Notes under the pieces: model-generated
Told to the model about the DNA's origin: nothing
The model's input: only the letters and a program-made list of their open reading frames with translations
The model's database searches: none
NCBI GenBank assembly: GCA_002869085.1
Contig: PKTQ01000194.1
Span: 1 to 39,309 of the forward strand
DNA length: 39,309 bases
Source: Hyphomicrobiales bacterium
GTDB taxonomy: Bacteria; Pseudomonadota; Alphaproteobacteria; Rhizobiales; BM303
Direction: 5' to 3'
Part shown: positions 1 to 39,309 of the stretch, one piece after another
Layout of the letters: each line of letters opens with the position of its first letter
Position numbering within the stretch: position 1 is the stretch's first letter
Position numbers and translations under genes: made by a program

Positions 1-105
1 ATCGGCCTTGGCCTTGGCGGCTGCGGCTTCCTCATCGGCCTTGGCCTTGGCGGCTGCGGCTTCCTCATCGGCCTTGGCCTTGGCCTTGGCTTCCTTTTCC
101 GCTTT
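1..105. repeat. 33-bp tandem repeat (DEEAAAAKAKA coding unit) at the assembly junction
   Basis: Unit atcggccttggccttggcggctgcggcttcctc is repeated; more copies at 39210..39309. Confidence 0.9.
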
Positions 106-246
106 GCCCTCACCCTTCTCCGCCCAGCCATTCTTGACGGCCACATCAGCCAGATCCCCGGTGAGCTCATCACCTTTGTTGAACAGGCGCGGGTGGCATT
201 CGCCATCCGGAACGCCGCGAAACGGCTTTTTCACAATAATCGCCAC
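1..246 (-). CDS. N-terminal part of a small Ala/Lys/Glu-repeat protein of the head module (gene split by the window ends)
   Basis: GTG start at 246 (MAIIVKKPFRGVPDGECHPRLFNKGDELTGDLADVAVKNGWAEKGEGKAEKEAKAKAKADEEAAAAKAKADEEAAAAKAKAD...), AAAGGAATT RBS-like sequence upstream. Continues in frame into 39257..39180 when the 52-nt terminal overlap is removed. Confidence 0.8.
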   Translation of the reverse strand, partial: MAIIVKKPFRGVPDGECHPRLFNKGDELTGDLADVAVKNGWAEKGEGKAEKEAKAKAKADEEAAAAKAKADEEAAAAKAKAD

Positions 247-263
247 GGTGAATTCCTTTCATG

Positions 264-288
264 AAAAAGGGGCAGCCGCGACCGGCCG
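264..288 (-). terminator. Rho-independent terminator-like hairpin upstream of the repeat-protein gene
   Basis: Minus strand AGGGGCGGCCGGTCGCGGCTGCCCCTTTTTCATG: GGGGC/GCCCC stem followed by T5. Confidence 0.6.
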
Positions 289-319
289 CCCCTGCAACGC
301 TCAAGCAGTTGGCCCAGAC

Positions 320-760
320 CTAAATCTGATCCGCCTGCGGATTGTCGGTGCCGCGCAACAGAGCCACAGCCGCCATCGGCGTGGCCGTGCCATGGGTGCC
401 GGAGAAATCGGGCACCAGTTGCAGATAGCGTTTCGAGCCGCGATAGCCAAAGCGATAGACCGCCGCGGCGGCGTGAGCCGCAACCAGCGACTTGACAATG
501 CCGCCGGTCGCCACCGATGCGCCCAACACATCGGCATCGGCGACAGCGGTATAGGTGCTGTCATCATCGGATTCGGTGAGCTTGTATTCGATCTTATTGG
601 TGGCGTCGAAGGTGATACCACCCGCGCCGATTTCGAGAACGAATTCGGCGCCGTCATAACCTTTCAGATCGATTGTCACCGCCGTGGGATCAGCGTCAAG
701 GGCCGCCGCCGCGATGGCAACGACAGCCTTCATATTTGAATGAAAGTCTTTCATTTTCAC
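320..760 (-). CDS. Probable capsid decoration/stabilisation or other head protein
   Basis: 146 aa, directly downstream of the major capsid gene, AAAGGACG RBS; position typical for a head decoration protein. No specific motif recognised. Confidence 0.55.
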   Translation of the reverse strand: MKMKDFHSNMKAVVAIAAAALDADPTAVTIDLKGYDGAEFVLEIGAGGITFDATNKIEYKLTESDDDSTYTAVADADVLGASVATGGIVKSLVAAHAAAAVYRFGYRGSKRYLQLVPDFSGTHGTATPMAAVALLRGTDNPQADQI

Positions 761-832
761 GTCCTTTTCAGAAACTCAGAGACGGCGGCGAACTGGAGGC
801 CACCGGGCCAGAGTTGAATGGTTAAGGTGAAA

Positions 833-854
833 CGGCGGCGGAACACCGCCGCCG
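833..854 (-). terminator. Perfect 9-bp GC hairpin between the major capsid gene and the downstream head gene
   Basis: CGGCGGCGG-AACA-CCGCCGCCG; the minus strand continues TTTCACCTT, a weak T tract. Confidence 0.5.
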
Positions 855-870
855 CAATAGTGTCAGCCCG

Positions 871-2289
871 TCAGGTCGCGCACTTCAACAGCTTGATGGC
901 CTCGAAGTTCTGGACCCCGCCGCCGACCTGCTTGGTGGTGTAGAAGTGGACATAGGGCTTGTTGGTGAAAGGATCGCGCAACACCCTGGCACCCATCCGG
1001 TCGACAATCAGATAACCGCGATTGTAATTGCCAAACGCCATCGGGATGGCATTGGCGCCGAGCGCGGGCATATTGTCATCAGTCACCGCCGGCTTGCCGA
1101 GAATGGTCGCAGGCATATCGACACCGGTCGGCGGCGCCCACAGATAATTGCCCTGGCCATCCTTGAACTTGCGCACCGTACCCATCACGGCATCGGAGAT
1201 CAGGAAGCTGGCCCCGTTGCGATACCCGGCTTTCAGCGCATAATAAAGATCGATAATCGCATCGGCCGGATTGGAGCTGGCAAAACCAGCGGCACCGCCC
1301 GTGGCGATAAAGCCCAGCTTGCCCCAGGCATAGGCCGAATCGGCGACTGTGTCATAGCCGCCGATCATGCCGCGCGGCTTGCTCACACCGTCGCCGGTGA
1401 TAAAAGCTGCACCTTCCTGCTCGGCAAACTCGATGGCAACTTCATCACCGAGCCACTGCTCAATGTTGAAGCTGGGATCATCCAGCGCGCGCTGGGTGAC
1501 AGCCGGATTCGCATAGATTTCCATGGCCTGGAAGATCAGTTCACGCAAAACCGCCGTGTCGGTTTCAGGGCGGCTTTCGCGCTCACCAACCCAACCCGAG
1601 CCGGTGCCACCCATGTTGACCAGCTTCCTATATTCATGGCTGGAAATGGTGATAACCCGCGAAAGTCCGCGCATCGCCGAGACGGTGCCGAGAACGCGGG
1701 TGATTTCGCTGTCCATTTCCGGCGTCACGAGATAGCCGCCATCCGGATTGGAATCGGTGGTCAACGCCGCTTTGACAGCAAGATCGCCAAGGTCAGCCAC
1801 TCCGGCACGGTCACCGCGGCGAAACCAGGAATTGAACGCCTTGTTATATTCCGCCACAGCGGCGTTGACGGGCTCGCCGGCGCCGCCGCCCAGCCGAAGC
1901 GCGGCCAGCGAAGCATTCACCTCATCGAGCGACTTTTGCAGATTGGTGATTTCGGCATTGATGCGGTCCACCTTTTCGGTCTGCACCACATCGGCGAATT
2001 TGGCGTCGATGCCTTTCAGTTCCGCTTCACGCTCGGCCTTGAATTCCTCGAAGGTTTTCTGCAGCTCGGCGAGAATTTTTTCCGCCGTGCCGGCATCGGC
2101 CCGCACACCGTAAAGCCCGCGCGCGCGAGCATTGAGCGGGGTCATCATCGCCGTGGCCGTGATCACATCCATGTGGAACGGAACCCGGCCGAGTTCGGCC
2201 GTCAGGTCGAAAGCCCAGGCATCAGCAATGCCAAAGCCGGCAAGCGCCAGCACCGCAAACGCGATGGCTGCTGTGAGAAAGTATTTCAT
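871..2289 (-). CDS. Major capsid protein, HK97 fold, with N-terminal hydrophobic leader
   Basis: 472 aa: coiled-coil delta-like domain (EKILAELQKTFEEFKAEREAEL...) followed by HK97-type body (ALTTDSNPDGGYLVTPEMDSEI..., GSGWVGERESRPET, EFAEQEGAAFITGDGVSKPRGM). RBS GAGGTGAAACTATG. Confidence 0.93.
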   Translation of the reverse strand: MKYFLTAAIAFAVLALAGFGIADAWAFDLTAELGRVPFHMDVITATAMMTPLNARARGLYGVRADAGTAEKILAELQKTFEEFKAEREAELKGIDAKFADVVQTEKVDRINAEITNLQKSLDEVNASLAALRLGGGAGEPVNAAVAEYNKAFNSWFRRGDRAGVADLGDLAVKAALTTDSNPDGGYLVTPEMDSEITRVLGTVSAMRGLSRVITISSHEYRKLVNMGGTGSGWVGERESRPETDTAVLRELIFQAMEIYANPAVTQRALDDPSFNIEQWLGDEVAIEFAEQEGAAFITGDGVSKPRGMIGGYDTVADSAYAWGKLGFIATGGAAGFASSNPADAIIDLYYALKAGYRNGASFLISDAVMGTVRKFKDGQGNYLWAPPTGVDMPATILGKPAVTDDNMPALGANAIPMAFGNYNRGYLIVDRMGARVLRDPFTNKPYVHFYTTKQVGGGVQNFEAIKLLKCAT

Positions 2290-2298
2290 AGTTTCACC

Positions 2299-3147
2299 TC
2301 AGTTTTTGAGAGTTTCGATCAGCCGCTGAACATCAGCGACACTCACACCTGCATCGCGCTCGGTGGTGGGGCTTGCATCGCGCCGGGCCCCTACGCCCAT
2401 TTCCTGCATCATGCGGGAACGGTCATTTCTTGAAAAACCAGCCCGAGCCAAAGCGGCTTCGGTCTGGCGGCGGGCCATAAGGCCCTGATTTTCTGCTTTG
2501 GCATCCGCCTCGATGGCTTCGATGCCCTCATCGACGATATCGGCAAACCCGTGCTTGACGGCTTCACCTGGCCCCATGAAGGTTTCAGCGTCCATCAGAT
2601 CTTCGATATCCTTGCGGGCCTGGCCGGTGCGCGCCTCGTAAATGTCGGCAATCGCGCTGTCGAACTGATCAAACAATCCTGCAGCCTCGCGCATATCATG
2701 GCGGTTTCCGACCACCATGCCCCAGGCGTTATGCACCATCATGAAGGTGCCAAGGCCCATGCGGATTTCATCGCCGGCCATGGCGATGATCGAGGCTGCC
2801 GAGGCCGCCCAGCCTAAAACCTCGATCGTGACCTTTGCCTTGTGCTGGCGCAGCAGATTATAGATTGCAATGCCCTCGAACATATCGCCGCCGGGCGAGT
2901 TGATCAGCACCGTAACATCGCGCTCACCGATGGACCGCAGCGCGCCGGCCATGCGCTTTGCCGTGAAGCCGCCACCCGTCCACCAGTCCTCGCCGATCAC
3001 ATCGAGAATGCTGATTGTGGTTTCATCCTCACTTGCCGCCAGCATCGGAGTGTCGGCCCATTTGGTCAGCACATCGCTGGGCGCATCCCATTGGTAGTTT
3101 TGCGGGCGCGGAAAAGTTTTTGCTTCAGGCAGATGGCGCAGGCTCAT
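2299..3147 (-). CDS. Prohead maturation protease, ClpP-like (S14 family)
   Basis: LINSPGGDMFEGIAIYNLL, WAASAASIIAMAGD (Ser), MMVHNAW (His). Start moved to MSLRHLPEAK at 3147 with GGAGAGACAAGCG RBS. Confidence 0.92.
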   Translation of the reverse strand: MSLRHLPEAKTFPRPQNYQWDAPSDVLTKWADTPMLAASEDETTISILDVIGEDWWTGGGFTAKRMAGALRSIGERDVTVLINSPGGDMFEGIAIYNLLRQHKAKVTIEVLGWAASAASIIAMAGDEIRMGLGTFMMVHNAWGMVVGNRHDMREAAGLFDQFDSAIADIYEARTGQARKDIEDLMDAETFMGPGEAVKHGFADIVDEGIEAIEADAKAENQGLMARRQTEAALARAGFSRNDRSRMMQEMGVGARRDASPTTERDAGVSVADVQRLIETLKN

Positions 3148-4411
3148 CGCTTGTCTCTCCTGTGTTGTCTGGCTGCGCCCCGGCTGTGTTCGGCGGATCG
3201 TAATACTCACCGCCACGGCCATCCGGACGCGGATTTTGATCTTCGAGGGCGCGGACTTCATCCGGGCTGAGAACGCCCCATGTCAGCATGGCCACGTAAT
3301 ATGCCTGGCGAGATTTGATATCGCCGCGCACCAGAGCCTTGCGGTTGAACCTGGTATAAATCCCCTTGTCGGACTCGCTCACCAGATCCCGGTCAGCGCT
3401 TTCTTCCCAGGTGGTCAGATGATCTTCGAGCGTATAAGTGACAAAGCCGATTGACTGCTGCTCAATGCCGCTGCCCCAGCTGGTGGTTTTCTCGGTATCG
3501 CCGAGCATGTGAGGAGGAACCCCGAAGAACATCGCGATATCTGCCCGCGTGAATTTGCGGCTTTCAATCCACTGTGCGTCCTCTGCGGTCATGGACAGCT
3601 TTGCTATGTCCATGCCCTCTTCAAGGATCAGCGATTTGCCCTCGCTATCACCACCGGAACGGAATGCTTCAAGGGAAGCGCGCAGAAATTCCTGGCCTTC
3701 CTTGCCAAGGTGCTTTGGATGTTTCAGCACCGAAGAAGGACGCAATCCGTTTTTGAAGGTCGAGGCCCCGTGCTGTTCCATAGCGAGCGATAGGCCGACA
3801 GTTTCACGGGCATATTCCAGCACCGACACACCATGAACCCCGTCGAGCGACAACCCGACCAGATGCATGACCTCAGCCTGCTTGAGAATGGTTACACCGC
3901 CATCTTTGCGCCTGTACTCATAGACCAATGAAAAATCATCAGCTTGTTTGCAGGTCACCCGATCTGGGTGAAGCGGAATGATTTCCTGCACCATGCCGCG
4001 CGAGCGGCTGATCATTGCATAGGCAGTGCCCCGCAACAGCAAATGCGCCTGCATCATGCGCTTGAACTGCGATGGCGTTTGCCAACGGTTTGGGCGCTTT
4101 CGCAAAATCCGCCATAGCGGATGGTCTGATGCTTCCTCGCGAGTTTTATCATCGATGCGGCGCATCACCGACAAAGGCAGATTCGCCACCGCGCCAGCAA
4201 TGATCCGGATACAGGCATAAACCGCCGCCACCCGCATGGCGGAATCCGCCGTTACTGATGGGCCGGCAATTGATTGAACCGCATTGGCAATGGCTTTCGA
4301 AAGATCGTCGGACGTGGCGATAATCTTGCCGCCGCCGGCATCCTGCACCGCGGCGCGCGGGGATGCGCCCCCGGCAGCCATGCGGCCACCCAGCCATTGA
4401 AGAAAGCCCAT
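3125..4411 (-). CDS. Portal protein (HK97-type phage portal family)
   Basis: 428 aa: AVYACIRIIAGAVANLPLSVMRR..., FKNGLRPSSVLKHP, FGVPPHMLGDTEKTTSWGSGIEQQSIGFVTYTL. Confidence 0.95.
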   Translation of the reverse strand: MGFLQWLGGRMAAGGASPRAAVQDAGGGKIIATSDDLSKAIANAVQSIAGPSVTADSAMRVAAVYACIRIIAGAVANLPLSVMRRIDDKTREEASDHPLWRILRKRPNRWQTPSQFKRMMQAHLLLRGTAYAMISRSRGMVQEIIPLHPDRVTCKQADDFSLVYEYRRKDGGVTILKQAEVMHLVGLSLDGVHGVSVLEYARETVGLSLAMEQHGASTFKNGLRPSSVLKHPKHLGKEGQEFLRASLEAFRSGGDSEGKSLILEEGMDIAKLSMTAEDAQWIESRKFTRADIAMFFGVPPHMLGDTEKTTSWGSGIEQQSIGFVTYTLEDHLTTWEESADRDLVSESDKGIYTRFNRKALVRGDIKSRQAYYVAMLTWGVLSPDEVRALEDQNPRPDGRGGEYYDPPNTAGAQPDNTGETSDEPAPSA

Positions 4412-4421
4412 GTTTTTGTCC

Positions 4422-6134
4422 TTAAAGGATCAGCGCGCCGCGCCCTTGATAAACGGTGGGTCCGGACGCCACCGGGTTGCGGCTCATTAGTGAAAACGCA
4501 TTGAACAGCGCAATCAGCGGGTCAATCTTGGCCGATCCGCTGACCTGCTTTGTGATCAGAATAGCCGACCCGCGCCGCTCGGCCCGGGCATTGCCCACGC
4601 ACCAGGTCATAAGGTCGGAGCCGTCATGCCACAATGTGCCGCTTTTCAGTTTGCGTTCGGCGCCCTGAATATTGCCAGAGAGGCGATAGCCCTGCGGCAC
4701 GGCCACCATCAGATCGTCCGGAATGCCCCGGCCCGACATTTCGTCGACGATCACCGCCACGCCGACCGGATCAAGACCGATAGCCGCATCCTCCGGGAAC
4801 AGGCCCGCCTGATAAACCGTCTCGATCATCTCCCCAAGTTCCTCGATATCCTGGGTCGAATAATCGCATATCGTCATCTGGCCGGTATCCGCCAAATCCT
4901 GCAGCCGTCCTGCAATTTCTTTCCGGCGCTCCAGCACATCAGGATGCGCCCAGGCATATTGCCAGCACAGCCAGTCTTTCGTTACCTTGTCCCGCCCGAT
5001 CAGTGACAGACCGAGCAGATCGTCGAGCCCGCCGCCGTCGATGCCGGCCGTAATGACCTCGCAGCGCTCAATCAGCGTTTCAATGCTCAACCCTTCCGGA
5101 TCAGCAGCATCAGGCCAGTATGGCGCGCCGGCCCAGCCATCGGTTGTCAGCGCTACGCCGATCTGAATGTTCAGATGCTGGCTGGCCCAGATCGACAGAG
5201 CCTCGACACCAGTTGCCTGCGCTTCTCGGAATTTTGTAACCAGGCGGGGCAAGGCGATCGACCTGTCCAGATTTGGCAGTACCATTCTCCAATTCTCTGG
5301 ATCTTCCCAGGGGCGCTCCTTTGCGGACTGGAAGTCCATGGGAAACTCATACAGCATCGGCAGCGTGTCGGTGCCAAGAACTTTTCCGTCACGGATCTGG
5401 CGGGCAAGGCGCAGATCATCGGCAAACACACCAGCCGGAGGGCTGTCTGACTGCGTCGTGATAATGATCACAAAGCCTTCCTCGTTCGGAAGCACACCGC
5501 CATCGATCTGCGTCATGACCTTGCGGGCATATGAAATTTTACCGAGCTCGTGTTCCTCGTCGATCAGCACCCCGACCGGCTTTGAACCGACAAGCACCTT
5601 GTTATCAAATGACCTGATTTTCAGTTCCGCGCCGTTCGCCCGATCCTTAATCGTCTTGACATGATCCCGACACTGAAATTTCTTTGACAGCCATGGATCA
5701 GCCTCGATAATTCCGCTGGCCTGATCATAAGCCAATTCTGCAACGGCCTGAGTTGGCCCTATCAGCAGAAATTCGGCATTTGGCCGCCTGTTCCGCAACA
5801 GCGCCGTGACCATGATCGCCGCACCATTGGTGGTCTTTGAATTTTTCTTCGGGACAAGCTGGAAAAACTTCCGAACCGTCCTGTCGATAATGACGCTCCG
5901 ATCATCCGACATGACCACAGTGCCAAAAACGACCCGAACAAAACTGCGAGCCCAATCTCCCCCGACCTCGCCAAAAGTCGGTTTTCCAGGAACATCCGGC
6001 AATCGCAGCCTGTCAAATACCTCAACCGCGAGACGGGCCTCAACTTCATCGATCGGCAAGTCCGGAGGCAAAGGCGGCCGACCCGCTTTCAGCAAGTCAA
6101 ACCAGTTCGGGCACGACAAGTCCAGCGCTTCCAT
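4422..6134 (-). CDS. Terminase large subunit
   Basis: 570 aa: ATPase part (FFQLVPKKNSKTTNGAAIMV..., VLIDEEHELG) and nuclease part (ITAGIDGGGLDDLLGLSLIG). Confidence 0.95.
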   Translation of the reverse strand: MEALDLSCPNWFDLLKAGRPPLPPDLPIDEVEARLAVEVFDRLRLPDVPGKPTFGEVGGDWARSFVRVVFGTVVMSDDRSVIIDRTVRKFFQLVPKKNSKTTNGAAIMVTALLRNRRPNAEFLLIGPTQAVAELAYDQASGIIEADPWLSKKFQCRDHVKTIKDRANGAELKIRSFDNKVLVGSKPVGVLIDEEHELGKISYARKVMTQIDGGVLPNEEGFVIIITTQSDSPPAGVFADDLRLARQIRDGKVLGTDTLPMLYEFPMDFQSAKERPWEDPENWRMVLPNLDRSIALPRLVTKFREAQATGVEALSIWASQHLNIQIGVALTTDGWAGAPYWPDAADPEGLSIETLIERCEVITAGIDGGGLDDLLGLSLIGRDKVTKDWLCWQYAWAHPDVLERRKEIAGRLQDLADTGQMTICDYSTQDIEELGEMIETVYQAGLFPEDAAIGLDPVGVAVIVDEMSGRGIPDDLMVAVPQGYRLSGNIQGAERKLKSGTLWHDGSDLMTWCVGNARAERRGSAILITKQVSGSAKIDPLIALFNAFSLMSRNPVASGPTVYQGRGALIL

Positions 6135-6135
6135 A

Positions 6136-6600
6136 TCAGTTCACCACATCGCGCGGCGGCACCAACCCTTCCCAGCCAGACACCGGCTGCTCAGTATCGC
6201 GGCGCAGCTGCTCTTTTTTCCCCACTTGCTGTTTCTCGGTTTCAACCTTGCGCTTGAAAGTCTCCGGCATAAGATTGGACATAATCCGCGCGAACTCTTT
6301 CAGCGCCGCCACATTGCCGGCTTCGCACTGATTCCAAAGCAACACCAGATGCCTGGCGTTGACCATGTCCGCCGCAGTGTCCCGGGTCTTAAGAATAGAA
6401 AAATAATGCTTCCGCAGCGTGGGAACTGTGATGTTCATCGCGGCCGCAATCCTTTGATTGCTCCAGCCCTGCGCCAGTAACAGCATGACTTTATTAGCGT
6501 TTTCTGGACTTGCTATATGTTCCGGGCGCCCCCGTCGCCCATGGCCTGCCGGGATAAGCACCCCGAACAGGTCATAATTCTCGCCTGAAATTTCTGTCAT
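6136..6600 (-). CDS. Probable terminase small subunit (HTH)
   Basis: HTH-like GWSNQRIAAAMNITVPTLRKHYFSIL; adjacent to the large subunit. Start MTEISGENYD at 6600 preferred; ORF is open to 6726. Confidence 0.7.
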   Translation of the reverse strand: MTEISGENYDLFGVLIPAGHGRRGRPEHIASPENANKVMLLLAQGWSNQRIAAAMNITVPTLRKHYFSILKTRDTAADMVNARHLVLLWNQCEAGNVAALKEFARIMSNLMPETFKRKVETEKQQVGKKEQLRRDTEQPVSGWEGLVPPRDVVN

Positions 6601-6662
6601 AGAAAAAAAACCTACGAATGAGAGGGGGGCAGGTGTTTCGGGAAAGGGCTGTAGAGATTTGA

Positions 6663-7091
6663 CTACCCCCCCAGCACACGCTGCCGGGCTGCTGTTGCTG
6701 TTTTCCTGTTGTGGCACGGGTAACAAAGAACCTGGATATTCCTGCGGCTCAGCCTGTCGCCACCGTCTTTGATCTCAATGATATGGTCAGCGATCAGACG
6801 AACATTCGTCGCGCCGCATTGTTCACATGTGTTCCCGCGCTCGCGCTTCACTATCGCCGCCAACCGACGCCATGCCTTTGACTGATAGAAGGCATCGGCC
6901 TTTTTTGGAGGCACCTTCAACCGCCCGCTTAGCGATTTCAATCGGCTGGGAACTGACTTCAACCCCACGATATGACCCTCGCTAAGCTGCTTCAAATGGC
7001 GCCCATTACAGGCGCGGATTGCATGGCTCCGACCCCCAAAACAGAAACGCCCGGGGATCGGTTTTGATCTCCAGGCGCAATGCGTCATCAT
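6663..7091 (-). CDS. HNH endonuclease
   Basis: CEQCGATNVRLIADHIIEIKDGGDRLSRRNIQVLCYPCHNRKTA: HNH plus zinc-coordinating CxxC motifs, next to terminase genes as in HK97-type phages. Start uncertain. Confidence 0.88.
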   Translation of the reverse strand: MMTHCAWRSKPIPGRFCFGGRSHAIRACNGRHLKQLSEGHIVGLKSVPSRLKSLSGRLKVPPKKADAFYQSKAWRRLAAIVKRERGNTCEQCGATNVRLIADHIIEIKDGGDRLSRRNIQVLCYPCHNRKTATAARQRVLGG

Positions 7092-7105
7092 TAGTTGATT
7101 TAGCG

Positions 7106-7137
7106 ATAATGTCGGACATTCGGGACAAAAAAGTCAA
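7106..7137 (-). promoter_or_regulatory. Putative minus-strand promoter with operator-like repeat upstream of HNH/terminase genes
   Basis: Minus strand TTGACT-N18-GACATT overlapping TTTTTTGTCCCGAATGTCCGACA; ggacaaaaaagtc (7123..7135) is identical to the hicA operator region. Confidence 0.4.
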
Positions 7138-7138
7138 A

Positions 7139-7609
7139 CTATTTTTGAGATAATTCGTAAGCCCTTGATATTCCGTTATTGTAACAGCGCCGCGCTGTCT
7201 TTTCCGAACACCGAAACCGCTGTGCGATTCTCCACCATGAGACCCCATAGGCCCGGAGCGTGATCACCAGATACTCCCGCTTGCCGCCGCGCATATTCTT
7301 CAACCTGGTGAGCAGCGCCAGCGCCGGCAACATATCGTCAACGTCATGGGCGCTCGCCTCAAACCGTATCCTGGCCGGCGCGGCGGCATATGCATCCCGT
7401 GCGGCTTGCACGATCTCCGGCCAGCCAGATCCCCGCCCCGCGACCATGGCCAGTTCCCGGTCCGGCTGCGCCGCCAATGTGAGAATTGCCCGGCGGATGC
7501 GTTCGGCGATATTGGCCTTAGCCGATTGTTCCGCCGCAGCCCGATCAGCGCTGGCCCGGCGGTATTGCCTGACCTGATCAGCTGGAACGATATCCCAATG
7601 CTCGCTCAT
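7139..7609 (-). CDS. HTH-containing phage protein (DUF6362-like)
   Basis: 156 aa; WWRIAQRFRCSEKTARRCYNNGISRAYEL. Confidence 0.55.
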   Translation of the reverse strand: MSEHWDIVPADQVRQYRRASADRAAAEQSAKANIAERIRRAILTLAAQPDRELAMVAGRGSGWPEIVQAARDAYAAAPARIRFEASAHDVDDMLPALALLTRLKNMRGGKREYLVITLRAYGVSWWRIAQRFRCSEKTARRCYNNGISRAYELSQK

Positions 7610-8640
7610 TCCGCCGCCTCCTGGTCCTGGTGCTGATCACTGTCCTGCCCGCCGTCATGCCCATGCCCTGGCGGCCATTCGCTCGGGAATGTCCACCCGT
7701 CGAATTTCTTGCCGCCGACCTCGCCGCCCGCCTCGATGGTCTGCATCACCGCCACCGACTTTCCGCGCTGGATTTTGTATTCCCTCCATGCCTCCCATTG
7801 CGGGGTGCCTGGGCGGAGTGTCACCGAACGGTTGGCGATCTCGGCCCGCGCCGCCGCAGGATCGTCGGCAAACGACGCCCAGCGCTTTTCGGCGAGCCAG
7901 CGCCAGACATGGGTGACGCCCAGCCCTGGCCGCTGTCGAAGGAACTCGGCATATCGCGGCAGCGCCGCATAGGCCGCCTCCATTTCGGAGCGTTTGATCT
8001 TGTACCACTCCGACCGGGCTTTCTTTTTGCTGTGATTGGCCGTCTCAGGATATTCTTTCCAGAACAATTCGAACAAATCATCGTCCGAATGCCGAACAGG
8101 CTTCGGACAAGAGTTTGTTATTGTCTGTGTATTTTCTTGTATTATATGTGTGCCAAGCTTTGGCACTTGAAGTGGTCGTGGTTGGCACGGGGGGGTGTCA
8201 CTGGTGTCACGTGACAAACCCGCTTCACCAGGTGCCAATTTGGCACATGGAGACCCATCATCCTCGTAACCGACCATATCTTCATCTGCGGATTTTTCGC
8301 CGGTTTCTGACACCACAACCCGCTCATGCGGGAAACCATTCCGGTCCACGACAACGTCCGGAAATTCATGATCGTCAACTGCAAGTAAAATCAGATTTGA
8401 ACATCTCCGACCGTCCGCCCCGCGGCGGTAGTATCGCGCCAGTAAGCCCATCCGCTCAAGATCCTGAACGCAGCGGATAATTGTCCGGCGGCTCTGGTTG
8501 GTTTCAACGCTGAGGGTTTTCTGCGACACCCAAGCGTGGTTCTTATCGTCGGCATAGGTGGCATAGGTGAGCAGCACCGCCTTGCGCCCAACCGTTCTTG
8601 TATCCTGCTTTCTCGCCCAGGATGATGCGTGATCGCTCAT
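7606..8640 (-). CDS. Replication-initiator-like protein with N-terminal winged HTH
   Basis: 344 aa: AWVSQKTLSVETNQSRRTIIRCVQDLERMGLLARYYRR (HTH), variable middle, C-terminal helical domain. Confidence 0.6.
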   Translation of the reverse strand: MSDHASSWARKQDTRTVGRKAVLLTYATYADDKNHAWVSQKTLSVETNQSRRTIIRCVQDLERMGLLARYYRRGADGRRCSNLILLAVDDHEFPDVVVDRNGFPHERVVVSETGEKSADEDMVGYEDDGSPCAKLAPGEAGLSRDTSDTPPCQPRPLQVPKLGTHIIQENTQTITNSCPKPVRHSDDDLFELFWKEYPETANHSKKKARSEWYKIKRSEMEAAYAALPRYAEFLRQRPGLGVTHVWRWLAEKRWASFADDPAAARAEIANRSVTLRPGTPQWEAWREYKIQRGKSVAVMQTIEAGGEVGGKKFDGWTFPSEWPPGHGHDGGQDSDQHQDQEAAE

Positions 8641-8900
8641 AACCCCTCCACATCAAAAACCAGAGTTAAGACCCGATACCCTCTTTCATTCGAAACTTTG
8701 ACAAAGCCGTCACTTATCAGCGCCTTAAGGTGTTTCCTCACCGTTCTAACCGAATAGCCGTAAAGACCCGCAATCTCATCATCAGATGCCAAGCATCGGT
8801 TGTCATCAAAGGCCAAAAATGCGATCGATGTAAACACGGCTTTGCGTGTCGACTGCCCAACCATGACCTGCATGGCCTTTCGATATAAATCTCCGCTCAT
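8637..8900 (-). CDS. Small winged-helix DNA-binding protein
   Basis: 87 aa: CLASDDEIAGLYGYSVRTVRKHLKALISDGFVKVSNERGYRVLTL. Confidence 0.6.
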   Translation of the reverse strand: MSGDLYRKAMQVMVGQSTRKAVFTSIAFLAFDDNRCLASDDEIAGLYGYSVRTVRKHLKALISDGFVKVSNERGYRVLTLVFDVEGL

Positions 8901-9127
8901 GCCGCCTCTCCTTTTTCCGCAAAGGCCGCCGCATAAACATCCGCAACATTTGCCTTGAGCGCCTTGGATGCGCGCCAGATCCCTTCCTCAAGTTCGGCGG
9001 CCAAGCTTCGATATTCATCCTTGAGATAAATCGCATCGAAGGCGCAAATCAGCTCATGCAGAAGGCCCTGGGCCTCCTCCAGTTCGGTAGCTATGTCAAA
9101 TAGGGATTTCGGGTGTGGCTTGGTCAT
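8897..9127 (-). CDS. Hypothetical protein
   Basis: MTKPHPKSLFDIATELEEAQGLL...GEAA*, strong RBS TAGGAGGTCTACCATG. Upstream extension of the 427-aa ORF is considered spurious. Confidence 0.65.
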   Translation of the reverse strand: MTKPHPKSLFDIATELEEAQGLLHELICAFDAIYLKDEYRSLAAELEEGIWRASKALKANVADVYAAAFAEKGEAA

Positions 9128-9475
9128 GGTAGACCTCCTACGGTTGGTTGCGCAAACCAGCCGCCAGAGAGACCAATCCCTGGTGGCCGGACGAACAAGA
9201 TTGGTCTTACCGCCCGTAGGAACGGCGAGCCCGAGGGCTCTCCTGAACGCCCGACCATAAAAAGGAAACCGCGCTTTCTGGGCGCGGTTCGAGCGCCTAC
9301 GGACAGAAGGGAGACCAATCCCCGCACGCCCTTTTTCGACGTGCTGGTCAGCTTTGAACCGCTGACTTGTCCCTAATTTGCGCTGATTTGCCGCTATTGT
9401 CAATTTTGGGCTAGACTCTGCAACCTTCCAGTGCATGATTTCGCCATAAGAAAATATTTTCTGGAGGGTGTCCCC
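9128..9475. other. Structured intergenic region with repeated CCTACGG / AGACCAATC elements
   Basis: CCTACGG 9137..9143 and 9296..9302, inverse CCGTAGG 9214..9220; AGACCAATC 9170..9178 and 9312..9320, inverse GATTGGTCT 9199..9207; hairpin 9267..9289. Confidence 0.6.
9256..9289 (-). terminator. Rho-independent terminator-like hairpin (minus strand)
   Basis: Minus strand AACCGCGC-CCAGAAA-GCGCGGTT-TCCTTTTTATGG. Confidence 0.55.
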
Positions 9476-10108
9476 ATGAAGATTGTCAGCCTTTTTTTTG
9501 CAATCGCTGCCGCTTTGTGCTTGGCACCTCAGGCTCGCGCCACCGACAATCCAAAAGCCTGCGCCGCTATCAAGAAAGACGCGGACCGCCTGGAATGCTT
9601 TGACCTCATTTTCAAAAAAACCATCATCTCCAGCCCTGCGAACGACACTAAATACAAAGGCAATGGAAGTTGGGATGTTTACATAGAAAAGTCTAAGATT
9701 GACGACACTGAAAACGTGCGCCTGCGCCTCAGATCGGACAAAAAACACCAAACCCGTTTCAGACGTGAAGAATTTATCGAGCTGAACATTCTTTGCCGGG
9801 AAAACAAAACCGACATGTATGTCAACTTTGGAAGCTCCTTCATGTCCGACACACTTGGAGCGGGAAAAGTCACCTACCGAATTGACGCCAGAAAAGCCAG
9901 GAAACGACAGTTCACAGGCTCGACTGATCATTCCTCCCTGGGTCTTTGGGGTGGCGGCAATGCTATTCCATTCGTCAAGCAGCTTTTCGGCGCCAGGAAG
10001 CTTCTGATCCGCGCCGTGCCTTATTCCGAAAATGCCATCACGGCAGATTTTTCCATTACCGGAATTGAAAACGCCATCAAGCCGCTGCGCAAAGCCTGCC
10101 ACTGGTAA
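9476..10108 (+). CDS. Secreted TagO/VasI-like (type VI secretion-associated) protein
   Basis: Signal peptide MKIVSLFFAIAAALCLAPQARA|TD then CAAIKKDADRLECFD and a GSWDVYIEKSKIDDTENVRLRLRSD domain, pattern of the TagO/VasI family. Start at 9476 within ORF 9431..10108. Confidence 0.65.
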   Translation: MKIVSLFFAIAAALCLAPQARATDNPKACAAIKKDADRLECFDLIFKKTIISSPANDTKYKGNGSWDVYIEKSKIDDTENVRLRLRSDKKHQTRFRREEFIELNILCRENKTDMYVNFGSSFMSDTLGAGKVTYRIDARKARKRQFTGSTDHSSLGLWGGGNAIPFVKQLFGARKLLIRAVPYSENAITADFSITGIENAIKPLRKACHW

Positions 10109-10113
10109 GCCGT

Positions 10114-10416
10114 TCATCCCCTCGCCTCCTTTCCGTCCGCCTCGATCGGCCAATGTGCCGGGCGGCGCACAATCAGCCACGGCCCCGTCCTGGCGTGATT
10201 GCCGATCTCCAGCACTCCGCGCCGGTGCAGGCTAAAAGCGATGCGCCATGCCTCCTGCTGTGACAACTCGCAGTCCCGCGCGAGCTTGCCCATGTCGACC
10301 GCAACGGCGCGGTCAAACTTGGCCTGACAGGCCAGCGCCAGCGCCACCATGCGCCGCTGCGGCCCGCCCCATCTCTGCTCAAAAACAGCATGAACCGTGG
10401 TTTTGTGCATGTTCAT
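10114..10416 (-). CDS. Small HTH-type protein
   Basis: MNMHKTTVHAVFEQRWGGPQRRMVALALACQAKFDRAVAVDMGKLARDCELSQQEAWRIAFSLHRRGVLEIGNHARTG..., GAGGGGGAATG RBS. Confidence 0.55.
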   Translation of the reverse strand: MNMHKTTVHAVFEQRWGGPQRRMVALALACQAKFDRAVAVDMGKLARDCELSQQEAWRIAFSLHRRGVLEIGNHARTGPWLIVRRPAHWPIEADGKEARG

Positions 10417-10847
10417 TCCCCCTCGACAGATTCTTGCCGCGCCAGCTCGTCGAAGCGGCGCAATCCGTGCATGATGCTGGTATGACACCGGCCGCCCATG
10501 GCCCTGCCGATTTCGGGAAGCGACAGATGCGGGCAATTGTGGCGGATCAGCGCCGCGGCATGCCACCGCGCCGCGACCAGCGACTTGAACCGCCTCTGCC
10601 CGATGATTTCATGCGCGTGGCAATGCCAGGCCCGCGCCGTGGCTTTGATGATCCATTCCGGCTCCAGCGGCGGATATCCCCCCGCCGCATCCCGGTAAAA
10701 ATAAACCTCCGGTGTGCCGGGCGGCACCGGCCCACCCACGCTAAGCAAAATCCGGCACTCGAGGCGCAGAATATCGCGGCCCTTTAACCCAGGATTCGGT
10801 GGCCAGGCCGAACGTATCCGGGTTTGCGCCTGGTACAGACCGATCAT
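10413..10847 (-). CDS. Stand-alone DnaA domain IV-like DNA-binding protein
   Basis: FKSLVAARWHAAALIRHNCPHLSLPEIGRAMGGRCHTSIMHGLRRF resembles the DnaA C-terminal box-recognition motif (IG..fGgRdHtTvlha). Confidence 0.65.
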   Translation of the reverse strand: MIGLYQAQTRIRSAWPPNPGLKGRDILRLECRILLSVGGPVPPGTPEVYFYRDAAGGYPPLEPEWIIKATARAWHCHAHEIIGQRRFKSLVAARWHAAALIRHNCPHLSLPEIGRAMGGRCHTSIMHGLRRFDELARQESVEGE

Positions 10848-10858
10848 TCCGCCACCTC
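10840..10858. repeat. Left flank of an imperfect direct repeat bordering the hicAB cassette
   Basis: CCGATCATTCCGCCACCTC versus CCGATCTCATTCCGCCGCCTC at 11665..11685. Confidence 0.6.
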
Positions 10859-10897
10859 ACAAGGCGCTTGCCCGCCGCCACAAAAACCGTAAAAACC

Positions 10898-10951
10898 CGG
10901 ACAAAAAAGTCCGAAATAATTGTTGACAGCCGGACAATATTGTCCGATAAT
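10898..10951 (+). promoter_or_regulatory. hicAB promoter with two operator palindromes
   Basis: TTGACA (10923..10928) - 17 bp - GATAAT (10946..10951). Operators CGGACAAAAAAGTCCG (10898..10913) and CGGACAATATTGTCCG (10931..10946), centres 33 bp apart. Confidence 0.75.
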
Positions 10952-10984
10952 ACAGACATTAAAGAGACACCGAGGAAAGCCGAA

Positions 10985-11179
10985 ATGACCCGCGAACAGC
11001 TTATCAAGACCCTGAAAAAAGAAGCCCGGAAGGCTGGCGTTCGCTTCGAAATCGACACCAAAAAGGGCAAGGGCAGCCACTACCGGGTCAAATACGGCAA
11101 CCGGGTTTCGACAATCCAAAGCGGTGAACTCAGCCCCCTTCACGTCAAGACAATTCGCCGCCAGCTGGGCCTGAAATGA
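10985..11179 (+). CDS. hicA: HicA-type mRNA interferase toxin
   Basis: MTREQLIKTLKKEARKAGVRFEIDTKKGKGSHYRVKYGNRVSTIQSGELSPLHVKTIRRQLGLK: KGKGSHYR and compact dsRBD-like fold pattern; followed by hicB. Confidence 0.88.
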   Translation: MTREQLIKTLKKEARKAGVRFEIDTKKGKGSHYRVKYGNRVSTIQSGELSPLHVKTIRRQLGLK

Positions 11180-11221
11180 CCCAGCCCGCCGGGGCTTTAA
11201 ACAACTGAAAAGGCTAAACGG

Positions 11222-11662
11222 ATGATGCAGTTTGAATATCGCGCAAAGCTTACCACAGACCCAGAAGGCGGCTATCTCGCCACCTTCCCCGATGTCCCCG
11301 AGGCGATCACCTCCGGCGCCACCAAAGCGCTGGCGCTTGAGTCCGCCGCCGACGCCCTGGCCGTGGCCCTGCTTGGCCGCATGGAAGACGGCGACGACCT
11401 GCCCGCCGCCTCGGCTTCGGGCCGTGGCCTTCACCCCGTGGCCGTTCCGGCGCCGGTCGCCGCCAAGCTGGCGGTCATGGCGGCGTTCAAGGCTTCGGGC
11501 TGGGCAAAGATCAAACTGGCCGAGGAACTTGGCGTGAACGAAAAGGAAGTGCGCCGCATCCTTGATGCGAGCCACAACACCCAGCTGGGCCGCTTGAACG
11601 CCGCCATGCAAGCCCTGGGCGGCCGCCTTATCGTCTCGGCCGAATGGAAGCTGGCGGGCTGA
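11222..11662 (+). CDS. hicB: HicB-type antitoxin with C-terminal DNA-binding domain
   Basis: FEYRAKLTTDPEGGYLATFPDVPEAITSGATKALALESAADALAVAL plus HTH KIKLAEELGVNEKEVRRILD. Confidence 0.9.
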   Translation: MMQFEYRAKLTTDPEGGYLATFPDVPEAITSGATKALALESAADALAVALLGRMEDGDDLPAASASGRGLHPVAVPAPVAAKLAVMAAFKASGWAKIKLAEELGVNEKEVRRILDASHNTQLGRLNAAMQALGGRLIVSAEWKLAG

Positions 11663-11664
11663 AT

Positions 11665-11685
11665 CCGATCTCATTCCGCCGCCTC
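11665..11685. repeat. Right flank of an imperfect direct repeat bordering the hicAB cassette
   Basis: See 10840..10858. Confidence 0.6.
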
Positions 11686-13047
11686 TTTTTCTGGCGTCCC
11701 TGTCGCGGGTTCCCCGCTCCCCGCCTCTTTTTGTGGCATCCCTGTCGCGGCTGCGCCGCTCCGCGCCTCTTGGACAAGCTCGACCTCGGCCAGCAGCCCG
11801 GCATCAGACGCGATCCGGTTGCGGGCAATCTCTGCATATTCCGGGTTAAGCTCGATCAGGACAGCGTCCCGGCCCATGCGGTCGGCGACCAGGGCGGTTG
11901 TTCCGGCCCCGCCGAACGGATCAAGCACCGCGCCGCCTTCCGGGCAGCCCGCCTTGATGCATCGCTCCGCAAGCTCGGGCGGGAAGGTCGCGAAATGTGC
12001 CTCTTTGAATGGCCGCGTTGCAATTTTCCATACCTCGATCGGCGCCGGTGCCGGCTCCCAATTGCGCAAATTTCGGCCATTGGCCTGCTGTTCTTCCTTC
12101 GGCATCGCGTCCCACCGGTCATTAAACCCGGCATGACGCCGCCCATGGCCCCGCTGTTTGTCAGTAACCCGAACATTGCCGCTCTTTTCTCGCTTTCCGG
12201 TCTTGCCACCAGTGTAAGATCCGCCGCGAAATCCATTGGCGTTTTCGTTTCCGGTTCGTCCTTGACGCACCGCGTCGGCGTCATAGAAATAATCACGCCC
12301 CTGCCACAGGTTTATCCGCCGCCAGAATAGCCCTGTCCTGGCCTTATCCGTTTCCTCTCCGGTGCGGCGATGCACCCATCGGTAATCAGGTTCTGGGCGC
12401 TCAAACACCCATTCCCTGCGGTCGCGATGAACCCAGCAGGTCGTTACCCCGCTCCGGCTCAACAGAAAGATTTTTTCATGCGCCGTCGCGGGCCGGTCCG
12501 TAATGCTTTCCGGCATCGGATTGGGCTTGGCCCAGATGATTTCTGAGCGCACCCACCACCCCGCCTCCTGCAGCGCTATGGCAAGGCGGTTCGGCACCAT
12601 GCACAGATCCTTCGGCTTCAATGTTCCGCCGGCAACGATTCTGCCCGTATGCACATATGCCTTTTTTGCCTTGCTATCAGGAACTTGTCCGCGAGCCGGA
12701 TCATAAATCGGCCCCACAGTCGAAAGCGGCTTATCGCGGAATGTCCGATCATCCCCGCCCGCCGCCTTGGCCTCGGCTGCGCTGCGCCCGTTCGGCGTGG
12801 TCGCGTAGCAATCGCCATAGTTCAGCCACAGCGTTCCGTCTGGCCGCAGCACGCGGCGGATTTCCTCGAATACCGCCACCATCACGGCCAGATGCTCGCC
12901 GAGCGTCGGCTCCAGCCCGATCTGCCCGGCGACCCCATAATCCCGCAGCCCCCAATATGGCGGCGAGGTCACGACGCAATGGATCGAATTATCCGGCAGT
13001 TCAGCCAACCTATCCATCACATCGCCGAGAAGGATTTTCACGCCCAT
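11671..13047 (-). CDS. Site-specific DNA methyltransferase (beta-type motif order, N4-C or N6-A)
   Basis: CVVTSPPYWGLRDYG (motif IV) near N-terminus; VLDPFGGAGTTALVADRMGRDAVLIELNPEYAEIARNR (motif I) near C-terminus. Start MGVKILLGDVMDRL at 13047. Confidence 0.92.
   Translation of the reverse strand: MGVKILLGDVMDRLAELPDNSIHCVVTSPPYWGLRDYGVAGQIGLEPTLGEHLAVMVAVFEEIRRVLRPDGTLWLNYGDCYATTPNGRSAAEAKAAGGDDRTFRDKPLSTVGPIYDPARGQVPDSKAKKAYVHTGRIVAGGTLKPKDLCMVPNRLAIALQEAGWWVRSEIIWAKPNPMPESITDRPATAHEKIFLLSRSGVTTCWVHRDRREWVFERPEPDYRWVHRRTGEETDKARTGLFWRRINLWQGRDYFYDADAVRQGRTGNENANGFRGGSYTGGKTGKREKSGNVRVTDKQRGHGRRHAGFNDRWDAMPKEEQQANGRNLRNWEPAPAPIEVWKIATRPFKEAHFATFPPELAERCIKAGCPEGGAVLDPFGGAGTTALVADRMGRDAVLIELNPEYAEIARNRIASDAGLLAEVELVQEARSGAAATGMPQKEAGSGEPATGTPEKEAAE
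11679..11762. repeat. Two tandem 42-bp repeats in the 3' end of the methyltransferase gene
   Basis: ccgcctctttttctggcgtccctgtcgcgggttccccgctcc / ccgcctctttttgtggcatccctgtcgcggctgcgccgctcc. Confidence 0.85.
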
Positions 13048-13634
13048 CAGAACCGCGACCCCGCAACTCGATAGGTGTTCAGCGCCTGTTCCTGCCGGTG
13101 AAGGCTGCAAAGCCGATGGTGCGGACCCTCGCTCTTGATCTCCACCCCGCAGGTCATGCATTTGCGGATGGTGACTTGCTGGTTATCGGGCCGGACTTTC
13201 CGTCGCAACCCGGCGTTTTCGCGCGCCTCAGCAACAACAGCCTCGTCATAGGGCTTTAGCATGGCATATGTGTTGAACCTGCCGCAGCGGCCCGTTTGCC
13301 CCAGAAACCCGCCGAGAACCAGCGCCCGAACATCGTTCTGAATCTGTGCCACGGATACGTTGTATTTTTCGGCCATGCCCCGCCGCAGATCATGGCTCAG
13401 CACACCGCTTTCGCTTATTTTTTCCAGCACATCCGCCATGCGCAAATGCATATCGTCGGCGGTGCGCAGCGTCGGGCGCGATTTTATCCCGTCCGCATAG
13501 CGCCACAGCGCCCACCTGACCGTTGACGCGCTCCGACCGCCGACCCGAAGGCCGATTTCCTTGTAAGAAAGCCCCTCGCCGCGCAGCCGGTGCGCCAGGG
13601 AAATCTGATCATTTGTCCACCCCTTGGCCGTCAT
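13047..13634 (-). CDS. GcrA-like HTH regulator with C-terminal zinc-binding motif
   Basis: MTAKGWTNDQISLAHRLRGEGLSYKEIGLRVGGRSASTVRWALWRY; CMTCGVEIKSEGPHHRLCSLHR. Stop overlaps the methyltransferase start (TGATG). Confidence 0.6.
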   Translation of the reverse strand: MTAKGWTNDQISLAHRLRGEGLSYKEIGLRVGGRSASTVRWALWRYADGIKSRPTLRTADDMHLRMADVLEKISESGVLSHDLRRGMAEKYNVSVAQIQNDVRALVLGGFLGQTGRCGRFNTYAMLKPYDEAVVAEARENAGLRRKVRPDNQQVTIRKCMTCGVEIKSEGPHHRLCSLHRQEQALNTYRVAGSRF

Positions 13635-14011
13635 GACGCCCCCGAAAGCCATGGAATCAGATCAGCAAAAACGGCAAAGGCCACCCCGAAGCACATGCCC
13701 CAAAAGAACCCGCTGAACATCAGGTAAATGTATCTGGCAATGCGCCTTTTCCACACATTGGCGCGGGGTGCCGGGGCGGGGCTTTCAACGCCGATGCTCC
13801 GTCCGGCATACTTGTCCGCCATGCGATACAAATGCTTAGCGGCGGTGGCTGGCCCCCGCTGGACCGAAAGAATGCGCGCCCCGCCAATCACAAGAGCGGC
13901 GGACAACTCATAAAGCTGCTGCTTGTTTTCAGATCCTTGCGTGAAGGTTTCAACAAGCGATTTTGCGTACCAGCCAATCCGCTTTGTCTGTTCCTTTTGA
14001 TCAGCGTTCAT
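13631..14011 (-). CDS. Hypothetical protein with C-terminal TM segment
   Basis: 126 aa; YIYLMFSGFFWGMCFGVAFAVFADLIPWL. Confidence 0.6.
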   Translation of the reverse strand: MNADQKEQTKRIGWYAKSLVETFTQGSENKQQLYELSAALVIGGARILSVQRGPATAAKHLYRMADKYAGRSIGVESPAPAPRANVWKRRIARYIYLMFSGFFWGMCFGVAFAVFADLIPWLSGAS

Positions 14012-14279
14012 CGCAGCCCCCCGCCTCTTGGTCCTGCATCTCGGCCTTGAATTCGGCGCTGGCCGCCGCCGGGCAAAGCGCGGCTATGGCCCGCTCCGCC
14101 GCCGCCACAGTGTCGGCGATCACATCAGGGGCGGTTTCGTTCCAAGTCAAATAGGCTGAAAGCGCATGGCGCATCGTGTCCGCATTCGCCCGGCATGGCA
14201 CCAGCAAGAACTGAATTCCGGCGCTGGCCAATTGCCTCGCGGCGTGGCCTGAGATTTGCGAAGGGAATATCTCGACCAT
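14001..14279 (-). CDS. Hypothetical protein
   Basis: 92-aa ORF in a tightly overlapping minus-strand operon. Confidence 0.55.
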   Translation of the reverse strand: MVEIFPSQISGHAARQLASAGIQFLLVPCRANADTMRHALSAYLTWNETAPDVIADTVAAAERAIAALCPAAASAEFKAEMQDQEAGGCDER

Positions 14280-14878
14280 TATCCCCCCTCCCCTGGTGTA
14301 GCGTTTATGTCGGGGCCGTCACCAAGTCCGCGCCGCGATTTTTCATTCAGCCAAACACCGACTTCACGGTCAAAAGCCTCTTGCTCCCGCGCCGCGATCT
14401 CCCCGGCCCCGCCGCCATATCCGCAGATATCGCGGAAATCGTCGGGGTTGAACGCGCCCTCGTCGGCCCGCACCGTTTTGTATTGAGCCATCATCAGCGC
14501 CGCCTGTTTGGCGGTGATCTTGACCCCGAGAAAGCCGGACCACATCGCCGCCACGCGGCGGTGCAGCGTCAGCCAGTCGCCGTGTTGCTCGGCCCGCTCG
14601 CCGGAGACAAGCCCGGCCGCCTCGCGGCATATCCGGTCGGCTGTGACAGCCTGAAAATCGTCGGGCGCGGCAGGATCAGCGATCATGTCATCCGGGCAGG
14701 GTTGAGGCCGGCCGGCGGCGCGGGGCTGCGCCCCCTGGCGCGCAATCTGGTGCCGGATCGTTCCAGCTGCGCCGGATACAGCATCCCATCCCCGCCCATT
14801 TCTTGACGGCGGCGGCGGCGGATCTGATTTGGGTGCCGTGTCAGGTGCTGTCGGCTGAAATCTGTAATTCCAAATCAT
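14279..14878 (-). CDS. DUF6378-like phage protein
   Basis: GERAEQHGDWLTLHRRVAAMWSGFLGVKITAKQAALMMAQYKTVRA. Confidence 0.6.
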   Translation of the reverse strand: MIWNYRFQPTAPDTAPKSDPPPPPSRNGRGWDAVSGAAGTIRHQIARQGAQPRAAGRPQPCPDDMIADPAAPDDFQAVTADRICREAAGLVSGERAEQHGDWLTLHRRVAAMWSGFLGVKITAKQAALMMAQYKTVRADEGAFNPDDFRDICGYGGGAGEIAAREQEAFDREVGVWLNEKSRRGLGDGPDINATPGEGG

Positions 14879-15357
14879 TTCTCGCCCCCATGCGTGGCAA
14901 CGAAGTCCTGAATCATGGGCAGCAAGGCCCGGGCCGATGCAACAAGCTCGGCCCTTTCGCGGTGGTCGATGCGGCCGTCCTCAAGCGCGGCGGCGAATTG
15001 GGCCATCAGGTCAGATATCTGCCGGTTGACCGTTAAGGCCGAAACCGCGTCCGGCTCCAGCCGCGCCGCCCCGCCGAACCCGGCCAGGGCGAGAACCCGA
15101 TTTATGAATTCGTCGGGCAGCACCGCCGCGATGGTGAGAAACTTGGCCAGGCTCGGCCCGTTTGCCCCGGCGTGGTAGCCTTTGACGGTGGCGAAATCCA
15201 AAGCCGTCGCCGCCGCCAGCGCCTCGACGCTCCAGGGCTTTCCCCGGCCCACATGCACCCGAAGGGCGTCCGAAAACGCCTCGGCGACGAAACCACCATC
15301 CAAAGACGCCCCTTTGGCTTTTGCATTCTGGCCGCCGCAGCCGCAGTCTCGTGTCAT
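14875..15357 (-). CDS. Phage regulatory protein (possible CII-like)
   Basis: MTRDCGCGGQNAK...GKPWSVEALAAATALDFATVKGYHAGANGPSLAKFLTIAAVL; in lysogeny region. Confidence 0.5.
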   Translation of the reverse strand: MTRDCGCGGQNAKAKGASLDGGFVAEAFSDALRVHVGRGKPWSVEALAAATALDFATVKGYHAGANGPSLAKFLTIAAVLPDEFINRVLALAGFGGAARLEPDAVSALTVNRQISDLMAQFAAALEDGRIDHRERAELVASARALLPMIQDFVATHGGEK

Positions 15358-15383
15358 GAAAAAGGTTCCTCGATCTCGCCCGG

Positions 15384-15572
15384 CTATTTGCCCGAGCCCC
15401 ATTTCAGCGCTGGCAGCGTCACCGCGCCGCGCAGCCTTTCGTTTCGTGCCGCGATGCACCCGGCCCGGCCGGCGGCGCTGCGCCGCGCCGCCACCGCATC
15501 AAAGCCCAGCGCCCGCGCCTGATGCGCCCTGGCCCGGTTTTCGGGCGAGCAATTTGACGGAAGCGGGCTCAT
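15384..15572 (-). CDS. Hypothetical small basic protein
   Basis: 62-aa ORF in operon; ATGA overlap with the cro-like gene. Confidence 0.4.
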   Translation of the reverse strand: MSPLPSNCSPENRARAHQARALGFDAVAARRSAAGRAGCIAARNERLRGAVTLPALKWGSGK

Positions 15573-15805
15573 TGCGCGGCCTCGCGCAAAGCTTTCCAGT
15601 TCATCCTGGTTTTCAGCTGATCTCCGACAGTCACCTTGCCTTCGGTTGCTGTCTCAATTCGCAGCATCATTTCAGACTTGGGCTGGTTTTCCCCGGTCTC
15701 ATAGCGCTGCAGCGTCCGGCCCGGATTTTTCCCGGTTATGCCGAACAATGCCGCGCATTCATCAAAGGATATTTTTTTGGCTTTGCGCCATTCGCTGAGT
15801 TCCAT
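15569..15805 (-). CDS. Cro-like HTH regulator
   Basis: MELSEWRKAKKISFDECAALFGITGKNPGRTLQRYETGENQPKSEMMLRIE; divergent from the repressor across operator repeats. Confidence 0.7.
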   Translation of the reverse strand: MELSEWRKAKKISFDECAALFGITGKNPGRTLQRYETGENQPKSEMMLRIETATEGKVTVGDQLKTRMNWKALREAAQ

Positions 15806-15813
15806 AACCGCAC

Positions 15814-15890
15814 CATAGCGCATAATGCTATGTTTTAGTCAAGGGGAAATTTGCTGATATCGCTATGTTGAGGCATAGCGTAAAGCGCTA
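15814..15890. promoter_or_regulatory. cI/cro operator array
   Basis: CATAGCGCATAATGCTATG (15814..15832), CGCTATGTTGAGGCATAGCG (15861..15880), TAGCGTAAAGCGCTA (15876..15890). Minus-strand TTGACT-17-GCTATG promoter overlaps the first. Confidence 0.75.
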
Positions 15891-15902
15891 CAATTTATAA
15901 TC

Positions 15903-16565
15903 ATGGCTGTTGACATCAAAAAATTCCGCAAACTTGCGAAACTCAATCAAGACCAAGTCGCCGAGCGGCTGGGACTTCACGTCACCAACTATAGCCGTCT
16001 GGAAAACGGGCATGTCGAGCTGACAATTCAGCGCCTTGAAGAACTGGCCGAAATATTCGGCACAACCACAGAAGCGATGGTTTCTGGCAAGATTGACATT
16101 GACCCACCCGAGCAACTTGAAGTCGATGAAACCCTGAAAATGCCGCCGCGCGAAAGCATGCCGCGCAACGTGCCGGTGCGCGGCACCGCCGCCGGCTCGA
16201 TCACCGGCGCCATTGAGATCAGCAGCGACCCGGTGGACTATGTCCGCCGTCCTCCCGGGCTTGGCGCTTCACCTGATGTTTATGCGATCTATGTCACCGG
16301 AGATTCCATGGAGCCGGCCCACCCTCATGGCGCGTTGCGATTCGTCCACCCGGGCCGCCCGGTCAGCGTCGGCGACACGGTGATTGTGATCACCAAGGAC
16401 GGCGAAAACGCGCCGCATACCGCTTACATCAAGACCATCCGCCGCCGCACAGGCAGCCACTATACCTTGTCGCAACTCAATCCCGAAGCGACGATTGAGA
16501 TCCCCACCGACAAGATTATCGCCACGCACAAAGTGCTGACCATGAACGATCTGTTCGGGGTGTAA
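15903..16565 (+). CDS. CI-like repressor (XRE HTH + S24/LexA-type autoprotease domain)
   Basis: HTH LNQDQVAERLGLHVTNYSRLENG; S24 Ser YVTGDSMEPAHPHG and Lys AYIKTIRR. Confidence 0.93.
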   Translation: MAVDIKKFRKLAKLNQDQVAERLGLHVTNYSRLENGHVELTIQRLEELAEIFGTTTEAMVSGKIDIDPPEQLEVDETLKMPPRESMPRNVPVRGTAAGSITGAIEISSDPVDYVRRPPGLGASPDVYAIYVTGDSMEPAHPHGALRFVHPGRPVSVGDTVIVITKDGENAPHTAYIKTIRRRTGSHYTLSQLNPEATIEIPTDKIIATHKVLTMNDLFGV

Positions 16566-16568
16566 AAA

Positions 16569-16955
16569 CTAATCACACCACCCCTTGCGGCGGCCGCCCC
16601 AATATGCCCGAGCATGGCCGGCGCGGATCATTTCATGCGCCACGTTGCGGCCATGCACCCGCACCACAGCCAGCGTCCGGCCATAGCGATCAATGCCCTG
16701 GCGCTTGATATCCAGTTCCTGCCCCTTCAACATTTTGAGCAGCGCCGCTTTGGCGGCATAGCCGCGCGACCGCTCGCTTTCACATTTGGCAAGGCGGGTT
16801 TCCGGAGCGTCGAGCCCGACAATCCTAATCCGCTCGCCATCAAGCCGGATCGTGTCGCCGTCCACCACATAGAGCGCCAGAACAATCACTGCCACCCAGC
16901 GGATCACCGGCCCACGCTCCAACCCTTTTGCAAATCGGCCTGGCAATGAGGGCAT
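16569..16955 (-). CDS. Thermonuclease (SNase-like) with N-terminal TM/signal anchor
   Basis: VIRWVAVIVLALYVVDGDTIRLDGERIRIVGLDAPETR...QGIDRYGRTLAVVRVHGRNVAHEMIRAGHARAY. Confidence 0.88.
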   Translation of the reverse strand: MPSLPGRFAKGLERGPVIRWVAVIVLALYVVDGDTIRLDGERIRIVGLDAPETRLAKCESERSRGYAAKAALLKMLKGQELDIKRQGIDRYGRTLAVVRVHGRNVAHEMIRAGHARAYWGGRRKGWCD

Positions 16956-17188
16956 TTGCTTGCCGCCTGCATAATCATCTCTGCGCAACTCGGACATGGC
17001 CGCCGCCCTTCGGCCTGCAGCCGTTGCTGCACCGCCTCGGCCGAACGGGTCATCACCAAAGAATGCACCAATGCAATGGGCCAGAGCAAGAAACCATAAA
17101 TATAAAATCCGACCGCGCTGCGCCCTTTTGAATGAGCAATCATCGCCGGAATGATCGGCAAGACCAGCCACCAGAACAACAGCATCAT
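16904..17188 (-). CDS. Membrane protein with C-terminal zinc ribbon
   Basis: MMLLFWWLVLPIIPAMIAHSKGRSAVGFYIYGFLLWPIALVHSL; CPSCAEMIMQAASKCPHC. RBS GGGGAAGGGCT before 17188. Confidence 0.65.
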   Translation of the reverse strand: MMLLFWWLVLPIIPAMIAHSKGRSAVGFYIYGFLLWPIALVHSLVMTRSAEAVQQRLQAEGRRPCPSCAEMIMQAASKCPHCQADLQKGWSVGR

Positions 17189-17297
17189 AGCCCTTCCCCC
17201 ACAATCTTTGATTGCCGATTTAGACACACGTTTTGCGCGGAATCAAGGCGGTTCCAGTTGCAATTAAGTGTGCGATTTCCGTAATGAAACTAAAAAA

Positions 17298-17350
17298 TAG
17301 CGAATTTCGCATAATTTGCGCTTGACACTAACCTAGCGAATATCGCTATA
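17298..17350 (+). promoter_or_regulatory. Early rightward promoter with repressor-type operators
   Basis: TTGACA (17322..17327) - 17 bp - GCTATA (17345..17350); perfect palindrome TAGCGAATATCGCTA (17334..17348) and related ATAGCGAATTTCGCAT (17298..17313). Confidence 0.75.
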
Positions 17351-17456
17351 TATCACTCAGGCAGTCACCCCAGCTGCCGCCCGCCTGGCGCGCCAAAGGT
17401 CTGTTGCCTCCCTCCCCGGGCGCGACGGGCGGGCAAACAACCGGAGAGAGGATGCG

Positions 17457-17558
17457 ATGACACTTCAAACCCTGTTGCACACCGCCGCCGAGCTGCTGGC
17501 CCTGGCCATGTTCGGCGCCATGGTCATGGCATGGCTGATTGTCGGGGCTGCGGCATGA
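17457..17558 (+). CDS. Small hydrophobic (single-TM) protein, 33 aa
   Basis: MTLQTLLHTAAELLALAMFGAMVMAWLIVGAAA*; GGAGAGAGG RBS; ATGA overlap with next ORF. Below the ORF-track length cut-off. Confidence 0.6.
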   Translation: MTLQTLLHTAAELLALAMFGAMVMAWLIVGAAA

Positions 17559-17806
17559 CCGTCAAATACTGCCATATCAAAACCGGCTGGCGCTGCGCCA
17601 TTCAGAGTTGTTCGCAGCATTGCCGCCTTCGGGTCATGTTGCCCCGGCCTCAAATCCCGCCTGAGACAAACCCGGGCGCCAATGCCCTGCAAGATTTCAT
17701 CGACATGACCACCCGGCCGGGCCGCCCGGTCACGGTCCAGGCCATGCTGGCGGCTGGCTTCCGCCCCGCCGATATCCTGCGCCACCTGCCCAACCCCACC
17801 AGCTGA
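17555..17806 (+). CDS. Hypothetical Cys-rich small protein
   Basis: MTVKYCHIKTGWRCAIQSCSQHCRLRVM...; first genes of early operon. Confidence 0.55.
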   Translation: MTVKYCHIKTGWRCAIQSCSQHCRLRVMLPRPQIPPETNPGANALQDFIDMTTRPGRPVTVQAMLAAGFRPADILRHLPNPTS

Positions 17807-17818
17807 GAGGAAACTCCC

Positions 17819-18010
17819 ATGGATCAACCCCATGAGCTTTTGAAGTTTTTCGATTACGGCCACTTGCCCGAGCATCTGCAGCAGGTCAGCCGGCCGTTTC
17901 ACGCCCTCGCCACCCGCATTCTGGAACTGACCAATGCGGGCAATGAGCAGGACATGGCCCTGCGCAAGCTGCTGGAAGCCAAAGACTGCGCCGTCCGCGC
18001 CAAACTCTGA
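17819..18010 (+). CDS. Acb2/Tad1 hairpin-domain-like small protein (candidate anti-CBASS/anti-Thoeris sponge)
   Basis: 63 aa MDQPHELLKFFDYGHLPEHLQQVSRPFHALATRILELTNAGNEQDMALRKLLEAKDCAVRAKL: HLPxxLQxVSxPFxxLA...ALRKLLEAKDxAVRA pattern recalled for this family. Confidence 0.6.
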   Translation: MDQPHELLKFFDYGHLPEHLQQVSRPFHALATRILELTNAGNEQDMALRKLLEAKDCAVRAKL

Positions 18011-18024
18011 GAGGAACCCCGCCC

Positions 18025-18393
18025 ATGAACGACGAACAGAACATTCCGGCCGCCACAACCTTTGGCCAATTCCTGCAGATGCTGGAGGACGGCGAACTGC
18101 ACGAGGATCTGAGCAACAAGCTGCTGCAGATCAACGAAACTTTGAATCAGCATTTTCAGGATTATGGCGGGAAGCCCAAAGCCCAGCTTGATCTGAGCAT
18201 CAAATTCTCGCTTGAAAGAGGCGCCTTCACCATCGAACCCAGCTTCAAGACAAAGCTGCCCGAGGCCCCGCGCGGAAAAACCGTCGCATGGTCGACCAAG
18301 GACCACCGCTTCACCCCGGCCAACCCGGCTCAGCTGAACATGTTCGGCGTCCGCGAAGTCGGCGGCGGCACCAGCGAAGTGAAGCAGCTTTAA
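18025..18393 (+). CDS. Conserved phage hypothetical protein
   Basis: 122 aa; RBS upstream; early operon. Confidence 0.6.
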   Translation: MNDEQNIPAATTFGQFLQMLEDGELHEDLSNKLLQINETLNQHFQDYGGKPKAQLDLSIKFSLERGAFTIEPSFKTKLPEAPRGKTVAWSTKDHRFTPANPAQLNMFGVREVGGGTSEVKQL

Positions 18394-18421
18394 ACAATTC
18401 AATCACCGAAAGGACACTCCA

Positions 18422-19405
18422 ATGACTGAGACTCTTGAGAGCGGAAAGACCGCTGAAATCATCGCCAGATTGGCAGCCGCCAAACAGCCGATTCTGATTG
18501 ATATTACTGACAGCGATGGAGAACAGCGACAGATTCTCGCCTCCCCGGATGGCCTCGCAAAGTTCAAAATCGACAGCGTGAAAAAGCTGCTGGCCGAATA
18601 TCTGGAGACGCCGGAACACCGCACTGGCATCGCGGTGATGCTCGACATTCCCAGCCTCATTGCCCACGCCAACAGGTTCAAGAACTCCAACTCCGCGCTG
18701 TTCGCCACCCATGGCGAATCCATGACTCTGACCGCCAAGCTCGACTATCACGACGCTTGCAACACAGAGGACAAAAACGGCAAGCTGCAACCGGCGACCA
18801 ACCCCCTGCCCCGCTTTTGCCGGCACAGCACCAAATACCGTTTTCCGTTCTCGCCCGAATGGAACGCATGGATGGCGGCGGACGGCAACACCATGAACCA
18901 GGTTCAATTCGCCGAATTCCTTGAGGACCGGATCATGGACGTGATGGCCCCGCCGGAATGGCTGACCGAAAACACAAACGGAATCACCGACAGCGACAAG
19001 CAGCTGGCCGAAATGGTTTCCCGCACCGGCGGGCGGCCCTGCGGACACCAGCGGCTCATGGAGCTTTCGCGCGGGCTCAAGGTGCATGACAACCAGACCG
19101 TGACCGACAAGTTCAACACATCAACTGGAGAAACCAGCATCCAGTTTGAAAGCACCCACAAGGACACGGACGGCAAGCCGATCAAGGTGCCGAATCTGTT
19201 CCTGATCGCCATTCCGGTGTTCAAGGATGGCCCGCTTTATCGCATCGCCGTGCGGCTGCGCTATCGCCTTGGCGGCGGCAAAATCCAATGGACCCTGATG
19301 CTGCACCGGCCTGACATTTTCCGCGATCACGCTTTCCGCGAGGCTTGCGAGGAAGCGCGCGACAAAACCGGCTTGCCGCTGTTTTACGGCACCCCGGAGG
19401 AATAG
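18422..19405 (+). CDS. DUF2303 (YfdQ-like) family protein
   Basis: 327 aa: HRTGIAVMLDIPSLIAHANRFKNSNSALFA..., YRFPFSPEWNAWMAADGNTMNQVQFAEFLEDRIMDVM. Confidence 0.75.
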   Translation: MTETLESGKTAEIIARLAAAKQPILIDITDSDGEQRQILASPDGLAKFKIDSVKKLLAEYLETPEHRTGIAVMLDIPSLIAHANRFKNSNSALFATHGESMTLTAKLDYHDACNTEDKNGKLQPATNPLPRFCRHSTKYRFPFSPEWNAWMAADGNTMNQVQFAEFLEDRIMDVMAPPEWLTENTNGITDSDKQLAEMVSRTGGRPCGHQRLMELSRGLKVHDNQTVTDKFNTSTGETSIQFESTHKDTDGKPIKVPNLFLIAIPVFKDGPLYRIAVRLRYRLGGGKIQWTLMLHRPDIFRDHAFREACEEARDKTGLPLFYGTPEE

Positions 19406-19409
19406 GGGC

Positions 19410-19523
19410 ATGGCCCTCCGCGCCCTCTCCATTCGCCAGCCATGGGCGCGGGAATTCTGTCGATTGGCTTCCCGGATACGGGAAGCCAATTCCAAAACAC
19501 TCACCACTACCCAGGAGCGCATC
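19410..19523 (+). pseudogene. Possible ASCH-domain gene remnant (MALRALSIRQPWA...)
   Basis: N-terminus resembles the ASCH opening '(K)ALSIRQPWA', then diverges into a perfect hairpin and a duplicated gene-junction sequence. Confidence 0.35.
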
Positions 19524-19985
19524 GTGAAGGATTTCAAGAGCCGCGGGAGATACACAGTCAGCCGCGAAAAATATGACAGGGTGATTGAAGAAAACCAGCG
19601 GCTGCGGGCGGCGCTCGAAGGGCCATTCCAGCAGCGGGTTGGCAAGTGGGTGGAGAAGTGTCTCGGCGATGAATCCGCCATGGACGGAACCGAGCGCAAC
19701 CACCGCTTTCTCGAAGAGGCGTTAGAGCTGGTGCAAGCCTGCGGATGCTCCGCGTTCGAGGCACACCAGCTTGTTGAGTATGTCTTTGCTCGGACCATCG
19801 GGGAGAGAGCCCAGGAAGTCGGCGGGGTTATGGTGACTTTGGCCGCGCTCTGCAACGCGCAAAAAATTGACATGGCCGGGGCCGGCGAAGCCGAGCTTTC
19901 CCGTGTTTGGACGCGGATGGACGAGATCCGCGCCAAGCAAGCGGCAAAGCCCAAACATTCACCGTTACCCGGGAGCGCATCATGA
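19524..19985 (+). CDS. MazG-like NTP pyrophosphohydrolase-type protein
   Basis: NHRFLEEALELVQACGCSAFEAHQLVEYVFARTIGERAQEVGGVMVTLAALC. GTG at 19524 with AGGAGC RBS; ORF is also open from ATG 19410. Confidence 0.55.
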   Translation: MKDFKSRGRYTVSREKYDRVIEENQRLRAALEGPFQQRVGKWVEKCLGDESAMDGTERNHRFLEEALELVQACGCSAFEAHQLVEYVFARTIGERAQEVGGVMVTLAALCNAQKIDMAGAGEAELSRVWTRMDEIRAKQAAKPKHSPLPGSAS

Positions 19986-20611
19986 CCGACAACAACAACA
20001 CCGGCGGCCCCTGGCTGCAAACCCACTCCGGCAAGGCATGGCACATTTTGGAGCCCAGGCATGAGGATGTAGACTGGTTAGATATTACATTTGCGCTGGC
20101 CAAGATTTGCAGGTTCAATGGCCACTGCACCCAGCATTATTCCGTGGCTCAGCACTCCGTCGCTGTTGCCGAATCCCTCCCCGACGAGTGCCGGCGCTAT
20201 GCACTGCTGCATGACGCGCATGAGGCTTACCTTGGCGACTGGACGCGCCCGTTGAAAGCAGCGCTGGACGCGATATCGCCCGATGGCGCTTTGCAAGAAC
20301 TGGAAAGCCGAACCGCTTGCGCTATTCACCTGGCCGCTGGCTTGGCATACCCCGTACCGGTGGATATTGCCGAACAGATTAAAAAGGCAGATATCCGGCA
20401 ACTGTTTATCGAGCGCAACAACATCATGGCCAGGCCACCGTTAGATTGGGAGGGGGAACACCTGAACCCAACGCTGCCATATCGCGTGAAACCGGAAATA
20501 TGGGAAGATGCCGCCCAGCGATATTTCAACGCACTGGTGAGCGCAGGTATTGACGCCGGGAGCGTGTTTTTACCATTCGCGCTTAATCACGGCGGCACAG
20601 AGGGCAGGTAG
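19982..20611 (+). CDS. HD-family phosphohydrolase (YfbR-like nucleotidase type)
   Basis: CTQHYSVAQHSVAVAESLPDECRRYALLHDAHEAYLGDWTRPLK; MTDNNN start at 19982. Confidence 0.75.
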   Translation: MTDNNNTGGPWLQTHSGKAWHILEPRHEDVDWLDITFALAKICRFNGHCTQHYSVAQHSVAVAESLPDECRRYALLHDAHEAYLGDWTRPLKAALDAISPDGALQELESRTACAIHLAAGLAYPVPVDIAEQIKKADIRQLFIERNNIMARPPLDWEGEHLNPTLPYRVKPEIWEDAAQRYFNALVSAGIDAGSVFLPFALNHGGTEGR

Positions 20612-20619
20612 ATAGCACC

Positions 20620-20805
20620 ATGGCCCAGCCCCGCCACCGCGCCAAGGCCCTGCAACTCTGGTCGAAGCTTTGCCGCATGGCCCAGGAATTCAAGCGCCAG
20701 GACGATGAGGCAGGGCGGCGCAGCTGGAACGATCCGGCCACGACGCTACAGCACCGCGCCGACCTCAATTCTGAAATCCTCGATCACGGGAGCCGCAAGT
20801 CATGA
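20620..20805 (+). CDS. Hypothetical protein
   Basis: 61-aa ORF, ATGA-type overlap with next gene. Confidence 0.5.
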   Translation: MAQPRHRAKALQLWSKLCRMAQEFKRQDDEAGRRSWNDPATTLQHRADLNSEILDHGSRKS

Positions 20806-21011
20806 CAAACATGGACTGGAATGCAGTGGCGGATGACTGCGAAATGCGCGCCAACTTTTTCCGGCGGCAGGCTGATTACGTTTCTCGTCAAAATGCATCT
20901 GATAGCCCAGCCCATCTTTTGATGAAGATTGGTGAATTGGTTTTTGAGAATGCTGCTTCCACCATCCGAGTTGGCATCAAAGCCGCGCAACCCCAGGAGG
21001 ATGATGGATGA
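20802..21011 (+). CDS. Hypothetical protein
   Basis: 69-aa ORF, ATGA-type overlaps both sides. Confidence 0.5.
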   Translation: MTNMDWNAVADDCEMRANFFRRQADYVSRQNASDSPAHLLMKIGELVFENAASTIRVGIKAAQPQEDDG

Positions 21012-21682
21012 GCGAAACTTACCCAAAGCCGGAACACGGGTGGACCTGTTTTCACTGCGGCGAGACGTTCACCACGGTCGGCGCGGCCCGGGTTCATTTC
21101 GGGGAGCCGAACGCTAAGCCAGCCTGTCAAATCAAAGCTGGTGCGGAGCGTGGTTTGGTTATGGCCTTGAGAGAAGCGGAGGCCGCCGCCGCAAGAGCTT
21201 GGTCGGCGGTACACGCAGAGTCAACCGACGCTGTCAAAGCTTATCACCAGGCGGTTGCTCGGCATGCTGTCCAACTTCGTGAAGCCGAAGAGTCCGGCTA
21301 TGAGCGCGGCTTGGCGGATGGACGAGATCTGAGCCAAGTAGGAGAAAACCGAATGACCGAGCGCAAACAATGTGAGCCGGGTTGTCAACATTTCCATGGT
21401 GGCGAGGTTCGGCATCATAAGGACTGCTTGTTCTATCCAGAAAGCCGGACCAAAATGCACGACGATTGCTTAGCCGAGAATGAGGTTCTTAAAGTTGAGA
21501 TTGAGCGGCTGCGGGAGGCGATTTCCAAAGCTCTGAGTCTTTATGACGCTTGGCACAATATGCCGGCGGATCGAGGCGGCAAGAATGGGCCAAAAGGGCG
21601 CGCACATCAAAAATTCGTCGAAGCGAAACAAGATGCGCTGTTGGTGGCAAGTGGATTTGCGCACCCCCCGGAGGTGACTTGA
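21008..21682 (+). CDS. C2H2 zinc-finger-like hypothetical protein
   Basis: WTCFHCGETFTTVGAARVHFG....C at N-terminus. Confidence 0.55.
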   Translation: MSETYPKPEHGWTCFHCGETFTTVGAARVHFGEPNAKPACQIKAGAERGLVMALREAEAAAARAWSAVHAESTDAVKAYHQAVARHAVQLREAEESGYERGLADGRDLSQVGENRMTERKQCEPGCQHFHGGEVRHHKDCLFYPESRTKMHDDCLAENEVLKVEIERLREAISKALSLYDAWHNMPADRGGKNGPKGRAHQKFVEAKQDALLVASGFAHPPEVT

Positions 21683-21873
21683 CCGCTCCGACCCTTCATA
21701 ACCTCGACCATGCCCTGGCCAAGCTCGCCGTGATCATCGAGACGCACGGCCCGCAATATTGGCCCATCTTCGAGCGGCTGGAGGCGGAGCGCGACGAGCT
21801 TGCCACCCGGCAACAGCGCCTTTCGGCGGCGCGCCGGCGGGTCAGTCCAGATCGGGCGAATAATCCAGGGTGA
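21679..21873 (+). CDS. Hypothetical protein convergent with integrase
   Basis: TTG start overlapping the previous stop (TTGA): TAPTLHNLDHALAKLAVIIETHGPQYWPIFERLEAERDELATRQ... Confidence 0.45.
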   Translation: MTAPTLHNLDHALAKLAVIIETHGPQYWPIFERLEAERDELATRQQRLSAARRRVSPDRANNPG

Positions 21874-23239
21874 TCTTGGCGAGCTCCTGCCGGCGATATT
21901 CCAGCGAGCCACCGTCGCCATATTTCGGCCGATCATTCTTGTGGCCGAACAAGGTTTTGCGCAGATCCCCGTCAATCCCCGCTTCCTGCATCCGCTTTTC
22001 AAAGCTGTGCCGCAGAGAATAAATTTTGTGATCAGGGCTGGGGAACAGGCCATTGTTGCGGAAATACTTGCCCAACAGCGCCGCAAGCGAATCCTCATTG
22101 TCACGATAGCGCGGGAAGCCCTGGGGATTGCGCCGCATCGCCGCCAGCGACACGCCAAGCAACGGGATATCCCGCTCGCTTGATGCGGTCTTGATTTCCC
22201 GGCCCGGGCGGTGGCGGATCGAAATATGCGGCACCGCGTGATCGAGCCGGATGCATTCCGCCGGCATGTTGCATAGCTCGGACGGCCGGCATCCCGTTTC
22301 CACCATGGCAAGCACAATATCGCGGGCCTGACTGTTCAAAGCCGCCATGGCGCCCGGCTTCAATATCACATCGCGAATCCATTCGGTCGGGAACGGCGGC
22401 CGGCTGATTTTGCGCTCGCGGAAGCTCAGCCTCCGGAATGGATTGGGCCGGTCATCCTCGCCGTGATAGCGGAAAAACTCGCCATAGAGCTTGCGCATAT
22501 TGCCGATATCGCGATTGCCGGAGGAAGGCGAAAGCGCCGCCGTGCCGTCATCGGACGGCCGAATCCGCTCGCCCCACCAGTGATAGAAAGCCTGGGCGTC
22601 GGCGCGGCTGATATCCTCGACATGCCGCGGGCCAACACAGGCCAGGAAGTTATTCACCGCCCGCAGCTTGAGCCCGCGCCAGATTCGCAATTGTTTGGGA
22701 GATTTGTCGCGCACATCGTCTCGCGCGATCACGTCAACATAAAGCTCAAAAGCCTCGATGAGCGTGGTCTTGGGCCGCGTCACGCCGCCGAGCACCGCCT
22801 CGACCTGGGCGGCGTGGCCCGTGCTGCCATTGGGGATCATATCAAGCCTGGCGAGGATCTGCGCCGCCGTCTCATTGGCGGCGATCTCGGCGGCGGTCTG
22901 GTATTTGACCCCCAGCGCCGCGGCGCGCGCCCGGGCAGCCTCATACCGCTCCCGCGCCCCGGCCTCGCCTCGCAGCGCTGCAGCCCAGAACAGATCATCC
23001 GCCTCGGCCATGCCGTCGCGCCTGGCCCGAGCGGTGGCCAGGTCGAGCGTGTCGAGGGTGACGCGGATCATCCCGCGCGAATCGACGGCTTGATATTTCT
23101 TCGGAACCCGGCGCACATAATGCCAATGGCCATGCGGCCCCCTGGCCTGCAGGAACAGATCCGGATTCCGCTCGATTTTCGCCTTGAGCCCGCCGATATC
23201 CGACACGCCAAAACCCCGCAAATTGCACCCTTGTTGCAC
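21842..23239 (-). CDS. int: Tyrosine recombinase / phage integrase
   Basis: VETGCRPSELCNM (R), YSLRHSFEKRM (HxxR region), LFGHK, GGSLEYRRQEL (Y). Start may be GTG 23239 or GTG 23206. Confidence 0.93.
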   Translation of the reverse strand: MQQGCNLRGFGVSDIGGLKAKIERNPDLFLQARGPHGHWHYVRRVPKKYQAVDSRGMIRVTLDTLDLATARARRDGMAEADDLFWAAALRGEAGARERYEAARARAAALGVKYQTAAEIAANETAAQILARLDMIPNGSTGHAAQVEAVLGGVTRPKTTLIEAFELYVDVIARDDVRDKSPKQLRIWRGLKLRAVNNFLACVGPRHVEDISRADAQAFYHWWGERIRPSDDGTAALSPSSGNRDIGNMRKLYGEFFRYHGEDDRPNPFRRLSFRERKISRPPFPTEWIRDVILKPGAMAALNSQARDIVLAMVETGCRPSELCNMPAECIRLDHAVPHISIRHRPGREIKTASSERDIPLLGVSLAAMRRNPQGFPRYRDNEDSLAALLGKYFRNNGLFPSPDHKIYSLRHSFEKRMQEAGIDGDLRKTLFGHKNDRPKYGDGGSLEYRRQELAKITLDYSPDLD

Positions 23240-23462
23240 AATTTGTTACACAAATCAGGGGCGGATAGCAATATCTAAAGTGGCGAATGCGTGAAGGTGT
23301 TTGTTTATCTTATTGAATTATTTATGGTTTTAGCGAGTTTTCGCCAAAGATTTTTGGTGCGGGCGGAGGGACTTGAATAGAATTACCGCACCATATTTTA
23401 CAATGCGTTATGATGGTTTTTGAATGTGAATTTCTGCGATTGTTACACAATTTGTTACACAA
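23231..23462. other. attP region: tRNA-Leu-like core flanked by arm-type repeats
   Basis: tggtgcgggcggagggacttgaa (23355..23377) is the reverse complement of a tRNA 3' end TTCAAGTCCCTCCGCCCGCACCA; paired TTGTTRCACAA repeats at 23231, 23243, 23440 and 23452. Confidence 0.75.
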
Positions 23463-23475
23463 ATTCACCCTAAGT

Positions 23476-23760
23476 CTATTTTTCCTTGATCACCGCCGCC
23501 AGGATTTGATCAATACGCTCATTGGTGCGGCGCTGCTCATTGGCCATCTTGTCAACAGTCTGCTCCAAATGGCGGACATGGCTATTCAGATCATCGCGGC
23601 GCACATAGCCATCCTTCACATCATCAATCCGAGAATGCAGCTTGTTGTCGCCGTCCTGAATCTTGCTCATTGTCCGGCGATCAAGACCGATCAGCGTTAG
23701 AATGAATCCGGCGATGGCCACCGCCGAAGAGACCAGCCATATCAAATCCTGACCGCTCAC
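23476..23760 (-). CDS. Small TM + coiled-coil protein (possible holin/lysis accessory)
   Basis: LIWLVSSAVAIAGFILTLIGL then charged coiled coil; adjacent to spanin genes. Confidence 0.5.
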   Translation of the reverse strand: MSGQDLIWLVSSAVAIAGFILTLIGLDRRTMSKIQDGDNKLHSRIDDVKDGYVRRDDLNSHVRHLEQTVDKMANEQRRTNERIDQILAAVIKEK

Positions 23761-24035
23761 CGTTCAAACCCCCTCTTGGTATCGTCATAAAATTTGACCG
23801 TGTCGCGGTGGCGGCGGCTGCAGACGCCCAGAGCGCGCCGGGTGTGGGCGATCACCACCCTGGCGTCCTGGCCGGCCTTCACCCCCGGATCTGGGCAGGG
23901 CTGGCGCAGATCCTTGTCGAGCGGCGGCAGGGTGATCCCGGCCTTGATCCGCCCCAGGCTACTTGATGCGCCGCAGCCCGCTAACATCAGCATCAAACAG
24001 AATGAACCGCTTGCTTTCCGAAATGCCTGATTCAT
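23757..24035 (-). CDS. Outer-membrane spanin-like lipoprotein (Rz1-like)
   Basis: Lipobox LMLAGC; overlaps the i-spanin-like gene out of frame. Confidence 0.6.
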   Translation of the reverse strand: MNQAFRKASGSFCLMLMLAGCGASSSLGRIKAGITLPPLDKDLRQPCPDPGVKAGQDARVVIAHTRRALGVCSRRHRDTVKFYDDTKRGFER

Positions 24036-24291
24036 AGGTCTGGACCTCTTTGTTGAGCCGGTTGATTTCGGCCTGGCGCGCCGCGCCTGCAGCGGCGGTT
24101 TTTTCGAGAATGGTTTTGGTGGCGGTAAGCTGGCGGGATAGCTCGGCGTTCTCGGCCCTCAGATTGTCAGCGCGGCAGTTCTGGCGGGCTTTGTGGTATC
24201 CGCCGCCCCAGAGGCCAGCCGCGACGATCAGGACCAGCAGCGGCTTCCAGTACTGCTGCAAGCCATATAGCAGCATGGGAAGAATGCTCAT
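23959..24291 (-). CDS. Inner-membrane spanin-like protein (Rz-like)
   Basis: N-terminal TM WKPLLVLIVAAGLWGGGYHKARQNC then coiled coil RAENAELSRQLTATKTILEKTA. Confidence 0.65.
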   Translation of the reverse strand: MSILPMLLYGLQQYWKPLLVLIVAAGLWGGGYHKARQNCRADNLRAENAELSRQLTATKTILEKTAAAGAARQAEINRLNKEVQTYESGISESKRFILFDADVSGLRRIK

Positions 24292-25316
24292 GACGTTTTG
24301 CCCGTCCTGTGATCATCCAGCCGCGCCTGGCCGGCTTTCCAACCCAGCCAGGTGATCACCACCGCCGCACCAATCAGCGCAATAAGGCCGAGCGTCCCCC
24401 AGCCGCCGAACGGCTCGGCAATGGGGTCGAGGCTGGTTTTCACCGATGAAAATTCGCCGCTGACCTTGCCGGCCAGCCCGACCAGCCCGCCGATGCCGGT
24501 TGCTGCCCCGGCGGCCACCTGCTTTACCGAGGCATCCGCGATGCGCGACCCGCTCTTGGCGAGATCAGCCATCGAGGCGACTTGCCGCTTTGCGCTGACC
24601 TCGCGCGCCGCAGCATCGCCCAGGGCCTCGAACGTCATTTCGCCGGCAATACCATCGGTGATCAGGTCATTGTCGGCCTGAAAAGCCAGCACGGCGGCGC
24701 GGGTGCGGGCGCCGAAATCGCCGTCGACCGTGCCGACATGATAACCGAGCGCGGCAAGCTTGCGCTGCAGACCTTCGACCATGAACCCGCTATCGCCGAG
24801 TCGCAGCACCGGGCCGCGGCTGGCATGGGGCGCGGTTTTGAAACTGGCCTCGATATCGCCATCCGGCACCACGTTCCGATAATCCGGCTGGTGATTGTCC
24901 AGCAACCGGCCGGCGCCATCGAGCCCAAGCACTTTGCGATAGTCGAACACCGGGCAAAGCTTCGAACTCACCTCGCAATGACCATGGAAAGTCACTTTGC
25001 CGTCATAGGCGGTATGGATTTCCTGACAGAGCTTGCGCAGCGACTTGAACTGCGCCTCGGTGAAATCTTTCAGGCCGCCGCAGCAAATCGCAATGGTACC
25101 GCGATTGTGACCTCCCTGGGCCGCCGGCGTCTTTTTGATATCGCGGCCGGGCTCTATCGTGCCGTCCTTGCGGATATAATAATGATAGCCGATGCCAGCC
25201 CAGCCATTGGCTTTGTGCCAGCTATCAATGGTCGCGGCGTTATCGTATTTCGGATTGTCGGACGCGCTGCAATGCAGATAGACCTTGTTCACCCATCGGC
25301 GAGGCTTTTTGAACAT
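24288..25316 (-). CDS. Endolysin: N-acetylmuramoyl-L-alanine amidase + peptidoglycan-binding domain + C-terminal TM
   Basis: VYLHCSASDNP..., TFHGHCEVSSKLCPVFDY; PG-binding LRLGDSGFMVEGLQRKLAALGYHVGTVDGDFGARTRAAVLAFQADNDLITDGIAG; TM LGLIALIGAAVVITWLGW. Confidence 0.9.
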   Translation of the reverse strand: MFKKPRRWVNKVYLHCSASDNPKYDNAATIDSWHKANGWAGIGYHYYIRKDGTIEPGRDIKKTPAAQGGHNRGTIAICCGGLKDFTEAQFKSLRKLCQEIHTAYDGKVTFHGHCEVSSKLCPVFDYRKVLGLDGAGRLLDNHQPDYRNVVPDGDIEASFKTAPHASRGPVLRLGDSGFMVEGLQRKLAALGYHVGTVDGDFGARTRAAVLAFQADNDLITDGIAGEMTFEALGDAAAREVSAKRQVASMADLAKSGSRIADASVKQVAAGAATGIGGLVGLAGKVSGEFSSVKTSLDPIAEPFGGWGTLGLIALIGAAVVITWLGWKAGQARLDDHRTGKTS

Positions 25317-25330
25317 GTGATTTCTCCATA

Positions 25331-25358
25331 AAAAAAGCCCCGGCGGATGCTCGGGGCG
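25331..25358 (-). terminator. Rho-independent terminator downstream of the tail fibre gene
   Basis: Minus strand GCCCCGAGCATCCGCCGGGGCTTTTTTTATGGAG. Confidence 0.8.
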
Positions 25359-25393
25359 GGTGATTTCCTATCGGGGCTTTTCAGCCCATTCAA

Positions 25394-28300
25394 TCAGGCA
25401 GCTTTGAAGCTGAAATCTATTGTGGTGACGCTCGCATCGAGCGTGGTCTGCGCGACTATGTCTCCGTTTGGGAGCACATAAAACGCCACATACACCCCCA
25501 GCCCAAATGATATAAATGGACCCGCCACTTTGGCCGGTCGATATCCGGCCGGCAAGGTAGCGACTACTGTCCCTGCGGTTGTCGTGCCGCTTTTCATGGC
25601 GCCCAGAACCCGAACTACATTGTCAGATCCTTTAAAATATGCAGGCACGTTCCAATTGGCATCATAGGCCACCCATGACGCTGACAGCGTGAGAACTGTC
25701 GGGTCAACCTGGTAACCGGCGCAACCCTCCGCAAAGGTGACTGCGCCGTCCGGAGTCGATACCGCACCAGTCAAATTGCCCTCAAGATCCACATCGCGGA
25801 GCGCGATGCCGGCGGTTCCGGTTTGAATGGCAATGCCATAGGTCTGCGTTTTTGTGCCTTGGCTGTCTGTGCAGCGCCCGCCGATCACTCGGCCATTATC
25901 GCTATCGGTCGTATCGCCGCCGCCGGTATCCGTCCAGAAACGAATGCCGCCATCACCGCCGGCCTGATTATTGTTCAAGCAGTACGGCTCGAGAAGATGC
26001 ACATAGCCCGAGCGGAACACGGAAATTCCTTCCGCGCCATTGCCTTCGCATCTATCAGCGACACTCCTATGATCACTGCTGCCGGAATCTATTTCAATTC
26101 CGCGCACGGCATTATTGTAACAGTAATTCCCGACACTGGCCCCGCCCGGAGAATTGTAAAAATCCAAGCCAGATAGTCCATTGCCAGTGCAGACATTCCC
26201 GATTGCCTGGGCGTCGGCGCAGCCGTTAAACTGAATGCCATGGCTGGCAGCGTTATCCTTGGCCTGGCAATTCGTGACTGTGACCTGATCAGAGCCGGAA
26301 ATTAAAATTCCGGCAGCGGCGGTTACATTCCCGTTGCCTTCGGAAGCGCAATTAGAAATGCGCCATTTATGAGAGCTCCCGGCTAGTTGGATGCCGGCAT
26401 CGTCATTGTCAAACGTCTCAGCCTGATCAAGCAACCCGTCCGTAAAGCCGGAAATCGAAATCCCGGGCTGGACACATGTCGCGGCCCTAACGCGGACGAT
26501 CCGCGCATTCTGGCCGGTGCCGGAGAGTGAAACCCCGGAATTCCGGCAGTTCTCTGCGTCAACATCGACGATTTGCACCCGGTCGGATGCACCCTCAATT
26601 CTAATGCCCTGTGATGCGGTCGCATTATTCGCTTTATTGCCGTCAAGCGTGAACCCTGAGAATGTCAGATCATTTTTTCCGGTCGCATAGAAAATGGGCG
26701 TATTTGTTGCGTCGGCAAGCTTATGCGTGGTTATAGGCTTACCGGCTCCGACAACTTTTGCCCCAGATGTGCCGATGGTAATCTGGCCGTGCAGCCAGGT
26801 GCCGGCGGGATAAAACACAGCCAGCCCATTGGCTTCGGCAAAGGTATGGGCTGCGGCGCAGGCGGTGGTCGAATCCGCCGGCGCGGGTGCGGCACCAAAA
26901 CAACGAATATCTATGACGGCGACGGCCTGCCGCACCCATGCTCCGGATGCGCCAGTCGGGTCTGAATTCGGCGGGGCGTAAACCCCGGATTCCGTGTCCG
27001 CCGCTACCTCCGCCGAGAGATCTGATCCAATCCAGTCAAATGTCCCCTCGCCGCCATCGCCAGCCGCCGTTCGCCCCTGCAACGTGACAACGTCATGAAC
27101 ACCGGCGGCCAGCGCCTTCAAGGCGGCCAGCGTGGCCACATAATTAGGCACCAGGTCGATTTCAATATCTTTGCCATTCAAGGCAACGGTGATCTTGTTG
27201 CTGCCGGGCGCGATATTGCGAAACTGCAGATCGACGCCAGATTTTGCGTCGAACGGGCCGACGCCGGCGCTGCCCCGGTTTGACCCGGTGTTGATTTCAC
27301 CGCCGCTGCCGGTCGCCACCGGAGAAAAAGCCAGAGAGGTGGTGCCGATGATGATCGGATCATCGGTTGCAACCCGCCATCCGGTATCCCCGTTTACCGT
27401 GCCCTCGCTGACCGGGATGGTGGTGCCGCCAACCACTTCCGAATCCGCATCAAAATCGGTTGCCCGGGTCCATGCCGAAGCGGAGCAGACGTAAATGCCA
27501 TTTTCCGCGCCGGCGGTCTGCCCCATCAGCAGAACCCGGTCGCCGGTAACGACCGATACTCCGTCAATGGTCTGTTCGCCGGAAAGAGTTATATTTGCGG
27601 CGGAAGCCGCGCGGCACGGGTGTTTCCGCGCCAGGCCGGCGATCAGGTTATCCACATATCTTTTCGTGGTCGCATCGCCATCGGCGGAGGGCTCGGCCAG
27701 GGTGGTGATATTGCGGCTGTTCATCGTCACCGCCGCAGTCGGCGCGGCGAACTGATCGAGGCGGCTTGTCCGCACCTGAGTGTCGAAATCGGAGATATCA
27801 GCAGCGACATGGCCATGCGCCGCCGCCGCCGCGCCGATATCGGCCAGCACCTCGGCCACGGTGCGCGGCTCGATCACCGCCGCCGCCGAAAAGCGGGCAT
27901 AATTGCCGGCAACCGGCGAGCCGGAAGTGTTGACTGAGCCAGACCCCGCGCCCCCCGAAGGGAATGCAACCTCGCCGCTGCTGCGGTCAAATGTGATGGA
28001 TTCATACCAGGTCACGCCATCGGCGCTGACCTCGATCGCCGCGTCATCAGAGCCGGATTTCAGGCGCAGCCTGGCCCGTCCGGCACCATTGGTCTGCAGC
28101 TCGATCACGGCCTCGTCCGAAGTACTGGCGCGGCCGATCTTCATCACCGTGGCCAGCGCGGTGATGCCGTCGAAAACCTGGGTAAACCAGCCCAGCAGAC
28201 TGACCAGCATGTTATGTGGTTTGTAAATAAATGAGCTGGTGCCGATCTGATAGTTCTTGCCGCTGCCGGTCGGGCCACCCCAGACCTCGCGCAGCGTGAT

Positions 28301-28456
28301 TTCGGTGGTGCTGACCACGGCAGCGATTTCGCCCAGCTGCGACCAATCATCGGTCGAAAGCGGCTTGCCTAGGTCTTGCGCAGAAAAATTGGTGCCGGTG
28401 CCGGTGACCGTGGTGCTGCCATTGGTGACTGCTATGGTGCCTTCACGATATGCCAT
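25394..28456 (-). CDS. Tail fibre/spike with right-handed beta-helix repeats (receptor-binding candidate)
   Basis: 1020 aa; tandem beta-helix-like motifs (NCRNSGVSLSGTGQNARIVRVRAATCVQPGISISG..., VTNCQAKDNAASHGIQFNGC...). Confidence 0.85.
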   Translation of the reverse strand: MAYREGTIAVTNGSTTVTGTGTNFSAQDLGKPLSTDDWSQLGEIAAVVSTTEITLREVWGGPTGSGKNYQIGTSSFIYKPHNMLVSLLGWFTQVFDGITALATVMKIGRASTSDEAVIELQTNGAGRARLRLKSGSDDAAIEVSADGVTWYESITFDRSSGEVAFPSGGAGSGSVNTSGSPVAGNYARFSAAAVIEPRTVAEVLADIGAAAAAHGHVAADISDFDTQVRTSRLDQFAAPTAAVTMNSRNITTLAEPSADGDATTKRYVDNLIAGLARKHPCRAASAANITLSGEQTIDGVSVVTGDRVLLMGQTAGAENGIYVCSASAWTRATDFDADSEVVGGTTIPVSEGTVNGDTGWRVATDDPIIIGTTSLAFSPVATGSGGEINTGSNRGSAGVGPFDAKSGVDLQFRNIAPGSNKITVALNGKDIEIDLVPNYVATLAALKALAAGVHDVVTLQGRTAAGDGGEGTFDWIGSDLSAEVAADTESGVYAPPNSDPTGASGAWVRQAVAVIDIRCFGAAPAPADSTTACAAAHTFAEANGLAVFYPAGTWLHGQITIGTSGAKVVGAGKPITTHKLADATNTPIFYATGKNDLTFSGFTLDGNKANNATASQGIRIEGASDRVQIVDVDAENCRNSGVSLSGTGQNARIVRVRAATCVQPGISISGFTDGLLDQAETFDNDDAGIQLAGSSHKWRISNCASEGNGNVTAAAGILISGSDQVTVTNCQAKDNAASHGIQFNGCADAQAIGNVCTGNGLSGLDFYNSPGGASVGNYCYNNAVRGIEIDSGSSDHRSVADRCEGNGAEGISVFRSGYVHLLEPYCLNNNQAGGDGGIRFWTDTGGGDTTDSDNGRVIGGRCTDSQGTKTQTYGIAIQTGTAGIALRDVDLEGNLTGAVSTPDGAVTFAEGCAGYQVDPTVLTLSASWVAYDANWNVPAYFKGSDNVVRVLGAMKSGTTTAGTVVATLPAGYRPAKVAGPFISFGLGVYVAFYVLPNGDIVAQTTLDASVTTIDFSFKAA

Positions 28457-28471
28457 TCATCATTGCTCCAT

Positions 28472-28497
28472 AAAAAAAGCCCGCCAAAGGCGGGCTG
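28472..28497 (-). terminator. Rho-independent terminator between tail module and tail fibre gene
   Basis: Minus strand GCCCGCCTTTGGCGGGCTTTTTTTATGGAG; perfect stem. Confidence 0.85.
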
Positions 28498-28519
28498 TGC
28501 TGCGTCGGAACGGCCGGGG

Positions 28520-29464
28520 CTATGGCGCCGGCTCCCACGGATTGTCAAAAATCAGATATGCGAAATCGACCGGTGAAAAAAAACTGTTCACCACCGAAAT
28601 GCCGGTTTTGTAAATGTTGAATTCCACCCCGCCCAGGCCGGTATAGTCATGGACAAGGGTGCGGATCGGGTCATAGCCCCGGTCATAATTGAGCGTCATC
28701 GACCCAAAGCCAAAGCTGATCTCCCCGTCCGAATTGCTGGGCCGCCACATGAACAGCCCAAACGGAATGCGTGACCGCGCCGGAGAGAAAGCAATCGTGA
28801 CAGAACTGTTGCTGGCCAGCCCGGTGTAACTACCTGAAACCTCCGCATCGAGCGTTTCCAAGTCGGAACTGAAATTCAGCCGGTTGCCCTGCTGAGACGT
28901 GTCGGCGTTCAAGCCAGACTTGGTCACATAGACCCCGGTGCCACTGGCGTCCCGCCTGCCGATATGAACCCTGGTGGCGCTGCCGCTTTGCGGGGTTTCC
29001 GCATCGATCTGCTCGGCCAGCACCAGCGCCGCGACTCGGTCGCCCTCGGCTCCGAGCCATGCCTTGTCAGTGTGGCGGCCGTTTAAAAACTCGATTTGAT
29101 CCTGATCCACATCAACATGGCAATCCCCCGACACCCCGGAATAGTTCATCGAGTACCAGGTGCTAGAGCCGTTATGAATGCAATAAGCCGGCTCGACGAT
29201 ACGTTCCTGCCCCGGCATGTAAGGTGCATGCATCACAATGGGCCGGAACCCGTCATCGGCAATCGCCACCGTGTCGGAGGCATAAGCCGAGGCATTGGGC
29301 GGCAAGCCAGGCTCGCCTGTTGCCTTGCCGCTGGCCTGCAGCACTTTGTAAGAAACAGACACCATCAGCTCATCATCGAAACAGGCAGCCACGTCATAGC
29401 CTGCCATTGAGAGCCAAAAACCATATTGCGCGCCGCGCTTTCCAATAAAAACCCGCGTCGTCAT
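28520..29464 (-). CDS. Tail-associated hypothetical protein
   Basis: 314 aa; tail tip region. Confidence 0.5.
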   Translation of the reverse strand: MTTRVFIGKRGAQYGFWLSMAGYDVAACFDDELMVSVSYKVLQASGKATGEPGLPPNASAYASDTVAIADDGFRPIVMHAPYMPGQERIVEPAYCIHNGSSTWYSMNYSGVSGDCHVDVDQDQIEFLNGRHTDKAWLGAEGDRVAALVLAEQIDAETPQSGSATRVHIGRRDASGTGVYVTKSGLNADTSQQGNRLNFSSDLETLDAEVSGSYTGLASNSSVTIAFSPARSRIPFGLFMWRPSNSDGEISFGFGSMTLNYDRGYDPIRTLVHDYTGLGGVEFNIYKTGISVVNSFFSPVDFAYLIFDNPWEPAP

Positions 29465-29928
29465 CGCAGATCAAATGCCTTTACCTTGGTCACCACTACC
29501 AGGAATTGAGGGCTGGTCAGGCCGCCGCCGAGATACGTATATGGCGGTAGGACAATCCCCAGCACGTCGACCTTGGTCTTCGGCTCGTAAATGATGATCG
29601 AGCTATTCGACACCTCCATTGCATAGAGCGGGATAACTCCGCCAGGAATGCCGCCATTGCTGGCCACCCGAACTTCATCCTTGCGCAGCTTGTTGCCGGA
29701 GATGCGGTAGAAAAATGCAAACGGAATGAACGGCAGCGCATCAAACGTCACCGTGCCATAACCGCTTAATACAGCCTTTTTGTGGATCAGCGCGGTCTGA
29801 TCCCACTCAGACGAAATTGCGATTTCCTCGACGCTGGTAGACGTGTCCACATCAAAGCCAGGAATAGAGACCCGCAATTCCTTATTTCCGCCGACATTGT
29901 CGCTGATCTGGATTCTCTTGTTAGTCAT
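29461..29928 (-). CDS. Tail-associated hypothetical protein
   Basis: 155 aa, ATGA-type overlap. Confidence 0.5.
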   Translation of the reverse strand: MTNKRIQISDNVGGNKELRVSIPGFDVDTSTSVEEIAISSEWDQTALIHKKAVLSGYGTVTFDALPFIPFAFFYRISGNKLRKDEVRVASNGGIPGGVIPLYAMEVSNSSIIIYEPKTKVDVLGIVLPPYTYLGGGLTSPQFLVVVTKVKAFDLR

Positions 29929-32623
29929 CGATCTGAATTGATCCGGCCGTTAGGTTGATCACCATTTTCTGATCAGCCGAGCGAATTATTCCCGCCTCGA
30001 TCACATCAACCGCAGCCGCTTTCATCACCACCACACCGTCGACCACTTCAAACGGAACGATGTTATCAGTCCCATCGCCAATGCTGACCTTGTCAGCTTT
30101 CAAGAATATCTGGCTTCCGACGCCGGACACCACGTCGATATAGATCCCCGCTTCCTCCCAGGAAGGCGTCCCAGGGGTGCCGGCATTGGCGAACATGGCC
30201 AGCCGCGCCGCAACCCCGGCCGGGGCGGAAACGGCTTCGATCTTGAAATAGCCGTTGGCCGTGCCTTGATCCGCCTTGGCCTCGACCGAAGTCACGCTGG
30301 CCGCCAGAGCCGTATCAGCACTGGCCCGGGTCACCGCCTCGCTGTTGACCGCAGCCGTGTTATTATTCACCGCAGCGGTCAGGGTATCAATCAGCGCCGA
30401 CAAGGCCCCGTCCGCGCTGGCCCGCGCCACCGCCTCGCTGCTGATCGAAGCAGTGTTTCCGTTTACCACGGCGGTCAGCGTGTCGATCAGCGCCGCCAGA
30501 GCCGTGTCACCATCGGCGCGGGCAATCTGCTCCTGGGTCACCGCAGCGGCGGTTTCGGCAACCCGGACGCTTATCCGCCGCGCTTCGGAAATATTCTTTT
30601 GATCCTCGATGAACTGTTCCAGCACTCCGGCGATGTCGGCCCACATATTATCGGAGTCCAGATCCTCGCGCGCCGTGGCGCCGATGCGGCGGGCCTGGGC
30701 AATCGAGCCGTCAACATCAGCCTCCGCCGTGATCAAATTGACCTCAGACCGGAGCGTCGGAACGAAATCATCCTTATCGATTGAATCGGGTGGAATGTCC
30801 TGCGCGAGCGCGGCCACATCAACGACATGATCGGCGGCCGTATCCGGCACCTGCACCCAGGCGGTCCAGCTCAGCGCCCGCTGCGGCGTGGTCATCGGGA
30901 TGGCGCGGATTTCATACTCAAGCCCGCCCTGCACCCCGTCGAGCCACAGAAACGCCCCATCGGACGGCGCAGGCGCGGTAATGCTCAGCGCGTCGGTATC
31001 ACCCACTTTGCGATACTGAATCTTGATCGCGTCGACGGTCGGGTCAGTGATCGGCGTCCATGTCGCCCGAAGTCCGGGGCGCTGCGCCCCACCGGTCGCC
31101 GTCACGGTGGCATTGGCCACGGCAAGGCCGCTGACCGTGGCAAGGCTCGGGCCGCCGCTCGGCAGCGGCTGGGTCACGCCCGGAGTGATTTCATCCGTGG
31201 CCGGCACCCACGCATAAACGTCTGCGTCGATCTCGCGCAGGGTTAGGGTTCCGGTATGATCCTCGGCCGACACCGGCGCGGATTCGACCGCCCAGAGCTT
31301 GGCGGTGAAGCCATAACGCTCCGAAGTCCAGCTTATCCAATCCCCCGCCTCCAGCACCGACAGGCCGGGCTTGACCGGCGCGGTGATGCTTTGCTGGCGG
31401 CGCGCCTGGCGGCGCAGCGCTTCCAGCACCCGCTGGCCCTGAGTGTTGCTGCTGATGAACGGGAAATCATACCGCGCCTCCAGCCGGTCACCGCCATCGG
31501 CGGTTTCATCAGCGGAGGACAAGCGCGGATCAAGAGGTTCCTCATTCCATTGCTTTGCCGGCTCGACATAAGCGCCGAAAAAAGCATTGGTCAGCTTGTC
31601 GGCCGAGTGATTGAGCCGCCATTTCACCGGCGCATCGGCCAGCAAATCGTCATCGGTTATCGACAGCACCGGCGATTGCGCCGCGCCGGCCATAATCCGG
31701 AACGTCCCGCCCAGGTCATATTCCTCGCCGGCCATGCAGCCCAGAATATTCTCGATGTGGCTGCGGTGATTGGTCGACGTGTCCAGCAGCCCGGAAATGA
31801 CATAGCGGGTTTCCGAACCGCCGACTTTCAGCGCGACAGATTCATCGCAGATATTGGCTGCTGCCGTGGCCGCGTCATGGTCAATGGCAACGCCCGGCGT
31901 GTTCATGCCGGCAATCCGCTGGCCGTTTAGCCAGATTCCGCGGCGCCAGTTGTACCACGCAACTACCGGATTCGCGCTCCATTCATAGGTGGACGCATCG
32001 CCGTGGCGATGGGAACCGCTGCCGCCATTTGTATCATCCTTGCGCCAGTCATAAAGTTTTGCCCCCTTGAACTGGAACAGGAATTTCGGGCGCCCTCCCG
32101 GGAACTTGGCCTCGTCATATTTCATCGTGACGCGCACATAACACACCCCTCGGCCGCGATCATTGGCGGTCCAGCGCCCGCCGCCATGGGCGACCAACTC
32201 AGAATCCGCCGCTTGATCCCATGCGCCATTGTGGAATTCGATCCACATCACGTCCGGGTATTCATCAACCGTGGTATCGCCTTGCACGGTCACCGGCTCG
32301 CCATTGACGAAAGCCCCGGTCAGGCTGTCGCATTCGCCCTCGGCCAGGGCAAAGACCATCTGCAGATATTCATTATCGCCGCCATAGAGGTTCCAATAAA
32401 CCAGGCTGCCGGCGGTCGCGGTTTCGCCAAAGGCGATCTGCCGCGGCACATTGGTCTCGGCCCGCAACGAGAGATGCGCCCCGGTGATCGCCGTCGCGGT
32501 CTTTGGCTTCGGCGCCAGCTTCCTGGCGATAAAGCTGAGGCCAAAGGATAGCGCTGCCCCGGCAATAGCGCGGCCGGCCAGCGAGGTGACCACGCCAGCG
32601 ACCAATGGAGCAAGGAAAGCCAT
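29921..32623 (-). CDS. Tail tip / host-specificity (J-like) protein
   Basis: 900 aa: N-terminal hydrophobic region, RAETNVPRQIAFGETATAGSLVYWNLYGGDNEYLQMVFALAEGECDSLTGAFVNGEPV; fibronectin-like middle; C-terminal helical repeats. Confidence 0.8.
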   Translation of the reverse strand: MAFLAPLVAGVVTSLAGRAIAGAALSFGLSFIARKLAPKPKTATAITGAHLSLRAETNVPRQIAFGETATAGSLVYWNLYGGDNEYLQMVFALAEGECDSLTGAFVNGEPVTVQGDTTVDEYPDVMWIEFHNGAWDQAADSELVAHGGGRWTANDRGRGVCYVRVTMKYDEAKFPGGRPKFLFQFKGAKLYDWRKDDTNGGSGSHRHGDASTYEWSANPVVAWYNWRRGIWLNGQRIAGMNTPGVAIDHDAATAAANICDESVALKVGGSETRYVISGLLDTSTNHRSHIENILGCMAGEEYDLGGTFRIMAGAAQSPVLSITDDDLLADAPVKWRLNHSADKLTNAFFGAYVEPAKQWNEEPLDPRLSSADETADGGDRLEARYDFPFISSNTQGQRVLEALRRQARRQQSITAPVKPGLSVLEAGDWISWTSERYGFTAKLWAVESAPVSAEDHTGTLTLREIDADVYAWVPATDEITPGVTQPLPSGGPSLATVSGLAVANATVTATGGAQRPGLRATWTPITDPTVDAIKIQYRKVGDTDALSITAPAPSDGAFLWLDGVQGGLEYEIRAIPMTTPQRALSWTAWVQVPDTAADHVVDVAALAQDIPPDSIDKDDFVPTLRSEVNLITAEADVDGSIAQARRIGATAREDLDSDNMWADIAGVLEQFIEDQKNISEARRISVRVAETAAAVTQEQIARADGDTALAALIDTLTAVVNGNTASISSEAVARASADGALSALIDTLTAAVNNNTAAVNSEAVTRASADTALAASVTSVEAKADQGTANGYFKIEAVSAPAGVAARLAMFANAGTPGTPSWEEAGIYIDVVSGVGSQIFLKADKVSIGDGTDNIVPFEVVDGVVVMKAAAVDVIEAGIIRSADQKMVINLTAGSIQIDD
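30332..30525. repeat. About 96-bp (32-aa) tandem repeats in the tail tip gene
   Basis: ARADGDTALAALIDTLTAVVNGNTASISSEAV / ARASADGALSALIDTLTAAVNNNTAAVNSEAV / TRASADTALAASV... Confidence 0.75.
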
Positions 32624-32626
32624 AAA

Positions 32627-33037
32627 TCAAAATACCTTAAAAGCCCGCTTAATCAGGCTGCGCGACAGCGTCACCGGCCCGTTTTCATCCTTCGACACCG
32701 CCAGCGCCCCGGTGATCACCGCCGGCGAGGTGAGCGCGTCGGCAACCTCCGGCAAGCCGAGATCTCCGCGCCCGGCCTGGGCCAGCGGGATTTCCTCGAA
32801 CCGCGCCGCCACCAGCTCGGCCACCGAGGCAAAACCAGCGCGCCGCAGCACCCGCAATGCGCCGGCCTTGGTGCGATAGCCGCGCATCCCGGCGAGAGGA
32901 TCAAAGCCGGTCTGCGCAACAACCGCGTCGGCGAACAGAATGCCACAATCAGAAACGCCCCAGGCAAAGGGCCGCTCGACATGTTCATCCAGAATATCAA
33001 GCATCCGCGAGGGCCAATCAGGCTTGCGCATCACCAA
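32627..33037 (-). CDS. DUF6950 / NlpC-P60-like tail assembly protein
   Basis: HVERPFAWGVSDCGILFADAVVAQTGFDPLAGMRGYRTKAGALRVLRRAG. Confidence 0.75.
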   Translation of the reverse strand: MVMRKPDWPSRMLDILDEHVERPFAWGVSDCGILFADAVVAQTGFDPLAGMRGYRTKAGALRVLRRAGFASVAELVAARFEEIPLAQAGRGDLGLPEVADALTSPAVITGALAVSKDENGPVTLSRSLIKRAFKVF

Positions 33038-33291
33038 TCGTCCCCAGCTAATTCCTCGGATTGAGCTTCAATTTTTTCGTGTACCCTCAGAAAATTACTG
33101 GCAATGAGCCGCTTCTGATGGGAGGTAAAGCTATCCCAAGCCTCCCTCAGTTCTGGCTCGACAAGATCATGCCAATTCCAAATTGATTGATTATTCCAAT
33201 CAGGATGTATTGGTTTTACCTGCAAATCGAATTCTTCTTCTGATAGAAGTTTTTCAAACCAGCCACGATATTTCAGATCTTGACCAGCCAT
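33031..33291 (-). CDS. Hypothetical acidic protein inserted in the tail module
   Basis: MAGQDLKYRGWFEKLLSEEEFDLQVKPIHPDWNNQSIWNWHDLVEPELREAWDSFTSHQKRLIASNF... Confidence 0.55.
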   Translation of the reverse strand: MAGQDLKYRGWFEKLLSEEEFDLQVKPIHPDWNNQSIWNWHDLVEPELREAWDSFTSHQKRLIASNFLRVHEKIEAQSEELAGDDW

Positions 33292-33860
33292 CACTCCGGC
33301 CCTTTCCTGCCCCAATAGATATTCGTCTCGACGCTCTGCGCCACATGCTTGAAAAAACCATCATCCGGATCAAGCTGGCGCTGATCGGCATCCGACCTGG
33401 TGCGGGTGCCGGAGCGGTTGAGCTCGCGCGACAGCGTCTCGGCGCTGATAATCAGATCGCCGCTGCCGCCGGGCTGTTCATCCCAATCGACCACGTCAAT
33501 CAGGCCCGACCACCATTGCTCGATCGCAATGACCGCACCGGTGGTTTTCGAAAGATATGCCTTGGAAACTGTTACCGGCTGGCGGCGCCAGGTTTCGTTT
33601 TGCACCACAGCCAGCGCGCCGCTGTCGACGCTTGAAAAGTTGACCTTGAGCCCGGCAATGACCAGCCCGCCGGCAGAAGAAAAATCCGACACGTTAAAAC
33701 GGCCCGCCTTGCCGGAATATACCTTTCCGGACACGGTCAGATCATAGACATCATCCCAAAAGCCATGCGCGCCCTCCGGGACATCAAACCACACGAGATT
33801 GCGCGTGACATAGCGGCCGGACTGCAGATCGGCCAGCGCTTGAGAGTCAAGAATTTTCAT
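33291..33860 (-). CDS. Tail assembly protein (baseplate/DUF2163-like)
   Basis: 189 aa: ...YVTRNLVWFDVPEGAHGFWDDVYDLTVSGKVYSGKAGRFNVSDFSSAGGLVIAGLKVNFS. Confidence 0.55.
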   Translation of the reverse strand: MKILDSQALADLQSGRYVTRNLVWFDVPEGAHGFWDDVYDLTVSGKVYSGKAGRFNVSDFSSAGGLVIAGLKVNFSSVDSGALAVVQNETWRRQPVTVSKAYLSKTTGAVIAIEQWWSGLIDVVDWDEQPGGSGDLIISAETLSRELNRSGTRTRSDADQRQLDPDDGFFKHVAQSVETNIYWGRKGPE

Positions 33861-33864
33861 TTGA

Positions 33865-34527
33865 TCAGCTGAGAGTTTGAAGGGCTTTGAAACTCAAAAC
33901 CGTGCTGCGGTTGATATTGATTGGATCACTCACCGAATCCGGATCGATCTTCATCAGGCAGTACGGCTTTTCCAGATCGACAGCCGTTGTCGCAACCCAA
34001 CCCGGACGGACAAAAGGTTCAACGGTCCATGTGCCGACACCGGACGCATTGGCAACGGCACTTTCCACCACCTTGTGAAGCGCCCGCTTGTCCGTGTCAT
34101 AGGTGAAGGCGAGAAAATCGCCAGCGACCAATTGGAAGCCGTCCGGCAAGCCTGACAGTGTCACCGTATCGTTATTGGCGCCGACTGCATCCAGCGCAGC
34201 CTGCCCCGTGAATGCGCCGCCACCACCGGCAATCTGAAGCGTTCCCCAGCCACTTTGATAAACCAGCGGAAACCGGCGCATCGGCGGCCACAGCTTGATA
34301 TTTTCAATGCCGCCACGAAGGCTATCAATGATCCCGATCCACTCACCGGCCTGGGCCTCGGTCAGCGGCACGGTTTGCATATCCACCGCCCACAAGGGCG
34401 GCCCGATATCCGCCGCAGCAGCCAGGCCCGCCCGGGTCATGCGGCGGATCTGCATGCGCTGCAACTTGAATGGAGCCGGCCTGACCAGAGGCGGGTCCGG
34501 CATGTCGCGAGGATAAGTGATCGCCAT
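33865..34527 (-). CDS. Tail protein (distal-tail/DUF2460-like position)
   Basis: 220 aa; located between tape measure and tail tip genes. Confidence 0.5.
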   Translation of the reverse strand: MAITYPRDMPDPPLVRPAPFKLQRMQIRRMTRAGLAAAADIGPPLWAVDMQTVPLTEAQAGEWIGIIDSLRGGIENIKLWPPMRRFPLVYQSGWGTLQIAGGGGAFTGQAALDAVGANNDTVTLSGLPDGFQLVAGDFLAFTYDTDKRALHKVVESAVANASGVGTWTVEPFVRPGWVATTAVDLEKPYCLMKIDPDSVSDPININRSTVLSFKALQTLS

Positions 34528-36275
34528 CAGAACTTACCCGCATATTCCGGGTGCCGCGAAAATAACTCATGCACGGTTTCCGCGATCTGGTTCGGCAGAT
34601 CCCGCTTCAACATGGCCACCGAATCCGGTGTGGAGTTGCGGGCATCAATCGAAACACTCAGATTAAGTCCACCTCCTTTGCCCTGGCGGATATTGCTTGC
34701 CTGGGCTGCAGGAATGACCATTTCCCCCTTGTGAATCTGGGCCACCATGTCACGCGGCACATTGTCGATGCCGCTCGCGAATTTTGGCAGATTGAACAGC
34801 CCGCTTAAAAGACTGCCGAACAGTCCGGAACCGCCAGACGAACCGCCGCCAAATAACGGCATCAGAACATTGCGCTGCAAGGTCAGCCGGGCCAGATCCT
34901 TCAGGATCGAAGAAACCATTTCCTTGCCGCCGAGCTTGCCGGTTTCAAACCAGCTCATGAAAGCGCTTTCAAGGTTTCCGGACACGGTCAGGCCCACGTC
35001 CTGCAGGGCCTCGAATTTTTGGTTGACCGCATCAAACCGATCCGTCGATTTTTCCAACCCGTCGAGCATGGAATTCAGCGTCTTTTTCTGGGCGTCGGTC
35101 AGCTTGATATTGCTGTCCTGAAGCTTGTTCCAGATATCCTGTTTCGCATTCATGCGGGCAATGGCGCCTTCGGACTTTCCGATGGACAGCGTGTGCTGAT
35201 CGGTCAGTTGGATTTGCCGCTCCAGATCCCGCAATATCGTCTGAGCCGTGGCCGATGATTTTGAACTGCTGGAGCCAGTTGGAATTTTCACATTGCTGAC
35301 CCGGCTGGGTGTTGACTTGGGCTTGCCCACCGGAGCACCTTTATTCTTGCCACTGTTGACCGGCAGCAGGCCATATTCCGCCAGCACTTTCGGATCATTG
35401 TAATCCTTACCGGTAATCATGGACTGCAGCCGGAGCAGGTTTTTCCAGCCCTCAGCATTGCCTGCCTTTTTCATCAATGAATCAAATGCATCACCCGCAT
35501 GAAAAGCCGCATCAGCCACCGACAGCAGGCTCGAAGTGACATTCCCCTTTAGCGTGGCGGAAAGCTCTTGAAGCCTGTCATTGGTTTTTACCGCTGACTT
35601 AATCAGATCTCCATCGATCACCGCGCTGGCATCACGGGCTTTCTGCCGCAAATCAGCAAGACCAGACGAGCCAGATTCAAGCATGTTGACCATGGCCGCG
35701 CCTTCACTGTCGAATGCCTTGAAAGCCAGCAACAGCCGCTCCTGATCTGAGCCGGCGCGTTGGATCAGATCAGCATAATCCGCCAGAATGGCATTCTGGC
35801 TGCGCATGCTGCCATCGGCGTTGCGCAGTGCGATATTGTTTGCAGTCAGAATTTTATACAGCTCGCCGCCGCCATTGGCGGCCTCGCCGACACGGCGGGA
35901 AAAGCGCTGCATGCCCAAATCAAGCGCATTGGTGGCCACCCCGGAACGCTCCGCGGCAAAACGCAGCTCCTGAAGCGCATCGGTGCTGAGCCCGACTTTT
36001 GCGGCAACCTTGGCGATATTGTCGGCGGCCTTGACAGCCTCGCGGCCCATGGATACAAGCCCGACAGCACTGAGCGCCCCACCCAGACCGAACACGCCGG
36101 AAAGCTTTTTGGCAGCGACGGAAGCGCGGTTCATGCTTTTTGACAGGCGGTTCACCTGCTTGGAGGAACGGCGCATCGCCGACCCGGTTTTTTTCTCAAC
36201 CCGGGCGATGGCGCGCTCATAGCTTTTTGTGTTTGCCTCGATCAGAACCGCGAGCTTTTCAATTTCAGTTGCCAT
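34527..36275 (-). CDS. Tape measure protein
   Basis: 582 aa: helical, ERAIARVEKKTGSAMRRSSKQVNRLSKSMNRAS..., hydrophobic segment and AADNIAKVAAKVGLSTDALQELRFAAERSGV. Confidence 0.88.
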   Translation of the reverse strand: MATEIEKLAVLIEANTKSYERAIARVEKKTGSAMRRSSKQVNRLSKSMNRASVAAKKLSGVFGLGGALSAVGLVSMGREAVKAADNIAKVAAKVGLSTDALQELRFAAERSGVATNALDLGMQRFSRRVGEAANGGGELYKILTANNIALRNADGSMRSQNAILADYADLIQRAGSDQERLLLAFKAFDSEGAAMVNMLESGSSGLADLRQKARDASAVIDGDLIKSAVKTNDRLQELSATLKGNVTSSLLSVADAAFHAGDAFDSLMKKAGNAEGWKNLLRLQSMITGKDYNDPKVLAEYGLLPVNSGKNKGAPVGKPKSTPSRVSNVKIPTGSSSSKSSATAQTILRDLERQIQLTDQHTLSIGKSEGAIARMNAKQDIWNKLQDSNIKLTDAQKKTLNSMLDGLEKSTDRFDAVNQKFEALQDVGLTVSGNLESAFMSWFETGKLGGKEMVSSILKDLARLTLQRNVLMPLFGGGSSGGSGLFGSLLSGLFNLPKFASGIDNVPRDMVAQIHKGEMVIPAAQASNIRQGKGGGLNLSVSIDARNSTPDSVAMLKRDLPNQIAETVHELFSRHPEYAGKF

Positions 36276-36444
36276 CTGGATATCGTTTCATGAGTTCTTT
36301 CAGGCGGTCGCGGGTCATTCCGCCGCCTTGTGGCTTGCTGCCGTTGCGCTCCATATAGCCAGCAACAGCCGCATTGAATTCCGCCAGGGTCATACGCCAG
36401 AACACGTCCGGCGCCAGGCTGAGCACCCCCATCCCTACTTCCAT
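36265..36444 (-). CDS. Tail assembly chaperone, TAC_2 / rcc01693-like (missing from the ORF track)
   Basis: Manual translation: (PLTIERA)MEVGMGVLSLAPDVFWRMTLAEFNAAVAGYMERNGSKPQGGGMTRDRLKELMKRYPDGN*. Open upstream in the -1 frame to the A_AAA_AAG site. Confidence 0.75.
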   Translation of the reverse strand: MEVGMGVLSLAPDVFWRMTLAEFNAAVAGYMERNGSKPQGGGMTRDRLKELMKRYPDGN

Positions 36445-36458
36445 GGCGCGCTCGATCG

Positions 36459-36785
36459 TCAGCGGCTCTCCGCCGCTGCCGGCTTTTTTTCCTCGGCCGG
36501 GCCCCCGCGCAAAGCCAGGGCGATTTTTTCGACCACTTCAGAATTGCCAAAAATCTTGATTGCCGGGATCGCGGCAATGTCAGCCGCATTTCCGGATACG
36601 TCGAGGCTTTCCAGCGCGGCAAGCAGCGCCTCCGGATCGGCCTGCCCCACCCGGCGGATAATGTCACCGATGCCGGCACCGCCCAGCTTGGAAGAAACTT
36701 CGGCCAGGGCGCCAAAGGTGCCAACCAGGACAAGCTTATGGCCCGCCACTTCAAGCGGCACTTCACCGCGATGCTCATTTGCCAT
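36459..36785 (-). CDS. Gene-transfer-agent-family (GTA_TIM-like) tail chaperone
   Basis: MANEHRGEVPLEVAGHKLVLVGTFGALAEVSSKLGGAGIGDIIRRVGQADPEALLAALESL... Confidence 0.75.
   Translation of the reverse strand: MANEHRGEVPLEVAGHKLVLVGTFGALAEVSSKLGGAGIGDIIRRVGQADPEALLAALESLDVSGNAADIAAIPAIKIFGNSEVVEKIALALRGGPAEEKKPAAAESR
36483..36489 (-). promoter_or_regulatory. Programmed -1 ribosomal frameshift slippery site A_AAA_AAG
   Basis: Codons GAA AAA AAG of ORF 36459..36785; the -1 frame is open into the TAC_2-like ORF. Confidence 0.75.
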
Positions 36786-37017
36786 TCGATTTCACCTTTG
36801 ACTTTTTCGGCGCTGGCGCCGGTTTCAGATGCACCGTGAAGCGCTCATGCAGCGGTTTGACTTTCGCGACCGTGAAGGCTTCTCCTTCGATTTCGACCGG
36901 AGCGCCGATCATAACCAGACTCAGACTTTCCAGTCTGACCGGTCGGCCGCCAATCGTTTTGACCCTGACCGCCAGCGTCTCGCCGGCGATCAGGGCATCC
37001 GTGTTCAGCCAGGCCAT
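36775..37017 (-). CDS. Hypothetical tail-module protein
   Basis: 80 aa; overlaps the chaperone ORF. Confidence 0.5.
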   Translation of the reverse strand: MAWLNTDALIAGETLAVRVKTIGGRPVRLESLSLVMIGAPVEIEGEAFTVAKVKPLHERFTVHLKPAPAPKKSKVKSNGK

Positions 37018-37019
37018 GA

Positions 37020-37433
37020 TCAGGCGGCGGTAAAGGTGAGCTCGCCGGCGCTTTCCAGCGAAATCGATTGCTTCACTTCGGCATTGTGATCACCAGAGAA
37101 TTCCAGCGCGGAAATCTGGAATGCACCGGCGATTGTGCCGAAATCCGGGATAATGACCTGCCAATCGACAATGGTGCCGGCGAAGAAATAGCCGCGCGCA
37201 ACCTCGATCGCCGCGTCATCGAGAAACACCCCATCACCGGAGATCGACGCCGTTTTGATGCCGGCGCCGGCCAGCAGCTCGCGCCACTTATTCACGGAAT
37301 CCGAATTGGTGATATCCACCGTTTCAGAATTGAGCGCCAAGGACCGGCTTTGAATGCCGCCCAGCGTCACGAATGTGCCGGCACCGCCCGAATCCACCTT
37401 GAGCAGCATTTCGCTGCCGATCTGTCCAGCCAT
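37020..37433 (-). CDS. Major tail tube protein (TP901-1/GTA type)
   Basis: 137 aa: NSETVDITNSDSVNKWRELLAGAGIKTASISGDGVFLDDAAIEVARGYFFAGTIVDWQVIIPDFGTIAGAFQISALEFSGDHN. Confidence 0.9.
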   Translation of the reverse strand: MAGQIGSEMLLKVDSGGAGTFVTLGGIQSRSLALNSETVDITNSDSVNKWRELLAGAGIKTASISGDGVFLDDAAIEVARGYFFAGTIVDWQVIIPDFGTIAGAFQISALEFSGDHNAEVKQSISLESAGELTFTAA

Positions 37434-37449
37434 GGTTTATTCCTCCTTT

Positions 37450-37480
37450 GGCCATAAAAATGGCCGCTCAAGGCGACCTG
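37450..37480 (-). terminator. Hairpin/terminator-like element directly upstream of the major tail gene
   Basis: Minus strand GGTCGCCTTGAGCGGCCATTTTTATGGCC; alternative perfect hairpin GGCCATTTTTATGGCC. Confidence 0.45.
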
Positions 37481-37487
37481 AAAAATC

Positions 37488-37880
37488 CTATGTGCGAGAA
37501 ACTATTCTCAATCTCACCACACCGTGGCGCGTCTTGCCGTCTGGGTCGCGCAGGGTGCTGACCTGGTCAACCCAGCACAGCGCCGAAGCCCGGCCCGCCA
37601 CGGTCAGTTTCTTGCCGTGCAAAACGGTGTGGATCGCCTCCATGATCTGCTTGGTCTCGGCGAACCCCTGGGCGCGGCTCCAGACATGCAGGGTCAGAAA
37701 CTCTGCCGTTCCGTCTGTCAGCGATCCGTCATCCGGCTCGGCCAGTGTCTCGCCGATTTCCACATATGGGAAAGTGTCATAACCGTCTGACACATCGTCA
37801 TGCACCCCGCCGCTGGCGACGGCAGCCGCATCCAGCAAGGCATAAACCGCCTTTTGCGTGTTGAACAAAACCCCGGTCAT
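37488..37880 (-). CDS. DUF3168-like tail completion protein
   Basis: ALLDAAAVASGGVHDDVSDGYDTFPYVEIGETLAEPDD...FLTLHVWSRAQGFAETKQIMEAIHTVLHGKKL. Confidence 0.85.
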   Translation of the reverse strand: MTGVLFNTQKAVYALLDAAAVASGGVHDDVSDGYDTFPYVEIGETLAEPDDGSLTDGTAEFLTLHVWSRAQGFAETKQIMEAIHTVLHGKKLTVAGRASALCWVDQVSTLRDPDGKTRHGVVRLRIVSRT

Positions 37881-38263
37881 TTACCCGCGACCTCTTTTGC
37901 CGCTTTGTTGATGGCCCGGGAAAACCGGCCTCGGATGCGCCGCCGCAGCAGGCGGTATGATGGGAACAGAAACGGCTGCGCCGGGGCTGTCCTGGTGCCG
38001 AACTCGACAAAGCGCACATAGAATAGCTTCGGATCAAACACCCCGACCCGGGCCGCCATGCCGCCGCGCTCGATGCGGGTTTTAATTCCAGCTTTCATGG
38101 CACCGCTATCCACCGGCGCGAAATGCTTGGCCGAGGATTCCAGCTCGGTTGCCGATTTCTCGACCGCCGATTTGATTTCTTTCTCAGCCGCCGGCGCCAG
38201 GGCCAGCAGTTTCTGGCGCAGCTTGTCCTTGCGGCGGATTTTCATCACAACCCCATCGCTCAT
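37877..38263 (-). CDS. HK97 gp10-like neck/tail-completion protein
   Basis: MSDGVVMKIRRKDKLRQKLLALAPAAEKEIKSAVEKSATELESSAKHFAPVDSGAMKAGIKTRIERGGMAARVGVFDPKLFYVRFVEFGT; start 38263. Confidence 0.85.
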   Translation of the reverse strand: MSDGVVMKIRRKDKLRQKLLALAPAAEKEIKSAVEKSATELESSAKHFAPVDSGAMKAGIKTRIERGGMAARVGVFDPKLFYVRFVEFGTRTAPAQPFLFPSYRLLRRRIRGRFSRAINKAAKEVAGK

Positions 38264-38595
38264 GTCGCAACCCCGCGCTGGACGATCATCTCCCAAAGCC
38301 GGCCACGTTCGGACGTGTCGACCTTTGAGCGAATTTGATATGGCACACCGTCGACCACGGCCCGCCAGCCCTCCGTGATGCTGTCCGTGTCGGCTGACTT
38401 TCTGACCGTCAGCACAAAGTCGGCACTGGCCGCCAGCCGCCCGGCCTCGCGGTCCTCGCGCGCACCGGTCGGGTTCAGCCGGCCCCAGACCGTGAATTGA
38501 TCTTCCCAGGGTTGCGGGCCGCCGCCGCCGCCATCGGCAACCCGCGCGCCCTTGGCCTGGAACGTGACACGCTCCCGCAAAGCCCCGGCGCGCAT
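38260..38595 (-). CDS. Head closure / head-tail adaptor protein
   Basis: MRAGALRERVTFQAKGARVADGGGGGPQPWEDQFTVWGRLNPTGARE.... Confidence 0.85.
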   Translation of the reverse strand: MRAGALRERVTFQAKGARVADGGGGGPQPWEDQFTVWGRLNPTGAREDREAGRLAASADFVLTVRKSADTDSITEGWRAVVDGVPYQIRSKVDTSERGRLWEMIVQRGVAT

Positions 38596-39176
38596 CAGAG
38601 CCCGACCCGGCGATATGGAGCCAAAAGCCAGGCTGCGCCCATCGGCAAATCAGCAACCGAAGCTCCGACAAGTGTCGTTTCCCGGTTTTCATACCAGTGC
38701 GCGATCATCAGCAATATGGCCTGCTTGATCGCCTGCGGCACGGCAGCCGCCGCGCCATATCCGGCCACATATGTGATCGACACCGCATCCTCGCGGTTAT
38801 ATGTGCCTGGCCAGGACTGATCAGGCGCAAGTGTCATATATGGTCCAAGCGCATCGGCCCTCAGAGCATAGATCGAGGAATTCAATGTCTGTTCGGCATT
38901 GTCGCCGTCATAATAGCTGACCGCCGAAATCGACTGGCACGGCGCGAGCGGCAAGCGCATCACATCGTCAAATCCCGCAAAATCCTGTTGCCATGTCTGG
39001 GTGATGAGCGCCCGCCCGAGAATGCCAGCATAACCGTCAAGATGATCGGTTGCCGCTGCAATCAGGGCAGCCAGCAAATTATCATCATCGGCAAAATCGA
39101 CCCGGCAATGCTTTTTAACAGCATCGAGGTCAACCGGTGTTGTTTCTGGCGCAGCGGTGCGGACGGGCGCGAGCAT
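38595..39176 (-). CDS. Head-tail connector (gp6-like)
   Basis: VDLDAVKKHCRVDFADDDNLLAALIAAATDHLDGYAGILGRALITQTWQQDFAGFDDVMRLPLAPCQSISAVSYYD. Confidence 0.88.
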   Translation of the reverse strand: MLAPVRTAAPETTPVDLDAVKKHCRVDFADDDNLLAALIAAATDHLDGYAGILGRALITQTWQQDFAGFDDVMRLPLAPCQSISAVSYYDGDNAEQTLNSSIYALRADALGPYMTLAPDQSWPGTYNREDAVSITYVAGYGAAAAVPQAIKQAILLMIAHWYENRETTLVGASVADLPMGAAWLLAPYRRVGL

Positions 39177-39179
39177 GGT

Positions 39180-39309
39180 CTATTTCCCGTTTTTGGGAGC
39201 CGCCTTGGCGGCTTCCTCATCGGCCTTGGCCTTGGCGGCGGCAGCGGCGGCTTCCTCATCGGCCTTGGCCTTGGCGGCTGCGGCTTCCTCATCGGCCTTG
39301 GCCTTGGCG
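39180..39309 (-). CDS. C-terminal part of the same split repeat protein (...AKADEEAAAAAAKAKADEEAAKAAPKNGK*)
   Basis: Reverse-strand frame open from the window end to a TAG stop at 39182..39180. Same DEEAAAAKAKA 11-aa repeats as at 1..130. Confidence 0.8.
   Translation of the reverse strand, partial: AKAKADEEAAAAKAKADEEAAAAAAKAKADEEAAKAAPKNGK
39258..39309. repeat. 52-bp direct terminal overlap identical to positions 1..52
   Basis: Direct string comparison of the window ends. Confidence 0.95.

What the first reader, a model, noticed from the sequence alone, without database searches (positions are those of the whole stretch)
36265..36785. Canonical -1 frameshift site A_AAA_AAG linking two tail chaperone ORFs; the second is missing from the ORF track
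The 108-aa GTA_TIM-like ORF reads GAA AAA AAG CCG ... CGC TGA. A -1 shift at A_AAA_AAG (36489..36483) gives ...EEKK-AGSGGEPLTIERAMEVGMGVLSLAPDVFWRMTLAEFNAAVAGYMERNGSKPQGGGMTRDRLKELMKRYPDGN*, a TAC_2/rcc01693-like domain ending just before the tape measure gene. This is the lambda G/GT layout, but between GTA-type proteins. The apparent domain start (PLTIERAM) lies upstream of the first in-frame ATG, favouring fusion.
Basis: partly seen in the sequence, partly recalled or inferred. Interest (0 to 1): 0.78.

Follow-up and report, generated by a model that had tools for sequence, protein, structure and literature searches.

The report
Frameshift joining two phage-tail chaperone genes
A phage-like element carries a built-in "slip" signal that lets some ribosomes change reading frame, so one gene makes both a short and a long tail-assembly helper; the same arrangement, apparently not described before, turns up in many bacterial gene transfer agents.

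Summary
On the minus strand, the 108-aa ORF (36785..36459, Pfam Phage_TAC_11/GTA-gp10) contains A_AAA_AAG in the right phase (36489..36483). The -1 frame is open from 36537 to 36265 and encodes a clear Phage_TAC_6 (rcc01693-type) domain ending inside the tape-measure start. A 7-bp G+C hairpin (z -3.3) follows the heptamer by 4 nt.

Among 288 distinct TAC_11/TAC_6 pairs, 269 have the second domain in the -1 frame. Slippery heptamers are in phase 152 times against 18 and 15 in the other phases. Where the second frame has no usable start codon, 128 of 143 loci carry a heptamer; where it has an overlapping ATGA start, 4 of 48 do (p ~1e-25). A Shine-Dalgarno-like element lies 6-20 nt upstream of slip sites (p ~6e-15).

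Most of these loci are gene-transfer-agent clusters with short (~194 aa) tape measures. So the window is a lambda G/GT-type -1 frameshift, and GTAs appear to share it, swapping it repeatedly with a coupled ATGA start. I found no report of this. Nothing is experimental: product and efficiency are unmeasured.

The parts
36459..36785 (-). G-like tail assembly chaperone ORF, 108 aa, PF11836 Phage_TAC_11 (GTA-gp10)
   Evidence: E 2e-6, 28.2 bits vs cut-off 27.8; AlphaFold pLDDT 85
36483..36489 (-). slippery heptamer A_AAA_AAG, in phase with the G frame
   Evidence: positional equivalents GGGAAAC/GGGAAAG/AAAAAAG in relatives
36460..36478 (-). RNA hairpin: 7-bp G+C stem (36478-36472 with 36466-36460), 5-nt loop, 4 nt after the heptamer; possible stimulator
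   Evidence: (z -3.29, 0 of 200 shuffles as stable)
36459..36461 (-). TGA stop of the G frame
36265..36483 (-). T-like domain in the -1 frame (72 aa plus TGA), PF09550 Phage_TAC_6; frame open from 36537, no ATG/GTG/TTG before 36444
   Evidence: E 1.8e-16, 60.8 bits vs 23.4; TIGR02216 rcc01693 family, 53.9 bits, just under cut-off 56.1
36442..36444 (-). first in-frame ATG of the T frame; weak ribosome-binding site (-2.2 kcal/mol) and inside predicted helix 1, so unlikely to be the start
34527..36275 (-). tape measure protein, 582 aa; its ATG overlaps the end of T and has no Shine-Dalgarno-like sequence
37020..37433 (-). major tail tube protein, homologous to RcGTA Rcc01691 (g9)
   Evidence: PF06199; E 7.5e-38 to PDB 6tba
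36775..37017 (-). 80-aa ORF between tube and G genes, no family found; not part of the frameshift unit

Best explanation
This is a programmed -1 ribosomal frameshift that makes two tail assembly chaperones from one start: abundant G (108 aa) and a minority G-T fusion (173 aa). Ribosomes decode GAA AAA AAG; a fraction slip back one base at A_AAA_AAG, probably helped by the hairpin 4 nt downstream, pass the G stop and add the TAC_6 domain. By analogy with lambda, G coats the tape measure and the T domain of GT recruits tail tube subunits. Shown here: reading frames, domains, heptamer, hairpin, gene order, and the comparative signature of frameshifting in relatives. Inferred: that slippage happens in the cell, its efficiency, the chaperone roles, and a possible side effect that tape measure translation is coupled to the rare ribosomes that finish T.
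For: Frame and phase; domains; hairpin z -3.3. Gene order tube (Rcc01691 homolog)-G-T-tape measure. Comparative: 269/288 pairs have T in the -1 frame; in-phase heptamers 152 vs 18/15, 82 vs 13/11 in 75%-identity representatives. Heptamer present in 128/143 loci without usable T start but 4/48 with ATGA start, Fisher p 1.3e-25; representatives 68/80 vs 0/18. Shine-Dalgarno-like element 6-20 nt upstream of slip sites, -8.1 vs -4.9 kcal/mol in codon shuffles, p 6e-15. Phage relatives carry a heptamer at -31 to -37 like the window; GGGAAAC also in RHph_Y3_1 and in Desulfofustis phage LS06-2018-MD02. A_AAA_AAG, G_GGA_AAG and G_GGA_AAC are established shift sites, the last two and A_AAA_AAC in viral g-t genes, and the G/GT mechanism is reviewed in PMC5009743.
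Against: No direct evidence of the product. The window itself has no close intermediate relative (only an identical IMG/VR contig), so the A_AAA_AAG at this exact locus rests on one sequence. The window's own upstream SD-like signal is marginal (shuffle p 0.09), and the hairpin signal in relatives is strong only in the GGGAAA group. Structure searches gave only weak matches to annotated tail chaperones. A minority of relatives express T from an ATGA start instead.
Confidence: 0.88

Rival explanations
1. T is a separate gene started at ATG 36444 (or 36432) by reinitiation after the G stop 14 nt upstream; no frameshift.
For: An in-frame ATG exists shortly after the G stop, and 44 relatives without a heptamer do use an overlapping ATGA start.
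Against: The ATG has almost no ribosome-binding site (-2.2 kcal/mol vs -6.9 for G) and lies inside helix 1 of T. The equivalent of the conserved N-terminal PFPW motif lies upstream of it, and in relatives with real starts the start precedes that motif. Heptamers would have no reason to concentrate in phase.
Confidence: 0.07
2. Transcriptional slippage on the run of seven A residues, rather than ribosomal slippage, makes mRNAs with a changed A count, some read in the -1 frame.
For: The window's site contains A7.
Against: Seven A is short for efficient bacterial polymerase slippage (general knowledge). Positional equivalents in relatives are GGGAAAC, AAACCCT or CCCTTTC, which are not homopolymers, so the conserved function cannot be polymerase slippage.
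Confidence: 0.04
3. A sequencing/assembly error or decaying gene: a lost or gained base separates what should be one ORF.
For: The contig is part of a fragmented draft (429 contigs).
Against: 269 of 288 homologous pairs show the same -1 relation, and the signal is at nucleotide level and in phase; both domains are intact.
Confidence: 0.01

Closest known systems
Lambda G/GT programmed -1 frameshift in tail assembly genes (Levin 1993; Xu, Hendrix, Duda 2004; reviewed in PMC5009743)
   Same: Position between tail tube and tape measure genes, -1 overlap, in-phase slippery heptamer near the end of G, T domain without its own start, fusion product predicted.
   Different: Protein families are PF11836/PF09550; no sequence relation to the lambda proteins was shown here. 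Relatives add A_AAC_CCU and C_CCU_UUC slip sites and an upstream SD-like element.
RcGTA g10 (rcc01692) and g10.1/g10.5 (rcc01693), called tail chaperone 1 and 2 in PMC11409702
   Same: Same domain families and the same gene order after the Rcc01691 tail tube gene.
   Different: Not described as frameshifted in the GTA papers read. The RcGTA-like loci L074 and L075 seen here use an ATGA overlap without a heptamer. RcGTA itself could not be examined.
Tail chaperone frameshifts in alphaproteobacterial phages (phiCbK AAAAAAC, Colossus GGGAAAC; PMC3556154)
   Same: Same mechanism and similar heptamers in phages of alphaproteobacteria.
   Different: Other tail chaperones; no link to GTA tail chaperone genes was made.
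dnaX -1 frameshift (A_AAA_AAG with upstream Shine-Dalgarno-like element and downstream hairpin; from general knowledge)
   Same: Same heptamer and the same kinds of stimulator.
   Different: Different gene and product. In the window the SD-like element is weak; it is strong on average in relatives.

Membership tests
Lambda G/GT-type programmed -1 frameshift of tail assembly chaperones | two consecutive ORFs between tail tube and tape measure genes | tested here: met
Lambda G/GT-type programmed -1 frameshift of tail assembly chaperones | second ORF in the -1 frame, overlapping the first | tested here: met
   269 of 288 homologous pairs
Lambda G/GT-type programmed -1 frameshift of tail assembly chaperones | slippery X_XXY_YYZ in phase inside the overlap, conserved in relatives | tested here: met
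Lambda G/GT-type programmed -1 frameshift of tail assembly chaperones | no independent start for the T domain | tested here: met
   first ATG weak and inside the domain; 112 loci of the set have no ATG/GTG/TTG before the conserved motif
Lambda G/GT-type programmed -1 frameshift of tail assembly chaperones | fusion protein actually made, at a low ratio to G | not testable with these tools
   needs a reporter assay or proteomics
PF11836 Phage_TAC_11 (GTA-gp10) | score above the curated cut-off | tested here: met
   28.2 vs 27.8 bits, (narrow)
PF09550 Phage_TAC_6 | score above the curated cut-off | tested here: met
   60.8 vs 23.4 bits
TIGR02216 rcc01693 family | score above the curated cut-off | tested here: not met
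   53.9 vs 56.1 bits; related but not filed as a member
RcGTA-type gene transfer agent (for the window element) | short tape measure (about 200 aa) | tested here: not met
   window tape measure 582 aa vs median 194 aa in GTA-like loci; the window also has an integrase-like protein: a phage or prophage, not a GTA

The most novel reading that the evidence does not exclude
Programmed -1 frameshifting is a widespread expression mode of the g10/g10.1 tail chaperone genes of alphaproteobacterial gene transfer agents, domesticated elements with very short tails. It uses C_CCU_UUC, A_AAC_CCU (or a bare C_CCU) and G_GGA_AAG/C sites with an upstream Shine-Dalgarno-like stimulator, and has been exchanged repeatedly with a coupled ATGA start (at least 13 inferred switches), RcGTA-like loci being on the ATGA side.
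Probability: 0.75. Interest if true: 0.65.

Novelty: new member of a known kind. Interest (0 to 1): 0.5.

Why it matters
Tail chaperone frameshifts are well known in phages, but I found no report of one in gene transfer agents, whose tail proteins are being worked out by structure and genetics. If true, GTA genomes are misannotated at this spot (T genes missing or started too late), host-domesticated particles still depend on a recoding signal to set a chaperone ratio even for very short tails, and natural switches between frameshifting and a separate start allow a direct test of what the G-T fusion is for.

Tried and rejected
Single-protein search of viral contigs found only an identical contig, so family HMMs over whole genomes were used instead. 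An alignment of divergent G proteins was too variable to scan with. First-pass counts of CCCTTTC were inflated because CCCTTTCCCTGG also encodes the conserved T motif PFPW; counts were redone without those codons, and the codon-choice comparison at F (TTT) did not separate the groups, only the flanking CCC codons did. NTG at -4 (from NTGA) was first taken as a start in many loci; only ATG at -4 was kept as evidence of coupling. Downstream RNA structure as a general stimulator: weak in the AAACCC group and absent in the CCCTTT group, so not claimed for the family. Structure search of G in PDB gave nothing and in viral models only weak chaperone-like matches. Pseudogene and assembly error were rejected on the comparative data.

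Full report
Observation. The minus strand of the window reads GAG GAA AAA AAG CCG GCA GCG GCG GAG AGC CGC TGA at the end of a 108-aa ORF (36785..36459). The heptamer A_AAA_AAG is at 36489..36483 with the phase needed for a -1 slip. The second ORF is not in a 60-aa list because its first ATG (36444) leaves 59 codons.

Identity. G matches PF11836 Phage_TAC_11/GTA-gp10 (E 2e-6, narrowly over cut-off) and T matches PF09550 Phage_TAC_6 (E 1.8e-16); NCBIfam's rcc01693 family scores 53.9 bits, just under its cut-off of 56.1. Upstream lies a homolog of the RcGTA tail tube Rcc01691 (E 7.5e-38), downstream a 582-aa tape measure. So this is the tail chaperone position. 'GTA_TIM' in the finding is a misnomer.

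Local signals. A 7-bp G+C hairpin starts 4 nt after the heptamer (z -3.29). The only candidate T start has a very weak ribosome-binding site (-2.2 kcal/mol against -6.9 for G) and lies at residue 14, inside the first helix (residues 10-20) of the predicted T structure (pLDDT 86). The heptamer sequence itself is common in the window (11 matches, 6 expected), so the argument needs relatives.

Relatives. Loci with PF09550 or PF11836-like proteins were collected from genomes of the same order and class, from named genome contigs and from viral contigs. Local profile searches paired G and T in 288 distinct loci; T is in the -1 frame in 269, +1 in 12, same frame in 7. T carries a conserved N-terminal PFPW-like motif. 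In many loci, including Hyphomicrobium, this motif lies before the G stop, encoded by CCCTTTCCCTGG; in some of these the T frame opens only 25-34 nt before the G stop with no start codon at all (L137, L111, L091, L101, L263), so a shift at C_CCT_TTC is the only visible way to read T.

Statistics. Outside the PFPW codons, X_XXY_YYZ heptamers occur 152 times in the slip phase against 18 and 15 in the other two; clustered at 75% identity, 82 against 13 and 11. The tetramer C|CCT shows the same bias, 117 against 5 and 15, and among start-less loci without a full heptamer it still occurs mostly in the slip phase (10 in phase, 1 out of phase), which suggests a relaxed site. Loci with no usable T start have a heptamer in 128 of 143 cases; loci with an ATGA start in 4 of 48 (Fisher p 1.3e-25); in representatives 68 of 80 against 0 of 18. 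These p-values ignore shared ancestry, which is why the clustered counts are given. On a poorly resolved tree of G the two states change at least 13 times. An anti-Shine-Dalgarno-pairing stretch sits 6-20 nt before the slip sites (-8.1 against -4.9 kcal/mol in codon shuffles, p 6e-15), the arrangement known from dnaX (general knowledge); the ATGA group shows only a modest signal at normal start spacing. Downstream hairpins are clearly enriched only in the GGGAAA group.

GTA or phage. Loci with strong G scores are followed by a tape measure of median 194 aa, the short kind expected for GTAs (PMC7296036, describes RcGTA tape measure segments adding to about 216 residues), and tail tubes homologous to Rcc01691. 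Among those with a closed downstream ORF of 150-260 aa, 84 have a heptamer and no nearby start and 35 have an ATGA start without a heptamer. L074, whose tube protein is the closest to Rcc01691 of those compared (E 5.6e-70), is in the ATGA group, which may explain why frameshifting was not noticed in the model GTA; RcGTA itself was not available. The window element, with an integrase-like protein and a long tape measure, is a phage or prophage. Its phage-like relatives keep a heptamer 31-37 nt before the G stop.

Named phages. RHph_Y3_1, Desulfofustis phage LS06-2018-MD02 and ctuI7215 have in-phase GGGAAAC, ctOK67 CCCTTTA, 103231 and contig405706 AAACCCT; all are deposited as separate genes, and Rhizobium phage 16-3 lacks a heptamer.

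Literature. The lambda mechanism and the shift-proneness of these heptamers are established (PMC5009743); phiCbK-like phages use AAAAAAC and GGGAAAC (PMC3556154). GTA papers searched do not mention a frameshift at g10/g10.1 (PMC11409702, PMC7296036, PMC9632790, PMC10883770), nor did the other papers read that hold both GTA and frameshift terms. Subscription papers could not be searched, so novelty is provisional.

Conclusion. The window contains a lambda G/GT-type programmed -1 frameshift with high probability; the wider result, that many GTAs appear to use it, is the part worth following. Nothing here measures translation.

Noticed in passing
window 1-52 and 39258-39309: The contig begins and ends with the same 52 bases (repeat-rich), and terminase and portal genes lie near the left end while the next head-tail genes are at the right end: consistent with a circularly permuted, near-complete phage genome, or with an assembly stop in a repeat.
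   Followed up: partly
window 36275: The tape measure ATG overlaps the end of T and has no Shine-Dalgarno-like sequence; 226 of 269 relatives have an ATG within 30 nt before or overlapping the T stop (no background rate computed). Tape measure synthesis may be coupled to ribosomes that have frameshifted.
   Followed up: partly
L012, L027, L058, L060, L153, L212: A minority of GTA-like loci have T in the +1 frame with an ATG at -8 to -14: overlapping genes rather than a -1 slip.
   Followed up: no
L068, L070, L071: Weakly matching TAC_11 and TAC_6 stretches lie in one continuous ORF, a possible constitutive fusion.
   Followed up: no
L313 (Desulfofustis phage LS06-2018-MD02) 1480-1510: The deposited T gene starts at an internal ATG that removes the conserved PW motif; GGGAAAC is in phase just before the G stop, so the -1 frameshift arrangement also occurs in a phage named for a host outside the alphaproteobacteria.
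   Followed up: partly
L312 (Rhizobium phage 16-3) 4109-5375: The capsid gene is annotated with an alternative product made by a ribosomal slip, while the tail chaperone genes p015/p016 lack a heptamer.
   Followed up: no
L179: A small palindrome-like repeat (aaaccctccccccttgcgggggaggtggcc) lies between G and T, which are about 270 nt apart.
   Followed up: no
window 11674-13182 (minus strand): N6/N4 DNA methylase-domain protein with partial similarity to CcrM.
   Followed up: no
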